From: an uncultured Pirellulales bacterium
GTDB taxonomy: Bacteria > Planctomycetota > Planctomycetia > Pirellulales > Thermoguttaceae
Assembly: GCA_938015445.1 (NCBI GenBank)
Contig: CALLPE010000038.1
Span: 62,001 to 126,000 of the forward strand
DNA: 64,000 bases
Reading direction: 5' to 3'
The notes beneath the pieces are model-generated. The model had not been told where the DNA came from. It saw only the letters and a program-made list of their open reading frames with translations, and did not search any database. The number at the start of each line of letters is the position of its first letter. Positions within the stretch are counted from its first letter, which is position 1. Shown one piece after another: positions 1-64,000 of the stretch. The translations under genes were made by a program, and so were the position numbers.

Positions 1-87
1 CGCGAGTTGTTCGCACCCTTAATATTGGCGGTTGCGGCGCTGCTTTTGGCCGAGCACGTGCTGGCTAACCGTTTCTATAAGCAGTAG
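1..87 (+). CDS. C-terminal end of a membrane protein (5' end outside window)
   Basis: An open frame enters from the window edge and stops at a TAG at 85-87, giving 28 residues. They contain a hydrophobic helix (roughly LFAPLILAVAALLLAEHVL) followed by a short polar tail ending NRFYKQ. A single C-terminal helix with a tail like this is common in large planctomycete BatA/VWA-type membrane proteins, but that assignment is inference from a very short piece. The 3' end of the gene lies inside the first unit of the tandem repeat that follows. Confidence 0.55.
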   Translation, partial: RELFAPLILAVAALLLAEHVLANRFYKQ

Positions 88-217
88 GTGTCTAAGCAGT
101 TTCTATAACCACTGGTCGTCTAAGCGGTTTATACAAGCAGTAGTCGTCTAAGTGGTTTCTACAACCAGTAGTTCTGTAGGCACTTTGGCAGTTTGTGTAA
201 GCAGTAGTTGTATAAGC
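70..217. repeat. Degenerate ~28-bp tandem repeat, about five units
   Basis: Units begin near 70, 97, 125, 153 and 190 and share the pattern GTTTCTAYAAGCAGTAG followed by TCGTCTAAG-like sequence. The first unit covers the last codons and the stop codon of the upstream gene, so the array seems to have grown by copying the 3' end of a coding region. The fourth and fifth units are separated by about ten extra bases. There are no unique spacers, so this is not a CRISPR array. Confidence 0.75.
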
Positions 218-828
218 AATACCCAGCTCCATAGGCAATCGCCGCTCGAAGTCTGTAGAACGTTGCACGTCGAACCGAGCCGATTGGCTAAAGGCTACAA
301 GAACCCGGCCGGGCGCACAAGCAACTGGCATCGCAGGGATGTTGGCCCCTCGTCGGCTTTGCTTATTTTTCGCGCGCGGCACTTATTGTGTGGTGTGTAG
401 CTATAAGTTATTGCTCTGCCGTAAGTTCCAGCAACGGCCTTATTTGCCAACCGCAGAAGCCAGTCGAACGGTGGCCACCACGCGGGAAAACTTTTCGCCG
501 GTGACGGTCGTCTAACTATGTGAAAGTGCGTGCTGGGATTGCTAAGTCGGGCAGCGTACTACCTGACACCGTGGTGCGTTTGCCTTTGTTAAGCTTTCGA
601 CGTTTGTAGTTGTCTGGGGTTTTAACCCTGTTTTTGCGCGCCAAGGTCTTTTGCGATGATGGCAGTTTATGGCTGCCCTGCCGTAAAAACCTGCCGTCAA
701 AAAGCGCTGAAGTCCAGCTTAGTATAGGGCAAAACATCTTTAGATTCCTGCAAGCTATGTCCGTATTTATTCGAGATTTCTTGGAGAAATGCGAGTGAAG
801 TTGGTGTTGTTAGAAGGAGCAACCAGTT
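218..828. other. Intergenic region, no supported gene
   Basis: The region is more AT-rich than its neighbours. Short open frames exist on both strands, but none has a recognisable product, a convincing ribosome site or coding-like composition. The ribosome site for the next gene (AGAAGGAG, about 813-820) lies at its right end. No clear promoter or terminator could be assigned by eye. Confidence 0.5.
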
Positions 829-1809
829 ATGCAGCGCAAGTGGTGCCGTGTGTGGCTGGTATCGGCTGTGATTCTATCGGTTGGCCCTCTGGGATTTGCC
901 GCACCGGAATTGCCGAAGCCAAAGCCGATTCCGATTTGGCCAGAAGGTACCGCCGGTGCTCCGGGGCGAGACCAGGGTGATACACCGACGTTAGTGCCCT
1001 ATGAGACTGGTGGTGATCGACCGCCGCCAGCCATCATTATTTGTTCCGACGGAAGCTACGATGCGGAGCAGGTAGCCCGGTGGTTAAATGCGCGATTGAT
1101 TTCGGCCTTTGTTCTCAACCACCGACAGAAGCAATACCCAGCGCCGCTTGAGGACCTTCAGCGGGCTATCCGGCTGCTACGATCGGCTGGCTTAAGCGCG
1201 CGTGGCGACCAGCGGGGAAATCTTAAACTGCCCGGGATTGGTACGATTTCCCAGAATCAGATCGGGGTGATGGGATTTGGTGCCGGTGGGCATTTGGCTT
1301 CCATGGCAGCCGTGCATTTCGATTTGGGCAAGCCCGATGCTGCTGATCCCGTCGAAAGATTCAGTAGCCGACCAGATTTGGTGATCCTTTTCGACCCGGT
1401 GATCACTATTCGGCCGCCGCATGGTAATGCCCGTTTGGTCAAACATTTGGTTGGCGAGAATCCCACACCGGAGTTGCTTTCCTTTTATTCCACGGACGAG
1501 CGGGTCCGCGCCGAGACGCCACCGACGTTTATCATTAGCTCTTGGAGGCAGGAAGACGTGCCAGCGGAGAATAGCCTACGGTTTGCGATGGCCCTTCGCC
1601 AGGCCAAGGTACCCTGTGAACTGCACATTTATGAGCGTGATGAGCGAGAGCCGCCCGGTTGGTTGTCGCGAGAAGATACCTGGCAGCGGATATTGGACAG
1701 CCGCTGGGAGCGGTTGAGCGACTGGCTGCGCGTGCATAGCTTTACCGGCTACCCGATCGACAAGCGAGTCGCTCCGCCAAAAAGGGACTCCAGCCGACCG
1801 AGGAGATGA
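829..1809 (+). CDS. Secreted esterase-fold protein lacking catalytic residues
   Basis: 326 residues with an N-terminal signal peptide (about residues 1-25, ending FAAP). The body resembles the BD-FAE/acetyl-esterase branch of alpha/beta hydrolases. It has a VARWLNARLISAFVLNHR segment, an ALRQAKVPCELHIYE segment and the nucleophile-elbow surroundings GVMGFGAGGHLASMAA. The elbow serine is glycine (Gly151), the usual glycine-rich oxyanion strand is CSDGSYD, and the C-terminal histidine motif is replaced by a run of charged residues (ERDEREPPGW). Catalysis therefore looks lost, and a binding or structural role is more likely. A good ribosome site (AAGGAG) precedes the ATG. The alpha-2-macroglobulin gene follows 252 bp downstream on the same strand, but co-transcription is not proven. 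Confidence 0.8.
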   Translation: MQRKWCRVWLVSAVILSVGPLGFAAPELPKPKPIPIWPEGTAGAPGRDQGDTPTLVPYETGGDRPPPAIIICSDGSYDAEQVARWLNARLISAFVLNHRQKQYPAPLEDLQRAIRLLRSAGLSARGDQRGNLKLPGIGTISQNQIGVMGFGAGGHLASMAAVHFDLGKPDAADPVERFSSRPDLVILFDPVITIRPPHGNARLVKHLVGENPTPELLSFYSTDERVRAETPPTFIISSWRQEDVPAENSLRFAMALRQAKVPCELHIYERDEREPPGWLSREDTWQRILDSRWERLSDWLRVHSFTGYPIDKRVAPPKRDSSRPRR

Positions 1810-2061
1810 TCGGCGCTGAGAAACAACCAGACGCGAAAAGCTACATCTCAGCCCTTTCGCCGGCGGACGGTGCCAGTCTGGAACGAGTTTTAGGGGTTTT
1901 AAGCTCGGCTTTTGCCATTTTTGGCGATGGTTTTTCCGACGATTACGCCCAAAGACCTCTTTTAAGTCGATGTTTAGAACTGCTTAGACGAACTGCCGCG
2001 GGGTGGCTATAAAGATTGCAAAACTCGATTGTAACCTTTGAGCATTATCGGGAGAAATGCA

Positions 2062-5000
2062 ATGAGAGTGCGAACCTGGTTGGCAGTGGCAGTGGTTTGC
2101 GGGTTTGTGATTGCGGGCATTTGGGCGGCGGAAAAAGGCCCCATGCCGCGCGAAAAACGTCAACAGCAGTGGAAGAAAGTCGACGAAGCGGTCAGCAAAG
2201 GGCTGCCCCGCACGGCGATCGAACACTTGGAACCGATCATCGCCGGGGCGATGGCCGACAAGGCCTATCCCGAAGCCATCAAGGCCATCGGTCGCAAGAT
2301 CGGCCTGGAGGGAACCATCGAGGGCAATAAGCCGGAGGAGAAAATCGTCCGCTTGGAGGCCGAGATCGCCAAGGCCCCCAAACAAATGGTTCCCATGATG
2401 GAAGCGGTTCTGGCCCATTGGTACTGGCACTACTTCCAGCAGAATCGGTGGCGGTTCATGCAGCGCACAGCAACGGCCGAAGCGCCCGGCAAAGACATCA
2501 CCACTTGGGACCTGCCGCGGATCATGGCCGAGATCGATCGGCACTTCACGCTAGCGCTGTCGGCCGCCCCGGAGCTAAAGCAGATCAAGATATCGGAATA
2601 CGACGATCTGTTGGTCAAGGGCACCATGCCCGATAGTTATCGGCCCACGCTTTACGACTTCGTGGCCCACGAGGCGTTGGCTTTTTACAGCGCGGGCGAG
2701 CAGGCCGGCGCTAAGCCGGAAGACACCTTCGAGATCATGGCCGACAGTCCGATCTTCGCCCCCGCCGAAGAGTTCCTCAAGTGGAACGTGGAAACGACTG
2801 ACACCGACTCGCCCAAGTACAAGGCCATCCGGCTGTATCAAGACCTGTTGCGTTTCCACGAAAAAGACGAGGACCGGACAGCTTTTCTGGATGCAGACCT
2901 CCACCGGTTGGTCTTCGGCTACAACCAGGCCGTGGGCGAGGAGAAGAACCAGCGCTACAAAGACGCCCTGAAGAAATGGGTCGATCGCTGGGGCGACCAC
3001 GAGGTTTCCGCAGTGGCCCGCTTCCATTGGGCCAGCGTACTCCAGCGCGAAGGCGATCTGGTCGAAGCCCACAAGCTGGCCAAACAGGGCGCGCAGGCGT
3101 TTCCCAACGCGGTCGGCGGGCGGATGTGCCACAATCTGGTGCAGCAGATCGAGGCCAAGCAGTTGGAGATCAACACCGAGCGGGTATGGAACCAGCCGTG
3201 GCCGAAAATCGCCATTCATTATAAGAACGTGACCGAGGTGCACTTCCGCATCGTGCGCGACGACTGGGTGAAACGGCTGGAGTCCCGCCGCGGCCGGCCG
3301 GAATGGCTCGATCAGAACGATCGCAAAGAACTGCTGGCCCGCAAGCCCGACTTCGCATGGTCGGTCAAATTGCCGGCCACCGATGATTTCCACACGCGAA
3401 CCGAGGAAGTGGCTGCGCCGGAGGACTTGAAGCCGGGCTATTATTTCGTGTTGGCCAGCGTCCGAGAGGACTTTGCCGAAAAACAGAACTCGGTCTCATA
3501 CACCGACGTGTGGATCAGCGACTTGGCGCTGGTTATGCGGTCGCGTCCCGGTAGCGGCCTGATCGAAGGGTTCGTGCTGGACGCCAACAGCGGCGAGCCG
3601 GTCGAAGGAGCGGAGGTCAAGACATGGCACCGGCAGCAGGACAAGTTCGCGCCCGGGCCGACCGGCAAGACCAACGCCAATGGGCTGTTCTCGATTGCAG
3701 GCAACGAGCGCGCTGCGCACGCCGTTCTGGTCACTCACCACCAGCAGCAGCTTGCCTCTTCCAGCGAGCATTATGTGTCGCGAGGCGCGCCTGCCCGACC
3801 CTACAGCCGCACGGTGTTCTTCACCGACCGCTCGCTGTATCGGCCAGGGCAAACGATCCGCTACAAGGGCATTTGCATCGGGGTTAACACCGAAGTTGAC
3901 GAGTACAAGGTGCTGGCCGGCGAGACTCTTACAGTGATCTTCGCCGACCCGAACGGCAAAGAGATTGCCCGACAAGTACACGAAACCAACGATTACGGCT
4001 CGTTCAGCGGGAGCTTCACCGCACCGCGGGACCGGCTGACCGGGCACATGACCATCCGCGTGGAAGGGCAGCCGGGCGGATCGACTAACGTCCGGGTCGA
4101 AGAGTACAAGCGGCCCAAGTTCCAGGTGACGCTCGATGCCCCGAAGACCGCCGCCAAACTGAACGAAAAAGTCAGTCTGCAAGGCAAGGCAATGGCTTAC
4201 ACCGGGGCGGCAATCGACGGGGCGAAGGTCCGCTGGCGGGTCGTCCGCCAGGTGCGATTCCCAATCTGGTGGCGCTGGCATTATTGGTGGCTGCCGATGC
4301 CTCCCACGCCTTCGCAGGAAATTGCCCATGGCGTGACCACCACCGGCGTGGACGGCAGCTTCACCGTCGAATTCGTGGCCAGGCCCGACCTGAGCGTTTC
4401 GGAAAAAGACGAGCCGATATTCAACTTCACCATTTACGCCGACGTGACTGACACGGCCGGCGAAACCCGCTCGGCGCAGCGGGGTGTGAACGTCGGCTAC
4501 ACGGCGTTGCAGGCGTCGCTCAGCGCTGCCGATTGGCTCGTTGAGGGCAAACCGGTGGTGGTAACCATTACCACCACGACCCTGGACGGCGAAGGCCAAA
4601 AGGCCGAAGGCTCCCTGAAAGTATATCGCCTCAAGCAGCCCGAAAAGGTGCAACGAGCCAGGTTAGATGGATTCTATTATCCCATGCGGCCGTTGCGGGC
4701 GGGCAAGCCCCAGGCGGAACCCAAGCCGGACCCTTCCAATCCCGATTCCTGGGAACTGGGCGAGCTGGTGGCCGAGGAAGGCTTCACCACCGACGCCACC
4801 GGCAAGGCCAGCCGCACGTTCAAGCTCGCGGCGGGGGCGTACCGGGCGATGCTGGAAACCCAGGACCGCTATGGCAAGAAGGTCACCGCCCGCCTACCGC
4901 TCCAGGTACTCGACCCCGATGCCAAACAGTTCCCCATCAAAGTGCCCAACCTGGTAGCTGCCCCGAAGTGGGCGCTGGAGCCGGGCGAGGAGTTCATGGC

Positions 5001-8000
5001 GCTATGGGGAACCGGATATGAGAAGGCCCGCGCGTTCATTGAAATCGACCATCGCGGCAAGTCCCGGCAGGCCTTCTGGACCGAGCTGGGGGCCACACAA
5101 CAAGCAGTCAAGCAGAAGGTGGAAGAGGCGATGCGCGGCGGCTTCACGTTGCGGGTGACCATGGTCCGCGAGAACCGGGCCTACATCACCGAACGACATG
5201 TTGCCGTCCCCTGGAGCAATAAGGATCTCGCGGTCAAGTGGGAACGTTTCGTCTCCAAACTCGAGCCGGGCCAAAAAGAGACCTTCACAGCGATCATCAC
5301 CGGCCCGGACGCCAAGAAAGCCGCGGCCGAAATGGTCGCCACCTTGTACGACCAGTCGCTGGACGCCTATTTCCCGCACAACTGGATGCGGGCCTTCGGC
5401 GTGTTCCGGCAGGATTACTCGCGCATCAGCAGCCGCTTCGAGAACATGCTCAAGCGGTTCAACCATCTCTACGGATTCTGGCCGCAGGACTTCAAGGACA
5501 CGACGATTACGTACCGCTCGTTCCCCTGGGAGTTGACGGCCAACCTGTGGGGCTATGAGTTCTTCATCCGCCTAGGCGGCGGTGGTCTGCTGCGGGCTGG
5601 CGTTGAGGGCGCCCCGCCGCCGGCGCCGGGTGAGGCCGGCGAGTACGAGCGTCGGGCCATGAACGCCGCGCCCGCCGACAAGAGGGCACTGGACCGCGAC
5701 GGCGTGGCCCAACGCAAACAGGCCGGCCTAGGCGCCGATGAAGGTAAGGGCGAAGGCGCGCCTCAAGCGCCGGAAGTTGACCTATCGCACGTGACCGCCC
5801 GCGCAAACCTTAACGAGACCGCTTTCTTCTTCCCGCACCTGGTCTCTACCAAGGACGGCGAAGTGCGCATGGAGTTCACTATGCCCGAGGCGCTCACGCA
5901 GTGGAAGTTCATGGGCTTTGCCCACGACGCGGCGTTGCGGAGCGGTTATCTGGAAGATTCGGTAGTCACCGCCAAGGACCTGATGGTTCAGCCGAACCCG
6001 CCGCGATTCCTGCGCGAAGGCGACGTGCTGTACTTTACCGTCAAAGTGACCAACCAGTCCGCCGCTGCGCAGAAAGGCAGCGTGCGGCTGACGCTGGCCG
6101 ACGCGCGGACGGGCAAGCCGGTGGATGCCGCGCTGGGCAACACGCAGACCGACCAGCCGTTCGACATCCCCTCGAAGGAATCGCGTAGCTTTTCCTGGAA
6201 GCTGACCGTTCCGGACGGGCTAGGGCCGGTGATCTACAAGGCCGTGGGTAGCACGGGCCGTTTGTCCGACGGCGAGGAAGGGATGCTGCCGGTTCTGGCG
6301 CGGCGGGTCATGGTCACCGAATCGTTGCCGCTGCCCATCCGTGGCCCAGCGACCAAGAAGTTCACCTTCGAGAAGCTGGTCAACTCGGGAAAGTCGGACA
6401 CGTTGCGGCACGAGACGCTGACTGTGCAGATGGCGAGCAACCCCTCGTGGTACGCCGTAATGGCACTGCCGTACTTGATGGAGTCGCCGCACGAATGTAC
6501 CGAGCAGGTGTTCAACCGGCTGTACGCCAACGCCTTGGCGCGGCACATCGCCACCAGCGACCCGAAAATCCGCCGCATCTTCGACCAGTGGAAAGGTACG
6601 CCCGCACTTGACAGCCCGCTAGAGAAGAACCAAGACCTAAAGGCAGTGCTATTGGAAGAAACTCCCTGGGTCCGCCAGGCGGAGGCCGAAAGCCAGGCGC
6701 GGCGTAACGTGGGCATCCTCTTCGACGACAACCGGCTCAACGACGAGACGGCCCGCAACCTGCGCAAACTGGCCGAAATGCAACTTCCCGATGGCGCTTG
6801 GCCGTGGTTTCCCGGCGGCCCGCCCAACGATTACATCACCTTGTACATCACTACCGGTTTCGGCCGGTTGCGGCACCTGGGGGTGAAGGTCGATGTGGCG
6901 CCGGCGATCAAGTCGCTGGAGCGGTTGGATGCGTGGATCGACCGCGTGTACCGCGAGGTGATCAAACATGCCAAGCCGGACGAGTGCTATCTCAGCCCCA
7001 CGATTGCATTGTATTTGTACGGTCGGAGCTTCTTCCTGGAGGACAAGAAGATCGACCCGAAGCACAAGGAGGCGGTCGATTACTTCCTCGACCAGGCTCG
7101 CAAACACTGGCTGAAGCTGGCTCACCGCAAATCGCAGGCCCATCTGGCGATTGCCCTGAAGCGCTTTGGCGACCTGCCGAAGGCGCGAGAGATCATGGCT
7201 TCGATCAAGGAGCGGGCGGTGAGCAACGAAGAGATGGGGATGTTCTGGCGCGATTTAGAGCTGAGCTGGTGGTGGTTCCGCGCTCCGATCGAAACGCAGG
7301 CGGTGATGATCGAGGCCTTCGACGAGGTGGTCGCCGACGCGCAAGCGGTCGAAGAGTGCAAGGTCTGGTTGCTCAAGCAGAAGCAGACCCAGGACTGGAA
7401 AACCACCAAGGCCACCGCCGACGCCATCTACGCCCTGCTACTGCGTGGCGAGAACCTGCTAGCTTCCGACGCACTGGTGGAAGTCACGCTGGCCGACGTG
7501 ACCATCAAGCCAGAAAAGGTAGAGGCCGGCACGGGCTTCTACGAGCAGCGGTTCGTGCGCGGCGAGATCCGCCCGGCCATGGGCGAAGTGACTGTCAAGA
7601 AGGTCGATAAGGGCGTAGCCTGGGGAAGCCTGCACTGGCAGTATCTGGAAGACGTAGCCAAGATCACCCCGCATGAAGCAACTCCGCTCAAAGTGACCAA
7701 GACCCTCTATACCCGCGAGCACACCAAGAAAGGCCCGGTGCTCCAGCCGGTTAAGGGGGCGGTAAAGGTGGGCGACGAGCTGGTGGTGCGAATCGTCATC
7801 CGGGTGGACCGCGACATGGAGTACGTCCACCTGAAGGACCATCGCGGCAGCGGCACCGAGCCGGTCAACGTGCTCTCGCGCTACAAGTACCAGGACGGAC
7901 TGGCCTATTACGAATCGACCAAGGACACGGCCACGCATTTCTTCATCGACTACCTGCCCAAGGGGACTTACGTGTTCGAATACCCGGTGCGGGTAGTGCA

Positions 8001-8097
8001 TCGCGGCCAGTATCAGACCGGCATGGCTAACATCCAGTGCATGTACGCACCAGAGTTCAACAGTCATTCGGAGAGCATTCCGCTGGTAGTTGACTGA
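2062..8097 (+). CDS. Alpha-2-macroglobulin family protein (thioester type)
   Basis: 2011 residues. The ATG at 2062 is chosen because GGGAGA lies seven bases upstream and a Sec signal peptide (about 1-25, ending IWAAEKG) follows directly. The upstream in-frame TTG at 2038 lacks this. A helical TPR-like N-terminal part is followed by a CarboxypepD-regulatory-like segment near 500-545, an MG2 domain starting near 580 (TDRSLYRPGQTIRYKG), a low-complexity Gly/Ala/Pro/Glu stretch around 1172-1250 in the place of a bait region, the A2M domain near 1255-1340 (MEFTMPEALTQWKFMGFAHD), and a thioester domain with C-T-E-Q at Cys1479. In the family the Cys-Gln thioester traps proteases after bait cleavage. 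No peptidoglycan glycosyltransferase partner (pbpC) is adjacent. A strong terminator follows. Confidence 0.93.
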   Translation: MRVRTWLAVAVVCGFVIAGIWAAEKGPMPREKRQQQWKKVDEAVSKGLPRTAIEHLEPIIAGAMADKAYPEAIKAIGRKIGLEGTIEGNKPEEKIVRLEAEIAKAPKQMVPMMEAVLAHWYWHYFQQNRWRFMQRTATAEAPGKDITTWDLPRIMAEIDRHFTLALSAAPELKQIKISEYDDLLVKGTMPDSYRPTLYDFVAHEALAFYSAGEQAGAKPEDTFEIMADSPIFAPAEEFLKWNVETTDTDSPKYKAIRLYQDLLRFHEKDEDRTAFLDADLHRLVFGYNQAVGEEKNQRYKDALKKWVDRWGDHEVSAVARFHWASVLQREGDLVEAHKLAKQGAQAFPNAVGGRMCHNLVQQIEAKQLEINTERVWNQPWPKIAIHYKNVTEVHFRIVRDDWVKRLESRRGRPEWLDQNDRKELLARKPDFAWSVKLPATDDFHTRTEEVAAPEDLKPGYYFVLASVREDFAEKQNSVSYTDVWISDLALVMRSRPGSGLIEGFVLDANSGEPVEGAEVKTWHRQQDKFAPGPTGKTNANGLFSIAGNERAAHAVLVTHHQQQLASSSEHYVSRGAPARPYSRTVFFTDRSLYRPGQTIRYKGICIGVNTEVDEYKVLAGETLTVIFADPNGKEIARQVHETNDYGSFSGSFTAPRDRLTGHMTIRVEGQPGGSTNVRVEEYKRPKFQVTLDAPKTAAKLNEKVSLQGKAMAYTGAAIDGAKVRWRVVRQVRFPIWWRWHYWWLPMPPTPSQEIAHGVTTTGVDGSFTVEFVARPDLSVSEKDEPIFNFTIYADVTDTAGETRSAQRGVNVGYTALQASLSAADWLVEGKPVVVTITTTTLDGEGQKAEGSLKVYRLKQPEKVQRARLDGFYYPMRPLRAGKPQAEPKPDPSNPDSWELGELVAEEGFTTDATGKASRTFKLAAGAYRAMLETQDRYGKKVTARLPLQVLDPDAKQFPIKVPNLVAAPKWALEPGEEFMALWGTGYEKARAFIEIDHRGKSRQAFWTELGATQQAVKQKVEEAMRGGFTLRVTMVRENRAYITERHVAVPWSNKDLAVKWERFVSKLEPGQKETFTAIITGPDAKKAAAEMVATLYDQSLDAYFPHNWMRAFGVFRQDYSRISSRFENMLKRFNHLYGFWPQDFKDTTITYRSFPWELTANLWGYEFFIRLGGGGLLRAGVEGAPPPAPGEAGEYERRAMNAAPADKRALDRDGVAQRKQAGLGADEGKGEGAPQAPEVDLSHVTARANLNETAFFFPHLVSTKDGEVRMEFTMPEALTQWKFMGFAHDAALRSGYLEDSVVTAKDLMVQPNPPRFLREGDVLYFTVKVTNQSAAAQKGSVRLTLADARTGKPVDAALGNTQTDQPFDIPSKESRSFSWKLTVPDGLGPVIYKAVGSTGRLSDGEEGMLPVLARRVMVTESLPLPIRGPATKKFTFEKLVNSGKSDTLRHETLTVQMASNPSWYAVMALPYLMESPHECTEQVFNRLYANALARHIATSDPKIRRIFDQWKGTPALDSPLEKNQDLKAVLLEETPWVRQAEAESQARRNVGILFDDNRLNDETARNLRKLAEMQLPDGAWPWFPGGPPNDYITLYITTGFGRLRHLGVKVDVAPAIKSLERLDAWIDRVYREVIKHAKPDECYLSPTIALYLYGRSFFLEDKKIDPKHKEAVDYFLDQARKHWLKLAHRKSQAHLAIALKRFGDLPKAREIMASIKERAVSNEEMGMFWRDLELSWWWFRAPIETQAVMIEAFDEVVADAQAVEECKVWLLKQKQTQDWKTTKATADAIYALLLRGENLLASDALVEVTLADVTIKPEKVEAGTGFYEQRFVRGEIRPAMGEVTVKKVDKGVAWGSLHWQYLEDVAKITPHEATPLKVTKTLYTREHTKKGPVLQPVKGAVKVGDELVVRIVIRVDRDMEYVHLKDHRGSGTEPVNVLSRYKYQDGLAYYESTKDTATHFFIDYLPKGTYVFEYPVRVVHRGQYQTGMANIQCMYAPEFNSHSESIPLVVD

Positions 8098-8160
8098 TGG
8101 ACCAGCGCGGCGCGCGGTCGCTCACCGCCGCGCTGAAGGATTCGCCAAGACCAGCCGCCG

Positions 8161-8202
8161 AACCGGCCGGGGAGACAACGCCACACCTCGGCCGGTTTTT
8201 TG
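8161..8202 (+). terminator. Rho-independent terminator after the alpha-2-macroglobulin gene
   Basis: The arm AACCGGCCGGGG and the arm CCTCGGCCGGTT are nearly complementary (one G-U pair), separated by about 13 bases, and the right arm runs into six T residues. It lies 63 bp after the stop codon. It also closes the convergent gap with ybaB. Confidence 0.85.
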
Positions 8203-8235
8203 TGGACTTGTAGTTGAACGATTGGCGAAGCGTGT

Positions 8236-8601
8236 TCACTCTGGCGGTGGGGTTTCGCCGGTAAAGCGGTTGATGGCCTCGCGCAGTCCCGGCAGTTCTA
8301 TACCCCCGGTCAACCCGGTGATCGCCTCGGCGTGAATCTGCTTGGCCTTTTGCACCGCCTGATTGACGGCCGAAGCCACTAGGTCTTCGATCATCTCGCG
8401 GTCGCCTTGGGCGATCAACTGCGGGTCGATGCGGCAGCGGAGTACTTCCAGCAGCCCATTGCATTCAATCTCTACCATCCCGCCCCCGGCTGCGCCAGTC
8501 ACCCGCTTCTCGCGCAACTCATCGTTGAGCGCCTGGAGCCGACCGGTGATCTGCCGGGCGTTCTTCCACAGTGCTGCCAAGTTGGATAATCCCTCGAACA
8601 T
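8236..8601 (-). CDS. ybaB: YbaB/EbfC family nucleoid-associated protein
   Basis: 121 residues, close to the usual length of about 110. It has the family pattern: an N-terminal helix with Leu/Lys repeats, the central Gly-rich strand pair (GAAGGGMVEIECNGLLEV), then DREMIEDLVASAVNQAVQKA, and a C-terminal helix with GGIELPGL. Members form dimers that bind DNA and coat the nucleoid. It lies 115 bp downstream of dnaX on the same strand, the dnaX-ybaB order seen in many bacteria; recR, often the third gene, is missing. No strong ribosome site is visible before the ATG. Confidence 0.93.
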   Translation of the reverse strand: MFEGLSNLAALWKNARQITGRLQALNDELREKRVTGAAGGGMVEIECNGLLEVLRCRIDPQLIAQGDREMIEDLVASAVNQAVQKAKQIHAEAITGLTGGIELPGLREAINRFTGETPPPE

Positions 8602-8716
8602 CTGTGCTACCGAGTCGGGATTCGTCTGTGATGCGGGGCTAGGTTTCTTTGTTTTGCCCAGGTAGATATTTTACCGTGTTGCCGAGTCGATCCTCCGCTG
8701 CGCGCCACCGCAGCGA

Positions 8717-10660
8717 CTACATCGGTTGCGCGCCGAATAGGTCCACCGCTCGCCTGACCAGCGGATTGTTGTACGGTTCGGCCAACCTTTGTGGCGGCGA
8801 TACAGTTTTAGGAGGTTGTGCAGCGGCTGACGCCGATTGCGTGGATTGCTGTATTACCCGGAATTCAAGCCGAATCGGACGCCCAGCCGATTCGGTTAGC
8901 GCGGCCTGTAGCCTCTTGAAATTCTCCGGCTGCTCGCACAGCGATTTGGCGATATTGTACTGCGGACTAAAGCTGATCAACAGGCGGTCGGGACTGATCA
9001 GCGTCGCTTGCTGAAACTTCTTAGCGTGTTCGACAACCATTCCCGTCAGCCGTGCCAGCGCCCCCATCCACAGCCGCGTAGCGTTGGCGTCGGGCGACGC
9101 AGCCGGCGGAATAGTCGTTTCCGGCGTTCTCTCCGGCGACTGGGCTGATGGCACAAATAGCTCTTCGGACCCGACATCGCCTCGAGCGCCATCTACTTGA
9201 GCACTGTCTGCCGAGAGCGCTGCCGAGATGGCTGCCTGGTCTGCTATGGCTGCCGCGGGGCGGCGGGGGTCGGTCGGCTCATACTTTTTTTTTGTGGATG
9301 GTTTCTCTGCCGACGATCTGGTTGCACTGCCCGTAGCCGTAGGCCGTTCTGCGGTGGCCGAATCTCCGGTTTGCACAACAGCAGATGCAGATGAGGTGGG
9401 CGCCACTGCGGCGCGGCCGGCAGCTTGCTGCCCGCTTCTCCCAGCCTCAGTAAGCACGCCAGCGCCGCGCAACTGGGCCACGATGTCGGCCAATGCATCC
9501 AATTCCTCCAATTGGCAGATTCGCACCAGGGCCAGTTCGGCGATGATTCGGGTCTGCGTGCTGTAGCGCATCCGGCCTAGCGCGCTATCGATTATTTGCA
9601 TCGCCGCTATAATAGTGGCCAACCCCAGCTTGCCGCCCAAATCGGCTACCATCTGGCGGTTCTCGCCCGAGGCATACATCAGGCGACTGACTGGGCAGCC
9701 TGCCGCGGCGGCCATGCAGTCGCGGAAGTAACCGAATAGTTGCTCCATTAACAGGCTGACTTCCACGCCTTCGCCTAGCGCGGTGTCCAATTCTTGCAGC
9801 GCGCCTGCCGCGTTCCGTGAAGCCAGATGGCCCAACAGCGCCGCCAACCGTTCGTCGCTGGCCGTTCCCAGCAAGTTATGGACGTCGGCTACGGTGATCC
9901 GACCGGCACCGAAGGCCAGCATTTTCTCCAGCAGCGATTGGCCATCGCGCATCGAACCGGCGGCACGGCGGGCGATAAGCTCAAGGGCCGCATCGTCGGC
10001 TTCCACGCCTTCGGCCTGGACGATTTGGCGCAGCCGCCGCGCGATGGCAGCGGTGTCGATGCCGGCGAAGTCGAACCGTTGGCAGCGGGAAAGAATGGTA
10101 ACAGGTATTTTTGTCGGCTCGGTGGTGCAGAAGATGAACTTCACGTGCTCCGGAGGCTCTTCAAGCGTTTTCAGCAGGGCGTTGAAGGCCTCTTTAGTAA
10201 GCATGTGAACTTCGTCGATGATGTAGATTTTGTATCTGGCGCGGCTGGGACGAATCCCCACGTTGTCGCGCAACTGGCGAATGTCGTCGATGCCGCGCTT
10301 GCTGGCCCCGTCGATTTCCAGTACGTCCAGGTCGCTGCCGGCGCTGATCATCTGGCAGATGTCGCATTGATTGCAGGGGGTGGGCGACGGCCCATGCACG
10401 CAGTTCAGCGCCTTGGCCAGAATCCGCGCGGTGGAGGTCTTCCCCACCCCACGGGCACCGGTAAACAGATACGCATGGCCTACCCGCTGCGTGCTTATGG
10501 CGTTGGCCAGCGCCTGGGCAATGTGTTCCTGGCCGACCAGTTCGCCGAAGGTTTGCGGCCGATAGCGGCGGGCCACGACGGTGTACTGTTCAGTCGTCTG
10601 ACCGGCGTCGCGCGACGCCGCAGCAGGTCGAATGCCACTGGTAGCAGTGGGCTGCTCCAT
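8717..10660 (-). CDS. dnaX: DNA polymerase III subunit gamma/tau
   Basis: 647 residues, like E. coli tau (643). This is the clamp-loader ATPase that opens the sliding clamp. It has the Walker A motif GARGVGKTS at 68-76, zinc cysteines C87, C96, C99 and C102, the Walker B/DExx stretch IIDEVHML, the arginine-finger motif ILSRCQRFDF, then the collar domain to about 370. A Ser/Thr/Ala-rich linker follows, and a C-terminal tau-like domain (RLWMGALARLTGM onward). At Lys457-Lys459 the gene reads AAA AAA AAG within a run of nine A residues; a -1 shift there meets TGA at once, giving a gamma-like form of about 460 residues. SRP RNA lies upstream and ybaB downstream. Confidence 0.97.
   Translation of the reverse strand: MEQPTATSGIRPAAASRDAGQTTEQYTVVARRYRPQTFGELVGQEHIAQALANAISTQRVGHAYLFTGARGVGKTSTARILAKALNCVHGPSPTPCNQCDICQMISAGSDLDVLEIDGASKRGIDDIRQLRDNVGIRPSRARYKIYIIDEVHMLTKEAFNALLKTLEEPPEHVKFIFCTTEPTKIPVTILSRCQRFDFAGIDTAAIARRLRQIVQAEGVEADDAALELIARRAAGSMRDGQSLLEKMLAFGAGRITVADVHNLLGTASDERLAALLGHLASRNAAGALQELDTALGEGVEVSLLMEQLFGYFRDCMAAAAGCPVSRLMYASGENRQMVADLGGKLGLATIIAAMQIIDSALGRMRYSTQTRIIAELALVRICQLEELDALADIVAQLRGAGVLTEAGRSGQQAAGRAAVAPTSSASAVVQTGDSATAERPTATGSATRSSAEKPSTKKKYEPTDPRRPAAAIADQAAISAALSADSAQVDGARGDVGSEELFVPSAQSPERTPETTIPPAASPDANATRLWMGALARLTGMVVEHAKKFQQATLISPDRLLISFSPQYNIAKSLCEQPENFKRLQAALTESAGRPIRLEFRVIQQSTQSASAAAQPPKTVSPPQRLAEPYNNPLVRRAVDLFGAQPM
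9285..9294 (-). other. Putative slippery sequence (A9G) in dnaX
   Basis: On the minus strand nine A residues are followed by G, in frame ACA AAA AAA AAG TAT GAG. A shift to -1 reads GTA then TGA (stop at 9281-9279). The +1 frame stays open to a stop at about 9244. The run contains the A AAA AAG heptamer used in E. coli dnaX, and its length matches the run used for transcriptional slippage in Thermus thermophilus dnaX (family knowledge). Either route would make a short gamma subunit. Confidence 0.6.
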
Positions 10661-10700
10661 ACAGATCGCCCTTGGGATGCAACACCGCCGACAACACGTG

Positions 10701-10813
10701 CGGCCCCCGATGAGAGGCCCTCCACACCTGAAGCTTGCTGCTTATGGCTGCTGACTTTCGTCCCTGACCAGGTTCGCAGGGCTCCATTGTGGGGACCCCT
10801 CATCCGAGGCCGC
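10701..10813 (-). ncRNA. ffs: Bacterial small SRP RNA (4.5S type)
   Basis: The minus strand carries the conserved domain IV core: CCTGGTCAGGGAC, a GAAA loop, then GTCAGCAGCCATAAGCAG. Flanking arms pair almost perfectly: GAGGGGTCCCCACA with TGTGGAGGGCCTCTC (one bulge), and outside it CGGCCTCGGAT with ATCGGGGGCCG (one mismatch). The resulting hairpin is about 113 nt, like E. coli 4.5S RNA (114 nt). It binds Ffh and targets nascent membrane proteins. The ends are set by base pairing and may be off by a few bases. It sits about 40 bp upstream of dnaX on the same strand, a common order. Confidence 0.93.
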
Positions 10814-10875
10814 CACCGGCAAGGCTGGACCGCCAACGCTGCGGCGCCCAGGCTCGCGCGCTACGTGCAATAATC

Positions 10876-10904
10876 TTTTTACGACGTAGCAACCGAAACG
10901 TCAA
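10876..10904 (-). promoter_or_regulatory. Sigma-70-type promoter for SRP RNA
   Basis: On the minus strand TTGACG (10904-10899) and TAAAAA (10881-10876) are separated by 17 bp. Transcription would start near 10869, leaving a leader of about 55 nt before the SRP RNA helix. A 7-bp perfect inverted repeat (GCTACGT at 10860-10866, ACGTAGC at 10884-10890) straddles the -10 box and start site and could be an operator. The remaining gap to 11182 shows no gene. Confidence 0.5.
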
Positions 10905-11182
10905 AGGGGCGGCATCGCAAATTTCGCCAATCAGCCACTGCGTTGACTGCACTGGCAGACTCGGGTATAAATGCTCTTTGGGGGGTGGAAATAATCGGTT
11001 GGCGCTAGGCGACTTGAGACAGAGTGACCGGTAGGCGGGCAAGCGCGCTGGAATCGGGGGATGGGTGTGCAGTTGGTCGCCGGCAATGGCCAGGCGGATG
11101 GTATGTCTATAGCGCAGGCGAGTCTTATCCGCTGGCGTGTCCGCCCTGGGTTTTCACCAAGCAGTACAAAGGGAGCTTACCC

Positions 11183-12172
11183 ATGCGCAACATCGCAACG
11201 CGGGGCTTTACGTTGGTGGAGTTGCTGATCGTAATTGCCATCATCGCCGTGCTGGTGATGCTGCTGACCCCGGCAGTGCAACAAGTGCGCGAGTCGATGT
11301 TGCGCACGCAATGCAAGAATAACTTGTGGCAAATCGGCCGAGCCGTGCTGCAACACGTGGACAAATGGGGCCATTACCCGACTAGCGGTTGGGGTTGGGG
11401 TTGGGCCGGCGACCCGAACCAGGGATTTACCAAGAACCAGCCTTCGGGGTGGGCCTATAACATATTGCCTTATATCGAGTTGGGCAATTTGCACGATCAA
11501 GGAATGGGGCTATCGGGCGAAGCGCTGAAAGCCGCCATAACGGCCACCACCTCAACCCCGGTTGCGCTTTATCATTGTCCAAGCCGACGCCGAGCAATCC
11601 CTTATCCCTACATCCACCCCAGCCCATATTACAACTGCACGTACCAACCCAACGGCGGGAGCGGTGGGCAAGTAATCGGGCGAACCGATTATGCGATCAA
11701 CGCCGGCGACACCCTACCCGGTACACCCAACAAAGGCCCCGGAAGCATTGCCGCCGGCATGTCGCAGACCGAATGGGGGCCAGCCTCGCGGCTTAATGGA
11801 ATCTCTTACCTGCGCAGCGAGGTTCAACCAGCCCAGGTCGTGGACGGCATCTCCTACACTTACCTGATCGGCGAACGATACGTCAATCCCGACGGGATGT
11901 TCTCCGGCGCGCCGGCCGACGACGATCAGGGCTGGAACCAAGGTTGGGACTGGGACACGATCCGTTGGGCCAACGAAAATTGGACTCCGCGACGTGATCG
12001 GCCTGGGTACAACAACGTGTACGTCTTCGGTAGCGCACACGCAAGCGGTTTCAATATGGTCTTCTGCGACGGCGCAGTGCGAACCATCCGCTACAACATC
12101 GATGGCATTCTACACCGCAACCTGGCAGTGCGCAACGATCGCACTCCGGTCGATATGACCCAGCTCGAGTAG
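11183..12172 (+). CDS. DUF1559 domain protein with type II pseudopilin N-terminus
   Basis: 330 residues. The ATG at 11183 is supported by GGGAG eight bases upstream and by the prepilin peptidase motif right after it ([18 protein letters not shown]). The first helix, with the [11 protein letters not shown] and [14 protein letters not shown] segments, and the C-terminal [20 protein letters not shown] block match the DUF1559 family, which is highly expanded in planctomycetes. The role of the family is not established; a surface or pseudopilin-like function is inferred from the N-terminus. The Trp/Gly-rich stretch near residues 65-80 is characteristic. It stands alone, convergent with the next gene. 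Confidence 0.92.
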
Positions 12173-12457
12173 AAACAAGCGACTCGTTCTAGCTTAAGGG
12201 CGCTGTCAGTTGTGTGCGCGGTTAAGCGGTTGCGTTGGGGGGCGCAACAATCACAGCGTAAAGCGGGCTTAGCCGTTTGTCTGCTTCCTGCTCCAGCCGC
12301 CAGGGGCACGCCTCGGAGCCAATCATTGCCAGACGACTGCTCAAGCGCTTGCGCCGGCGGTTTGGCTCTGTGCAATGGCCGCTGCTGACGGTTGCACAGC
12401 GGGCAGACGTTGTCTCGTCGCCGGGGTGGAAGCCTGCGTGGGACGCGAAACAGTGCG

Positions 12458-14089
12458 TCAGTAGTTGTACGTCAGCCCCATGAAGGCGCCGTGCAACAGC
12501 AAGTGGCCGTTGGTGTGCATGCTGGCGATTTCGGGGATATCGACCATGTATTGGGGGAACTGGTGGTCGGCCAAGCCGATGCCCGTGGCAACCAGCAGCC
12601 GGTAGCCGATCGTAGCGCTGAGCCTGCGCGTCAGTTGCCAATCCAGTCCTAGGTTCACCTCGGTAAGGAAAGAAAAAACATCACGGCTGGAGTCGACTGG
12701 GAATGCTCCGTAGATTCCGCTGCCTGCCACACCGTCGCCGCGGTAAATGTGAAAGTGTTGACGGATGTGGTTATTGTAGAGGCCAAACTTGGGCGTAAGA
12801 AAAAAGCGCAGATTGCCCGCCCACCACCAATCGGCGTTGAAGCCCAACTGGAAGCCCCATAGATTGTTGGCCACGTCGATGTCCAAGTAAGCCTGTCCGT
12901 CGGGCTGCGACCACTGGTATCCGTTACGCAGCGAGGCGAAAAGCAGGTTTTCCTCGAAGCGCAAGAATCTCGCTCCCGCCAACCAATCTACGGCCAAAGG
13001 CGAGTTGTACTGGCCCCACAGCCGGTTGCGAATCACGTTGATTTCTACGTTGTGCAGCTCGTTGCGCCGCCACAGTCGGTGTTCGCGGGCGCCGTTGCCG
13101 AACCAGTTTTCGGCGCTGTTGGCGGGGTTCTGCGCGCCGAAGTACACCTGCTGAAATTGCAGGGGCGTGCCCAGTCCCAGCGGTTCGGTCTCGTCGTAGT
13201 AAACAGGAAACACCTGTCGATAGGTGGTGAAGGCGTCGAGCGTCCAGTACGTGGCCTCTACCGCCCAGGCGCCGCAGCCAAAGTAACGCCCAAAGCGCAC
13301 TTCTCCGCCCCATCGCCACGGCATTCGGCCGTCGGTATGCCCCAGTTGCATGGCGTCGTAACGGCCGTCGCTGCTGTATTGGTGGGAGAGCCACACGCGG
13401 TTAGGTTCGTCGCGGCCCATCACCAAAGCGCCCACGTAACCGAACCACGGCCAGCGGCAATCGTCCGCGCAACCGCTTTGCCACCATCCACCCTGAAGGT
13501 TGCCGAACACTCCGGTGCTCGGTCCGTAACAGCCGCAGTAAGGCGAAGTGTCAGGGTACAAGGGGCTGGTCGGTGACACTTCAGCCCGCACTCCCGCGCC
13601 GTACTCGCTAGGACCCCGTGCGAATGACCGGCCGCTTTCCAATAGGCTGGCGGACATGCCAGGGTTGTCGGCAGGTTCAGGCAAAGCCTGGTCTAGCGGG
13701 AAGTCGACGTAAGGACGCTGGGCCGAACTGCGCGGCAGCGGCGCCGGAGGCTGCGATGCCGGTTCCAAGCCGGAACATTGCCATGCCAAACCAGCGTGAG
13801 TGCTCGTTTCGGCCAAAACTGCCGGCGCAGTGGGGCTGACCTGCCTATCGAGCCACGGCAAGGGCTGCGGAGCGCCATAAAGGCCGTACTGCCCCCATGC
13901 ACAAGCCTCGAACATTTTGAAGCTTGTTATCAGCCACATCGCTGCCAATACCATACTTACAGCGCACATCCTCTTAGTAGGCATAGGCACATTAGTAGGC
14001 ATAGGCACACTTACCGCCGGCACTTTACTGTTGGGGATAGTTCCTGACCGCACATCCCTGACAGGCGTTCTTTGGCTAGCCGTCGTCAT
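12458..14089 (-). CDS. BBP7-type outer-membrane beta-barrel protein
   Basis: 543 residues. The ATG at 14089 has AAAGGA eight bases upstream. A long basic n-region precedes a hydrophobic helix at about 45-65, probably a signal peptide. An in-frame 18-bp duplication encodes VPMPTN-VPMPTK at about 28-39. After a Pro/Ala-rich linker, a Cys-containing short region (PYCGCYG) leads to a barrel-like domain with alternating aromatic strands, ending in MGLTYNY, a typical outer-membrane C-terminus with a terminal aromatic. The pattern fits the planctomycete BBP7 barrel family; substrate and partners are unknown. It is a single gene, convergent with the DUF1559 gene. Confidence 0.8.
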   Translation of the reverse strand: MTTASQRTPVRDVRSGTIPNSKVPAVSVPMPTNVPMPTKRMCAVSMVLAAMWLITSFKMFEACAWGQYGLYGAPQPLPWLDRQVSPTAPAVLAETSTHAGLAWQCSGLEPASQPPAPLPRSSAQRPYVDFPLDQALPEPADNPGMSASLLESGRSFARGPSEYGAGVRAEVSPTSPLYPDTSPYCGCYGPSTGVFGNLQGGWWQSGCADDCRWPWFGYVGALVMGRDEPNRVWLSHQYSSDGRYDAMQLGHTDGRMPWRWGGEVRFGRYFGCGAWAVEATYWTLDAFTTYRQVFPVYYDETEPLGLGTPLQFQQVYFGAQNPANSAENWFGNGAREHRLWRRNELHNVEINVIRNRLWGQYNSPLAVDWLAGARFLRFEENLLFASLRNGYQWSQPDGQAYLDIDVANNLWGFQLGFNADWWWAGNLRFFLTPKFGLYNNHIRQHFHIYRGDGVAGSGIYGAFPVDSSRDVFSFLTEVNLGLDWQLTRRLSATIGYRLLVATGIGLADHQFPQYMVDIPEIASMHTNGHLLLHGAFMGLTYNY

Positions 14090-14821
14090 GGCTTATGTCC
14101 TTTCAAGCGAACTTGTTTCCGACAACGTCCGAACTTGTTTCCGACAACGTCTTGCCCAAGCCGCATACTCTGTCCGCATTCTGCCGACTTTGGCGGGCAG
14201 TCGGCTGCGGCCAAGCGTGTGGCCAGCGCTAATCGTAGTCAGCGCTGCATGGTGTTAGGAAACAAGCCGCCTTGGCAAAACTGGGCAGTCGCACAACCGT
14301 GCTCGTAAAAACATTTCGGCCTGTTGCTGTTACGGCGTTTGGCGATTCTTCCAGTGCGCGAGTGATCCACGACTTTGCGGCCCGACAAATCGCTTTACGT
14401 CGCTTGCCCTGCAAAACGCATCAACTGACCGTTGAAGAGCATTTCGCTTCATACGGCACAGCTTATTACTGCCTGGCCGATCTTCTCCTGCCGCCGAGGC
14501 AATATGCGCCGCCTGTACCGCTGCTATCGAATAATGGGGTAATGCCTGTTATGGCGATGCCGCCGGCTTAGCCTTACTGGTCGCATATGTGGCGACTTGC
14601 CTAATGTTGCATCGCCGGCGCTTTCGGCAAGCCGGATACTCTTGCCCCGTAAGCCGGAAACTCGTATCAGCAAGACATCTGTTACCCGGCGAGGGCTAGC
14701 AAGGCATCTGTTAGCCGGCAAGGCATGTGTTGGGGTGAAGTGATACGTTCGGCGTCGAACACGCCACACGCGGCAAACGCCATTTCAGTCGCCAAGCACT
14801 CCATAACGAGCAACGGCGTTT
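14090..14821. other. Intergenic region with short duplications, no supported gene
   Basis: About 730 bases. It contains a near-perfect 22-bp duplication at 14109-14151 (unit GAACTTGTTTCCGACAACGTC) and looser repeats around 14655-14728 built on AGCAAGRCATCTGTTA and AGCCGG. The ribosome site of the BBP7 gene is at its left end. Open frames on both strands have no recognisable product. Confidence 0.5.
14109..14151. repeat. 22-bp direct duplication
   Basis: GAACTTGTTTCCGACAACGTC occurs at 14109-14129 and again at 14131-14151 with one base between them, so the period is 22 bp. It lies just upstream of the BBP7 gene start. Confidence 0.85.
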
Positions 14822-15637
14822 TCAACCTGCACTACTGCGCGGCTCTTGCCCAACGGCGTTGTGCAGTTCTTCGGCCAGCCGCTGATAGTCTTCTGCGCCA
14901 TGCGAGCCAGCCGCGTAGTCGAAGATCGACTTGCCGAAGCTGGGCGCCTCTGCAAGCCGAATATTGCGTCGGATGCGTGTAGCGAACACTCGGGCTTGGC
15001 TCCAAGGCACCGATTGCTGATTTGCGTTGCGGAAGAATGCTTCCACATCGGCTGCCACTTCAGCCGCCAGCCGCGTAGCGCCGTCGTACAGCGTCAACAC
15101 TACGCCGCTGACCCGCAGCCGATCATTCAGCCGCGAGGCCACCAACTGGACCGTCTGGAGCAGCTTGCTCAGACCGTGCAAGGCCAGAAAATGCGGCTGC
15201 AAAGGAATGAGCACTTCTTCCACCGCTGCTAGGGCGTTGAGTGTTAGCACCCCCAGCGACGGCGGACAATCGACCAGCAGATAATCCAGCTCTATCGGGT
15301 CTTGGCGCAGCTTCTCGCGCAAAATAACTTCGCGTCCAGGCACGCCGGCCAGTTCCAATTCGGCGGCCGCCAAGTCTAAAGTGGAACTGACCACCCAAAG
15401 GTTCGGCGAGACCTCTTGCCGCACTTCAGCCAGAGACTGTTTGCCTGAAAGAACTTCGTAGATCGAAGGACGCCCTGGATACGGATCCAGCCGAAAGTGC
15501 AGCGAAGCGTGAGCCTGCGGGTCCATGTCGATCAGGCACACGCGCAGGCCCTGCCGGGCCAGCGCAGCGCTGAGGTTGACGGCGGTAGTCGTCTTGCCCA
15601 CCCCGCCTTTCTGGTTCATCACTGCGATAGAACGCAT
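14822..15637 (-). CDS. parA: ParA/Soj family ATPase
   Basis: 271 residues, the usual ParA/MinD-superfamily length. The deviant Walker A motif KGGVGKTT is at about residues 10-17. CLIDMDPQAHAS and YLLVDCPPSLG give the switch I and Walker B regions. The C-terminal stretch (IRRNIRLAEAPSFGKSI) is the one seen in Soj/ParA chromosome segregation ATPases. Such proteins bind DNA non-specifically as ATP dimers and move ParB-bound cargo. No parB gene or parS-like cluster was recognised next to it, so it may be an orphan ParA or have its partner elsewhere. Confidence 0.92.
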   Translation of the reverse strand: MRSIAVMNQKGGVGKTTTAVNLSAALARQGLRVCLIDMDPQAHASLHFRLDPYPGRPSIYEVLSGKQSLAEVRQEVSPNLWVVSSTLDLAAAELELAGVPGREVILREKLRQDPIELDYLLVDCPPSLGVLTLNALAAVEEVLIPLQPHFLALHGLSKLLQTVQLVASRLNDRLRVSGVVLTLYDGATRLAAEVAADVEAFFRNANQQSVPWSQARVFATRIRRNIRLAEAPSFGKSIFDYAAGSHGAEDYQRLAEELHNAVGQEPRSSAG

Positions 15638-15826
15638 GGCAACACAAAAAAGGATAGCAACACACAGTCGCTACAGCCTGACAGCAACCGATTTTTGCTG
15701 CTCGGCGCCGCGTTTTCATATCCGGCTTTGCCAAGCCGGCGCCGCCGCAGCCAGATGCACTCGGTAGCCATTGCCCCGCGCTTGCCTCGCTACCCGGCTG
15801 CGTCGTTCATCGTCGGCCGCCACAGC

Positions 15827-16237
15827 TTACTGACTTTCGGAGCGGTGGAAATGGACGTGCTTCCACTTTCCGTCTTCGCGCTGCCAGACACGGGTTTCTT
15901 CGCACCGATAAGTGACCGGCTTGCCGCTGGCGTCCAACCGCTGTACCAAACGAACGTAGCTGACCACCGCCGCGTCTTCGCCCAGCAGGCGGACATGGGG
16001 CGAGGCCATGGTCGTGTTGTGCGGGCCGGAAATGCCGCCCCGATCGAAATAAAAGCCGTGGAAATCCAACCCCACCACTAGCGCGCCGCGCGACTCCGGC
16101 TCGAAGCAGGAAAGCTGCGCATCGCACAGCCGGGAGTACGTGTCCCAGTCGCCCACCATAATGCTTTCCAGCAAGCGCTGGTTCAACTGGAGCAGCTCGT
16201 CGATGACGGCGCGCTGCTCGTCGCTCGTGCTGGCCAT
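15827..16237 (-). CDS. SnoaL-like / CaMKII-association-domain protein
   Basis: 136 residues. The ATG at 16237 is chosen because AAGGAG lies nine bases upstream; longer in-frame extensions run into a tandem repeat and are unlikely to be translated. The sequence has the cone-shaped NTF2-like pattern: an N-terminal helix pair (LLQLNQRLLESIMVGDWD), then FEPESRGALVVGLDFHGFYF, and C-terminal strands (TRVWQREDGKWKHVHFHRS). It matches the bacterial relatives of the calcium/calmodulin kinase II association domain. The substrate, if any, is unknown. Confidence 0.8.
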   Translation of the reverse strand: MASTSDEQRAVIDELLQLNQRLLESIMVGDWDTYSRLCDAQLSCFEPESRGALVVGLDFHGFYFDRGGISGPHNTTMASPHVRLLGEDAAVVSYVRLVQRLDASGKPVTYRCEETRVWQREDGKWKHVHFHRSESQ

Positions 16238-16321
16238 GCTTGTTGTGCTCCTTAACAGTCCGCCAGAAATGCAATCTGTGCATTGTAGCCGGCCAGGTTC
16301 GGGCGACCAGGGGGAGGCAGT

Positions 16322-16473
16322 CGCGTTCCAACCGGCGTGATCCGGTTGCGTTCCAAGCGAGGTGATCCGGTTGCGTTCCAGGCGGTTGAGCCGGTTGCGT
16401 TTCAGGCGGGGTGATCGGGTTGCGTTCCAAGCGGGGTGATCGGGTTGCGTGGCAACCGGGTAGCCGGTTAGGT
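16322..16473. repeat. Degenerate 24-25-bp tandem repeat, about six units
   Basis: Units follow the consensus GTTGCGTTCCAAGCGGGGTGA followed by TCCG or TCGG. They vary at a few positions each, and the last unit fades into GGTTAGGTTCAAGGC. The array sits in the divergent gap between the SnoaL-like gene and the glycosidase gene. There are no spacers between units. Confidence 0.85.
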
Positions 16474-16695
16474 TCAAGGCCCGATAGCCCAAAGCGTTGC
16501 GGCCGGGGTAGCCGAGCCGGGCGGCGCGCCGACTGCGGACGGCGCTGCTTTCTTTGCGCGGCACGCTGCGATATGATCGCCTGTCGGAATGCTCCGTCCG
16601 TTTCCCTCCGCAAAGCGTGCAGACGCCACCGGCTGCTGCACGCCGATATTGTTCCGTTACCATCGTCAGTTGCATATCGTGAAAGGAAACCGGTC

Positions 16696-19383
16696 ATGTC
16701 GGTACACATGCCATCGCGATGGTTTGTATTGTGCCTGGGGCTATCAGTCGTCTGCGATTCGGTTTTCGCAGCCGATCATCCGCCGCTGTTTCCCTTTGTG
16801 GTTTCGTACGAGGCTCCTCAGAACATAACCAACATTTCCGATTGGCTAGAGCGCCCGGCAGGCAAGCACGGATTTGTGAGGGCCTCAGGCGGTCGGTTAG
16901 TGGTTGCAACAGCGCAAGGCGAACGGCCGATTCGGTTTTGGGCCACGAACCTGTGCTTTGAAGGATGTTTTCCGGACAAACAACAGGCGGAGCGTCTGGC
17001 GGCACGATTGGCCCGGCTGGGGATCAACTGCGTGCGCATGCACCACATGGACAACTACTCCATCTGGGGCCGCAGTCCTAACAAGACGATCATCGACGCG
17101 GAGAAGCTCGACAGACTGGACTACCTTATCTACCAACTGAAACAGCACGGTATTTATACCAACATCAATCTGCAAGTGTCGCGCTGGCTCGACGAGAAGG
17201 AAGGTTTTCCCCATCGCCAACTACGTCCCACCTACGACAAAGGACTAAATAACTTCGAGCCGCGCATGATCGAGCTACAGAAGAAGTATGCCCGAGACCT
17301 TCTCACCCACGTCAATCCCTACACTAAGACCGCCTACGTAAACGAGCCTGCGATTGCCTTTGTGGAGATCAACAACGAGAATGCCCTGATGCACGATTGG
17401 GGGGCATTGGATAACCTGCCTGACCCGTACGCTACCACTTACCGCAAGCTGTGGAACAAATGGCTGCGCAATAAATATGGCTCCACCGATAAACTGCGCA
17501 AGGCGTGGAATGTGATCGATGCGCCGCTGGGAGAGGAAATGCTCCGTGGGGGCGATTTCTCTGTTCCACTGCCTGGACCGTGGAGCCTGGAAACCGATAA
17601 GCAGACCAAAGTCCAATGGTCGGTAGAGCACGACCTGCCTGGCGGACGCCGGTACTTGCGAATCGTGGTGGAGCGGCTTGGCGAGGTTGCCTGGCGGCCG
17701 CAATTAAGCCAAAGCGGTTTTGCGGTCAAGAAAGGGCAGCCCTACACGCTGTCGTTTTCGATACGCAGCGGCAAGCCGGGAACGATCCGCGTCAATTGCA
17801 TGATGGCGCACGACCCGTGGGAGCGTCTGGGGCTGGACGCGGAAATAGCCGTTGGCCCCGAGTGGCGCAAGGTCACCCACACTTTCATCGCCGACCGCGA
17901 CGACTTCCCCGCACGTCTCACCTTCACTTCCCTCAAACCCGGCACATACGAGTTGGCCGAAGTTTCGCTGCGGCCGGGCGGAAGTTACGGCCTGGAGAAG
18001 GGACAGACACTCGAGGACGACACGGTTGCCGTGCCGCGCCGAGGTCAATCGACGCTGACCGAGACTGGGCGGGCAGATTTCGCCGATTTCCTATGGGAAA
18101 CCGAGCGGGACTACTGGTGGGGAATGTATCGCTTCCTCAAGGAAGAACTAAAGGTGCAATCGATGGTGGCAGGAACACAATTGGGATGGAGCACACCCCA
18201 TATCCAAGCGGGACTGGATTACATCGATGCCCATTCTTACTGGCAGCACCCGCGATTCCCCGGCCGACCCTGGGATCCAGCCAACTGGACGGTCAACAAC
18301 TCGGCGCTGGTTAACAGTCCACCGGGAACGCTGGGCGGACTGGCCAACCGCCGCGTGTTGGGGATGCCCTACACGGTCAGCGAGTACAATCATCCGGAGC
18401 CAAACCAGTATTCCGCCGAAGGTTTTCCCATGATTGCCGCATTGGGGGCGTTCCAGGGCTGGGATGGCATTTTCAGCTTTGCTTATAGCCACAATGCCGA
18501 TTTCGAGCCGCGTCGCATCGCTGCTTTCTTCGACATCAAATCGGTCACTCCCAAATTGGTACACATGCCGGCCTGCGCCGCGATGTTCCTACGGGGCGAT
18601 GTGACGCCGGCCAATAAATCCCTGGCAGTGCCCCTACCGCCTGAAGCAGAACGCCAGCGGGTGCGCCAAGACCTCAGTGCCCGACGGTTGAGCGCCGCAG
18701 ATTTCGGTTGGGATTCCCGGTATTGTCTGCTCCACGGGGTGGGTGTAGACCTCGGGCCGAGGGCGCGGGCAGTCTACGCCGGCACCAACAAGGACAGCAC
18801 GACAACGTCGGGGCCGATCTCCACCAGAGCAGATGAGAGATCCCTGCCGGCCCAGTTGCCGGCTGACCTGAAGCAATTCCGCTCCGACACCGGCCAGATA
18901 ATCTGGGACGTATCGCAACCGTCGGCGGGATACTTCTTGGTCGATACTCCGCGAACCAAGCTGTTCACGGGGTTCGTACGCAGCCGAGTCTTCGAGCTGG
19001 GAAACATAAAGCTCAAAGTAGGACCCACGCGGCTCGATTGGGCTACGGTGTCGATGGTGTGTATCGACGGTCAAGGGTTCGATAAGCCGGGCCGAATCCT
19101 TATCGCCGCCACCGGGTTAGCCCAAAACAGCGGCGCACAATTGGAACAATTGCCAGGAGGGAATGTGACTCTTGGAAATCGCTGGGGAAACGAGCCGGTC
19201 CTGTGCGAGGGAATCCCGGCAGAAATCACACTGCCTGCCTCAGCTACACGCGTCAAGCTGTTTGCGCTTGATGAGTCGGGCAATCGACGCGATAGTATTC
19301 CCGTTGGGCAAAAGGAGAACCGCGCGCTGCTCGCTCTAGACCCCAAGCACGCCACGTTGTGGTATGAGGTAGTGGTGCAATGA
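16696..19383 (+). CDS. Secreted GH-A clan (GH5-like) glycoside hydrolase with inserted carbohydrate-binding-like domain
   Basis: 895 residues. The ATG at 16696 follows GAAAGGA and opens a clear signal peptide (cleavage likely after SVFAAD). A TIM-barrel begins near residue 45 (RPIRFWATNLCFEG, then LARLGINCVRMHHMDN). The likely acid/base is Glu228 in VEINNENAL and the likely nucleophile Glu563 in YTVSEYNHPEP. They are about 335 residues apart because a beta-sandwich resembling CBM4/9/16 (about 285-430, RGGDFSVPLPGPWSLET to VSLRPGG) is inserted in the barrel. A C-terminal beta-rich part follows. The substrate cannot be read from the sequence; a plant or algal glucan is plausible. Confidence 0.8.
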   Translation: MSVHMPSRWFVLCLGLSVVCDSVFAADHPPLFPFVVSYEAPQNITNISDWLERPAGKHGFVRASGGRLVVATAQGERPIRFWATNLCFEGCFPDKQQAERLAARLARLGINCVRMHHMDNYSIWGRSPNKTIIDAEKLDRLDYLIYQLKQHGIYTNINLQVSRWLDEKEGFPHRQLRPTYDKGLNNFEPRMIELQKKYARDLLTHVNPYTKTAYVNEPAIAFVEINNENALMHDWGALDNLPDPYATTYRKLWNKWLRNKYGSTDKLRKAWNVIDAPLGEEMLRGGDFSVPLPGPWSLETDKQTKVQWSVEHDLPGGRRYLRIVVERLGEVAWRPQLSQSGFAVKKGQPYTLSFSIRSGKPGTIRVNCMMAHDPWERLGLDAEIAVGPEWRKVTHTFIADRDDFPARLTFTSLKPGTYELAEVSLRPGGSYGLEKGQTLEDDTVAVPRRGQSTLTETGRADFADFLWETERDYWWGMYRFLKEELKVQSMVAGTQLGWSTPHIQAGLDYIDAHSYWQHPRFPGRPWDPANWTVNNSALVNSPPGTLGGLANRRVLGMPYTVSEYNHPEPNQYSAEGFPMIAALGAFQGWDGIFSFAYSHNADFEPRRIAAFFDIKSVTPKLVHMPACAAMFLRGDVTPANKSLAVPLPPEAERQRVRQDLSARRLSAADFGWDSRYCLLHGVGVDLGPRARAVYAGTNKDSTTTSGPISTRADERSLPAQLPADLKQFRSDTGQIIWDVSQPSAGYFLVDTPRTKLFTGFVRSRVFELGNIKLKVGPTRLDWATVSMVCIDGQGFDKPGRILIAATGLAQNSGAQLEQLPGGNVTLGNRWGNEPVLCEGIPAEITLPASATRVKLFALDESGNRRDSIPVGQKENRALLALDPKHATLWYEVVVQ

Positions 19384-19455
19384 AGACGATGCGTAATGTT
19401 GGCAAGACAACAGGGATGGTGGCGCGCATGTGATTGGCGCAGGAGAGTCAACCTC

Positions 19456-19719
19456 ATGGCAGAACACACACCATACCAGCGCCGCGTGATCCGGAATTAT
19501 TACCAGAATCAGCAGACTATCATGCTGCAACGGCTGGGAGACCTGGTCACCGACTTGTACCTGGCCGAAGGAAAGCGCCGTGTACAGCTTTGGAAACGGG
19601 CGGCCGCCGCTATGGAGAAACTTCAGGTGCCCTCCAGCCGGATTAAACACATCCTTCAAAGCGATAATCCGTCCCTGGTGGCCGAGGTTGTCAAGGAGCT
19701 GTTGAAAAAACTTCAGTGA
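19456..19719 (+). CDS. Small conserved helical protein of unknown function
   Basis: 87 residues. The ATG at 19456 follows AGGAGAG at 19441-19447. The predicted protein is almost all helical and basic, with the blocks YQRRVIRNYYQNQ, LQRLGDLVTDLYLAEGKRR and a C-terminal LVAEVVKELLKKLQ. Similar small proteins occur in many planctomycetes (recalled, not searched). It lies 72 bp after the glycosidase on the same strand but shows no functional link to it. The composition suggests a cytoplasmic adaptor or nucleic-acid-binding protein; this is speculation. Confidence 0.7.
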   Translation: MAEHTPYQRRVIRNYYQNQQTIMLQRLGDLVTDLYLAEGKRRVQLWKRAAAAMEKLQVPSSRIKHILQSDNPSLVAEVVKELLKKLQ

Positions 19720-19959
19720 GCCGATAATTGCTGATGTGCGTTGGCGGGGGCGCTCACAGCGAGACCTGTACCGCACATACAGCGGTCAGAACGGTCCTGC
19801 ACAGGGCTGTCGGCGGTGCCCGAAACTACTGCTTTACTGCTTCAGGCAGGCTTTGTGGGAAGTTAGAGGGCAAATGGGGTTAGCAGGTTGTGCCGTAGCT
19901 CGTCCGTGTTAGCCGCGGCAAGCGTACCCGGCAGATGGATCGCCGATGCGGCGGCCCGC

Positions 19960-20877
19960 TTAGGCGGCCGGGGCAGCAACTTCGGTGTAACATTCCACCA
20001 GCGACTTGCTGGGCGTGGCGAGCTTTAGTACCGGAGCAAACTCGACGAAGCTTTGGTCGACCCGGGCAAGCAGTTCCACCAGTGGCGGGCTGCCTGGCGG
20101 GGCGATTCGCCCGTAGTATTCCTCGCACATGGCGCATTCGTGCCAGATGGGGTCGGCAATGGTCGGCAGCAGAGCCGACAGCGTAACGGCGGCTAGGTTG
20201 GGGTTACTCTTGTCCGGAAAGCTCAAACGGTCGATAGCGTCGTGCTGCTCTACCAGCACGGCGAACTCCTCGGGCAGGTTCCACTGCCGGGCCATCATTC
20301 CAGCAGCCTGGGCATGAGTCCAGCCGAACAGACGCTGTTCGAGCACCGACAGGCGGATGCGGCCCTGATCGCGGGCCTCCAGTAGCTTGACGTACAACTG
20401 GGGAGCTTCTTTGGCCAGCAAAGGCACGGCCATATCTTGCAGCAAAGCGGCGGCAAAGGCTTCTTCAGGCTCTTTCACGCCTAAGAAGCCGGCTGTAGCT
20501 CGGGCGAACAACGCCCGACGCAACGAATCTTGCCACAGGCTTTTCAGCTCGAATGGTCCGCAGCGTGGGTTGGGCATCAGGCTGAACACTGCGCTCCACA
20601 GGGCGAAGTTCTTGATGGTGCGGATGCCAACCAGCGTTATGGCCAACTTTACGCTGGATATTTCGCGCGAGAATCCGAAGTAGGAGGAATTGACAAACCG
20701 TAACACCTGGCCGGTCAGTCCCGGATCAGCCTCGATGGGAACAGCAAACTCGGCCGGCCCGTTAGAGGGATCCTGCGAAAGCTCCAACAGCCTGATTGCG
20801 CTTTGCGGCAAAGCCGGTAATTGGGCACTGGTGAGAATTTGCTTTAAGTTCAGACGGGGAAGCGGTTTATCTGTCAT
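19960..20877 (-). CDS. HDOD domain protein
   Basis: 305 residues. The HDOD (HD-related output) domain spans about residues 15-215. It has the conserved LPALPQSAIRLLELSQDP start, ADPGLTGQVLRFVNSSYFG, SVKLAITLVGIRTIKNFAL, and a later helix pair with the AAALLQDMAVPLL segment where true HD enzymes carry the metal-binding HD pair. HDOD proteins lack phosphohydrolase metal ligands and act as signalling or regulatory modules in motility and stress. The position just beyond the hook operon is suggestive, but the gene is not shown to be part of it. Confidence 0.88.
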   Translation of the reverse strand: MTDKPLPRLNLKQILTSAQLPALPQSAIRLLELSQDPSNGPAEFAVPIEADPGLTGQVLRFVNSSYFGFSREISSVKLAITLVGIRTIKNFALWSAVFSLMPNPRCGPFELKSLWQDSLRRALFARATAGFLGVKEPEEAFAAALLQDMAVPLLAKEAPQLYVKLLEARDQGRIRLSVLEQRLFGWTHAQAAGMMARQWNLPEEFAVLVEQHDAIDRLSFPDKSNPNLAAVTLSALLPTIADPIWHECAMCEEYYGRIAPPGSPPLVELLARVDQSFVEFAPVLKLATPSKSLVECYTEVAAPAA

Positions 20878-21166
20878 AGCCAGCTATTCCTGGAAGAGCC
20901 GACTGGTTGCTTGGCAAATAAGTTCACCCCTCCTGCCACCAGGCAGACTCTGAAGCTCCAAAGTAAGCTTAGGTTACAGAACCACCTGCGGCAAATAACC
21001 CCGGGCTACAGATAGCAGCCATCTTGGGCAGGCCGTTCTGAGGGGCAACACACACAGCCGGGAGCGAAAAAGCCCACCGCAGACGGTGTTGAGATTTGTC
21101 TTGCTGTTTCACCCCGAGCAAGCGCCGCCAGCAGCAGTTGCAAAAGGCGAGTGGGACGGCGCAGTG

Positions 21167-21385
21167 CTAGGAGTTTTGGCGGCCTATGGGTGCCGGGGGC
21201 GGAATCAGATGCTTGGCTTGTTGGTAAGCCAAAGCGCGGCGCATCACCTCGTCTAACGACTCGGCCACCACCAGGCGTTCCCCAGTTGTGAGCGTAATGA
21301 AAGTGTCGGGCCGCGACTCGACGTAACAGATCAAGTCGGCGTTCAATACGAATTGCTCGCCGCCAAGACGTGTGAGCTTAATCAT
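21167..21385 (-). CDS. flbD: FlbD-like flagellar protein
   Basis: 72 residues. The ATG at 21385 is chosen because the family starts MIKLTRLGG and a purine-rich GAGGG lies upstream. The conserved blocks are FVLNADLICYVESRPDTFITLTTGERLVVAES and a helical end (SLDEVMRRALAYQQ). Small FlbD proteins are encoded directly after flgE in many bacteria; their function is unclear (this is not the Caulobacter FlbD sigma-54 activator). It is the last recognisable gene of the first flagellar block, 403 bp after flgE. Confidence 0.88.
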   Translation of the reverse strand: MIKLTRLGGEQFVLNADLICYVESRPDTFITLTTGERLVVAESLDEVMRRALAYQQAKHLIPPPAPIGRQNS

Positions 21386-21788
21386 GGCACCCTCGCGATG
21401 ACTGGAGTTGTCGGCGGAGGAAACGGCCGCTGGCCGGGAAGGGCCAGGACGACGGCCTGCTGCTGTATTGTAGCTTCGGCAGCGGCAGAGGTTCAGTGCA
21501 CCATAGGGTTCTAGCCACCGCATGGCAGAGACTTACTCACTGCACAGATGCGCCGTGCCCGCTGCACGGTATTTGTGCCAAGAGGCTCCGGTCATCGCAG
21601 GCCAGAGTTCTGCCGCGCGCGAGACTTGCTATCGCCTGCCGTGCATTTGTTAAGCGCGGTGCTGGGCGATGCGCTTTGTCAGCACCCGGCGATCCCGTGC
21701 GGCAATAGTACTTGAAATGCAAACAGTACTACCGAAGTCTGCCGACTTTGTGCGGTCAGCCGTAGCGAGGCACGACGCACCTTTGCCC
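21386..21788. other. Gap between flgE and flbD, no supported gene
   Basis: About 400 bases, long for a gap inside a flagellar operon. Open frames on both strands have no recognisable product and no ribosome site. No hairpin followed by T residues was found. flbD may have its own promoter here. Confidence 0.45.
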
Positions 21789-24638
21789 TTACCGGCGCAG
21801 GGCCAACAACTCGTCGAGCATCTGCTGCGAAGTGGTAATCACCCGCGTATTGGCCCGATACATGGTCGAAGCCAGGATCAGGTCGATCAAATTGCCGCCG
21901 ATATCGGTGTTGGACAATTCCTGCGCACCGGCGATGATCGAGCCGATCCCCTGCTCGTTTGGATTGCCTTCGATGGGCAGGCCCGAGTTCACCCCTGGAG
22001 CAAAGAGGTTCTGCCCCTTTTGTTCCAAGCCGGCTGGATTGCTGAAGCGCACCAGTCGGATTTGGCCCAGGTCGCGGGTGATGCCGTTGCTGAACACGCC
22101 GCGGATGCGTCCGTCCTCGCCGACGATGAAGCTGGTGAGCACGCCCGGCGCTGAACCGTCTTGGCGGGAAACAGCGATGGTGCTGCGTTCGGCGGCCAGC
22201 CCCGAAATCTGGCTGAAATCCAGGGTAAACTCCAGGGGCGAGGCCGAAGGCACGTGCGCGCGGTCGATCGACACCGTGTTACCATAGGCGGTAATGAAAT
22301 TGCCTTCGCCATCGAAGGTGATCAGTCCCGTGCCGACTGCGATGCGCAGCCCGGTCTGGGGGTCATTATCGGGCGAGTCGGCGAACCAGCGATAGGTAGT
22401 GGCGGTCTTGGTGCGATTTTCCAGCACCACCGTCAAACGCACTTGGCAGGCGATGCCCAAGGAATCGTAAACCACGAAGTCGGTTACTGCGCTTTCGCCC
22501 ACAGGATTCTGCACGGTTCCGAACGAGAGGTTCACGTTGGTGGCGGTGCGCGAGGTTATCAACTTCAGCGCCGACAGTCCGATCGACGGAGCGTTATCCA
22601 CTCCGTTGTTGCCCACGATGCGAATGCGCCCTGTACTGCCGTCGACGACTGCGCCGGGGTCCAAGGTGCCGCCCGGGTTGTTGGCGTCGAGCGATTTGGG
22701 GATTGGATGGCGCGGGTCGGGCCCCGGCGGCCGCTGAATGCCCATCGCCCGCTCCATGAACGTGGCTAAATCCAGGGCGGTGCTACTTGGGGTGATAGAG
22801 AACTCCTTGGTTGCCAAAGAACGTCCGCCCTTGCGACCGGTGAATTGCAAGGTGGCATAGCCACCATCTTCGTCAGGTATTTCAAACACTCGCACATAAT
22901 CGGTCGTCCCTTCGCGGCGCAAAATGTTCGACAACAGGGTGCTGCTTTGGATGGGAGGGCCGTCGAAGTTCAACACGCGATAAGTGGGCGAAGTTTGGTC
23001 GCGGATCACCTCATCGGGGGTTGAGTCGGTAAAGCAAACACTGCCGTCAACAATACCCTCGATTTGTTTGACCATGTAAAAAGTGGTGGCGTCGTCGTTG
23101 CAGTTGCGATAGATGCGCATGCCCGTCCATTGCCCGCTGGTATCCACCGGCAAATTGGTCAGATGGACACGGGTATGCTCCGGCCGTGCGCCTTCGATGG
23201 CGTTGGAAGGGCGGCTTTCGCGCCCCGTCGTGGAATCGTAAAAGGTTATGTAGTAGGTATAGCTGCCGCTGAGCATGTTGGCCTGGTTGAGCACCACCGT
23301 GGGGTCGTACCCGCTGTTGTCGTCGGTGAAATTGACTCTGGTGGTCAACTTGGTAGTCAGATTCACATCGTTCAGGCCGTCGTCGTAGGTGGCAGTTCCG
23401 GCGGCCACACTGCCTACGTAGTAATAGTCGCTGTAGGCCTTGGAGCGGGGGTCTTTACGGGTGCGATATATTCGTAGCTGGGTGTAAGTGCCGGGGTCGG
23501 GGTTGTCGATCGCATCGAGGTTCGACAGTCGCAAAGCGTTTCCCCCGGCCCCAACCACCCCACGCACCGCCGTGAGCACCGTGGTGGCCGGACCTTGGTT
23601 GCCCAAAGCGTCGGCCCAGACGAAGCGATAGTAGTACTCCTCGCCGGCGCTTAACTCGCCGGTTGGTGAACTAATGGTGGTAGCGGTAACGGTGGAAGGA
23701 GCTGCGAAACCGGTGGCCACTTCGCCCACGTAGTAATAGGTGCCTGTGCCAGAGCCGCCTTCGGTACGATAGAATCGGGCGTACTTGTAGTTGGCGTTGA
23801 CCGGCACGTTCGATAGGTCCACTGTGCCGCCGCCGGCCGGTACATTCACGACCGACGAGGCTTCGGAGGCCACACCCTCGGTGTTGTTGGGCGAGCCGAG
23901 CGGCGCATCGGCATAGACCACTTTGTAGTAGTAAGCACCTTCGGGCACAGAGCCGCCGGCGTTGGGAGTGATGGTCGCGCCCAGCCAGTTGAGGTTGGCG
24001 GGGGTGGTCGCGTTGGCCAGCGTTTCGGGCCGCGTCCACTGGCCGTCGGTCAGCGAAACGGTTTCGATCACGCCTGCCGTGGTGGCGATGTCTCCGGTGG
24101 GCGTGAGCGTGCCTTCCAGATAAGCGTACTGAGTGGGCCGGGAAACCGAGCGCGCTCCCAGCGGAATGGTCAGCGGCACCAAAGTGGTGGCTTGGATTTG
24201 AAATTGATTGTCCACGCCGTAGCCCAGCAGCCGGTGTCCGGTAACTGTCACTAGTTCGCTTTGTGAATTGAGTTTGAATATCCCGTTGCGCGTATAGAGG
24301 TGTTCGCTCGACTTGCCCTGTACGATGAAGAACCCATCTCCCTGAATAGCCAAGTCGGTAGGGCTAGAACTGATTTCGATGGTGCCTTGGGTGAAGTTGG
24401 GGGTGATGTCTACCACCATGGTGCCCAACCCTACCTGACGCGGATTGGTGCCGCCGTTAAAATCGGTGGGCTGCGAGCCGAGGCTTCGCGTCTGGAGAAA
24501 CTGTGTGGCGAAGGTGGCTTCGGAGGCTTTGAACCCCACCGTATTCGAGTTCGCCAAATTGTTTCCCACCACATCGATGGTGGTCTCGGCAGCGTTTAAG
24601 CCGGTTAGCGCGGTGCTTAAAGCAGATGCCAAACCCAT
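21789..24638 (-). CDS. flgE: Flagellar hook protein FlgE, enlarged
   Basis: 949 residues, more than twice the enteric length of about 400. The ATG at 24638 follows AAGGAGG. The conserved rod/hook N-terminus is MGLASALSTALTGLNAAETT and VVGNNLANSNTVGFKAS. The D1-type core (LAIQGDGFFIVQG) is near residue 100, and the C-terminal helix ends with NLIDLILASTMYRANTRVI and MLDELLALRR. The excess length is a central insertion at about residues 220-540 with three tandem beta-sandwich-like repeats. Each has a YYYKVVYAD-like strand, a V.L.NLP turn and an RIYRT...YYYVG strand. These would be exposed on the outside of the hook. flgD lies upstream on the same strand. Confidence 0.95.
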   Translation of the reverse strand: MGLASALSTALTGLNAAETTIDVVGNNLANSNTVGFKASEATFATQFLQTRSLGSQPTDFNGGTNPRQVGLGTMVVDITPNFTQGTIEISSSPTDLAIQGDGFFIVQGKSSEHLYTRNGIFKLNSQSELVTVTGHRLLGYGVDNQFQIQATTLVPLTIPLGARSVSRPTQYAYLEGTLTPTGDIATTAGVIETVSLTDGQWTRPETLANATTPANLNWLGATITPNAGGSVPEGAYYYKVVYADAPLGSPNNTEGVASEASSVVNVPAGGGTVDLSNVPVNANYKYARFYRTEGGSGTGTYYYVGEVATGFAAPSTVTATTISSPTGELSAGEEYYYRFVWADALGNQGPATTVLTAVRGVVGAGGNALRLSNLDAIDNPDPGTYTQLRIYRTRKDPRSKAYSDYYYVGSVAAGTATYDDGLNDVNLTTKLTTRVNFTDDNSGYDPTVVLNQANMLSGSYTYYITFYDSTTGRESRPSNAIEGARPEHTRVHLTNLPVDTSGQWTGMRIYRNCNDDATTFYMVKQIEGIVDGSVCFTDSTPDEVIRDQTSPTYRVLNFDGPPIQSSTLLSNILRREGTTDYVRVFEIPDEDGGYATLQFTGRKGGRSLATKEFSITPSSTALDLATFMERAMGIQRPPGPDPRHPIPKSLDANNPGGTLDPGAVVDGSTGRIRIVGNNGVDNAPSIGLSALKLITSRTATNVNLSFGTVQNPVGESAVTDFVVYDSLGIACQVRLTVVLENRTKTATTYRWFADSPDNDPQTGLRIAVGTGLITFDGEGNFITAYGNTVSIDRAHVPSASPLEFTLDFSQISGLAAERSTIAVSRQDGSAPGVLTSFIVGEDGRIRGVFSNGITRDLGQIRLVRFSNPAGLEQKGQNLFAPGVNSGLPIEGNPNEQGIGSIIAGAQELSNTDIGGNLIDLILASTMYRANTRVITTSQQMLDELLALRR

Positions 24639-24975
24639 CTGTGTTCCCTCCTTTTTGACACGCAATCCTTGAAACTGTTTTACGCCTCGCACTTTCTGGC
24701 TTTAGTTGCTGTGTTTCCTATGGTTTCTAGCCCTGCTGGTGCCCCCAGATCGGGCGTGCGCCTGTCGGTATAAGGCCCGTCGAGCGGGGTGCCGGACCCA
24801 CGTGAAGCTTGCTGGCCAACAAGTGCTTCAAGTGGTGGCGGTATGGCTGCGATCCTCGGTAACATGTTCACAATAGCCGTTACTGGAGTCAGCTATCGGC
24901 AGTGCTGCGAGGCAGGTATCCGCCGATTGTTGTCTGTGCTATATCGTGCCCGCTTGTTTTCTGTTGCTGGCTTTG
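24639..24975. other. Gap between flgD and flgE, no supported gene
   Basis: About 340 bases. It holds the flgE ribosome site (AAGGAGG on the minus strand) at its left end. A loose GG-N10-GC pair is present on the minus strand near 24760 but does not match the sigma-54 consensus well enough to call. No open frame with a recognisable product. Confidence 0.4.
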
Positions 24976-25488
24976 TCAGCCCAATTCATCGGTAATGTCC
25001 TGGCGGGTTGTTTCCTGTGGCTCGCCTTGCTGGCCCAGCAGCGATGCCAGCCAATTCGGCGGCGCAGAGGCATCGGGCGGTCGCACTTCGCGTACGTTCT
25101 TAAGCGGGACGAGCATTTGACCCACGCGCAGGTTGACCACCCCATCGTGTATAAGCACACCCTCGGCCTTTCCTGCCACAGTCTTTCCATCGGCGCTCAG
25201 CCCCGAAACCTCGCTGTTGAGCATGCTGTAGGCGGTGGCCAAGTTCTGCTGGAGCATCAGTGCTTCCAGGGTGTCGCTAAGCCGTTGGTTCGACTCGATG
25301 GCCTTGATGTTGCTGATCTGCTGAAGAATTTCGGCGTTATTCATGGGACTAAGTGGGTCCTGGTTGCGCAGCTCGGCCACCAGCAACTTCAGGAACGATT
25401 GCAAGTCGAGCTTGCTGAAGGCGTCGCGACCAGCGGTCGCCTGTTGTGCCTGTTCACCCACTATCCCTGGCACAGCAGATGCAGCCAT
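24976..25488 (-). CDS. flgD: Flagellar hook assembly (cap) protein FlgD
   Basis: 170 residues. The ATG follows AAAGGGAG. It contains the conserved FlgD N-terminal region (DLQSFLKLLVAELRNQDPLSP, then EILQQISNIKAIESN) that directs export and cap formation. The C-terminal part is short and beta-rich (GVLIHDGVVNLRVGQMLV), with no room for the full FlgD Tudor and Ig-like domains of enteric FlgD (about 230 residues). FlgD caps the growing hook so that FlgE subunits can polymerise. It sits between fliK and flgE, as expected for hook genes. Confidence 0.93.
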   Translation of the reverse strand: MAASAVPGIVGEQAQQATAGRDAFSKLDLQSFLKLLVAELRNQDPLSPMNNAEILQQISNIKAIESNQRLSDTLEALMLQQNLATAYSMLNSEVSGLSADGKTVAGKAEGVLIHDGVVNLRVGQMLVPLKNVREVRPPDASAPPNWLASLLGQQGEPQETTRQDITDELG

Positions 25489-25617
25489 TTGACGACTCCC
25501 TTTTTCCCGTCAGCAATCGCTGCCGGTATCGAATTCAGCCGCGATTGGTTTCATCAAAATATGCCGCTGTTCTTTCCAAATAAGGCCGCAGTTGCTCTCA
25601 ACGGCTATTGCGGTTTT

Positions 25618-27246
25618 TCAAATCAGTACGTCCAATTGGCTCTCGGACGACATCTGGCGCTGGCCGCTTGGCGAGGTGGGGGGCTTTACCACTGTCGGCG
25701 CGGCCTGTTCTCCCAGCAAGGTGCGGTATCGGCCGGGCTGTTGCCAGTCGGACTGGCCGGCCGGCTGTTGCCAGTTGCCCGTCTGTGGTTGCTCGAAGAC
25801 GTCCACCTGGAAACGGTCAATGCGGATGTCTTGTTGCGCCAATCGTTCGCGCAGTGCTGGCAGATTGTCCAGCAGCAGGTTCCGAACTACATAGTTCTCG
25901 GCCTGCAAATGAGCGCTCAGAGCACCGTCGCGCACAGCGATTTCCACCCGCAGCATACCCAACTCTGGCGGGCTGAGCCGCAGACGGACCGCTCCTGCGC
26001 GCGCCCCGATGGCCTCGAACGCCCGGGCCACGCGCTGTACGAAACGCACGCGATCGAGTGTCGACAACCCTTCGGCTTTTTCTCCAGCAGATGCATCGGC
26101 ATTCCCGCCCGCCGGCGCTGGCGATTGCTCTTTTCCCGACTGACCGGCAATTGTGGCTTGCTGCGTGCCCGAGTTCTGCCTAAGCAAACTCAGAGCCGTA
26201 TCGCTCTTGCCGCTGGCGGTCTCGCCGGTGCGCTGCGCTGCTACGAAATCGCCCGACACAGCGCTTTGCACAACCTGCGCAGGGGCTGGCTGGGCGGAAG
26301 CGTCCGCGCCGGTTTGCTCCGCTGGAGATTTGTCGATGCCGCCGGTTGCGCGCGTTTCCCCATAAGCTGAATCCTTGTTGCGCTGCGATTGTCGCGCCGG
26401 TTGCGATTTGTCGGCGGCCAGCGCAGCGGTTGCCATCGGCTCAAGCGTGCTTGCGGCAACCGCGGCGGCCACTTGGCCCATAGGTGTAGACGGCGCTTGG
26501 TCGGCTGTGCCTGCATCTTCGTGGGCCGGCGGCTGCGTTACCGACGACTCGGCCGGTGCCAGTTCCGCCGGTGTGTTCTCAACGAAGAGGGCTTTGCCGT
26601 CGGCATCGGCGATCGAGGCATCGCCAGAAGGCTGCTCCGGCTGCAAAGGCTTGGCAGGAGCCTTGCTGGCCGGGGACGTCAACTTTAACATAGCCGCGGC
26701 CCCAGCCATTCGCTCCGCGCGAAAAGCTTGATCTGGACCGCCGAGTTGGTGGTCACCGGCCTGAGTTTGCTGACCGTCGGCGCAAGGCTCGCAGACGGTT
26801 GAAGGCTGCATTTCGTCTGAAGATTGCTCTTTTTCATCGGCGGCCGGCGGATCGGCGGTCTGCTGCGGCTCGTTGTCCTGCCCCGCGCTGGTTTGGCCGG
26901 TTTGTTGTGGCGCTTCTGGGGGTTGGGCGGATTGAGGTTGTGCCGGGACGGCGGTGGAGGTAGTTTCTTCGGGCGACTGCTGGTTTGCATTTGGGCCGGC
27001 TGGCTGTCTTGGGGAGCGATCGATCTGTCGTTGGGCCATCGTGTTTCCGGCGGTGTATTGAGGGGAAGCCGAATAGCGAGGGTTTGGCGACGGGCGGCTG
27101 GTCATGGCGTCGGTCCGGGCGCCCGCTTGACACAGATGGGTGTGAAATGCCCCTTTGTTGGCGGGCAGAGCTGCCAGCAACCCGCCCTCTCGCGTCAACG
27201 GCCTCAATGCGGCCAGCAGTAACCTCTCTGTTCCGATATCTGCCAT
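25618..27246 (-). CDS. fliK: Flagellar hook-length control protein FliK
   Basis: 542 residues. The first three quarters are disordered and rich in Gln, Ala, Pro, Thr and Ser, as in other FliK ruler proteins. The C-terminal Flg_hook domain starts near residue 400 and carries the signature RLRLSPPELGMLRVEIAVRD followed by LLLDNLPALRERLAQQDIRI. FliK is secreted during hook growth and switches FlhB specificity when the hook is complete. The N-terminal ATG has a G-rich ribosome site (AGGGGGC). The large FlgE made by this cluster may need a differently tuned ruler, but that cannot be judged here. Confidence 0.92.
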   Translation of the reverse strand: MADIGTERLLLAALRPLTREGGLLAALPANKGAFHTHLCQAGARTDAMTSRPSPNPRYSASPQYTAGNTMAQRQIDRSPRQPAGPNANQQSPEETTSTAVPAQPQSAQPPEAPQQTGQTSAGQDNEPQQTADPPAADEKEQSSDEMQPSTVCEPCADGQQTQAGDHQLGGPDQAFRAERMAGAAAMLKLTSPASKAPAKPLQPEQPSGDASIADADGKALFVENTPAELAPAESSVTQPPAHEDAGTADQAPSTPMGQVAAAVAASTLEPMATAALAADKSQPARQSQRNKDSAYGETRATGGIDKSPAEQTGADASAQPAPAQVVQSAVSGDFVAAQRTGETASGKSDTALSLLRQNSGTQQATIAGQSGKEQSPAPAGGNADASAGEKAEGLSTLDRVRFVQRVARAFEAIGARAGAVRLRLSPPELGMLRVEIAVRDGALSAHLQAENYVVRNLLLDNLPALRERLAQQDIRIDRFQVDVFEQPQTGNWQQPAGQSDWQQPGRYRTLLGEQAAPTVVKPPTSPSGQRQMSSESQLDVLI

Positions 27247-27413
27247 TAGCTTGCCCCCTGGATGCGCGGCCGACTGTCTAACGCCGAGAAGCTCGGCAAT
27301 TTAGGGAAGCCGCCGTTAAGTGCCTTTCGCACAACCCCGCTTGTCTTACCCGGCCGAGCGTCGCGCCAGCACGACTCGTTGCAGCGCTGAGGTCGGCCCC
27401 CATATCGGCTCGC

Positions 27414-28106
27414 CTATCCGCCCGGCGGTTTGGGTTGTGCCAGCTTGTTCTTGGTTTCCTCTGCCAGTGGCGCGGTTGGAACGCCACGGCGAATACGCTC
27501 CAAGACTTCTTTAACTTGGGCTTGTTCTTCGGGCGTTTTAAACTCGCCGATGATTTTCGCCCTTTTTGAATCGGCCATTGCCGACAATAACAACACAACT
27601 TCGTCGGTTTTCTTGTCTTGCAACATTTGCCAGATTAGCTCTTTTGCCTGTTTGGGCTTTATTGTCTCTAGGATGCGGCGCACGTCCTCGGTTCCCCGTG
27701 CCGTGGCGTCCTCTTGGAGTGCTTTCAGTGCTGCCTCGAAACTGTCTTTGAGGGCTTTGTACCGGCGCTGGTCTTCCTGGAGCTTCTGTTGGGCCAAGCG
27801 CAACTTCTCTGCGCCGTCTTGAACCATCAGCTCGCGTAGCTCCAGGTCCCGTTGCTTTAGTAGACGACGGTCCAGCAATTGGTCTAGGGAGTAATGCTCT
27901 TCTGGGCCAGCGGGCGGTGCAGCCATCATTTCGGCCTGCATGCCGAACAGGTCGATTCCGTAAGCCAGCGCCAGAATCTGTATCAGCCGGTCGCGGTCCA
28001 ACCGCAGCTTGGTAGCCAGGTTGGCCAGTAGGATTACCTCTGCAATCACTGTGGCGGTGCAAAAGTACAGTACCAGCCTGCCCAAGCCTGTCAGCAACCT
28101 GTTCAC
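27414..28106 (-). CDS. MotE-like membrane protein with MgtE N-terminal-like domain
   Basis: 230 residues. A single N-terminal membrane helix (about 10-30, LVLYFCTATVIAEVILLANL) is followed by a periplasmic coiled coil (about 75-130). The C-terminal helical domain of the MgtE_N type (VRRILETIKPKQAKELIWQM, then DEVVLLLSAMADSKRAKIIGEF) comes last. This layout matches MotE-type proteins, which in some bacteria help stator or basal-body proteins assemble. Its start codon overlaps the fliJ stop codon (ATGA), a sign of translational coupling. An ordinary magnesium transporter is excluded because there is no membrane domain of five helices. Confidence 0.82.
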   Translation of the reverse strand: MNRLLTGLGRLVLYFCTATVIAEVILLANLATKLRLDRDRLIQILALAYGIDLFGMQAEMMAAPPAGPEEHYSLDQLLDRRLLKQRDLELRELMVQDGAEKLRLAQQKLQEDQRRYKALKDSFEAALKALQEDATARGTEDVRRILETIKPKQAKELIWQMLQDKKTDEVVLLLSAMADSKRAKIIGEFKTPEEQAQVKEVLERIRRGVPTAPLAEETKNKLAQPKPPGG

Positions 28107-28555
28107 GGCTGATCCTCCAGGGCCGCGCTGCGTTGGGCGGCCTCATCCAGCAGCTTGATCGCTCGGCGATTCTCCTCGGCCTGCCATGCCTCGGCCTGCC
28201 GTTGGCGGAGCTTCTCCAGTATCTTCACCTCGCGGCTGGCAGCCGCCAGAAGCTCTTGGCGCCGCTCTATCTCGCCGGCGACATGCTGTCGCTGGAGCGA
28301 AAGCTGCTGCTGTTGCCGGCGCAGCGCCGCCTCGTAGCGTTGTGCTGCCAGCATGGCGTCGATATCCACTGGGCCGCCAGCAGCGACTTCCCGGCAGTGA
28401 CTGCGGAGAGAGTCGATCGTACGGCTCACTTCCTCCTGCTGTTGGCGCAACAGGTCATCTACCCGGTAGGCCTCGGCCAACTCCGCGCGGCGCTGGTCGC
28501 GCAGCGCCTGGCGCAATCGCAGCAAGGTAGCCAACCGGAAACGAAAATGTGCCAT
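28103..28555 (-). CDS. fliJ: Flagellar export protein FliJ
   Basis: 150 residues, almost entirely one long coiled-coil hairpin starting MAHFRFRLATLLRLRQALRD, the usual FliJ opening. FliJ is the central stalk of the FliH-FliI export ATPase ring and escorts chaperone-substrate complexes to FlhA. It lies downstream of fliI (174 bp) and overlaps the MotE-like gene by four bases. Sequence identity in this family is always low, so the call rests on length, the N-terminal motif, the coiled coil and position. Confidence 0.88.
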   Translation of the reverse strand: MAHFRFRLATLLRLRQALRDQRRAELAEAYRVDDLLRQQQEEVSRTIDSLRSHCREVAAGGPVDIDAMLAAQRYEAALRRQQQQLSLQRQHVAGEIERRQELLAAASREVKILEKLRQRQAEAWQAEENRRAIKLLDEAAQRSAALEDQP

Positions 28556-28728
28556 AATTTTGTCTTGTGGGTTCGCTGGCGCCGGTCTTTGCTTCTATCT
28601 ACCGTGCTTGCTTTTACACTTACCGTTTATAAACTCCGTTTCTGCGTTTACAGGCGCGCTGTAGGTACTTGCCAGGGCTGAGCGGGTCGGTTTATTCAAC
28701 AGTTATTAAGGGCGACTCCCGACTTGGT

Positions 28729-30150
28729 TCATTGTCTGTTCTGCGTTTCGGACAACCTCCGCTGGTATTGGTGGTGCAACTGTAGCAGGCCGTCGAGCGA
28801 TTGCTGGAAGCTCGCCTGCTGTTCCACCGGTTGACGCAGGTATTGTTCGATGTCGGGCAGCATGTCGATGGCTATATCGACCAGCCGGTTGGCCCCACGG
28901 CGGTAAGCGCCCACCGAAATCAAGTCTTCGTGTTCGCGGTAAACGGCCAGCAGGCGGCGGAGGGAGTCGGCAGCTTCGCGTTGTTGTGGAGTGGCGACTT
29001 CGGGCATAAGCCGGCTGAGGCTTTCCAGCACGTCCACGGCCGGGTAGTGCCCCCGCGCTGCCAGCCGCCGCGCCAGCCAAACATGTCCGTCCAGCAACCC
29101 GCGCACACAGTCGCTAATCGGCTCGTTGGGATCGTCAGCCTCGACCAACACGCTGTAGAAAGCGGTGATGCTTCCCTGTCTGCTGCGCCCGGCGCGCTCC
29201 ACCAACTTCGGTAGCAAGGCGAAGACCGAGGGTGGGTAACCGCGCGTAGTGGGCGGCTCGCCGGCGGCTAGTCCGATTTCCCGTTGCGCCAGCGCAAAGC
29301 GGGTTAGCGAATCCATAAGTAGCAGCACGTCGCGGCCCTGGTCGCGGAAATACTCGGCAATGGCCGTGGCCGTGGCAGCCGCTTGCACGCGCATCAAAGC
29401 CGGTTCGTTGCTGGTGGCCACTACGACGACGCTGCGGGCCAGACCGTGTGGGCCGAGGTCTCGCTGGATGAACTCGTTAACCTCGCGGCCCCGTTCGCCG
29501 ATCAGGGCGATGACGATGACTTCGGCGCTGGTGTAGCGGGCCATCATGCCCAGCAGCACGCTCTTGCCCACCCCGGAACCCGAAAAAATGCCCAGCCGCT
29601 GGCCCTTGCCGCAGGTGAGCAGTCCGTCGATCGCCCGCACGCCCGTGGTTATCGGTTCGTCGATGCGCGGCCGGTCGCAGGGATGTGGCGGGCGCCGGTA
29701 GAAGCTGACGCGCTCGTGCATGACCGGCTGCGGCTTGCCGTCGGCAGCCAGCCCGTTGGCGTCTATCACTCGACCAAGCAGTTCCGGACCGACTCGCAGC
29801 CAACGCGAAGTGCGCGCTAGCCGGACGCGGTTGCCGTGACGCACGCCGGTCAGGTCGCCGAACGGATACAGCAGCGTCAGGTCGTCGCGGAATCCGACGA
29901 CCTCGGCCAACAGCCGCTCGCCACGGTCGCGCTGGATTTCGGCCACCGCCCCGAGTGGCGCCGGGAAGCCAGCGACCGACACAGTCATTCCCACCGTGCG
30001 CGACACTGTGCCTATCATCGCTGCTGGAACGATCTGTGCGAGTTGTTCTTCGATAGCGTGTGTCAATTTTTGTTCGATGGTGTGCGTCATCTTGAACAGG
30101 TGCGGACCGGCGCTGTATTCGGGCAGGACGCCCCGCCGGAAAACATCCAA
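28729..30150 (-). CDS. fliI: Flagellum-specific ATPase FliI
   Basis: 473 residues. This is the ATPase of the flagellar type III export system, related to the F1 beta subunit. Key motifs are the Walker A motif SGSGVGKS, the VIVIALIGERGREVNEF strand-loop, the Walker B-like DVLLLMDSLTRFALAQREI, the GEPPTTRGYPPSVFALLPKL block typical of type III ATPases, and GSITAFYSVLVEADDPNEPI. The ATG at 30150 is 10 bp after the fliH stop. An alternative ATG twenty codons later (MTHTIEQKL) would also give a complete protein, and neither has a clear ribosome site. Confidence 0.96.
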   Translation of the reverse strand: MDVFRRGVLPEYSAGPHLFKMTHTIEQKLTHAIEEQLAQIVPAAMIGTVSRTVGMTVSVAGFPAPLGAVAEIQRDRGERLLAEVVGFRDDLTLLYPFGDLTGVRHGNRVRLARTSRWLRVGPELLGRVIDANGLAADGKPQPVMHERVSFYRRPPHPCDRPRIDEPITTGVRAIDGLLTCGKGQRLGIFSGSGVGKSVLLGMMARYTSAEVIVIALIGERGREVNEFIQRDLGPHGLARSVVVVATSNEPALMRVQAAATATAIAEYFRDQGRDVLLLMDSLTRFALAQREIGLAAGEPPTTRGYPPSVFALLPKLVERAGRSRQGSITAFYSVLVEADDPNEPISDCVRGLLDGHVWLARRLAARGHYPAVDVLESLSRLMPEVATPQQREAADSLRRLLAVYREHEDLISVGAYRRGANRLVDIAIDMLPDIEQYLRQPVEQQASFQQSLDGLLQLHHQYQRRLSETQNRQ

Positions 30151-30160
30151 GCGTCTTTCG

Positions 30161-30817
30161 CTATGCTGTCAGTTCCTCTTCGATGCGTTGCAGTTGGGCC
30201 TCGATCTGCTCGTCGATCAGTCCGAAGCGTGTTTCCACGCGGCAGCCGCCGCGGGAGATTTCCGGATCAGGAATCAGCTCCGCTTCGGCCAAGCCGGACA
30301 ACTCGCGCACCAGCATTTCCACCTCGTTGCCGAGCAGTTCGTGGTCCTCCGGATTGATTCTGATACGCAACTCGGCGTTGCCAGCAGCCAGCTCCAAAGC
30401 CTCGCGGATCAACGACAAGGCGATTTCTGGCTTTTGGCTTAGTTCGCGGCGAATGACCCGCTTGGCAATGGACGCAGCCACGTGTACCGCCGCAGCTTCC
30501 CAATGTCTGAGCCAAGCCAGCTTCGCCTGCTGGATGTCGCCGATTGCTTGGCGTAACGCAGGTATGAGGGACAGCAATTCTTGGCGCATCAGTTCGCGGG
30601 CAGAGTCGATCGCCGCCTGGCGTCCTTGTTGCTCGGCCTGGTGGCGGATGGCCTCGGCCTGCTGCTGGGCCTCGGCGACTATCTTGGCGGCTTGTTTGAC
30701 GGCTTCGGCGCGCAAGGCATCTACGGCCCGTTTCGCCTGAACGGTCAAGTCTTCGTAGTTGAACGCTGTGGCGGCCACTGCGCCGCCGTGTTCACTGGCG
30801 CGAATGATCGATGGCAT
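30161..30817 (-). CDS. fliH: Flagellar assembly protein FliH
   Basis: 218 residues. A helical N-terminal half rich in Ala, Gln and Glu (EAVKQAAKIVAEAQQQAEA) resembles the V/F-ATPase peripheral stalk. The C-terminal half has the conserved VAASIAKRVIRRELSQKPE, the RIRINPEDHELL strand pair and GGCRVETRFGLIDEQIEAQL. FliH dimers regulate FliI and link it to the C ring. It lies between fliG and fliI. The start is the only reasonable ATG, although its ribosome site is weak. Confidence 0.92.
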   Translation of the reverse strand: MPSIIRASEHGGAVAATAFNYEDLTVQAKRAVDALRAEAVKQAAKIVAEAQQQAEAIRHQAEQQGRQAAIDSARELMRQELLSLIPALRQAIGDIQQAKLAWLRHWEAAAVHVAASIAKRVIRRELSQKPEIALSLIREALELAAGNAELRIRINPEDHELLGNEVEMLVRELSGLAEAELIPDPEISRGGCRVETRFGLIDEQIEAQLQRIEEELTA

Positions 30818-30928
30818 TTCCGGTTAATCGCGTTTTCTAGTCCATGTCTGCGCCCGTGCCCGATGCCGGTCTGTGGCGGGCGCGAGTTCTTCACAGCAAA
30901 GGCGCTGCCGGGTGTTGGGGCTGCCGCC

Positions 30929-31939
30929 TCATGCGGCCGCTGCTGGATAGCCGACTCCCGGCAGCCGGATCCGTCCCTCCAGTGCCAATCGCCTGGCCAG
31001 TTCGGCGACCTGTTGTCTTGCAGCCTCAACATCGCTGAGCAGCAGCGGGCCGGGTTGCTGGAGTTGCTCGCCGATGCGCTGCGCCTGCTGGGCCGGCAAA
31101 CACGACAAGAATCGCTCGGTCATCTCAGGCTCCAACCCCACCAGCGCCAAAGCCACCAGCTCCTCACCGGCCGCACGAAGCACGGTGGCCAGGGTCGCCC
31201 CGTCTAGCGCCGCCAGGTCGTCAAACTCCAGGGGAGGTGGAGTAAGTCGTTGGGCCAGGGGCATATCGTATGCCGCCAAGTTGTCCAGAATCTGCACGGC
31301 GACGCGCCGATCTGCCGCCCGAAGAATCGCGGCCACTGCCGCCAGTCCTGCCACCCGCCGTCGCTGCATCTGCACCTGCTGCGAAAATCGCTCATGCAGT
31401 CCGCGTTCCACTTCCCGAAGTATCTCGGCGTCGGTCTCCTCCAGTTCGACCAGCCGGCGGATGACTTCGGCCTGCTGATGTGCGGGCAGTCTGGCCAGGG
31501 CGGCCCCGGCTTGCTCGGGCGGCAAATGGGCCAGCACCAAAGCGATGGTCTGCGGGCGTTCCGGCATGAGAATCCGCACCAGCTTGTCCGCCTCGGCGTC
31601 TTGCAAGAACCGGAAGGGCAGTTCCTCTGCGTTTTCAGCGGGCCGTTGCGGCTTGCGCGACCGCGCACCCAACTGGCGCGCCAGCCTGCCACCCAGCTCG
31701 ATGCCGGAAACATCCTCTCGGGGCATTAACGCGCCCAGGCGGAAAAACTCTTCAAGCACCTGCTGCTGTTCGGCCGGGCTGATCGAACCCAGGGCCAACA
31801 CGGCGTTGCGCACTTTTTGGGCACGCTCCGGCTCCATTTGGTCCAGTAGCCGGTCGGCCTCGGCCGTATCGAGGCTGGCGACCAAAATGGCGGCTTTGCG
31901 CAGGCCGTCGGGCAACGGATTGCCGGTTGCGGTGCTCAT
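30929..31939 (-). CDS. fliG: Flagellar motor switch protein FliG, with altered torque helix
   Basis: 336 residues, near the enteric length of 331. The N-terminal FliF-binding part starts GLRKAAILVASLDTAEADRLL. The middle domain carries MPERPQTIALVLAHLPPEQA, where the usual EHPQ is ERPQ. The C-terminal domain aligns to E. coli FliG without gaps over the torque helix (offset +3). In that alignment K264, R281, D289 and R297 become V267, Q284, Q292 and L300, and D288 becomes E291. FliG connects the MS ring to the C ring and receives torque from the stators. The loss of conserved charges is unusual and suggests a different rotor-stator interface. fliF is upstream. Confidence 0.95.
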   Translation of the reverse strand: MSTATGNPLPDGLRKAAILVASLDTAEADRLLDQMEPERAQKVRNAVLALGSISPAEQQQVLEEFFRLGALMPREDVSGIELGGRLARQLGARSRKPQRPAENAEELPFRFLQDAEADKLVRILMPERPQTIALVLAHLPPEQAGAALARLPAHQQAEVIRRLVELEETDAEILREVERGLHERFSQQVQMQRRRVAGLAAVAAILRAADRRVAVQILDNLAAYDMPLAQRLTPPPLEFDDLAALDGATLATVLRAAGEELVALALVGLEPEMTERFLSCLPAQQAQRIGEQLQQPGPLLLSDVEAARQQVAELARRLALEGRIRLPGVGYPAAAA

Positions 31940-32140
31940 GATGCTTTGTTATCTGGGCGATTATCCTCTGGTTGAATGATCGGATGTAAACTTTTGCGGC
32001 GACACTACTGACCGCATTGCTCCCGGCGGCACCGTTCCAGGAGCCAGCGTTCCAGGGGGCGGCGCTGCCTTAAAGGCTGGCGATGGTGCCCGGCGAACAA
32101 CCGACTTTACCGGGCGCGCCAGCAGTGCTAGCGACTGCCG

Positions 32141-33808
32141 CTAGCCGACATTTCCGATCCACGATTTCAATATGTTTGCTGCGGTGTCTGGGTCCTCCCG
32201 TACCAATTCCGTTAGTTCGTCGCGCAGCGAACGCCCGGTAGTCTGGAAGCGGCGCAAACGTCTTTGTTCAGGCGTTTCGCCTGGTTGTTGGGATTGATCG
32301 GCGGTTTGTGCCGCCTGCTCTTTCTCTTTCTGCTTCAGGGCCGCCAGCTCGGCCAGGGGCGAGGCTTCCGGGGCCGCCGGCACTGAGCGGATCATCGACC
32401 GCAGCATGACCAAACTCACTACGGCCAGTCCCAGCAGGCCCAATGTTTGCCAGGAGCGCGTCAGCCAGTTGAGTATTTCGGTGGCCAGAGGCGGCTCCGG
32501 CAGTTCTGGAGGCTTTATGTCTTGAAAAGTGGTTACGGTCACCAAGTCGGTCGGATCGCCGTCGTCGGTCCCGCCATCGACCGAGCGCAGCAAAGCTGCC
32601 ACGTGCTTTTGGATTTTGGCCGATTCTTCCTGACGAATGGCGTCCAGTGCAGCGGCGTCCGGCACGGCGTCCTGACCGCCGTTGCGCCCCTGCCATACTT
32701 TAACCCAGTAGCTATTGGGAATCCCCACGGCTACGCTCACCCGTTTCAACGCCAGCCCCAGTGTTTCCCTCTCGGTCTCCTTTCCTGAAGGGATGGTGAT
32801 TCGTTCGCTGCGGGACTCTTCGCTTTCTTCGCGCGGCCCGGTGCTGCGGCTGACAAGGCTGGCGGCCGTATTGGCCTGTGCTTGCAGGCCGGGGCGTCCG
32901 CCGGGACCACCCCCTTCGACGGTCCGCGAACTACTGATTTCGCTTTCCCTGATGGTAACGCCCTTAGGGTCGCGCTGTATTTCGCGGGTACGAATGATGC
33001 GGTCGCGGTCCAACAACACGCTGGCTTCCACAGTGATGTTGGGAATGTACGACAGAGCGTTGAGAATCTGCTGTTTGAGACTGCGTTCGTAATCGCGCTT
33101 GGCCGTCAGCAACAGCAGGTCGTCGCCGCCCCCTTCGGCCTTTCCGCGGTAAGACCGCCCGTTGGAATCCGACACAGTTACGTTTTCTGGTTTCATGCCG
33201 GCCACAGCGCCGCAGACGATGTTGCGGATTTTTTCCACGGTTTCTTCGTCGATTTGGTTCTGGCCCACCGGCCAAACGGTCACCGACGCAGTAGCGATCT
33301 TTTCCCGATTAAGACCGCCTTTGGTGTCCACGTCGAGCAACACCGATGCGCTTTCGATTCCCCGCAGCGAGCTGATGACCATTCGCAGCTCTTCGATGAG
33401 GCCGATTTTATAGCGGCGCTCTTTATCTTTGCTGCTCTCGAAGACGTTGCTGGAATCGAGCGCTTCGCGCAGCGCGCTGCCGTAATTGGGGGGCAGTGCC
33501 TTGGCGTCGGCCAACGCGGCCATGTATTTGGCGCGCTGCCCGCGCGGAACACGGATGTGCGATCCCCGCACCTCGTACCCGGTAAGTCCTGCCTTCTCGA
33601 AGGCTGCTTCCATCGCCGGCAATTGGCTAGCGGCGATAGGCGTGCCGTACATCAGGTCTTCATCGGGCGACGAGACCTGGAAGCGGAACAGGTACACCAG
33701 GCTGATTAGCACCGCCGCCAGCAGTAAGCCGGAGGTGATCCTGGCGCCCGGCGTCATCGAGCGAAACAAGTCGCTCAGTTGGGCAAAGGTTTTGTTGAGA
33801 AAGTCCAT
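32141..33808 (-). CDS. fliF: Flagellar M-ring protein FliF
   Basis: 555 residues, the usual length. It has an N-terminal membrane helix (about 22-42, ITSGLLLAAVLISLVYLF), then a YscJ/FliF ring-building domain (GTPIAASQLPAMEAAFEKAG and ALREALDSSNVFESSKDKE). A periplasmic Gly/Ser-rich variable stretch follows (about 290-330). A second membrane helix is at about 450-475 (LGLLGLAVVSLVMLRSM), and the cytoplasmic tail ends in a Leu-rich FliG-binding segment (LTELVREDPDTAANILKSW). FliF forms the MS ring on which the whole motor is built. Gene order fliE-fliF-fliG is standard. Confidence 0.96.
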   Translation of the reverse strand: MDFLNKTFAQLSDLFRSMTPGARITSGLLLAAVLISLVYLFRFQVSSPDEDLMYGTPIAASQLPAMEAAFEKAGLTGYEVRGSHIRVPRGQRAKYMAALADAKALPPNYGSALREALDSSNVFESSKDKERRYKIGLIEELRMVISSLRGIESASVLLDVDTKGGLNREKIATASVTVWPVGQNQIDEETVEKIRNIVCGAVAGMKPENVTVSDSNGRSYRGKAEGGGDDLLLLTAKRDYERSLKQQILNALSYIPNITVEASVLLDRDRIIRTREIQRDPKGVTIRESEISSSRTVEGGGPGGRPGLQAQANTAASLVSRSTGPREESEESRSERITIPSGKETERETLGLALKRVSVAVGIPNSYWVKVWQGRNGGQDAVPDAAALDAIRQEESAKIQKHVAALLRSVDGGTDDGDPTDLVTVTTFQDIKPPELPEPPLATEILNWLTRSWQTLGLLGLAVVSLVMLRSMIRSVPAAPEASPLAELAALKQKEKEQAAQTADQSQQPGETPEQRRLRRFQTTGRSLRDELTELVREDPDTAANILKSWIGNVG

Positions 33809-33901
33809 CGTAATTGTCCAGTCCGTGACTGTTTACGACCGACGGCGAAGTCCCTTCGTATCGGATTGCAGCCGGTGCTATCGGTCTCCTTCCGCCTAAG
33901 T

Positions 33902-33998
33902 GTGCAGTGGACGCTAACTGGTGCCGTGACTGCTGACTGGCGCTGTGAACGCTGAGTATGGCTGTGAACGCTGGCCGTCGCCGTGGGGGCTGACTGGC
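33902..33998. repeat. Degenerate ~19-21-bp tandem repeat, about five units
   Basis: Units such as GCTGTGAACGCTGAGTATG, GCTGTGAACGCTGGCCGTC and GCCGTGGGGGCTGACTGGC follow one another in the gap between fliE and fliF. The first units are more diverged. No hairpin plus T-run is formed. Confidence 0.7.
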
Positions 33999-34044
33999 GG
34001 CGCCGATCGCCGCCGGTCAGATTGACGGCCGAGCGCACCGCAAA

Positions 34045-34341
34045 TCACACCCTAATGGCCTGAATCTCCTCGTACGCTTGAATGATTTTGTTGCGGACTT
34101 GCAGCATCAAGCGAAAGGCGATGTCGGCCTTCTGCACGGCGGTGAGTACTTCGGCCGGACTGACATCGCCGCCAGTGGCCAACTTTTCCACCGCTTGGTC
34201 GGCTGCTTGTTGCATGGCATTGACCTGCCGGATCGACTCCAGCAAAAACTCCTTGAACGACGCGCCTTCGGCCGGCTGCGGCTCCAGCAAGCCGAGCGCT
34301 GGAATGTGCGACGACGCCTGAACGCCCTGAATCGGAGTCAT
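34045..34341 (-). CDS. fliE: Flagellar hook-basal body protein FliE
   Basis: 98 residues, a normal FliE length. It contains the conserved FKEFLLESIRQVNAMQQAAD, the middle DVSPAEVLTAVQKADIAFRLM and the C-terminal VRNKIIQAYEEIQAIRV helix. FliE is the adaptor between the MS ring and the rod. The ATG at 34341 has a perfect AAGGAGG eight bases upstream. flgC is 101 bp upstream on the same strand, and fliF follows after a repeat-bearing gap. Confidence 0.95.
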   Translation of the reverse strand: MTPIQGVQASSHIPALGLLEPQPAEGASFKEFLLESIRQVNAMQQAADQAVEKLATGGDVSPAEVLTAVQKADIAFRLMLQVRNKIIQAYEEIQAIRV

Positions 34342-34442
34342 CTGGCTTCCTCCTTACCGCCATCGTTACCACTCTGCCAGTTGTCCGTTTATCGCTCGGG
34401 GCCACCGCTCTGGCGGCCGCCGATTATTTGGGTGGCGCCGAA

Positions 34443-34850
34443 TCAGGCGAGGATCTTCAACGTCTGTTGGGCCAGGTCTTTGCTTATTTCGATTGCCCCA
34501 AGGTTCGCTTCGTAAGCCCGGGCGGCTTCCAGGGCGTCGGTGAACTCGCTCATCATGTCGATGGCTGGGTAGGCCACGTAACCGTGCCGGTCGGCGTCGG
34601 GATGGCCCGGCTCGTATTTCAGCCGCGGCGGACTGTCGTCGATCTCCACCGAGCTGACGCGCACCCCGGCCGCGCCATGGGCGCCCACGCTGGGATCGGT
34701 CTGGAACAGCACGAACCGTGGCTTGTACGGCTCCGGCTCGCCTTGTTCGTTGCGGGTGGTAGAGATGTTGGCCAAATTGCTAGCGATGGCGTTCATCCGC
34801 AACCGTTGCGCCACCAAGGCGCTGGTGCTAATGTCCAGGGCGGGAAACAT
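34443..34850 (-). CDS. flgC: Flagellar basal-body rod protein FlgC
   Basis: 135 residues, the usual length. The N-terminal rod motif is LDISTSALVAQRLRMNAIAS followed by NLANISTTRNEQGEPEPYKP. The C-terminus has VAYPAIDMMSEFTDALEAARAYEANL and a final helix that assembles the proximal rod. GGAGA precedes the ATG. It lies between flgB and fliE. Confidence 0.96.
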   Translation of the reverse strand: MFPALDISTSALVAQRLRMNAIASNLANISTTRNEQGEPEPYKPRFVLFQTDPSVGAHGAAGVRVSSVEIDDSPPRLKYEPGHPDADRHGYVAYPAIDMMSEFTDALEAARAYEANLGAIEISKDLAQQTLKILA

Positions 34851-35020
34851 CCGTTGTTCTCCGTCGGTTTAAGGTTGTTGCTTGCGTCGCTCCGACATGC
34901 GATTCGGCGAACATACGTTGCTTTTTATGAAATTGACTCGAATCATCTTGAGGGCCTGATCGCGAGCACTTACCACCGGCAGGCCCACGGGCAGGCCCAC
35001 CGGTCGGCCGCCAGGGCCGC

Positions 35021-35443
35021 TTACAGTCTGCCGCTGATGGCCGTTTGCAGCAGGCGGAACTGCTGCGTCATAATCGTCAAGGCAAGGTTGTGCATCATGT
35101 GGTTCTTGACCATCTCCGCCACTTGGTACTCCATGCCGAAGTTGTTCTTATCGTGTCGCAGGATGGTCTTGGTGTTTTTGGCTACTTGGGCTATTGGCTG
35201 GGCGTTCGAGTCGGGCACGTAGCCCAGCGAGGCCGGCCACGCATCTTCAGCCGGCGCCCGCCGCTGCTCGATCGCTGCCAGCAAACGCTTTTGAAAGTCC
35301 TCGGTGGACAAATCCTGTATCTGGTAGCCCGGCGTGTCCATGTTGGCGATGTTGCCCGCCAAGACGGTATGCCGGGCCTGGGCAAATGTCACGGTTTGCT
35401 CCAGCACGGGAATGGTCGTTTGCTGAAACAGGCTACTGAGCAT
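35021..35443 (-). CDS. flgB: Flagellar basal-body rod protein FlgB
   Basis: 140 residues. The ATG at 35443 is preferred over the GTG just before it because GGAG lies six bases upstream. The N-terminal rod motif is FAQARHTVLAGNIANMDTPGYQ, cut here into overlapping pieces of the family signature. The C-terminal part (MEYQVAEMVKNHMMHNLALT, then QFRLLQTAISGRL) is typical. FlgB is the first rod subunit on FliE. It is the first structural gene after the regulator pair and is preceded by a candidate sigma-54 promoter. Confidence 0.95.
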   Translation of the reverse strand: MLSSLFQQTTIPVLEQTVTFAQARHTVLAGNIANMDTPGYQIQDLSTEDFQKRLLAAIEQRRAPAEDAWPASLGYVPDSNAQPIAQVAKNTKTILRHDKNNFGMEYQVAEMVKNHMMHNLALTIMTQQFRLLQTAISGRL

Positions 35444-35457
35444 CACCTACTCCACAT

Positions 35458-35473
35458 TGCAAGCGGTGTGCCG
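35458..35473 (-). promoter_or_regulatory. Candidate sigma-54 promoter upstream of flgB
   Basis: On the minus strand CGGCACACCGCTTGCA matches the -24/-12 consensus (TGGCAC, four to five bases, TTGCA) with the exact GG-N10-GC spacing. A sigma-54 activator gene with a GAFTGA motif lies close by. The weak point is geometry. A start 12 bases beyond GC would fall near 35447, only a few bases before the flgB ATG and past its ribosome site, so the transcript would be nearly leaderless. Confidence 0.35.
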
Positions 35474-35926
35474 GGAGGGAGGCTTCCCGGCTCGACTGTC
35501 TAGTTTCCCGCATCAAGTTTTCTTAACCTTCCGGCCGATGGTAATCTTCCGCGCTCGGACGGTCCGGATTGTATGGTTGCCACGTTGGTAGTGCCTTAGC
35601 GCCGGGCACCAAAACCGCCCCGTCTTCGGCGCCGGACCGGCAATTGTTGCGCTGCCGATCGGCAGTTGTTGCCGATCCGCAGGGCTTCTCAGCGCCTGGC
35701 CAGTGTTCACGACTGGGCAAGCTCGCCGTGCCATCCAACCGCTTATAAGCGCTCGTACATGCCACCGCCGCTTTTATCGGGCTGCTGAGTACTCGGTTAC
35801 GGTCGGTTGCTGTTGCTTAGCGTCACTTGGCGTCACTTGGCGTCGCTTTGGCCCTTATGGCCACTTATGGTCGGTTATGTGACTTATGTTCACTTGTGCT
35901 CGGATAGCGTCTAATTGTCGCTTTGC
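35474..35926. other. Gap between flgB and the regulator genes, repeat-rich, no supported gene
   Basis: About 450 bases. It contains a pair of related segments around 35635-35680 (CCGGCAATTGTTGCG and CGGCAGTTGTTGCC) and a decamer array at 35819-35897. Open frames on the minus strand are low-complexity and show no family features. An activator-binding region for the flgB promoter could lie here, but no clear palindrome was recognised. Confidence 0.45.
35819..35897. repeat. Degenerate ~10-bp tandem repeat, about eight units
   Basis: GCGTCACTTG, repeated with changes, becomes GGCCCTTAT, GGCCACTTAT, GGTCGGTTAT and GTGACTTAT-like units towards the right. The array begins about 30 bases before the 3' end of the sigma-54 activator gene, on its downstream side. 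Confidence 0.7.
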
Positions 35927-37345
35927 TCAACCGGCTTTGACGAACGATTTTTCGCGCGGCGCGTATCCGTATTGTCGTAGCTTGCTCGATAGTGTGCGGA
36001 TGCCAATTCCCAAGGCTTGCGCCGTTTTCGCACGGTGGCCGCCGAAATGCGCCAGCGTGGCCTCGATCAGTTTGCGTTCCATTTCTTCCAAGCTCAGTCC
36101 GACGGGAATATCCGGCCCGCTGGAGCCAGCATCCTGACGCGGCGGGCAGATCAACCACGGACGCAGCTCGTCGGCGGTGACGGTTTCTGTTGTTCCCAGC
36201 ACGCTGGCCCGCGTGACGATGTTCTCCAGCTCGCGTACATTTCCTGGCCAATGGTAGCCCAGCAATAGTTCTTGGGCCGAAGCGTCCAGACGGCGCGGAG
36301 GACGTTGCAACCGCTGCGCGCAGCGGTGGAGGAAATAGTCGATCAGTTCTGGAATGTCTTCGCGGCGCTGGCGCAGCGGCGGCACGGCCAACGGCAACAC
36401 CGCCAGCCGGAAATACAAGTCTTCGCGGAACTTCCCTGCGGCCACCAGAGCCTGCAAATCGCGGTTGGTCGTGGCCAGCACGCGCACGTCCACCTGAATG
36501 GTCCGGCTAGAGCCGACTCGCTCGAAAGATTTCTCTTGCAGTACCCGCAACAACTTGGCCTGAAGGTTCAGGTCGATCTCGGTCACCTCGTCCAGCAGGA
36601 TTGTGCCGCCATCGGCCAGCTCGAAGCGTCCGGTGCGCTGGGCGTCGGCCCCGGTAAACGCGCCGCGCTCGTGGCCGAACAGCTCGCTTTCCATCAAATT
36701 TGCCGAAAGCACAGGGCAGTTGAGGCTGACCAGGGGAGCGTTTCGGCGCGGACTGGCAGCGTGAATGGCTCGCGCCACTAGTTCCTTGCCAGTGCCGCTT
36801 TCGCCGGTGATCAGAATGGTCTCGGACGTGGGTGCAACCTGAGCAATCTTCGCCCGCAGGGCCTGCATTGCGGCGCTGCTGCCGATCATCACGGGTGGCG
36901 CGCAGGCTGGCAGACGTCCGGCCACGGCGGCTTCGCGTCGTTCGGCTCGGGCTTGGCGTACTGCTTCGGCCACAAGCCGCTCCAATCGGTCGGCGTCGAA
37001 TGGTTTCTCGATGTAGTCGAACGCCCCGTGGCGCATCGCTTCCACCGCCGTAGATACGCTGGCGTGCGCCGTGACCATTACCACCTGCGCCCCGTACTGC
37101 CGTTGCTCGAGTTGGATTATGAACTCCACTCCGTTCAGGCCGGGCATCTTCAGGTCGGTAACAATGCATTCGTAATTTTCGCGCTCGATCAACTGCAAAG
37201 CCTCGTGCGCGCTGCCGCAGCAATCGACCAGATGCCCTGACCGCCGCAGCACGTCGGCCATCGAGTCGCGGGCCTGCTGGTGGTCGTCGACTATCAGCAC
37301 GCGCGCCGGAGGCATCAGAGCAGGGCTTTCTGAGGTCGTGTTCAT
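35927..37345 (-). CDS. Sigma-54-dependent response regulator (FlrC/FleR/NtrC type)
   Basis: 472 residues. The ATG at 37345 follows GAAGGAG and overlaps the kinase stop codon (ATGA). The receiver domain has the acidic pair (VLIVDDHQQ) and Asp64 as the likely phosphate acceptor in VTDLKMPG. The AAA+ domain carries Walker A GESGTGKE, the sigma-54 contact loop GAFTGA, Walker B GGTILLDEV and an arginine-finger region (REDLYFRLAVLPL). A Fis-type helix-turn-helix closes the protein (IEATLAHFGGHRAKTAQALG). With its kinase it most likely controls the downstream flagellar operon. Confidence 0.94.
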   Translation of the reverse strand: MNTTSESPALMPPARVLIVDDHQQARDSMADVLRRSGHLVDCCGSAHEALQLIERENYECIVTDLKMPGLNGVEFIIQLEQRQYGAQVVMVTAHASVSTAVEAMRHGAFDYIEKPFDADRLERLVAEAVRQARAERREAAVAGRLPACAPPVMIGSSAAMQALRAKIAQVAPTSETILITGESGTGKELVARAIHAASPRRNAPLVSLNCPVLSANLMESELFGHERGAFTGADAQRTGRFELADGGTILLDEVTEIDLNLQAKLLRVLQEKSFERVGSSRTIQVDVRVLATTNRDLQALVAAGKFREDLYFRLAVLPLAVPPLRQRREDIPELIDYFLHRCAQRLQRPPRRLDASAQELLLGYHWPGNVRELENIVTRASVLGTTETVTADELRPWLICPPRQDAGSSGPDIPVGLSLEEMERKLIEATLAHFGGHRAKTAQALGIGIRTLSSKLRQYGYAPREKSFVKAG

Positions 37346-38199
37346 GCGGCACACTCCTTCACGGTGCGATGCGGAATGCGCAGCGTAAGCGCCGCACCGC
37401 CCTCGGGACAGTTGACGGCCGAAACCGAACCGCCATGTACCTCGGCCACTCGGGCTACTATGGCCAGCCCCAAACCCATGCCGCCGCGCTTAGTAGTGAA
37501 AAACGGCTCGAACGCTTTGTGCAAGGCTTCCTCGCTAAAGCCGGGGCCAGTGTCGGAAACTTCCAGCTCCAGGGCCTGTTGATCGCTCGTGGCGATGATC
37601 GTCAGCGTCCCGCCCTGCGGCATGGCATCGATGGCGTTCAGCACCAAGTTCAATACCGCCCGGCGCAACAGGTGAGGATCGGCGGTAACAAGCATGTCGG
37701 GCGAGGCCTCGACCACGGCAGCGACGGCTTGGGCGGCCAGTTGGGGTGCCACGGCGCTGAGGACTTCGTCGATCATCTTTCGGATAGGAAAGACGCTGAG
37801 TTGCGGCTCGCGCTCGGCGGTGAATTGCAACAGGTCGTTGACGGTGGCCTCCAAATTAGTGAACCCGGCGGAAATCTTATCCAGAATCTCCAGCCCAACC
37901 GCGTCGTTGGCCAGCCGACGACGCAGCAAGCTCAAGTACAACGCTACTGGCACGAGGTTGTTGCGTACCTCGTGCGCCACGTGCGAGGCCATTTGGCCCA
38001 AATCGGCCAGGCGGTTCTTGCGGGCCAGTTCTCGGTTCTTGATCTCCAACTCGTGGGTCAGCAAGCGAACTTCTTCGCGCAGCGCGGCGTGGGTCTGCTC
38101 CAGGCGCAGTGTGGCTTCGTGCCAAGCGGCTAGCACGGCTTCCAGAGTGCATTCTGCGCCCAAAGGAATCGATTCCGAGATTGCGCTGGATTGGCTCAT
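37342..38199 (-). CDS. Cytoplasmic sensor histidine kinase (FlrB/FleS type)
   Basis: 285 residues with no membrane helix. A short coiled coil (about 25-65) leads to the H box with His76 in SHVAHEVRNNL. Then come the N box LNLVLNAIDAMPQGG, the G1 box VSDTGPGFSEEAL, the F box FEPFFTTK and the G2 box GMGLGLAIVARV. It lacks a periplasmic or clear PAS sensor, so its input is probably an intracellular protein, such as a flagellar assembly intermediate, as in FlrB/FleS systems. It is translationally coupled to the regulator. Confidence 0.92.
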   Translation of the reverse strand: MSQSSAISESIPLGAECTLEAVLAAWHEATLRLEQTHAALREEVRLLTHELEIKNRELARKNRLADLGQMASHVAHEVRNNLVPVALYLSLLRRRLANDAVGLEILDKISAGFTNLEATVNDLLQFTAEREPQLSVFPIRKMIDEVLSAVAPQLAAQAVAAVVEASPDMLVTADPHLLRRAVLNLVLNAIDAMPQGGTLTIIATSDQQALELEVSDTGPGFSEEALHKAFEPFFTTKRGGMGLGLAIVARVAEVHGGSVSAVNCPEGGAALTLRIPHRTVKECAA

Positions 38200-38331
38200 G
38201 CTCTCCCTCCCTGCAACCGTTTGCAGTCATTTGCCTGCTTGGTCAAGGGCGATCGCACGGCGAAAACGTGTATGCTGCGGCGAGCCTGTGCGGATAAACC
38301 GAGCGGCGTTGCCATTTCCCGACGCACTGGT

Positions 38332-38799
38332 TCAACCCTCCGAAAGCATGTTCAACTGTACACCCGATATTCCCCACTCACCCGTGTACGCCGCTTGCAC
38401 ATTGCCGGCCATTTGCATTTTTTCCAGCAGCTCCAGCGTCTGTTGGCGACGAGACAGCAAGGCGGCTTCGCACTGTTTCTCTGCGGCCAGCACCTCGGCC
38501 AGCAACGATTGGCACCGATCGACCAATTCGGCGCATTGCAGGCGGTGCTCCGTACTGCGCCAGCGACGCTGTTCTGGCGGCTGATCGCGGAACGGCTCTA
38601 GCGCACGCTCGATCTGTTGCAACCGACCAATGCTTCGCTGTTTGACGACCAGCAGGTCCAGCAGGGCAGACAGTTCGCCTTGCTCGATCAACTCCATCTG
38701 CCGACGGCCCAGGTCGCGCAGTTCCTCCAGGCAATCGTGCCGAGCGCGGAGCAACTGGGCTAATCGGTCGGTGTCGTAATGGCTGTCGGATTCGGTCAT
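38332..38799 (-). CDS. FlgN-like flagellar chaperone (probable)
   Basis: 155 residues, predicted to be a long helical hairpin with little else. Blocks such as LLRARHDCLEELRDLGRRQM, LIEQGELSALLDLLVVKQRS and a later helix with CQSLLAEVLAAEKQCE have the size and heptad pattern of FlgN/FliT chaperones. FlgN keeps hook-filament junction proteins soluble until export. The call rests on architecture and position directly upstream of the flagellar regulators; sequence motifs in this family are weak. It could also be another coiled-coil flagellar protein. Confidence 0.6.
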   Translation of the reverse strand: MTESDSHYDTDRLAQLLRARHDCLEELRDLGRRQMELIEQGELSALLDLLVVKQRSIGRLQQIERALEPFRDQPPEQRRWRSTEHRLQCAELVDRCQSLLAEVLAAEKQCEAALLSRRQQTLELLEKMQMAGNVQAAYTGEWGISGVQLNMLSEG

Positions 38800-38891
38800 G
38801 GGACCAGCTTCAGCAGTGTGCTGTTGTCATGAGGTTGATGTCGGCGCCAGCGGCGCCTGGCGGTTTATTCCCGGACGGATGACCCGGCCGG

Positions 38892-41354
38892 TCACATACT
38901 GCTTGCCTTCTCAAGCAAATCGCTCCATTGCTGTGCGGTGTAACCGGTGGTCTGTACGAATGGCAAATCGCTCTTCATGCGCTTGAGTAGTATTTTGGCT
39001 TGTTCCAGTACGTTGCGAGCTTCGTCGGGTCGGTTGACCTGACGGTAGCAATCGGACAACTGCAAGTAGGCTTGTAGCACCTCGGGACGGTTCTGATACT
39101 TGACAACGATCGACTGATAGGCAGCAGCGGCTTCTTCGTACCGCCCGATGTAGTACAGCGTCCCCGCCAGGGCGAACCACGTGTTTCGCAGCACCAAGTT
39201 TTCCAGTGGGGTCAACTCACCTGACGCTTCTCGAGTCATCAACCGCTGCTGTGTTTGCTGGTAAATCTCCAATGCCTTGCTGAACATGGCGTGGATTTCG
39301 CCCGGCTGCACCGGGCGCTGCTGGCCCGTACTGTGCTGAAGCAGTCGCTCGCGGTGTCCTTGGGCGATGCGCCGGTAACAGTCGGCCAGCAGATAGGAAG
39401 CCACTGGGGCTTGGGGCGAGTCGGGGTAGCGCTGGATGGCTTCGCTCAAGCGGGCAACGGCCTCCTCATACCGTTTAGCAGCGTGCAGCACTTCGCCTAG
39501 CGCTATCAGCGAATCGCGCCACTCCTTGCTGGCCGGGGTAAGGTGGTCGCCGACAAGGTTCTCCTGCAACAGCTTCTCCGCCTGCTCGAACTTAGCCTGT
39601 TCGATGAAGGCTCGGGCAGCCAGCAGTCGGGCCCGGTAGGCCGCCGCGTCGCGGGGATAGTCCTCGGCGCACTGGCGGAGCACGTCCAAGCCTTTGTCGA
39701 GCTGTCCGACGGCTAACAACGCCTCGCCCAATCGCACCAGCGCTTGTGGTTGCCGTTTGCGCAGTTCGTTGTCCAAATACTTTCTCAGCGCCGCGATTGC
39801 CCGGGGGTAATCTTGACCGTCGAAGTAAGCTACTGCGCTTTGCCATAGCAGGTCCGGGTATTGTCGGGAAGCAAGCTGTGCCTCTGCCAAACGCCAGTAA
39901 TTTCTGCCTGCCAGCCGATAGCGCTTGCGCGCTTCGGCGCGAAGTCCCTCGGCTTTTTGGCCGGTTTGCCCTTCGGCCTGCGCAAGCAGTGCTTGCCCCC
40001 ATGCGCTGTAGGCTTCGGCGGTCATCTCCAGCGCACGGGCGCGCGGAAAGGCATTGAAGGCGCTTTCGGCCAATTGCAGCGCCAGTTCGAACGACTGGTT
40101 TTCCAAATAAGCCTGGTACGCGGCTGCGATGCGCAAACGAAGCTGCTCTAAGGTCAACCAGGGGTTGAAGAAGTTTTCCGGGTCGCTTATGGCCGACAGT
40201 ACCCTGCGGTACGCCGCTACAGCCGTGGCGTGTTCGCCGGCGGCGCGCAGCAAGTCGGCCTGCTCTAGATCGGCTGCCAGTCCTTCTGGTGTGCCGCTGT
40301 AAAGGGCGTGCGTGCGGACGAACTGCCTGGAGGCCGCTGCGGCGTCTCCCATTTCGAGCAAACACAGGCCGGTAACGTACATGGCTTTTCGCGTGGCCTG
40401 AGCGCTAAGGGTATCGTGTGCCTCGGCTTCACGGAGCGTTTGGAGCGCCTCGTTTAGTTTGGCTTGCGCTTCTTGCTGATCTTGTGGCGATGGGTCTTTT
40501 TTCTTTTTCAGCCGGCGCGCCTCCTCCAGCAGCAATTGTCCCCGCACCACCAAAGCATCGGCGTAGCTGGTGGAGGTGTCCGGTATGCGCTCGATCGTGC
40601 TGCGACAGTCGGACAACCGCCCCAATCGCAGCATAATGTGGGCCCGTTGCAGCAGACCGCGATGCCGGGCTTCGGCCGATAATCGCTCGTCGGCCAGATA
40701 GCGCGCGTTGTGTTCCAGCGCTAGGCGGGCATCGGCGTCGGGGCCTTGGGCGTAGGCTGCCGCCAGCAAGCCGTGCAGTTCGGTCTTCCAGGGCGACTCG
40801 AACTCGAGTGCTTCTGCCAATATCGGCCGACTGGCGGTTGGCTGACCGCCATAGTACAGCGACTTGCCCAGCAGATACAAACCTTCGGCCTGCCGATCGG
40901 GCGGAAAGCCTTGTTGCCGCGCTTGCTCCAGGTGGTTGGCTGCCAGCAAGTACTTTTTTTCGCGTTCCTTAAGCAGTGCCTGGGCGGCTTGTTTTGCCAT
41001 AGCTGCGCCCAGTACGTACAGGGCACCGCCCGAGGGCTGATCGGTCTGCGACAACTGCTCCCGCAGCTCCTCGGCAAGGCTGATCGCCTCTTCGTACTGC
41101 CCTTGGTCGAGCGCCTCCAAACATTGCTCGAGCGTGATTGGCGGTGTGGCTTGTTTGTTTGTGGCGATCCGCAGGGTCACGGTCAGCAGCGCTGCGACTG
41201 AAGCCACTGACGCCACCGCAAGCAGCAGCGCCGCCAAGCGGTTGGACCTCAGCCACGTTAGCGCCGCTCGCGGCGCACCCAGCAGACCTGCGAGCCCACT
41301 GCTGCGCGCGGCGCTCGACTGGACGTTCTGGTCGTCGGCAGTTCTTGCTGGCAT
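38892..41354 (-). CDS. Membrane-anchored tetratricopeptide-repeat protein
   Basis: About 820 residues from the ATG at 41354. A TTG 39 codons upstream is an alternative start, and neither has a good ribosome site. One membrane helix lies at about 38-60 (LAALLLAVASVASVAALLTV). The rest is TPR-type helix pairs (for example AISLAEELREQLSQ, YVLGAAMAKQAAQA, AYFDGQDYPRAIAALRKYL and AVARLSEAIQRYPDSPQAPV). The C-terminus ends with two canonical repeats (YYIGRYEEAAAAYQSIVVKY and LQLSDCYRQVNRPDEA). It probably scaffolds protein contacts in the periplasm. It lies upstream of the FlgN-like gene; a flagellar link is possible but not shown. Confidence 0.85.
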   Translation of the reverse strand: MPARTADDQNVQSSAARSSGLAGLLGAPRAALTWLRSNRLAALLLAVASVASVAALLTVTLRIATNKQATPPITLEQCLEALDQGQYEEAISLAEELREQLSQTDQPSGGALYVLGAAMAKQAAQALLKEREKKYLLAANHLEQARQQGFPPDRQAEGLYLLGKSLYYGGQPTASRPILAEALEFESPWKTELHGLLAAAYAQGPDADARLALEHNARYLADERLSAEARHRGLLQRAHIMLRLGRLSDCRSTIERIPDTSTSYADALVVRGQLLLEEARRLKKKKDPSPQDQQEAQAKLNEALQTLREAEAHDTLSAQATRKAMYVTGLCLLEMGDAAAASRQFVRTHALYSGTPEGLAADLEQADLLRAAGEHATAVAAYRRVLSAISDPENFFNPWLTLEQLRLRIAAAYQAYLENQSFELALQLAESAFNAFPRARALEMTAEAYSAWGQALLAQAEGQTGQKAEGLRAEARKRYRLAGRNYWRLAEAQLASRQYPDLLWQSAVAYFDGQDYPRAIAALRKYLDNELRKRQPQALVRLGEALLAVGQLDKGLDVLRQCAEDYPRDAAAYRARLLAARAFIEQAKFEQAEKLLQENLVGDHLTPASKEWRDSLIALGEVLHAAKRYEEAVARLSEAIQRYPDSPQAPVASYLLADCYRRIAQGHRERLLQHSTGQQRPVQPGEIHAMFSKALEIYQQTQQRLMTREASGELTPLENLVLRNTWFALAGTLYYIGRYEEAAAAYQSIVVKYQNRPEVLQAYLQLSDCYRQVNRPDEARNVLEQAKILLKRMKSDLPFVQTTGYTAQQWSDLLEKASSM

Positions 41355-41502
41355 GGGCCAGACGCCGTCGGGATAAGGGTTGTGAGTGGCCGCCAACTCC
41401 GCGGGCACGATTGCCGCGGGCTTATACAGCGGCCCACGTGAGGAGAACAATAGCGGCGGGTTTGTACCCAAAACCCCTACTGAGTGTCAACCCACATTTT
41501 AA

Positions 41503-41524
41503 CATACCCCGGCGGCGGGGTATG
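41503..41524. other. Perfect 9-bp hairpin
   Basis: CATACCCCG and CGGGGTATG pair perfectly around a GCGG loop. It lies in the gap between ruvB and the TPR gene. AT-rich sequence (CATTTTAA) precedes it, which on the minus strand gives only a weak T/A tail. It could be an attenuator or an operator for the TPR gene. Confidence 0.5.
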
Positions 41525-41651
41525 CCGGCGTTAGATTCTTTGCGCCCTGTGTGCCACCGTGCCGAAACTGGTGGCGAATGCGGGTTGTCGCCCGAGACGC
41601 TAGGCTTTGTAAGTGGCGATGACCATTGAGAATGCAATAGGCAGGCAGCCG

Positions 41652-42692
41652 TCAGTCGAAAAGCGTTGGCCTATCGGCCGGCGGGTCCTTGCCGGGAACC
41701 ATCAGGCCCAGATGCTCATAGGCAGTAGGGGTGAGCTTTCTACCCCTTGGAGTACGGACCAGTAGTTCGCTGCGCAGCAGATAAGGTTCTACCTCGTCGA
41801 TCAGCGTGTCTGCCGAGATGTTCAGCGTATGAGCCACCGCTTCTACACCCACCGGGCCGCCACCGAACACCCGGGCGATCGTCTCCAAATACTTTCTGTC
41901 CAGCGGATCAAGCCCCAGCTTGTCCACGCCTTGCATGGCCAGGGCGTCGCAGGCTACTGCGCGGGTGATGCGTCCGTCGGCCTTGCTTTGGGCATAATCG
42001 CGCACCCAACGTAGGCGGTTGTTGGCCAACCGGGGCGTGCCGCGGCTGCGGCTGGCGATTTCTCGGGCTGCGGCCGGATCCGTCTGAACCTGAAGTTTCT
42101 TGGCGTTTCGGGAGACGATCTCCGCCAGTTCCTCGACGCTGTAAAAATCCAGATGCTCGCGCATCTGGAACCGGTCCCGCAACGGCGCCGAAAGCATCCC
42201 GCTGCGCGTCGTAGCGCCAATGAGGGTAAACGGCTTCAGGTGCATGTTGATAGTGCGCGCGTTGACTCCCTCGCCAATCGTTACGTCGATGCGGTAATCC
42301 TCCATCGCCGGATAGAGGAACTCCTCGACAGACTTGGGGATACGATGAATCTCGTCGATAAACAGCACCGAGCGTTCTTCGGCGTTGGTCAAATACGGTA
42401 TCAGGTCTTTGGGCGCGGTCAGTGCCGCACCGCTGGCAATTTGCAACGGCACGCCCAGCTCGCGCGGAATGCACATGGCGAAGGTGGTCTTGCCGAGTCC
42501 GGGCGGGCCGTCGAATAGGATGTGCCCTAGCGGCTCGCGGCGTTTCCGCGCAGCGTCGATGGCGATCTCCAACCGGGCGAAAACTTCCCGCTGGCCGACC
42601 ATTTCGTGCATTCGCTGCGGACGCAAATCGCGGTCGTCGTCGCGATAGTCGGATTGCTGAGGCGGACGCTTTATTACCGGTTCACGAGCCAC
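41652..42692 (-). CDS. ruvB: Holliday junction branch migration helicase RuvB
   Basis: 346 residues from the GTG at 42692. A TTG six codons upstream is an alternative; no ATG lies near the expected start. It has the opening LRPQRMHEMVGQ, Walker A GPPGLGKT, Walker B/sensor SVLFIDEIHRI, the AMEDYRIDVTIGEG stretch typical of RuvB, sensor GATTRSGMLSAPLRDRF with the arginine finger, and a C-terminal winged helix (YLETIARVFGGGPVGVEAVA). RuvB hexamers drive branch migration together with RuvA. ruvA and ruvC are not adjacent. The TPR gene lies downstream, after a 297-bp gap. Confidence 0.96.
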   Translation of the reverse strand: MAREPVIKRPPQQSDYRDDDRDLRPQRMHEMVGQREVFARLEIAIDAARKRREPLGHILFDGPPGLGKTTFAMCIPRELGVPLQIASGAALTAPKDLIPYLTNAEERSVLFIDEIHRIPKSVEEFLYPAMEDYRIDVTIGEGVNARTINMHLKPFTLIGATTRSGMLSAPLRDRFQMREHLDFYSVEELAEIVSRNAKKLQVQTDPAAAREIASRSRGTPRLANNRLRWVRDYAQSKADGRITRAVACDALAMQGVDKLGLDPLDRKYLETIARVFGGGPVGVEAVAHTLNISADTLIDEVEPYLLRSELLVRTPRGRKLTPTAYEHLGLMVPGKDPPADRPTLFD

Positions 42693-42710
42693 TTCTGCTT
42701 GCCTGCCCAA

Positions 42711-43115
42711 TTACAGTGAGGATGTGAGAATCAAGCTATTATGGACGACCTGGGTTACCACCCCGACCGCAAGGGTGCTCTCTTAACGCGGCCGGCGGCC
42801 GCCACTCAATAGTGAACATCGATTGTACAAGATGCGTGCACAACGCGCAGATACTGCATACTAAGAGCCCGTAACAAAACCACCTTTCCTGACACCCTAT
42901 ACCCCGTACAGGGCTAGCCAAACCTGTCGACGGTTTCGTTTGGTTAGAGGTTGTTAATTCCATGTCAATCTGATTCTATGTTCAGGTCAATCCAATCGAG
43001 CAAATCTTCCCGATCCTGCTTTGCCTTTCCGACAGGAGTTTGTGCTGTCGAACTCAGTTGCCGGGCGCGAGTTCCGCATTGGCAATCGCAGCCCTGCCCG
43101 CCTGGCTGACGATCA
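42711..43115. other. Gap between ruvB and the zinc-ribbon gene, no supported gene
   Basis: About 400 bases, more AT-rich than the flanks around 42800-42990. Open frames are short and not conserved-looking. A ruvB promoter should lie in the part near 42750, but no convincing -35/-10 pair was found. Confidence 0.4.
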
Positions 43116-44093
43116 TCAGCCGCTGACCAACAGCCCAAGCATTATCAGCAGTCCCAGCAAGCCGGCGAGGCACAACAACACGAATCCTGCTACCTTCGCC
43201 CACGAGATTGGCGCAGAACCGGTTACTCGACCGGTCTGCCCGTTGACCAGAATCCGAAATACCCGGTCCTGAAACCGATACGCCATTATCCACACTGGCA
43301 ACAGGACCGGATAGCTGCTCAAGGCTTCGATGAGCACGTTGACTTTCAAGTTGCGTGCAGACCCGGGAACGTATTTTCGGCACGCCTGCTGCTCGAGCGC
43401 TTCGATGCCGCCGACGGCTAGCGGCCGGGCGTATTTCCGCGGGACGGAGAACTGCTCGTAGATGGCGTTGTCCAGGTCGAGCTGTTCCGGCGGTACACCG
43501 GCTTCGAGATAAAACGGACAAAGGCCCTCGGTTTCCATTGGCGTCAGCACGCTGCTGGCCCCGACTAAAAGGTTTTGGTAACTGCCACGATGCTCGCCGG
43601 TCATCGGATACCATTTGGCTCGCGCTCCGGGAGGGGTGCGACTGCTATCGGCTGTCCAGTAGGTATGGGTATTGGCCTGAAACACCCAGTATGGCACATA
43701 AACCGGCTCGGTTTGAACTACGATAGCGTCGGCAGCAAGATTGCTGGGACGAAAAAACCCGCGGCCAAGCCAGGCCCGCATCGCCTCCACGGCCTCTTTC
43801 TGCCCCAGCCGAAACGGCACCACCCGTTGCGGAGAAAGAGTCTTCTTGTCGGCCTGAGGCTTCAATTCCACCGAGCCACAGAACGGGCAGCGGAGCGTCT
43901 GCGCGCGGGCATCGTAGCTCATCGAAGCACCGCACCCTTCGCACTGGAAGTTGCAAGTCGACAACATCGCGCCGGCCGGCGCAACGCCATGCTGGGTATC
44001 GTGCGGCGCCTCCGTCCCGCAATTCGGGCAGAACAGGTCTTCCTCGTCCAACAAGCTGCGACACACCGTACAACGGTGAGACAGATCGTACAT
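43116..44093 (-). CDS. Double zinc-ribbon membrane protein
   Basis: 325 residues from the ATG at 44093; a GTG nine codons upstream is less likely. The N-terminus has two zinc ribbons: CTVC with CPNC at about 7-25, and CEGC with CPFC at about 49-72. A beta-rich middle part follows (VVPFRLGQKEAVEAMRAWLG and VQTEPVYVPYWVFQANTHTY), resembling domains found after zinc ribbons in TFIIB-type zinc-finger proteins of unknown role. A single membrane helix ends the protein (VAGFVLLCLAGLLGLLIML). The location would be cytoplasmic with a C-terminal anchor. Function unknown. Confidence 0.75.
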   Translation of the reverse strand: MYDLSHRCTVCRSLLDEEDLFCPNCGTEAPHDTQHGVAPAGAMLSTCNFQCEGCGASMSYDARAQTLRCPFCGSVELKPQADKKTLSPQRVVPFRLGQKEAVEAMRAWLGRGFFRPSNLAADAIVVQTEPVYVPYWVFQANTHTYWTADSSRTPPGARAKWYPMTGEHRGSYQNLLVGASSVLTPMETEGLCPFYLEAGVPPEQLDLDNAIYEQFSVPRKYARPLAVGGIEALEQQACRKYVPGSARNLKVNVLIEALSSYPVLLPVWIMAYRFQDRVFRILVNGQTGRVTGSAPISWAKVAGFVLLCLAGLLGLLIMLGLLVSG

Positions 44094-44164
44094 GTTAGGC
44101 GGTAATAGTGGAGAACGCACTAGAGTGTTTTAATATTATTGCGCATCACGTGGGAGAATGAACC

Positions 44165-44561
44165 ATGCCAGGAAAAGGTACTGCTCCAACACGTGGCGAG
44201 CACCTAAAGCAAAAAGCAAAAGGTTGTTGAGCTGGTCGAGAAACTCGGCTTGAAAGTGGCGACAGAAGTCAAAGCTGCAAGAAGGATTTGGGGTCCCGGA
44301 CGCTATATTGACGTGGTGATTACCGACGAGAAGACGGGCAAACGTTTGGGCGTAGAATGCAAGTACCAAGGTACCGCGGGAACAGCCGAGGAGAAAATAC
44401 CTGCGACAATTCAAGACATCGTTCATTGGCCGATCCCAGGCATTGTAGTGATAGATGGAGAAGGCTTCTCAACCAATATGCAGGGCTACTTGATGTCCAC
44501 CGGAAAGGTCGTGTGGTATCAAGAACTCGAGGAATGGTTGCGTTTGTATTTCGGATTATAG
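44165..44561 (+). pseudogene. PD-(D/E)XK nuclease-like gene, frameshifted near the N-terminus
   Basis: An ATG at 44165 with a good ribosome site (GGGAGA) opens a frame that stops at 44228-44230. The remainder continues in the next frame to 44561. Removing one A from the AAAAA run at about 44211-44215 joins the two into a protein of about 131 residues (MPGKGTAPTRGEHLKQ, then KVVELVEKLGLKVATEVK). The core has the nuclease pattern RYIDVVIT followed by GVECKYQG (D...ExK) and a Gln-containing helix. It lies one base before a Dam-type methylase, so it is probably the restriction part of a small type II system. Base composition is clearly lower in GC than in the flanks. Confidence 0.7.
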
Positions 44562-44562
44562 T

Positions 44563-45462
44563 ATGAGCAATTTGCCCGTTCCACGACCGTTTCTAAAGTG
44601 GGCCGGTGGTAAGACGCAATTGGCAGATGCTCTAGTAGAACGGATGCCATCTGCGTTTAACATCTACCACGAGCCTTTCGTCGGAAGCGGGGCCCTTTTC
44701 TTTCGCTTATACCGGGCGCGTAGGATACGCCATGCAGTTCTGTCCGATCTTAACGCTGAACTTATCGACACCTACATCGCCATTCGTGACTGCGTTTCAC
44801 AAGTTATAGCGGTTCTTTCTGAGTTTCGGCCTGACAAAGAGTTTTATTATGCTCTGCGGGAAAAAGACCCCTGGCTTTTAAGCCTGCCAGAGCGAGCAGC
44901 GCGGATGATCTATTTGAACAAGACGGGATACAACGGGTTGTATCGCGTCAATCGTCAAGGAAAATTCAACGTTCCCTTTGGGCGTTACAAGTCTCCGAAA
45001 TATCTAGACCAGATGAACCTGCTCGCAGTTTCTCAGGCGTTGCAGGATGTTGATATTTTGTGGACGTCGTTTGAGACTGTGTTGCAAAGGGCAATCCCAG
45101 GCGATTTTGTGTACTTCGATCCGCCGTATATGCCCCTGTCGCAGACAGCTAATTTCACATCCTATCATGCCAATGGTTTTGGGCTGTGTGAGCAAGCGAA
45201 GTTGCGCGACGTCTGCGTGGAGCTGAGCGAAAAGAAAGTTTATGTGATGCTGTCTAACTCCGATACCGAAACTATCCGGTCTCTTTATGGTTTGCCTTAC
45301 TTCACAGCGGATGAAGTATTGGCAAACCGAGCTATCAACTGCAATGGGGCGAAACGCGGCAAGATCACCGAATTGGTGATTACCAACTATCGTTGTGAAG
45401 CGACGAACGAATTACCGCTGCTGTCCGAACGAGCCGCGAATTCTGTGTGGAATATAGCGTGA
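44563..45462 (+). CDS. Dam-type adenine-N6 DNA methyltransferase
   Basis: 299 residues, full length for the D12/Dam class. The SAM-binding motif I is [11 protein letters not shown] near residue 10. [13 protein letters not shown] and [12 protein letters not shown] follow, and the catalytic motif IV is DPPY in [15 protein letters not shown] helical recognition region lies between them ([20 protein letters not shown], and the [13 protein letters not shown] block typical of GATC-type enzymes). The likely target is the A of GATC, by family. It follows the broken nuclease gene, so it may now act as an orphan methylase. GC content is near 50%, a sign of transfer. Confidence 0.93.
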
Positions 45463-46036
45463 GGTGTCACCCAAGGCGCTTGCAGTCGACGTCCCGCCTG
45501 CGCGTCGGCACGCCGCTGAATCGTCGCGCGGCCGGAGGAGCTGGCGATGAGCCGGACGTCATCTGGGTTCTGCCCGCCGCAGATGCACAGAGAGCGACCG
45601 GTTCAGACCAGCCATGCGTCGCCGCGATAGACGATAGACCGCGTGTTTAATTTTTTCAACTTTTCTGTCTTGCGCATGCCACGCTGTGTACTTATTTTAC
45701 CGTGGCCAGCCTTTTTGCACAGTTTAGCGCGCGGACGTCTCTTGATTCGCCTGAAGGCAACAGTTTAGGCCGTCTGCGGCGGCAGCAAAGATTCAGGTCA
45801 ATCGACCACGCAAGCCTGTGCACCGCTGCTGATTGCCGTACAGATAAGCCGGTTATCGGCACAGATTGCGGGCCTGTCATTGCGGCTGAATACCATATAT
45901 CCGTGCTGGAGCTGGTTGTACAATGCCCAGTCACGCGAGCATTTCATATTCTAAAATGGAATTGAGTAACTCGTTGGTGTTTGTGTAAGATTCGCCCCGA
46001 AGGCCATCGGTCATTCACTGTGGAACAGCAGAGGTT
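45463..46036. other. Gap after the methylase gene, no supported gene
   Basis: About 570 bases. GC content rises again from about 45480 and then drops around 45640-45720. It contains no recognisable gene, tRNA or inverted terminal repeat that would mark the edge of a mobile element. The promoter of the second flagellar block lies near its right end. Confidence 0.45.
45962..45991 (+). promoter_or_regulatory. Possible sigma-70 promoter for the fliL-flhB operon
   Basis: TTGAGT (45962-45967) and TAAGAT (45986-45991) are separated by 18 bp and would start transcription near 45998, giving a 40-base leader before fliL. The match is moderate. Confidence 0.35.
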
Positions 46037-46663
46037 ATGGCCCACGAAAGCAACAGTGCAGCAGCCGGCGCAGCGACTGGCGGGGGTTCGTCTCCGTTGG
46101 CGACAATCAAGATAGTGGTGCTGGCAGGCGCAATTATCGGCGCACAGTGCGTAGCGGCCTACATGTTTTTGCCTTCGCCGTCCGACGCAGCAGCTATGGC
46201 CGCCGCTACCCTGCCGGGCGCCAAAGACGCCAACGGCCATCAGAACGGACAGAAAACCAACGGCCACAAGAGCAATGGCCACAAGACCGGCAGCGACACG
46301 AAGGACGTGGAGCCTGTCGAAGAAGTCGACCCCGAAAAATCAGAGAACATAGAGGTCGATTTGGGGCAATTTACCGTCACGTCGTTTCAGCCTTCATCGG
46401 CTACCACGCTAAGGATAGACTTTCATCTGTACGGCATAGTCAGCGCGAAGCACGAAAAAGAGTTCAACCGATTGAAGGAGGAAAACAAGCACCGCTTTCG
46501 CGACCAAGTGCTGGTGACCGTCCGCAGCGCCGAGCTGAGCGACCTGACCGACGCCAGCCTGGGGCTGCTGAAACGGCGCATCCTGGAAAAGACCAACCGC
46601 TTGCTGGGAAAGCCGCTGCTTCAAGGTGTGATTTTTACGGACTTTTCGTTCATCGAGCAGTAG
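46037..46663 (+). CDS. fliL: Flagellar basal-body-associated protein FliL
   Basis: 208 residues. One membrane helix is near the N-terminus (about 23-45, TIKIVVLAGAIIGAQCVAAY). It is followed by a low-complexity linker with repeated Asn-Gly-His-Lys (about 70-90). The FliL domain then follows: VDLGQFTVTSFQPSSATTLR, the HEKEFNRLKEENKHRFRDQV helix and the final LLGKPLLQGVIFTDFSFIEQ. FliL surrounds the stator and supports torque under load. It opens the second flagellar block, and fliN follows after about 200 bp with no fliM in between. Confidence 0.88.
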   Translation: MAHESNSAAAGAATGGGSSPLATIKIVVLAGAIIGAQCVAAYMFLPSPSDAAAMAAATLPGAKDANGHQNGQKTNGHKSNGHKTGSDTKDVEPVEEVDPEKSENIEVDLGQFTVTSFQPSSATTLRIDFHLYGIVSAKHEKEFNRLKEENKHRFRDQVLVTVRSAELSDLTDASLGLLKRRILEKTNRLLGKPLLQGVIFTDFSFIEQ

Positions 46664-46864
46664 CGGGCGGCGACCGCTGGGCGGCGGAACCGGTCGGGCA
46701 TCAACCTTCCGGGCGGCGAAACCCAGTCGGCCGGGGACCAGTTGATCCGGCGGTGTAGTCATCGCCGACGACGGAGGCGGATTGCTGCACCGTCTGTCGC
46801 TTGTACCAGATTCGGCAGTTGCCCCGTCCGCAAGCACCGACAGTGGCAACAGGAAAGGATTCCG

Positions 46865-47716
46865 ATGGCTAGCGACAACCTGATAGACCAGTCAGAGATC
46901 GAGCGCCTGCTCAGCCAATCGTCGGCGGCTAAGGCGCAGGCCGCGCAGCAGTCAGCAACGGCGGCTTCGGCGTCGGCGCCAGCGGGCGAAGCAAGTGCCT
47001 CAGCGCAGCAATCCCAGCCGAGCACGGCATCGCAGTCGGGAACGCCGTCGGCCGGTTCTTCGGGGGGCGAAAGGCCCGCGGAAAAGCCTGCGGCGGCAAC
47101 TGTCAATGCCGAAACGCTGGCCTCGGCGATGTCGCAGAACGCTGCCAGTCCGCCACCGAAGCCAGGCCAGTCAAAGACACAAGACGATGACAGCAGCCGC
47201 TTGCTGGCTCAAGCGGAGATCGAAAAGCTGCTCAGCGAGGCGGGCCGGACGCCTGCCCCGCCAGTGCCACCAGCACAGCAAACCAAAGAGTCACAGGTGC
47301 AAATGGCCGGCGAAGGCGACATACCCGAGCGCGACGTCGAGTTCCTGCTTCGCCAGGCCGAGCAGGCTCTAGCTTCTATCGGTGCGCCAAGCAGCGGGGA
47401 ACTGCCGCCCGGTGTCAGTGCCTTTCGTTTAGAAGAACTTAAAGGCGCGCCGGCTTCTACCGAGGCAGCCAGCTTCGATCTGATCCGCGACGTGGAGCTA
47501 GACCTGCGCATCGAGCTGGGCCGCACCCACATGTACCTCGAGGATGTGCTCAAGCTGCGCAAGGGCGCCGTGGTGCCGCTGGATAAGATGGCCGGCGAAC
47601 CGGTGGACATTTACGTCAACGGACGGCTAATCGCCAGGGGAGAAGTGCTGGTGCTGAACGACAACTTCTGCGTGCGGGTGGCAGAGTTGGTCGCCGGCAC
47701 CAAGATCGAAGTGTGA
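46865..47716 (+). CDS. fliN: Flagellar motor switch protein FliN with three FliM-like N-terminal motifs
   Basis: 283 residues from the ATG at 46865, which follows AAAGGA; upstream in-frame starts have no ribosome site. Enteric FliN has about 137 residues. The C-terminal SpoA domain (about 205-283) is typical: VELDLRIELGRTHMYLEDVL, KMAGEPVDIYVNG and LNDNFCVRVAELV. The N-terminal two thirds are disordered, rich in Ala, Gln and Ser. They contain DQSEIERLLSQ (8-18), LLAQAEIEKLLSEAG (113-127) and ERDVEFLLRQAEQ (155-167), which resemble the CheY-binding peptide at the FliM N-terminus (LSQAEIDALL). The protein may combine FliN and FliM-like signal reception. It lies between fliL and fliO. Confidence 0.92.
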   Translation: MASDNLIDQSEIERLLSQSSAAKAQAAQQSATAASASAPAGEASASAQQSQPSTASQSGTPSAGSSGGERPAEKPAAATVNAETLASAMSQNAASPPPKPGQSKTQDDDSSRLLAQAEIEKLLSEAGRTPAPPVPPAQQTKESQVQMAGEGDIPERDVEFLLRQAEQALASIGAPSSGELPPGVSAFRLEELKGAPASTEAASFDLIRDVELDLRIELGRTHMYLEDVLKLRKGAVVPLDKMAGEPVDIYVNGRLIARGEVLVLNDNFCVRVAELVAGTKIEV

Positions 47717-47899
47717 AGCAGTCGGAGAAAACTTTGGCAATCGCCTGTGTGGTCTTTTGTCGTAAGGGTTCACGTCTGGGTTCACCGCTGGCGATTGCCG
47801 CGGTCGGATAGTGTGGGACAACAATTCTTCGGTGCGAATACAGCAAGTGGCAACCGTCACAGTGAGCTTTGAGAAGATCAACTCGCCAGGCAGGCAGGG

Positions 47900-48865
47900 A
47901 TGCCGCTACGCACTCATGCATTAACGTTGCTTGTCGTTGCGCTGGCAAGCAAAGTTTTGCCCGCCGCGCAACATGCTTACCGAGTTGCCGCGGGCGTCGC
48001 AGAGCAATCGCCTACGCAGCCAGCGGTGTTCGGGGCTGCGCAAAATAGCGACGAAGCCGGCGCTGCGCGGCAGGCGCGTGCGGCGGAAACCGCAGGTTGG
48101 CCCGGCCCACGAGCCGCGCCGCCCGAAGACATATCGCCCGCCGAAGGCGCGGCGGACCGTGCAGGCGCGTCGGTAATCTCCGGTGATAGCAGGCAGAGGG
48201 TTGCTTCCTGGGGCAACGTGGATAGTTCGGCTGCGGCACCTGGGGCCGTCGATCAGGCGCTGTCGCGTCCAACTGCTGACCCAAGTTCCCGTGCAGTTGC
48301 AGATGGATACTCGCCCGGCGCTACCGGACAACCGGCTGCTAGCGTGGCCGAAAGCGGCAACCGCAAAGGTTCTCGTCTGTTGCTGTCGGCCCCACGTAAC
48401 ACAGGCAGCCAGCAGCCAGACAATCTGCGGTTCGGGCTGCCGCTGATCGTGACGCTGGGCGGCAGTCTGGCGCTGGTGCTAGGAGTTTTTTTTCTGATCG
48501 TTTGGGCGGTGCGCTGCGCAGCCCCGCGCGGCTTGACAGTGTTGCCATCCGAGGTGGTAGAGGTGTTGGGCCGCGCACCGCTGGCCGGACGCCAGCAACT
48601 GCATCTATTGCGTTGCGGAAAGAAGCTGATTCTGGTGTCGGTCACCCCGGCAGGGGCCGAAACACTCACCGAAATCACCGAACCCGAGGAGGTCGACCGG
48701 CTGGCGGGCCTGTGCCAGCAGGCCCGACCCAACAGCGCCACCGCTGCCTTTCGGCAGGTGCTGCGGCAACTGGCCGGGCAAAACGGCTCTAACGGTGATG
48801 CAGTTGTTTCTGGGCTGGATACTAGCGCAACGGCAGTAGGCCGTCAGGAGGACGCCGATGCTTAG
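47900..48865 (+). CDS. fliO: Flagellar biosynthesis protein FliO
   Basis: 321 residues, longer than usual. A probable signal peptide (about 1-22) is followed by a long Ala-rich disordered periplasmic stretch with no recognisable domain. A single membrane helix lies at about 178-205 ([20 protein letters not shown]). The cytoplasmic FliO domain follows ([20 protein letters not shown], then [20 protein letters not shown]), ending in a Leu-rich helix. FliO helps FliP assemble the export gate. The last codons overlap the fliP start by eight bases, which suggests coupled translation. Confidence 0.85.
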
Positions 48866-48983
48866 TCCACCTGTGCGCACGCTTACTCCACCTGTGCGCA
48901 TGCCGAGTAGGTTTGTGTCCACGCTTAGTCCACCTGTGCGCATGCGAACTCCATTTGTGTGCACGGCTAGCCAACCTGTGTGT
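48858..48983 (+). repeat. 21-bp tandem repeat, six units, in frame at the start of fliP
   Basis: Exactly six units of 21 bases, for example ATGCTTAGTCCACCTGTGCG and ACGCTTACTCCACCTGTGCG, each encoding seven residues: [42 protein letters not shown]. Units alternate between ATG and ACG at their first codon. The array overlaps the last eight bases of fliO. Confidence 0.9.
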
Positions 48984-49946
48984 AACTGCGGCCCCGCACG
49001 ATCGGCCACTGCCGAAACTGTCGGAACCACAGTAGTCGATCATCCAGTTCTGTGGGGCCGCTGGCCCGCCGAAACGTGGCGGCGCATTTTTGTGGTTTGC
49101 GCGGCGGTGTTTGCGTCATTTATTATTTTTTTGGGGCCGGCTACGTTGGTTTTTGCGCAACAGTCTGCAACTTGGTCCACAGCGGATCAATCCGCGTCTG
49201 CTGCTCCGTCAACACAGGCCAGCGCCAATCAGCCGCTGAAGCTGCAACTGCCCGAAGGACTAGCCGCAGGCCCCGAACACTGGACCAGCCCCGAAGGACT
49301 CAGCTCGGCCTTGCAGGTGATGCTTTTGCTGACGGTGCTGAGCCTGGCCCCGGCGATCCTGCTGATGACCACTTGTTTTGTGCGGATCGTAGTGGTGTTG
49401 GGATTGTTGCGGCAGGCGGTCGGTACCCAGCAGCTACCGCCTAGTCAGGTGATCACCGCCTTGGCGCTATTCCTTACTTTGCTCGTCATGGCGCCGGTGT
49501 GGAAGAAAGTGTATGACGATGCAATTGTTCCCTATACCCAGCGGCAGATTACCCTGGAGCAGGCGTGGGAAGCCGGGTCGTCCCCGATCAGGCAATTCAT
49601 GGCGATGCAGATCGAGCGGACAGGCAATTCGGCCGACGTACATCTGTTCCTCAGCTATCTGCCCGACCAACCCACACCGCAAACTTACGACGAGGTGCCG
49701 CTGGTAGCGCTTTTGCCGGCGTTCATGCTCAGCGAACTGAAGACGGCCTTTTTGATTGGCTTTCAGATATACTTGCCGTTTCTGATCTTAGACCTGGTGA
49801 TTTCCAGCGTGATGGTATCGATGGGAATGTTGATGTTGCCGCCGGTGATAATTTCGCTGCCCTTCAAGCTGCTGCTGTTCGTGCTTGTTGACGGCTGGCG
49901 ATTGGTCGTTGGGATGTTGCTAGAGAGCTTTCAAGCGTTCACATAG
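48858..49946 (+). CDS. fliP: Flagellar export gate protein FliP
   Basis: 362 residues, about 115 more than E. coli FliP. The core is clear: [59 protein letters not shown], the periplasmic part, and the C-terminal [20 protein letters not shown] and [20 protein letters not shown]. FliP forms the pentameric gate with FliQ and FliR. The extra N-terminus begins with six in-frame heptapeptide repeats encoded by a 21-bp tandem repeat. A possible signal peptide (about 76-100, [15 protein letters not shown]) follows. True translation might start further downstream, but no better start codon with a ribosome site was seen. Confidence 0.92.
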
Positions 49947-50091
49947 TGCTTTTAGACGTTGCCCTAATAGTGCTTTTACACGTTGACATAATCGTTCACG
50001 AACTTTGGGCCTCTCGGTCGCGCACAACAAAGGCCCGACGAGAATCGCCACGACGAAGCTCCGCAGCCAGAAGTTTGCGAGCGTAAAAGTC

Positions 50092-50358
50092 ATGGACCCC
50101 CACGAAGCAATCGACCTGACGCGCGAAGCCGTTTGGACGGCGGTGTTGATCGGCTCGCCGGTGCTGTTGGCCGGACTGTTGGTGGGGCTGGTAGTCGGCT
50201 TGCTTCAAGCAATAACGCAAATCCAGGAGCAGAGCGTGTCTTTCGTGCCCAAGCTATTGGCGATGGTGGTCGCGCTCAGTTTGGCCATGCCGTGGCTTGT
50301 CGCCCGGATGATCCAATACTCCGCGGAGCTTATCGACGGCATACCCGGCCGGTTCTGA
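50092..50358 (+). CDS. fliQ: Flagellar export gate protein FliQ
   Basis: 88 residues from the ATG at 50092; typical FliQ has 89. Two membrane helices: AVWTAVLIGSPVLLAGLLVG, continuing into LVVGLLQAITQIQEQSVSF, and LLAMVVALSLAMPWLVARMI. The conserved QIQEQ segment between them is a family signature. It forms part of the FliPQR gate. The 145-bp gap from fliP holds a pair of related short segments (AGTGCTTTTAGACGTTG and AGTGCTTTTACACGTTG). Confidence 0.95.
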   Translation: MDPHEAIDLTREAVWTAVLIGSPVLLAGLLVGLVVGLLQAITQIQEQSVSFVPKLLAMVVALSLAMPWLVARMIQYSAELIDGIPGRF

Positions 50359-50512
50359 CCGCCAGATAACCAAGCGCGTTCGGCACCAAACACAAGCGGC
50401 CGGCGACTTGTCGGCACCGTTTTTTAGCGGTCGCCGCGTTCGACGAACCGGGGGACACCGCCTGCAATCAAGCGGCTGAGCCGAACGGAACCAACTGTAC
50501 ATCCAGCCACGG

Positions 50513-51289
50513 ATGAACTGGCTTAACCTGATAAATCCCGAAAAGTTCCTGTTGTTTACGCTGGTGCTGATACGGACCAGCGGGCTGGTGGTGACCGCCC
50601 CGATTTTCGGCACGCGCGACATACCGGCGCAGGTTCGAGTACTGCTGGCATTGGCGCTGGCGGTGCTAATTGCGCCCACCCAGTGGCATCGCCCGCTAGC
50701 CGAGCCGGGTACTACGCTGATGTACCTGGTGTTAGTAGGCAGCGAACTGCTGGTAGGGATGTGTTTAGGGCTGGCAATCGCAATCCTGCTGACCGGCCTT
50801 CACCTGGCCGGCGAAATGATCGGTTACACAAGCGGCATGATGCTGGCCGACATCTATGACCCCAACTTCGACAACCAAACGCCCATCTTTTCCCGGCTGA
50901 TTTTCCTAGTCGGTGCGGCAGTATTGGTGTGCCTCGGGGGCCATCGGGCGATCATGGCCGCGCTGCTTGACACGTTCGCAACAATCCCGCCTGGGACTGT
51001 CGGCGTGCCGCACTCGCTGCCAGAAACGATGGTCTTGCTGGTAGGGCAAAGTTTCGTGCTGGCCGTTCGGGCGGCTATGCCAGTGGTAGCTTCGTTGCTG
51101 CTGGCCACGCTGGTTCTGGGCTTGATCGCCCGTACCGTACCGCAACTGAACATATTGATGGTCGGATTCGGTTTGAACTCGCTGATAGCCATGGGCGTGT
51201 TGTCGCTGACCATTGGGGCGGCAGCTTGGGCACTGCAAGACTACGTCGAGCCGGCGTTGGAGTCTATCCAGGAAGCTCTGCTGCCATAA
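50513..51289 (+). CDS. fliR: Flagellar export gate protein FliR
   Basis: 258 residues, the usual length. At least five membrane helices are visible, with the conserved VLIRTSGLVVTAPIFGTRDI, GLAIAILLTGLHLAGEMIGY and DNQTPIFSRLIFLVGAAVL. FliR completes the export gate with FliP and FliQ. The ATG at 50513 has a weak ribosome site. It lies 154 bp after fliQ. Confidence 0.95.
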   Translation: MNWLNLINPEKFLLFTLVLIRTSGLVVTAPIFGTRDIPAQVRVLLALALAVLIAPTQWHRPLAEPGTTLMYLVLVGSELLVGMCLGLAIAILLTGLHLAGEMIGYTSGMMLADIYDPNFDNQTPIFSRLIFLVGAAVLVCLGGHRAIMAALLDTFATIPPGTVGVPHSLPETMVLLVGQSFVLAVRAAMPVVASLLLATLVLGLIARTVPQLNILMVGFGLNSLIAMGVLSLTIGAAAWALQDYVEPALESIQEALLP

Positions 51290-51319
51290 GCTGATCGCTC
51301 GGTTGACTAGGCCGCGGTT

Positions 51320-52396
51320 ATGCCCGAACAATCCGGCGACAAGTCGCAAGAGGCTACCCCGCACCGCCGCGAAGAGCTGCGCCAGCAAGGGCACGTGGCC
51401 CGTAGCCAAGATTTCGCCTCTGCGCTGTTGTTGCTGCTGGGTCTAATCGCGTTAGGACTTACGGCGGGCGGTTTGATCGACTTCCTGGGGCGCTTGACGC
51501 GACGGCAGTTGGGAGGCGGCCCATGGCTTACGACCGACGTCGATTCGGCCATCGCGCAGTGGAACAGCCTGATGGCCGATTTGGCTGGCGCCGTACTGCC
51601 GCTGCTGCTCATGGTTTTTGCCGCCGGCGTGGTGGTGAACTTGGTGCAAGTGGGCTTCATGTTCCTGCCCGAAAAAGCAGCCCCTGACCTGCGACGTATC
51701 GACCCGTTGCAAGGCTTACGCCGCATTTTCTCGTTGACCAACATGATGCGCTTGGTATTCGGCATTCTAAAGATCGCCGTGCTGGCGGCGGTGGCCGGGA
51801 TGTGCCTGTACGGCGAGAGGCACAACATACTGGCGATGGGCGGGATGTCGGTGCCGCAGATTGCATCTTATTTGTGCAGTGTGCTGTTCTGGACGGCTGT
51901 CAAGATGGCCGGCGCTTTGGTGCTGCTGGCAGCGCTGGACTACGGCTTCCAGCTTTGGAAGTACGAGCGCGACATCCGCATGACGCCCCAGGAGATCCGC
52001 GAGGAGCTAAAGAACCTGGAGGGCAACCCCCAGGTCATCGCCCGGCGCCGACAAGTCCAGCGTCAACTGGCGCTGACGCGCATCTCGCACGCCGTGCCCA
52101 AGGCCGACGTGGTGCTCACCAACCCCACCGAAATCGCCGTGGCCATCCAGTACGTACCGGAGAAGATGGCCGCTCCGATCGTAGTGGCCAAAGGTGCGGG
52201 CATTGTTGCCGAACGGATCCGCAAGCTGGCCATCCAGCACGGCATTCCGATTGTAGAGAAACCCGTGCTTGCCCGAGCGCTGTACAAAGAAGTAGAAGTC
52301 AACCAGCCTATCCCGCAAGACAAGTATGCCGCCGTGGCCGAAGTGCTGGCTTATGTGTACCAACTCAAAGGCAAGCCGATTCCCACGCCCAACTGA
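51320..52396 (+). CDS. flhB: Flagellar export switch protein FlhB
   Basis: 358 residues. The N-terminus SGDKSQEATPHRREELRQQG is typical. Four membrane helices follow, then the cytoplasmic domain with RDIRMTPQEIREELKNLEGN and the self-cleavage site N-P-T-E with Asn268 (enteric bacteria have NPTH). AAPIVVAKGAGIVAERIRKL and PIVEKPVLARALYKEVEVNQ complete the family pattern. FlhB switches export from rod and hook to filament substrates after FliK signals. It is the last gene of the second flagellar block. flhA, often next, is absent. Confidence 0.96.
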   Translation: MPEQSGDKSQEATPHRREELRQQGHVARSQDFASALLLLLGLIALGLTAGGLIDFLGRLTRRQLGGGPWLTTDVDSAIAQWNSLMADLAGAVLPLLLMVFAAGVVVNLVQVGFMFLPEKAAPDLRRIDPLQGLRRIFSLTNMMRLVFGILKIAVLAAVAGMCLYGERHNILAMGGMSVPQIASYLCSVLFWTAVKMAGALVLLAALDYGFQLWKYERDIRMTPQEIREELKNLEGNPQVIARRRQVQRQLALTRISHAVPKADVVLTNPTEIAVAIQYVPEKMAAPIVVAKGAGIVAERIRKLAIQHGIPIVEKPVLARALYKEVEVNQPIPQDKYAAVAEVLAYVYQLKGKPIPTPN

Positions 52397-52449
52397 GCCG
52401 TTGCTGGGCGGTCTGTGCGGATAAATAGCTGCGTTGCGTGCGCCGAAGT

Positions 52450-54345
52450 TCATCGCCCGGCCCGCAGATAGACCCGCCGGCCATCCACCCAGGTCTCCAG
52501 CACGGTGATGTCTTTGACTTCATCGACCGAGCAGTTGAGGATGTCGCGGTCGATGATGATGAAATCGGCCAGCTTGCCCGGTTCTAAAGACCCCCGCTCC
52601 TTCTCGGCAAACACCAGATACGCATTGTTAATGGTATACAGGCGAATAGCCTGCTTGCGGTCGATGCACTCCTGCGGATGGAGTGGCTCGGCGCTGCCGC
52701 GGGGCAACCGCCGCTCGGCGATCCATATGCCCAAGAAGGGGTTGTACGGATTTATGGAGCGCAGGCTGCCCAGTTTCTGCATATGATCGGAGCCGCCGCC
52801 CACGACCACGCCCTGGCTTTGCAGGGTCTTGTAGGGCTGGAAGTATCGCAGACGCTGCGGCCCGAAATGCTCGAGCAGCGTAGCGCCGTCGAGATATAGC
52901 CACGCCGGCTGCAAGTCGGCCACAATTCCCAGGCGGCGCATTTTCTCGATCGCTTCGGGGGTCATGAAGTTGGCGTGGCAGAGCGAGGGGCGTTTGTCGG
53001 CCACGGGGAAATCCTCGTTGACGCGCTCGTAGGCCGCCACCAGCGCCTCGACCGCTCCGTCGCCAACCGAATGAGCGGTGATCTGCAATTGGTTTTCCAG
53101 CGCCAACCGGGCGATGCGGTAGAGTTTTTCCGGCTCGACGAACAGCACGCCTCGGTATTGCGGATCGGTTATCGAGTATATCTTGCTCACTCCCCACGGC
53201 TCGCGCATATACGCGCTTCCGGTGAGCATCCCACCGTCCAAATAAATTTTCAGCCCGCGCAGCCACAGCCACGGATTGTACTGGTGCAGCGGATGGGCAG
53301 TGACGCGGCGCACCGCCTGGGCGATTTTGTCTAGCGACTCTTGAGCGTCCACATAGTAAGTCAGGAACACCCGGCAAGTAAGTTCACCGCGCTGGTACAG
53401 CTCCTCGTACAGCCGCAGAGTGTTGTCGGTCACGCCTCGGTCGGTGACGCCGGTGATGCCGACCTCGTTGTAAGCTTGCAATAACCGTTTGAGGCACTCG
53501 CGGCCTTCGTCATGGTTTGGGGTCCGACCCGGCGACTTGTATTTCACCAGCCGGGTGCAACTTCGCAATATGCCAGTCGGCTCGCCGGTGGCTGGATCAC
53601 GCTCGATAAACCCCGGCTTGCCGTCGGTGATCTGGAAATCGCGGTCGATGCCGCACAGCTTCAGGGCCAGCGAGTTCAGCGCGGCATCCGGCCCGGTGCG
53701 AAACATCACCGGATGTTTCGGCGCAGCGCTATCCAACTCCTGCCGCGTGGGGAACCGCCGCTCGCGCAGTCGCGTAACGAACACCTGCTGGATGACGATC
53801 CATTGACCCTCGGGCAGCACCGCCGCCCGTTGACGCACGTATTGCAGAACGTCGTCGACCGACTCCATGGTGGGAATTTCGTGATCGAACTCGTAAACAG
53901 CCGCGCCAGGCGGGTGCGAATGAGAGTCCATCAGTCCGGGCAGCACGGTGCGTCCGGCAAGGTCGATGCGCTTGGTTTCGTTGTCGGCCAGCTTGAGGAT
54001 TTCCTCATTACTGCCCACGGCAGCAATGCGATTGCCAGTGATGGCCATCGCTTCGGCCACCTGGAAGCGCTCATCCACCGTGACGATCCGTCCGTTGTGC
54101 AGCACAAGATCCACCTTGGATTTCTGCGTGGCGGGCGCTGCTTGCGGAACGTGGTTTGTCTGTGCAAGGTGCTGTGTCGGTGGAGCGTACTGTGTCTGTG
54201 GAGCGTACTGCGCAGCAAGCGCTGTGCTGACCGGCGGGCCATTGCCCAAGGCTCGCAGCACTGCCAGCAACAACAAAAAACGCAATCCGGCAATCAAAAC
54301 CACCGGGGCCCACCGGCCGCCGGCCGAGATGCTGTTTCGCGCCAT
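52450..54345 (-). CDS. Secreted amidohydrolase (YtcJ-like)
   Basis: 631 residues with a signal peptide or anchor (about 14-35, VVLIAGLRFLLLLAVL). A short repeated Gln-Tyr-Ala-Pro stretch follows (about 45-60, QYAPQTQYAPPTQ). The amidohydrolase_3 domain starts with VDLVLHNGRIVTVDERFQVA. It has the metal-site HxH in DSHSHP, later KIYLDGGMLTGSAY, the ITAHSVGDGAVEALV histidine and GGGSDHMQ. The C-terminus carries RGSLEPGKLADFIIIDRDIL. Family members hydrolyse N-substituted amides or formamides. The true substrate is unknown. It is convergent with flhB. Confidence 0.9.
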   Translation of the reverse strand: MARNSISAGGRWAPVVLIAGLRFLLLLAVLRALGNGPPVSTALAAQYAPQTQYAPPTQHLAQTNHVPQAAPATQKSKVDLVLHNGRIVTVDERFQVAEAMAITGNRIAAVGSNEEILKLADNETKRIDLAGRTVLPGLMDSHSHPPGAAVYEFDHEIPTMESVDDVLQYVRQRAAVLPEGQWIVIQQVFVTRLRERRFPTRQELDSAAPKHPVMFRTGPDAALNSLALKLCGIDRDFQITDGKPGFIERDPATGEPTGILRSCTRLVKYKSPGRTPNHDEGRECLKRLLQAYNEVGITGVTDRGVTDNTLRLYEELYQRGELTCRVFLTYYVDAQESLDKIAQAVRRVTAHPLHQYNPWLWLRGLKIYLDGGMLTGSAYMREPWGVSKIYSITDPQYRGVLFVEPEKLYRIARLALENQLQITAHSVGDGAVEALVAAYERVNEDFPVADKRPSLCHANFMTPEAIEKMRRLGIVADLQPAWLYLDGATLLEHFGPQRLRYFQPYKTLQSQGVVVGGGSDHMQKLGSLRSINPYNPFLGIWIAERRLPRGSAEPLHPQECIDRKQAIRLYTINNAYLVFAEKERGSLEPGKLADFIIIDRDILNCSVDEVKDITVLETWVDGRRVYLRAGR

Positions 54346-54407
54346 GGTAAACTACGCAATTGTCTGAGATGCCCAGGGATTGGTCGGGAAAATCGGCAGC
54401 GCCAAGG

Positions 54408-55070
54408 TCACTGGCAACGTGTACCGTATTTGTCCGCCTGCCAAAACGTGCCGCTGTGCACGTCTAGCGCCGTCAGGTAACCGAAACCATAACAATACGT
54501 ATCAATGCACTTCAGATAGCCCAAGTCGAGAATCACGCCTGTTTTTTGGGCATTGTGCCCAATGACAGCCACTTTGCCCGAAATATGTGGCCCAGGCAAA
54601 CGCCATCTTATTCTATCCCAGACGAGAACCTCCGGCGGCTGTTGGTCCAGGGGCAAATCCTCTCGATAGCTAGCGTGGGCGAAGAAATGGGTTTCGGTTT
54701 CGTAGATCAGAAGGCAGCGGCGCAGAAAATCCAAATGCGCAGGGGGCACTCCGCCGGGCACCCCCCCGTAGGAATCGACTGTAGCTTGGCCGCCGAAAGC
54801 CAGCCAATCCTCCCAAGTCATCGGGGCAGGCTGACCGTCGCAAAACTTCAGTAGCAGTTCATCGTGATTGCCCAGCAGCGGCACCAGCCGGCATTGCTTT
54901 TCCAAAGCGAGCAGGCGGTCGATCACTCCGGGGCTGTTGGGGCCGCGGTCCACGTAATCGCCCAGCGTGACAATAGTGTCCTCAGGCTGCGGCGCCACTG
55001 CGGCCAGCACTGTTTCCAGGGCTGGCAACCAGCCATGGATGTCGCCAATAGCAATTATCCGGCCTGACAT
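54408..55070 (-). CDS. Calcineurin-like metallophosphoesterase (PrpA-like Ser/Thr phosphatase)
   Basis: 220 residues, close to bacterial PrpA phosphatases. All phosphoesterase motifs are present: GDIHG in RIIAIGDIHGWLPALE, GDYVDRG in TLGDYVDRGPNSPG, GNHD in PLLGNHDELLLKF, the conserved HASYR-like histidine motif (ETHFFAHASYRED) and GHNA near the end. Such enzymes use two metal ions to remove phosphate from proteins or small molecules. It lies 62 bp upstream of the amidohydrolase on the same strand. Confidence 0.9.
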   Translation of the reverse strand: MSGRIIAIGDIHGWLPALETVLAAVAPQPEDTIVTLGDYVDRGPNSPGVIDRLLALEKQCRLVPLLGNHDELLLKFCDGQPAPMTWEDWLAFGGQATVDSYGGVPGGVPPAHLDFLRRCLLIYETETHFFAHASYREDLPLDQQPPEVLVWDRIRWRLPGPHISGKVAVIGHNAQKTGVILDLGYLKCIDTYCYGFGYLTALDVHSGTFWQADKYGTRCQ

Positions 55071-55302
55071 GGGTTGACTATAAATGGTGGTATGCGAGCC
55101 ACGCGGCAGGACACGAAGTCCGGCAACGGCCCGGCCGTAGGCGTCGGCAGGTTGCCAACGTGTGATTACTTTTCCGCCGTTTCGCTAGTTAGCCGGTTGG
55201 CTAGCTCGGTAATTCGCTACTTTCGGCGACTTGGCCAGCGACGCCATGACACACGCTGCCAGCTCGTGTTTATGTTGGCGGCGCCGAGTTAACGCCAGGC
55301 GG

Positions 55303-56514
55303 CTAGAACTTGCTCCGATCGCCCACTTCTACTTCTATGGTAAGCGTTTTGCGGTCACGGAAGATGACTATCGGCACCTTCTTGCCCACTTCGGTCAGCG
55401 CCACCAGGTTCACCAGGTGGCTATCGTCTTCCACGCGCACGCGGTTGAACTCCAATATCACGTCTCCGGGGCGGATGTCGGCCGCCTCGGCCGGCGAACC
55501 TTTAGTGATGGCGGTCACGTGCGCGCCCATCAGGCCGGGCAGTCCCAGCTCTGCGGCCATTGCCGGGCCGAACTTGGAGTTGAGGTTCACCCCTAAGAAG
55601 GCCCGGGCGACTTTTCCTTTTTCGATCAGTTGCCGGGCCACGGCCATGTACATGTTTATCGGGATGGCAAATCCGATGCCCTCGTTGCGGCCAGATTTGC
55701 TAGCGATTGCTGTATTGATGCCAATGACTTCGCCGCGGAGATTGACAAGCGGGCCGCCGCTGTTGCCGGGATTGATCGCCGCGTCGGTTTGCATGAAATC
55801 CTGGAAGCGGACAGTAGAGGAATCGTCCAGGCGCAGATCGCGGCGTCCTTTGGCGCTAATGATGCCGAAAGTGACCGAATGGGTCAAACCAAAAGGATTG
55901 CCTATGGCCAAGACGAAATCTCCCGTTTCCACCCGGTCGCTGTCGCCCAGCGGAGCCGCCACCAAGTCCGGCGCCGACACAGCCAGCACGGCCACGTCGG
56001 TGTCCGGGTCTTCCCAGACTTTGGTGGGATAGATGCGCCGGCCGTCGGCCAGATTGATTTTGATGGCCTGCGGCACAGCATCGCGGACTACGTGCCGGGC
56101 CGTCAGCACATAGTAATCCTCTTTCCATTGGATGATCACCCCGGAGCCGGCCTCCTCCAGCCGGTAATTCCGTCCCCGCGAGCCAGTCTGCGGCACCTCG
56201 GTCTCGATGTAAACCACCGCAGGGCCGATCAGTTTGGAGACGATTTTCACCACTGCCGACTGGGCCTCGAGCACTTGGGCATGTTTGGCGAGTTGCTGCC
56301 GGAGTTCGGCGCGCCGCTCGGCGGTGACCGGCCCGACGCGCTCCAGCGTGGTCAACTGAGCTTCTTGGGCTGCAAAGGCACCAGTCACGAAGACCGACAC
56401 TACCAAAAGCCACAAGGCCAGGCGCGCTGTTGCGAGCTGCGTTCCGGTTTTCGGCACCGGGCGGCAACGGCCAGGCAGAGAGAGTCTGCCGGAATAAGCG
56501 GGGACAGAGGACAT
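55303..56514 (-). CDS. HtrA/Deg-family trypsin-like protease with PDZ domain
   Basis: 403 residues. The ATG at 56514 follows GGAG; a longer start is possible. A signal or anchor helix is at about 30-50 (LALWLLVVSVFVTGAFAAQ). The protease triad is His141 (LTARHVVRDA), Asp173 (DTDVAVLAV) and Ser252 (NPGNSGGPL). One C-terminal PDZ domain follows (about 305-395, FLGVNLNSKFG, then EAADIRPGDVILEFNRVRVE). Family members degrade or refold damaged envelope proteins. A second PDZ domain is absent, as in DegS-like and many planctomycete forms. Confidence 0.94.
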   Translation of the reverse strand: MSSVPAYSGRLSLPGRCRPVPKTGTQLATARLALWLLVVSVFVTGAFAAQEAQLTTLERVGPVTAERRAELRQQLAKHAQVLEAQSAVVKIVSKLIGPAVVYIETEVPQTGSRGRNYRLEEAGSGVIIQWKEDYYVLTARHVVRDAVPQAIKINLADGRRIYPTKVWEDPDTDVAVLAVSAPDLVAAPLGDSDRVETGDFVLAIGNPFGLTHSVTFGIISAKGRRDLRLDDSSTVRFQDFMQTDAAINPGNSGGPLVNLRGEVIGINTAIASKSGRNEGIGFAIPINMYMAVARQLIEKGKVARAFLGVNLNSKFGPAMAAELGLPGLMGAHVTAITKGSPAEAADIRPGDVILEFNRVRVEDDSHLVNLVALTEVGKKVPIVIFRDRKTLTIEVEVGDRSKF

Positions 56515-56656
56515 CCTAATGCTCCACAGTGGGGTCACACCAGCAGCACCAATCGCCGGTGCAAGAAACAACGCCACGGCGCGCAGTCCATCGGTCTGCT
56601 CGCCGTGCCTTGCGCTGCCCGATTGCAGATAAGTCTAGCTGCGCACTAGGGCCGAA

Positions 56657-57106
56657 TCAAGAAACATCCAGTTCGATGTCGTTGATCGACACATCGACGT
56701 CGGACGAGCCCAGCTCTAGCAGCCTGCTCCAATCGGTTTGCTGGCTGGTTTTGGCCCCTTCTCGCTCCGCTTCCCGCTGGCATTTGATGCACAACGTGGC
56801 GTACGGCAATGCGTTGAGGCGGGCCAGCGGTATTTTTCCGCCGCAGCCTTCGCAAATGCCGAACTGCCCGTTACGCATTCGCTCCAGGGCGTACTCGATG
56901 CGGGCAAGCTCTCGGCTTTCAACCTCGGCCAATTGGGAGCTGATTTCGTCCTGCACGCTATCCAGCGCGGCATCGACCACGTCGCCCGATGCTTCAGCAC
57001 GAAGCTGCCGCAACAGGCTCAGGTCGCCTGCCAGGGCTTTGCGTAGCGCGTCGCGGCGCTTGATCAGGACCTGGCGCATGTTCAGGATCGCGTCTTTACG
57101 GCTCAT
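56657..57106 (-). CDS. DksA/TraR-type zinc-finger protein
   Basis: 149 residues. The ATG at 57106 follows GAGGTGAG; the longer upstream frame is low-complexity. The coiled coil (about 1-70, MRQVLIKRRDALRKALAGDL) is followed by ELARIEYALERMRNGQFGIC and the C4 zinc finger CEGCGGKIPLARLNALPYAT with the closing LCIKC. DksA-family proteins bind the RNA polymerase secondary channel and modify promoter output, often with ppGpp. All four zinc cysteines are intact. Confidence 0.9.
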   Translation of the reverse strand: MSRKDAILNMRQVLIKRRDALRKALAGDLSLLRQLRAEASGDVVDAALDSVQDEISSQLAEVESRELARIEYALERMRNGQFGICEGCGGKIPLARLNALPYATLCIKCQREAEREGAKTSQQTDWSRLLELGSSDVDVSINDIELDVS

Positions 57107-57621
57107 CGAACCCTCACCTCGGCGTCCGATCCTGGCTGCGCTGAAGGTCTTGCCCCCCTTCAGAGTAGCCGTCGTCGAACCCCCCTCTGTCCCATGCGAT
57201 GTACTACTTTCACCCCAACCTTCGGCCGCCATTATGGTGGCGGTCGGTTTCGCCCGTTAACTGTCCCGTAACCAAACTATACTACGCAACTGGTGGTTGC
57301 GCGGGTCAAAAAAAACGATTTCCTCCGTCCAATCCCAGTCAAAAGTAGGCGTTAAAGGACATAAGTCGCTTCACGCCAATATGTTACGTGTAAGGACTAC
57401 ACGTTCTTCGACAAGCAGCCCCAGCCGCGGCGGGAAAAGACCACATACTGTTGCTGCCGACACGCGAAAATTCAACCCCCCAGATGGAGAATTGTGGTGC
57501 GTGTGTCACTGTTGCTTACGGATAATCGTCAAAGCAGGCGAAGATATGCAGCAGTTTTTTTCCGAACCAGGCCACGGGCCGCTCAGGCTTTTGGTCGGTT
57601 TGACCTTTATGCCGCTGCAAG
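57107..57621. other. Divergent gap between the DksA-like and FHA genes, no supported gene
   Basis: About 515 bases, AT-rich around 57260-57480. Open frames in this region run into the FHA gene in another frame or are too short. It should contain promoters for both flanking genes, but no -35/-10 pair stood out. Confidence 0.4.
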
Positions 57622-57643
57622 GTAAATGCTCTAGAGCATTTAC
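57622..57643. promoter_or_regulatory. Perfect 22-bp palindrome upstream of the FHA gene (possible operator)
   Basis: GTAAATGCTCT is followed immediately by its exact reverse complement AGAGCATTTAC, with no loop. It sits 18 bp before the start codon and just upstream of the ribosome site (GGGAG, 57651-57655). A dyad with no spacer is more like a dimer-binding operator than a terminator hairpin. Confidence 0.6.
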
Positions 57644-57661
57644 TATTTTTGGGAGCGGTTT

Positions 57662-59497
57662 ATGTCCGATAGCTTTCCCTCGGTTCATAAAGCGGCCGAA
57701 ACACCTCATAAAGCGGCCGAAACAGCTTGTAGTTCCACCAGCGTGGCCCAGCTCACATCGGTCGAAGATGGCAACCAGCCCGACTTGCTGTTGCGCGTGT
57801 GCGGCTCGTCCAACGACGGAAAGCTCCTTCGACTCCGATCGGCAAAGTGCATCATTGGTTCCGGGCCGCAGTGCACACTCCGGCTGCACAACCCGCGATT
57901 CCAGCCTGTTCACTGCCTCATTCTTCGCGGGCCAAACGCGACGGTGGTGCGCTGCTGGGGAAGGGAAACCCTGCTAAACGGCCGGCCATTTGGCGACGCA
58001 CCGCTGGCCACCGGCGACCGACTGCGAGTAGGACCAATCGAGCTTGAGGTTGTTGAACTGGGCAGGCCGGTGGCAGCGCCGGCAGTTGACTGCAAATGGC
58101 AGTGGGATACCGGGCCGACGCTTGACGAAGCCGGCGCTGCGGCTTGTCCCCGCCAGGAAACGCTTGCCGTGCCCCGCCAGGAAACGCTTGCCGAGGACCA
58201 AGCCTCGTTGTCGCATACATCGGCCTGTCAGGACAGCGCCAAACAAATCGCCAGTTCACTCCACCGGCAGCCATTTTCTGGCACAGCGGAAAAGCTACCC
58301 GAACCCGCAGATGATTTGCTCCGTCGCCGCGAAGCCGCCCTCCGGCTGGCTCGCCAACGCAATCGGCGGCTGATCAGACGTTTGCGGCAGTTAAAAGCCC
58401 AATTGGCCGAAATGGCAGATGACCGTCCAGCAGATTGTGCCGAGATGGATAGGCTGCAACAACACACCGGGTCGAGCGCCGGCGCACAACGCCACGATAC
58501 AAGTTCAGACTACAGCGGTGAACGATATGCAGGGGTAAGCGGACTCGGCAAATACGCTGGCGGAGAGATGGCCACCGAAACCACCAGCGACGAGCAGACG
58601 GGCTTGGCACTGGACGACGGGCCGGCCAGCCCAAGGCAGTCCGCGCTGTCGAAAAATCAGCCTAGCGTGCAGCCGAAGGCAAGCGCGCCGGTAGATTTAG
58701 CCGAGGTGTTTCGGCGCATCGGCGTTGCCGGCCAACTGCTCGAGGTGGCCGAGGAGGAAATCGGGGACTCTTCTAGCGAGGCTGACACACCATCGTCTTC
58801 TGCGGCTGGCCAGCCAGCCGACACCTCGGTCGGCACAAGCACTCGGCCGGACCAGTCCCACACCGATGGGGACGACGCCATCGACTCCTACATGCAGGAA
58901 TTGTTGCAGAGGCTGCGCGGGTCGCCAAGCGAATCGAAAATCGGCGAGCAGCGTGAAGGCTACCGACGGGCCGGTAGCGCTGCCGACAGTACTGCGGCCC
59001 AAGCCAGCGACAGCCCACAGCCACCTGCAACGGCCAATCGACAAGAAGTTGGCCCGCCAAATGCAGAGCTTCAACCACATGATGCCTTAGGGGAGGCTAC
59101 CGCAAGAACCTTGCCGCCGGAGAAGCTCACTGGGCTATCGGCGATGCGCGAATTGGCAAATATCTCCGCTCAAGTAGCGCTTAGTCAGCACGCTCGGCGG
59201 ACTTTAAACCGCCTCCGCCGCTTCAAACTCCTGGCAAGCCTGATCAGTGGTGGCTGCGGCTTGGGGCTGCTGTGGCTGTGGGCAAATTACCGTGTGCCGA
59301 TAGCGACGCTGGCCATCGGGCTAATGAGTCTGGCGGTGGCAGCGATGTGGGCGATTCAATACGCTGTACTGACAGGCCGGTTTGTGTGGCACCACTTCCG
59401 GCAACCCAGTTCGCCCGAGCAAGCCAGCCGCTCACCAACCGGTTCAACACCAGAATCACCACAGTCTCCCTCCGCCCCGCCAGCACAAACACCGTAG
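57662..59497 (+). CDS. FHA-domain membrane protein
   Basis: 611 residues; GGGAG precedes the ATG. Two in-frame heptapeptide copies (HKAAETP, HKAAETA) lie near residues 9-22. The FHA domain, a phosphothreonine reader, spans about 60-135 (LRLRSAKCIIGSGPQCTLRL, then FQPVHCLILRG and NGRPFGDAPLATGDRLRVG). A second pair of in-frame copies (PRQETLAV, PRQETLAE) follows near 163-178. The middle part is an Arg-rich helix (about 220-255) and disordered acidic sequence. The C-terminus has two membrane helices (about 520-545 and 548-572). It may link protein phosphorylation to the membrane; partners are unknown. Confidence 0.85.
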   Translation: MSDSFPSVHKAAETPHKAAETACSSTSVAQLTSVEDGNQPDLLLRVCGSSNDGKLLRLRSAKCIIGSGPQCTLRLHNPRFQPVHCLILRGPNATVVRCWGRETLLNGRPFGDAPLATGDRLRVGPIELEVVELGRPVAAPAVDCKWQWDTGPTLDEAGAAACPRQETLAVPRQETLAEDQASLSHTSACQDSAKQIASSLHRQPFSGTAEKLPEPADDLLRRREAALRLARQRNRRLIRRLRQLKAQLAEMADDRPADCAEMDRLQQHTGSSAGAQRHDTSSDYSGERYAGVSGLGKYAGGEMATETTSDEQTGLALDDGPASPRQSALSKNQPSVQPKASAPVDLAEVFRRIGVAGQLLEVAEEEIGDSSSEADTPSSSAAGQPADTSVGTSTRPDQSHTDGDDAIDSYMQELLQRLRGSPSESKIGEQREGYRRAGSAADSTAAQASDSPQPPATANRQEVGPPNAELQPHDALGEATARTLPPEKLTGLSAMRELANISAQVALSQHARRTLNRLRRFKLLASLISGGCGLGLLWLWANYRVPIATLAIGLMSLAVAAMWAIQYAVLTGRFVWHHFRQPSSPEQASRSPTGSTPESPQSPSAPPAQTP

Positions 59498-59667
59498 ACC
59501 GACAGTGTTATCGGCGTTGTTATCGGCGTTATCGGCGCGCGGGCCGCGAGGAGACCTCTTGCGCCGGCGGCATGCTGGCGTGTCTTTTGCGGTGCGAGAC
59601 TGGCGACACTTAAGCAGTCGCCGTTTGCGGAGTGAGCGATGCGACTGGCGAAAGCCGTGTCGGGTGC

Positions 59668-60681
59668 TTAGAAACCCCGCGCGGCACGGATGTCGTCGAA
59701 GTCGCGCAGATGGTACTCGATTCCCACGTAGTCGAGCACGCGGCAAAGGCTGCGCAGGGCGACTCCCATGCCGTCCGGGCCGCTGAAACCACCGAATTGC
59801 CCGCCGCCTTTCAGGTGCGGCTCCAAATCCAGAAACACCCCTGGAATTCCCCGCCGTTGCAGTTTCTTCTCCAAGCTGGGTAGCATCTGCGCCAGGTCGC
59901 GCAGGATGCGTTCGTGCCCCGCATCGCCCATCTCGGCGGGCACAAAGTGCTTCAGAGCGTCTTCATCGACGTGACCTGTCTTGGCCAGCTTGTCCGGGCT
60001 GCGATAGTCTTTGATGTGCAGCCAACCTAGGCCTGGTTTCATCGCCAGATATTGCTCGAACAATTCCGTTTGGCTGTAGCCTTGGACGAGAATGTTGGCG
60101 GCGTCGAAGACCAACAGCATGGCAGGATGATTGACCTGCCGGTGAATCTCCGCCAACAAATGCCCCGTGCAGCCCACCAGGTTGGCCTCCACTTCCAGGC
60201 CGAAAGCGACGTCGGCCTGCTGGCACGCTTCGGCGATCTGTCCCAACCGATCCACTGCTTCGCTCAGATACTCGTGCGGATCGCTCCCTTTAGGCGGATA
60301 GAACGAGAAGCCGCGAATCAGTTTGGCGCCGAATTGGTGGGCCAACTGACACGCTCGCTTGACATCGCTGGCCAGATACTTTTTGAAGGGCACATAGACG
60401 TTCTTGGTGCCGTCGTCCACGTCGCGGAGCTTGATCTTGCCGATCGGCGAACCGATAGAGGAAACGTGCAGCCCGTACTCGGCCATTAGCGATTTGACGA
60501 TTCGTATTTCGCCAGGCGTCAGTTTCATCACGTTCTTCACGCCCTGGCCCACGTCGATAAAACGGATGCTAAAGTACTGCATGCCCAAGGCAGCAAAGGC
60601 AGCGAACTGCTCGGTGGCGGTCTTGTGGTTGGCTGCCTCGTCGGCAAAGCCGGACAGTATCACTTGTGGTCTCTCGGACAT
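59668..60681 (-). CDS. Sugar phosphate isomerase/epimerase-like TIM-barrel protein
   Basis: 337 residues. The ATG at 60681 follows GAGGA. The AP-endonuclease-2/xylose-isomerase-like barrel is clear: an opening ILSGFADEAANHKTATEQFA, the LGMQYFSIRFID strand, a metal-ligand Glu in FGLEVEANLVG, Asp in LLVFDAANILVQGY, WLHIKDYRS with the ligand histidine, and Glu in VFLDLEPHLKG. Family members isomerise or epimerise sugar phosphates or related compounds. The substrate is not deducible. It is convergent with the FHA gene. Confidence 0.88.
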   Translation of the reverse strand: MSERPQVILSGFADEAANHKTATEQFAAFAALGMQYFSIRFIDVGQGVKNVMKLTPGEIRIVKSLMAEYGLHVSSIGSPIGKIKLRDVDDGTKNVYVPFKKYLASDVKRACQLAHQFGAKLIRGFSFYPPKGSDPHEYLSEAVDRLGQIAEACQQADVAFGLEVEANLVGCTGHLLAEIHRQVNHPAMLLVFDAANILVQGYSQTELFEQYLAMKPGLGWLHIKDYRSPDKLAKTGHVDEDALKHFVPAEMGDAGHERILRDLAQMLPSLEKKLQRRGIPGVFLDLEPHLKGGGQFGGFSGPDGMGVALRSLCRVLDYVGIEYHLRDFDDIRAARGF

Positions 60682-61413
60682 GGCGGGAATCCTCAAAATA
60701 ATGCCAGTTAATGAACACCACGGCCTCTGGCGAGATTCGCGGCATAGGGCAATCGCACCCATTGGGTACAACTGTGCTGCACGGAGCCTTCCGTGTCATG
60801 CACCTTCAACGCCCCGGCGCTCTGCTCACATGCGGAGAATGCCAATTGGCCCAAATTGTCTACTACGGCGAAGCGCCTGGCAAGAGGCGGTCTGTAGAGA
60901 AGCAGGGATGGGACACAGGACCTCGTTGTGCCGCTTGTGTACATTTTTACTATCGAGCCATGCGTGGCTGGGCAGCCGGTTGGACATTGCGCTTGGCTAG
61001 CAATCAGAACGAAGGTTTGCGCCGGAAAGCCGGTGCCTTCAAGGCGAAGGAGCCGACACGGAGGGAGGAAGCTGATACAAAGCGAGGGAGCCGATACGGG
61101 GCGCGGGGCCGCCGAGCCGGTTGCGTTGCAGGTGGAAGCAGGCGAGGCAGGCAAAGGGGTAGGAGTTGCGTAGCAACGGAGGGACCAACTTTCCTCCAGC
61201 CGTCGGAGGTAAGACGCCCCCGCGGCCGCCGGTTCATCCTTGGCGCTGCCGTGCCAAGCTGCTACACTTCAGATGTAAGCGGAGAACTGGCGGGGCCTAC
61301 GCAAACCGGCCGCGGTACGACAATCGGCGCCTGGCTCGTCGGCAGGGTGATGACTTATCGGCCGATTTGTTGGCCGGGGTGGAACCTGTTTTGAGGGTGG
61401 GAGGAGGCAAAAA
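60682..61413. other. Divergent gap, no firmly supported gene
   Basis: About 730 bases. A plus-strand open frame at 60711-61394 encodes a Cys-containing start (CGECQLAQIVYYGEA) but then becomes Arg/Gly-rich and repetitive. It has no ribosome site and is not called. Around 61048-61105 there are loose 21-bp repeats built on GGAGCCGATACGG. The ribosome site of the next gene (GGGAGGAGG) is at the right end. Confidence 0.5.
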
Positions 61414-63231
61414 ATGGCCAGCCACGATTCGATTCGGCCGGCCGGGGCGCGGCCGTCGCCCGCTGCGCCACTAGAGGGGCAGACGTTTGTCGGGCAACCC
61501 TTGCCAGTCGCTCAGCCGGTCCTGCCCAATCAGCCTCTGCCAGTCGCTTCTCCTGCAACGCAAGCCGGCAGCAGCGGCGGAATCGGGCCGACGCCTGTTG
61601 CTGGCCAGGTCTTGTCCGGCGCGCCGCAAGTTTTACCGAGCATGGGCAACCCAGGGGCTGTGCCGCTTTCGGTCACTGGCGTGCGGCCGACGTTGCCGGC
61701 TCGGCCCCTTCGAGCGACGGCTTCGGCTCGAGCGGCGATGGGCCAACCGGTCAGACAAGCTGCCCAGCCTGCACCAGATGAGCCACCAGAAGAGGATCTC
61801 GGCCAGCTCGCTATGCGCAACGCCCCGCCGTGGCTCATCAGCATGGCGGTACACATGCTGCTGTTGATTATCTTCGCGCTGATAATCTACGTGCAGATCG
61901 ACTCCCACGAGCGGATAGTGGCCGTAGAGGTCGACCCGATTTATGCCGAGGAGCTGGGCAATCAACTGGAATTCGAGTCGCCGCTGGGGATGGACGACAT
62001 CAGCGAGGTGCAAGAGCCGATCATCACGCCCGACAACCTGCCGCAAGTGGAAGACCCCTTTGCCGCCCCACCCAATGTGGAACCGCAGCCCGACGGCAAC
62101 CTCGCCATGAGCGACCTGGAGGCCAACATCATCGGCCTGGCGCTGAAAGGGCGCGAAGAGGGGATGAAGAAGACTTTGCTGGGCAAATACGGGGGAACGC
62201 ACCTCACGCAAAAAGCCGTGCTGGCCGGTCTGCGCTGGTTGGCCCGGCAGCAGCGCAAGGATGGCTCCTGGAGCCTGGCCGGGCCATACGCCGACGGTGT
62301 CCCTGATTACCTGGACAATCCCGAGGCCGCCACGGCCATGGCACTATTGGCTTTTCAGGGCGATGGGCACACGCATTTGAAGGAAGGGGAGTTCCGCCGT
62401 AACGTAGCCAACGGCTGGCGGTGGCTGGCCAAGCAGCAGGACGCCGACGGAAACTTCTACCGCAGCGGCGGCTGGAACCAGCGCTATTACACCCAGGGAA
62501 TGTGCGCCATCGCCGCCTGCGAACTGTACGGAATGACCAAGGACAAGGACTACAGGGACGTGGCTGCGCGGGCAATCGATAATCTCATCAAGGCGCAGGC
62601 GCCGGAGGGCGGTTGGCGGTATCAGCCCAATTTGGATAGCGACGTGTCGGTCACCGGCTGGATCGTCATGGCGCTGCAAAGTGCCCGCATGGCCGGGCTG
62701 GAAGTGCCTGAGGAAACATTCCGCCGGGTGGAACGGTTCTTGGACAACGTGGCCCAAGACGACGGTGCGAAGTACGCTTATCAGGCCGGCGGCCAGGTGA
62801 AGTTGTCGATGACGGCCGAGGCGCTGTTGTGCCGGCAGTTCCTTGGCTGGAAGCGCGACGACCCGCGGCTGGTTCGCGGCGTGGAGTGGATCGCCAGCAA
62901 TCCGGTCGACTTCAACGAGGAGCGCAACGTCTATTATTGGTACTACGCCACACAAGTCTGCCATCACATGGGGCACAACAGCCCGTACTGGAAAGCCTGG
63001 AACAGCGTGATGCGCCAGGCACTCCCTGAACAACAAGTGCCCGAAGGCCGAAAGGAAGCTGGCAGTTGGGACCCGAATAAACCCACGCCGGATCAATGGG
63101 CTGCCCAAGGTGGACGGCTGTACGTGACCTGCCTGTCGATCTACATGCTGGAGGTCTATTACCGACACATGCCGCTGTACAAAGATTTGTACACCGACCT
63201 ACTCAAGTCAGGGCGTGTACCTGGCAGGTAG
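61414..63231 (+). CDS. Membrane-anchored prenyltransferase/squalene-cyclase-repeat protein
   Basis: 605 residues; GGGAGGAGG precedes the ATG. The N-terminal 130 residues are Pro/Ala/Gln-rich with a repeated PLPVAQP/PLPVASP unit. One membrane helix is at about 140-160 (WLISMAVHMLLLIIFALIIY), followed by an acidic linker. The rest (about 265-580) is alpha-toroid repeats of the prenyltransferase/squalene-oxidase type: QKAVLAGLRWLARQQRKDGS, GWRWLAKQQDADGNFYRS, AIDNLIKAQAPEGGWRYQP and WIASNPVDFNEERNVYYWYY. No DxDD catalytic motif of hopene cyclase is present, so a binding or scaffold role is more likely than cyclisation. Such proteins are common in planctomycetes. Confidence 0.85.
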   Translation: MASHDSIRPAGARPSPAAPLEGQTFVGQPLPVAQPVLPNQPLPVASPATQAGSSGGIGPTPVAGQVLSGAPQVLPSMGNPGAVPLSVTGVRPTLPARPLRATASARAAMGQPVRQAAQPAPDEPPEEDLGQLAMRNAPPWLISMAVHMLLLIIFALIIYVQIDSHERIVAVEVDPIYAEELGNQLEFESPLGMDDISEVQEPIITPDNLPQVEDPFAAPPNVEPQPDGNLAMSDLEANIIGLALKGREEGMKKTLLGKYGGTHLTQKAVLAGLRWLARQQRKDGSWSLAGPYADGVPDYLDNPEAATAMALLAFQGDGHTHLKEGEFRRNVANGWRWLAKQQDADGNFYRSGGWNQRYYTQGMCAIAACELYGMTKDKDYRDVAARAIDNLIKAQAPEGGWRYQPNLDSDVSVTGWIVMALQSARMAGLEVPEETFRRVERFLDNVAQDDGAKYAYQAGGQVKLSMTAEALLCRQFLGWKRDDPRLVRGVEWIASNPVDFNEERNVYYWYYATQVCHHMGHNSPYWKAWNSVMRQALPEQQVPEGRKEAGSWDPNKPTPDQWAAQGGRLYVTCLSIYMLEVYYRHMPLYKDLYTDLLKSGRVPGR

Positions 63232-63340
63232 CATTTCTGTGGCGACAGTCGGCAGCAAACCCCGGCTGGTGAAGCCGTAGGGAGTTTGTTCGCCACTGAA
63301 GCAAGGGCCTAACTCACGGCACTTCAAAACTCTTGCCACT

Positions 63341-64000
63341 TCAGAACTCTCGCGGTCCAGTCGCTGGCGGCGGAGCGGGGATAGGCTCCGGTACAGCGTT
63401 CGGTTGTCGCAGCCGCGTATCAGGCGGAACAGGAAGCACAGGCGGCTCGTGCAATTGAGGAATTACCGGATGCCATCGCACATCGGGACTCTCTGCCGGC
63501 TCAGGCGCAGGAATAGGCTCGGCGGCCGGTGCCGCACTGTGCTGCGATTCGGCACGCGGCTCTCCGTACCACGGCCGATACACGTACCCGTGCGGATTGG
63601 CCCATATATTCTCATGTCCAAGCGGTTGCTGCCCCGGGGGCGGCGGAGCTACTATCGATAGCCTCGTTGCCCACGGCACGGGTGGTACATAGATGGCATA
63701 GGGCACGCCCGCACGCTCTAGGCTCCGCTGTGCCTTGCGGACGGCCCTGGGCGGCCCATAAACCGGCGGAACGATTGCCGTGGGATAGCGATACGGAAAG
63801 ACGACCGACGGCGAATACAGCGGCGCGGCAGCTACCACAGCCATTTGCTGGCGGAGCGCCGCCCGCGCGGCGGCTGCTGCCCGCTCGGCCGCTTCTTCGG
63901 CTGCACGGATCGGATCGTACTGCGGCCGTGGCGCGTAGACCATCCTGCTTTGCGGCTCTGCTGGCGGGGTGGGCATCACCTCCGGTTCGGCTGTTACCAA
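63341..64000 (-). CDS. Proline-rich protein, 5' end outside window
   Basis: 219 residues visible; the frame runs off the right window edge, so the start is not known. An Ala/Arg helix (about 30-50, AAEEAAERAAAAARAALRQQ) is followed by segments rich in Pro, Tyr and Val (PSVVFPYRYPTAIVPPVYGP and GVPYAIYVPPVPWATRLS). The end is rich in Pro and Glu (EPIPAPEPAESPD). No known domain was recognised. Composition suggests a secreted or surface structural protein. Confidence 0.65.
   Translation of the reverse strand: MVTAEPEVMPTPPAEPQSRMVYAPRPQYDPIRAAEEAAERAAAAARAALRQQMAVVAAAPLYSPSVVFPYRYPTAIVPPVYGPPRAVRKAQRSLERAGVPYAIYVPPVPWATRLSIVAPPPPGQQPLGHENIWANPHGYVYRPWYGEPRAESQHSAAPAAEPIPAPEPAESPDVRWHPVIPQLHEPPVLPVPPDTRLRQPNAVPEPIPAPPPATGPREF

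Follow-up and report, generated by a model that had tools for sequence, protein, structure and literature searches.

The Flagellar Locus and Its FliN

The window (the whole 64,000-nucleotide stretch of DNA from an uncultured Pirellulales bacterium that was analysed) contains a group of flagellar genes in which fliN is preceded by a fliL-type gene and followed by fliO-type and fliP genes (Table 1). The fliN reading frame proposed in a first-pass annotation is well founded: its ATG at 46865 lies behind a ribosome-binding site (AGGAAAGGA, positions 46851 through 46859), and its 283-residue product has a SpoA domain. That annotation was also right that no fliM separates the fliL-type gene from fliN. 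The SpoA domain (residues 204 through 276 by domain search) makes up the C-terminal 75 residues; the preceding 195 residues are rich in Ala, Pro, Ser, and Gln. In a Pfam search SpoA was the sole match above cut-off; a CheC-like middle domain was not found, nor was the FliM middle domain (PF02154), which is present in a separate fliM. The protein scores 101.9 bits with TIGR02480 (FliN; cut-off 84.05) and 100 bits with FliY models, far under their cut-off of 218. A FliY identity was rejected, as the protein has no CheC domain and the SpoA proteins of the genome are FliN and FliM only. By domain content and gene context, the protein is a FliN, and neither FliY nor FliM. Upstream of the flagellar genes (window:44250-45462, + strand), a small PD-(D/E)XK nuclease-like frame with a D12-class adenine DNA methyltransferase immediately after it resembles a compact restriction-modification pair.

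Table 1. Features of the fliN locus, in window positions
Feature	Positions	Strand	Evidence
fliL-type gene, upstream of fliN	46037..46663	+	PF03748, 26.7 bits (cut-off 24.6)
fliN, 283 aa: disordered tail with putative docking motifs, then SpoA domain	46865..47716	+	ORF and domain search
Copy 1, LIDQSEIERLLSQ, FliM/FliY-type docking motif (putative), residues 6-18, extreme N terminus	46880..46918	+	11.1 bits (FliM matrix)
Possible relic copy, TVNAETLASAMSQ, residues about 79-92	47099..47140	+	Aligns with intact middle copy of relatives
Copy 2, LLAQAEIEKLLSE, FliM/FliY-type docking motif (putative), residues 113-125	47201..47239	+	13.1 bits (FliM matrix)
Conserved helix, PERDVEFLLRQAEQALASI, residues 155-173, not FliM-like	47327..47383	+	Alignment, scores, AlphaFold model
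SpoA (FliMN_C) domain, residues 206-276 of FliN	47480..47692	+	PF01052, 3.4e-24
fliO-type gene, downstream of fliN	47900..48865	+	TIGR03500, 34 bits (below cut-off of 55)
fliP	48858..49946	+	TIGR01103, 258 bits (above cut-off)

Two Segments of the FliN Tail Resemble the FliM Docking Peptide

The tail was scored with a 13-position matrix trained on N-terminal peptides of FliM, 67 distinct sequences in all (39 planctomycete and 28 from other phyla); as only FliM peptides were used, FliN had no part in the training. Two segments, herein copies 1 and 2, match it (Table 1), and the best remaining place in FliN scores -5.2 bits. When the tail was shuffled 20,000 times, one match of at least 10 bits arose in 34 shuffles and two matches in none. 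The window's open frames, 80,635 residues in total, hold a single match of at least 8 bits outside FliN, and across 0.49 Mb of the genome the matches at this level are the two in FliN, one in FliM (34 bits), and two in weak, unrelated frames. On the strength of these shuffles and backgrounds, chance or composition was rejected as the source of copies 1 and 2. Testing for EIDAL-class peptides against FliM peptides likewise placed both copies beyond chance, and not the third segment of the tail. Looking for a copy by exact DNA pattern returned no match. Three FliM-like motifs had been annotated at first pass; those at residues 8 through 18 and 113 through 127 stand (11.1 and 13.1 bits), whereas the one at residues 155 through 167 falls below -10 bits. 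In the AlphaFold model, a helix at residues 9 through 32 spans copy 1 and another at residues 116 through 126 coincides with copy 2.

The resemblance is partial. Mean scores with the FliM matrix are 10.6 bits for copy 1 and 14.2 bits for copy 2, compared with 33.2 bits for true FliM peptides, and the FliN copies differ from the latter consistently (position 8 has E for D, position 9 has K, R, or Q, and the last position is Q). Given these lower scores and consistent differences, the copies may bind less tightly or have another partner.

A Third Conserved Helix and a Possible Relic Copy

The third segment (ERDVEFLLRQAEQALASI, residues 155 through 167) was rejected as a CheY-docking copy on its FliM-matrix score, which averages -7.9 bits over 41 relatives. 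It has a signature of its own, D-[IV]-E-[YF]-L-[LF]-x-Q-A-E-x-A-[LI]-x-S-[IV], in which D, L, A, and S are invariant in those 41 relatives; it aligns without gaps and forms the best-predicted helix of the tail (residues 155 through 173; AlphaFold pLDDT about 77 to 92). Similar segments (e.g., TPDDIERLLDQAQNAIDAL) are found in FliNs of the family that have neither copy 1 nor copy 2, which implies different constraints on the two kinds of element. The third segment is probably a structural or assembly helix of FliN beside the SpoA domain.

Alignment suggests that a middle copy, between copies 1 and 2 at about residues 79 through 92, has decayed in the FliN studied here; a helix is predicted there by AlphaFold (residues 82 through 90), and the region has no FliM-matrix score. 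Besides its two FliM-like copies, the tail thus has a possible relic and a conserved helix of another kind.

The Host Genome Encodes a Canonical FliM and a Chemotaxis CheY

The first-pass annotation, having seen no fliM beside fliN, implied that FliM was absent and called for a search of the genome for fliM and fliY. That absence is contradicted by a canonical fliM on another contig (G000:C16:127906-128481, - strand; 221 bits), which encodes an intact peptide of its own, VLSQAEVENLLSA. The search found no fliY, as FliN and FliM are the only two SpoA proteins in the genome, which is 88% complete. Read from the translations, fliM adjoins an Hpt-domain gene and a proA-type gene. A lone Hpt-domain protein encoded downstream of fliM (L195:6938-7423, - strand) is a possible phosphotransfer partner for a motor response regulator.

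A CheY encoded on contig C9, near CheA, CheR, a CheC-like protein, and CheD, is 48% identical to Escherichia coli CheY. It retains the activation residues (D12, D13, D57, T87, and K109) and nearly all positions of the FliM-binding groove (A90, K92, Y106, V108, F111, T112, K119, and K122). A separate CheW was not found in the genome (88% complete), where the sole CheW-domain match (G000:C9:90671-91075) is the C terminus of CheA.

Conservation and Number of FliM-Like Copies among Relatives

The closest records to this FliN are from Pirellulales and Thermoguttaceae metagenome-assembled genomes. In a 33-sequence alignment the entropy of the copy cores is 0.80 bits (copy 1) and 1.02 bits (copy 2), against 1.8 to 2.6 bits for the linkers; the copies stay conserved while the Ala/Pro linkers between them vary in sequence and length. 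Such an alignment of relatives had been suggested as a check on all three annotated motifs, and it shows copies 1 and 2 to be conserved and FliM-like, and the third segment to be conserved and not FliM-like. The first-pass annotation would have been undone by a normal fliM elsewhere in the genome together with a lack of motif conservation; the gene is there, and the motifs are conserved.

Among 47 Pirellulales-type FliNs, 36 have at least two FliM-like copies; counting FliM-like cores, with the third segment counted apart, there are zero copies in 5 proteins, one in 6, two in 18, three in 17, and five in 1. At a threshold of 8 bits the FliM matrix finds a mean of 1.7 copies in 50 FliNs and 0.003 in their shuffles. 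In a sample of the class, motifs occur in most Pirellulales families (f2, f81 through f83, f86, and f88), in part of f3, and in f91, and the short FliNs of other groups are without them; some lineages in the rest of the phylum have single copies. As judged from these sequences, a FliN with two or three FliM-type copies on a flexible tail is a trait of a large planctomycete group.

Within the family, the FliN motifs accompany those of FliM, in counts that ignore shared descent: one or more FliM-like copies occur on FliN in 26 of the 27 genomes where the FliM peptide is present, and in 0 of 7 where it is missing or FliM is divergent. On the same footing, 6 of 9 motif-less FliNs belong to genomes with no detectable CheW. 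Only G010 (68% complete) and G045 (a single weak match) combine FliN copies with no CheW, and three family genomes with CheW have motifs in neither FliN nor FliM. In G011 (L006), a congener of G044 (L007), copy 1 of FliN is broken (LL to QL) and copy 2 is erased, with the third helix and the FliM peptide intact; CheW was not found in G011. Our first reading of this pair as a joint loss of motifs and chemotaxis was dropped, and the comparison is only suggestive, since G011 still has an intact FliM peptide.

Comparison with Known Docking Peptides

The copies resemble the N-terminal EIDAL/EIDALL peptide of FliM in sequence class, in the extreme N-terminal position of copy 1, and in being short helices on the disordered tether of a C-ring protein; unlike that peptide, they lie on FliN, number at least two, are additional to FliM's own, and match the FliM consensus more weakly. 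FliY of the Bacillus/Thermotoga/Synergistetes type similarly joins an N-terminal EIDAL peptide to a FliN-type SpoA domain, with FliM alongside. The FliN described here differs from it in having several copies and no CheC-like middle domain; the FliYs in our sample each have a single EIDAL copy. E. coli and Salmonella FliN have a short N-terminal region without EIDAL copies; the SpoA domain is shared with them, as is, by homology, an equivalent place in the C-ring.

Scattered FliNs and FliYs with a full or degenerate EIDAL motif were reported by Henderson et al. (2020, PMC6946799). Those FliNs, and a short FliN of Bacillus and Neobacillus, likewise carry the motif directly, but as single copies rather than an array. 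In five Bacillus/Neobacillus genomes (L109, L116, L124, L128, and L131) the motif is on the short FliN (e.g., NLTQDEMDALLG) and the adjacent FliM is without a peptide; by sequence, this is an independent case of a FliN bearing a docking site. A further motif-less FliN-like paralogue of about 120 aa is encoded about 7.5 kb away at the same five loci. A literature search, with most subscription journals outside its reach, returned no report of several EIDAL copies on one FliN. A single EIDAL on FliN, and FliY as a FliN-type carrier, are thus already known, and the array on FliN is apparently unreported.

A Possible CheY-P Docking Array on FliN

As FliN has more than one FliM/FliY-type motif, and these are conserved and multiplied in relatives, it may well bind CheY, with several molecules per subunit. 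We consider it reasonably probable that the tail strings together EIDAL docking peptides of the FliM/FliY type, with CheY-P as their likeliest partner, supplementing the site on FliM. Activated CheY takes up the FliM EIDALL peptide in its alpha4-alpha5 groove (PMC9126983), changing the ID of the Caulobacter FliM motif abolishes CheY binding (PMC5677366), and FliM passes CheY to a second site via a flexible tether (PMC7355467). Each FliN peptide would bind activated CheY in the same groove. In Salmonella, the C-ring has FliG, FliM, and FliN at 1:1:3 (PMC11528121); at a similar stoichiometry there would be about seven docking sites per protomer (one on FliM and six on FliN) instead of one, so that the motor may have several-fold more places for CheY to dock than a textbook motor has. 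Because CheY is monovalent, the gain would come not from avidity but from a higher local concentration of CheY-P and from rebinding, and the array would act as a local CheY-P reservoir feeding the motor-flipping site on FliM and FliG. The sequences themselves show the motifs, their likeness to FliM peptides, their conservation and co-occurrence with the FliM peptide, and a CheY whose activation and groove residues are kept; CheY-P binding, the stoichiometry, and the effect on switching are the parts that we infer. More tentatively, and with the balance somewhat against it, Pirellulales motors at large might take the chemotaxis signal via a reservoir of CheY-P on multiple FliN peptides, about seven or more docking sites per protomer besides the one on FliM. 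Counted against a CheY array are the scores of the copies, lower than those of FliM peptides; the Salmonella C-ring with CheY, where contacts are to FliM and FliG and none to FliN (PMC11528121); G011; and the three CheW-containing genomes without motifs.

The main rival to CheY-P docking, which we judge fairly unlikely, is that the array chiefly docks a factor for C-ring assembly, such as FlhG, the MinD-like ATPase of flagellar number; several copies would then help to load FliN/FliM onto nascent basal bodies, and the array could serve to build the C-ring or to set how many flagella form. In Bacillus and Geobacillus the FliY segment bound by FlhG is residues 1 through 36, and in polar flagellates FlhG binds the FliM N terminus (PMC12327844, PMC12826062), the region of the EIDAL motif. 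Another partner would suit the consistent differences of the FliN copies from FliM peptides, and also G011, where the copies were dropped and the FliM peptide kept. Genomes without CheW mostly lack the FliN motifs too, which fits chemotaxis better than FlhG; no FlhF/FlhG-like gene was seen in 0.49 Mb of the genome, which, at about 11% of the total, weighs little.

Copies 1 and 2 might instead be structural duplicates of the FliN helix at residues 155 through 173, for instance packing on SpoA domains or FliH, whose likeness to FliM peptides would come just from a shared form as short amphipathic helices with DxExLL. The two copies do score positively with a matrix built on the third segment (7.9 and 6.4 bits) and have a DIExLLxQ core in common with it; this partial sharing makes a common origin by duplication possible. 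A purely structural role is nevertheless unlikely: the copies score higher with the FliM matrix (10.6 and 14.2 bits), which the third segment does not match (-7.9 bits), the third segment outlasts copies 1 and 2 in FliNs without them, and the long, variable linkers around the copies are not what packed structural elements would have. The version in the first-pass annotation, in which FliN receives the signal for want of FliM, drew on the lack of fliM beside fliN. It is now very improbable, given the canonical fliM with its intact peptide on another contig and the co-occurrence of FliM and FliN motifs in relatives; FliN as a stand-in for a missing FliM was rejected on finding that gene.

If such a CheY-P reservoir on FliN is real, these motors would have a distinct architecture for signal reception, in which motif copy number would tune switch sensitivity or response time. 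Debate continues over how tether-captured CheY-P is turned into cooperative switching of the motor and over the part of FliN in it; natural FliNs ranging from zero to five copies, in a group whose FliM retains its single copy, would allow a direct test of how switch sensitivity depends on how many docking sites there are and where they lie. For annotation, CheY docking should not be taken as a property of FliM only.

Other SpoA Proteins in the Family

Most family genomes (L211, L213, and similar loci, e.g., G001:C390 and G008:C135) encode a second SpoA protein of about 310 to 345 aa with a FliY-like layout, whose N-terminal half is conserved and unrecognised by Pfam; it was not found among the two SpoA matches of the host genome. 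In genera g17 and g21 (L202 through L205 and L198), short divergent FliN-like proteins occur with no CheW and with a FliM that is absent or barely recognisable. Judged by sequence, these loci perhaps encode a non-chemotactic flagellum or another export system.
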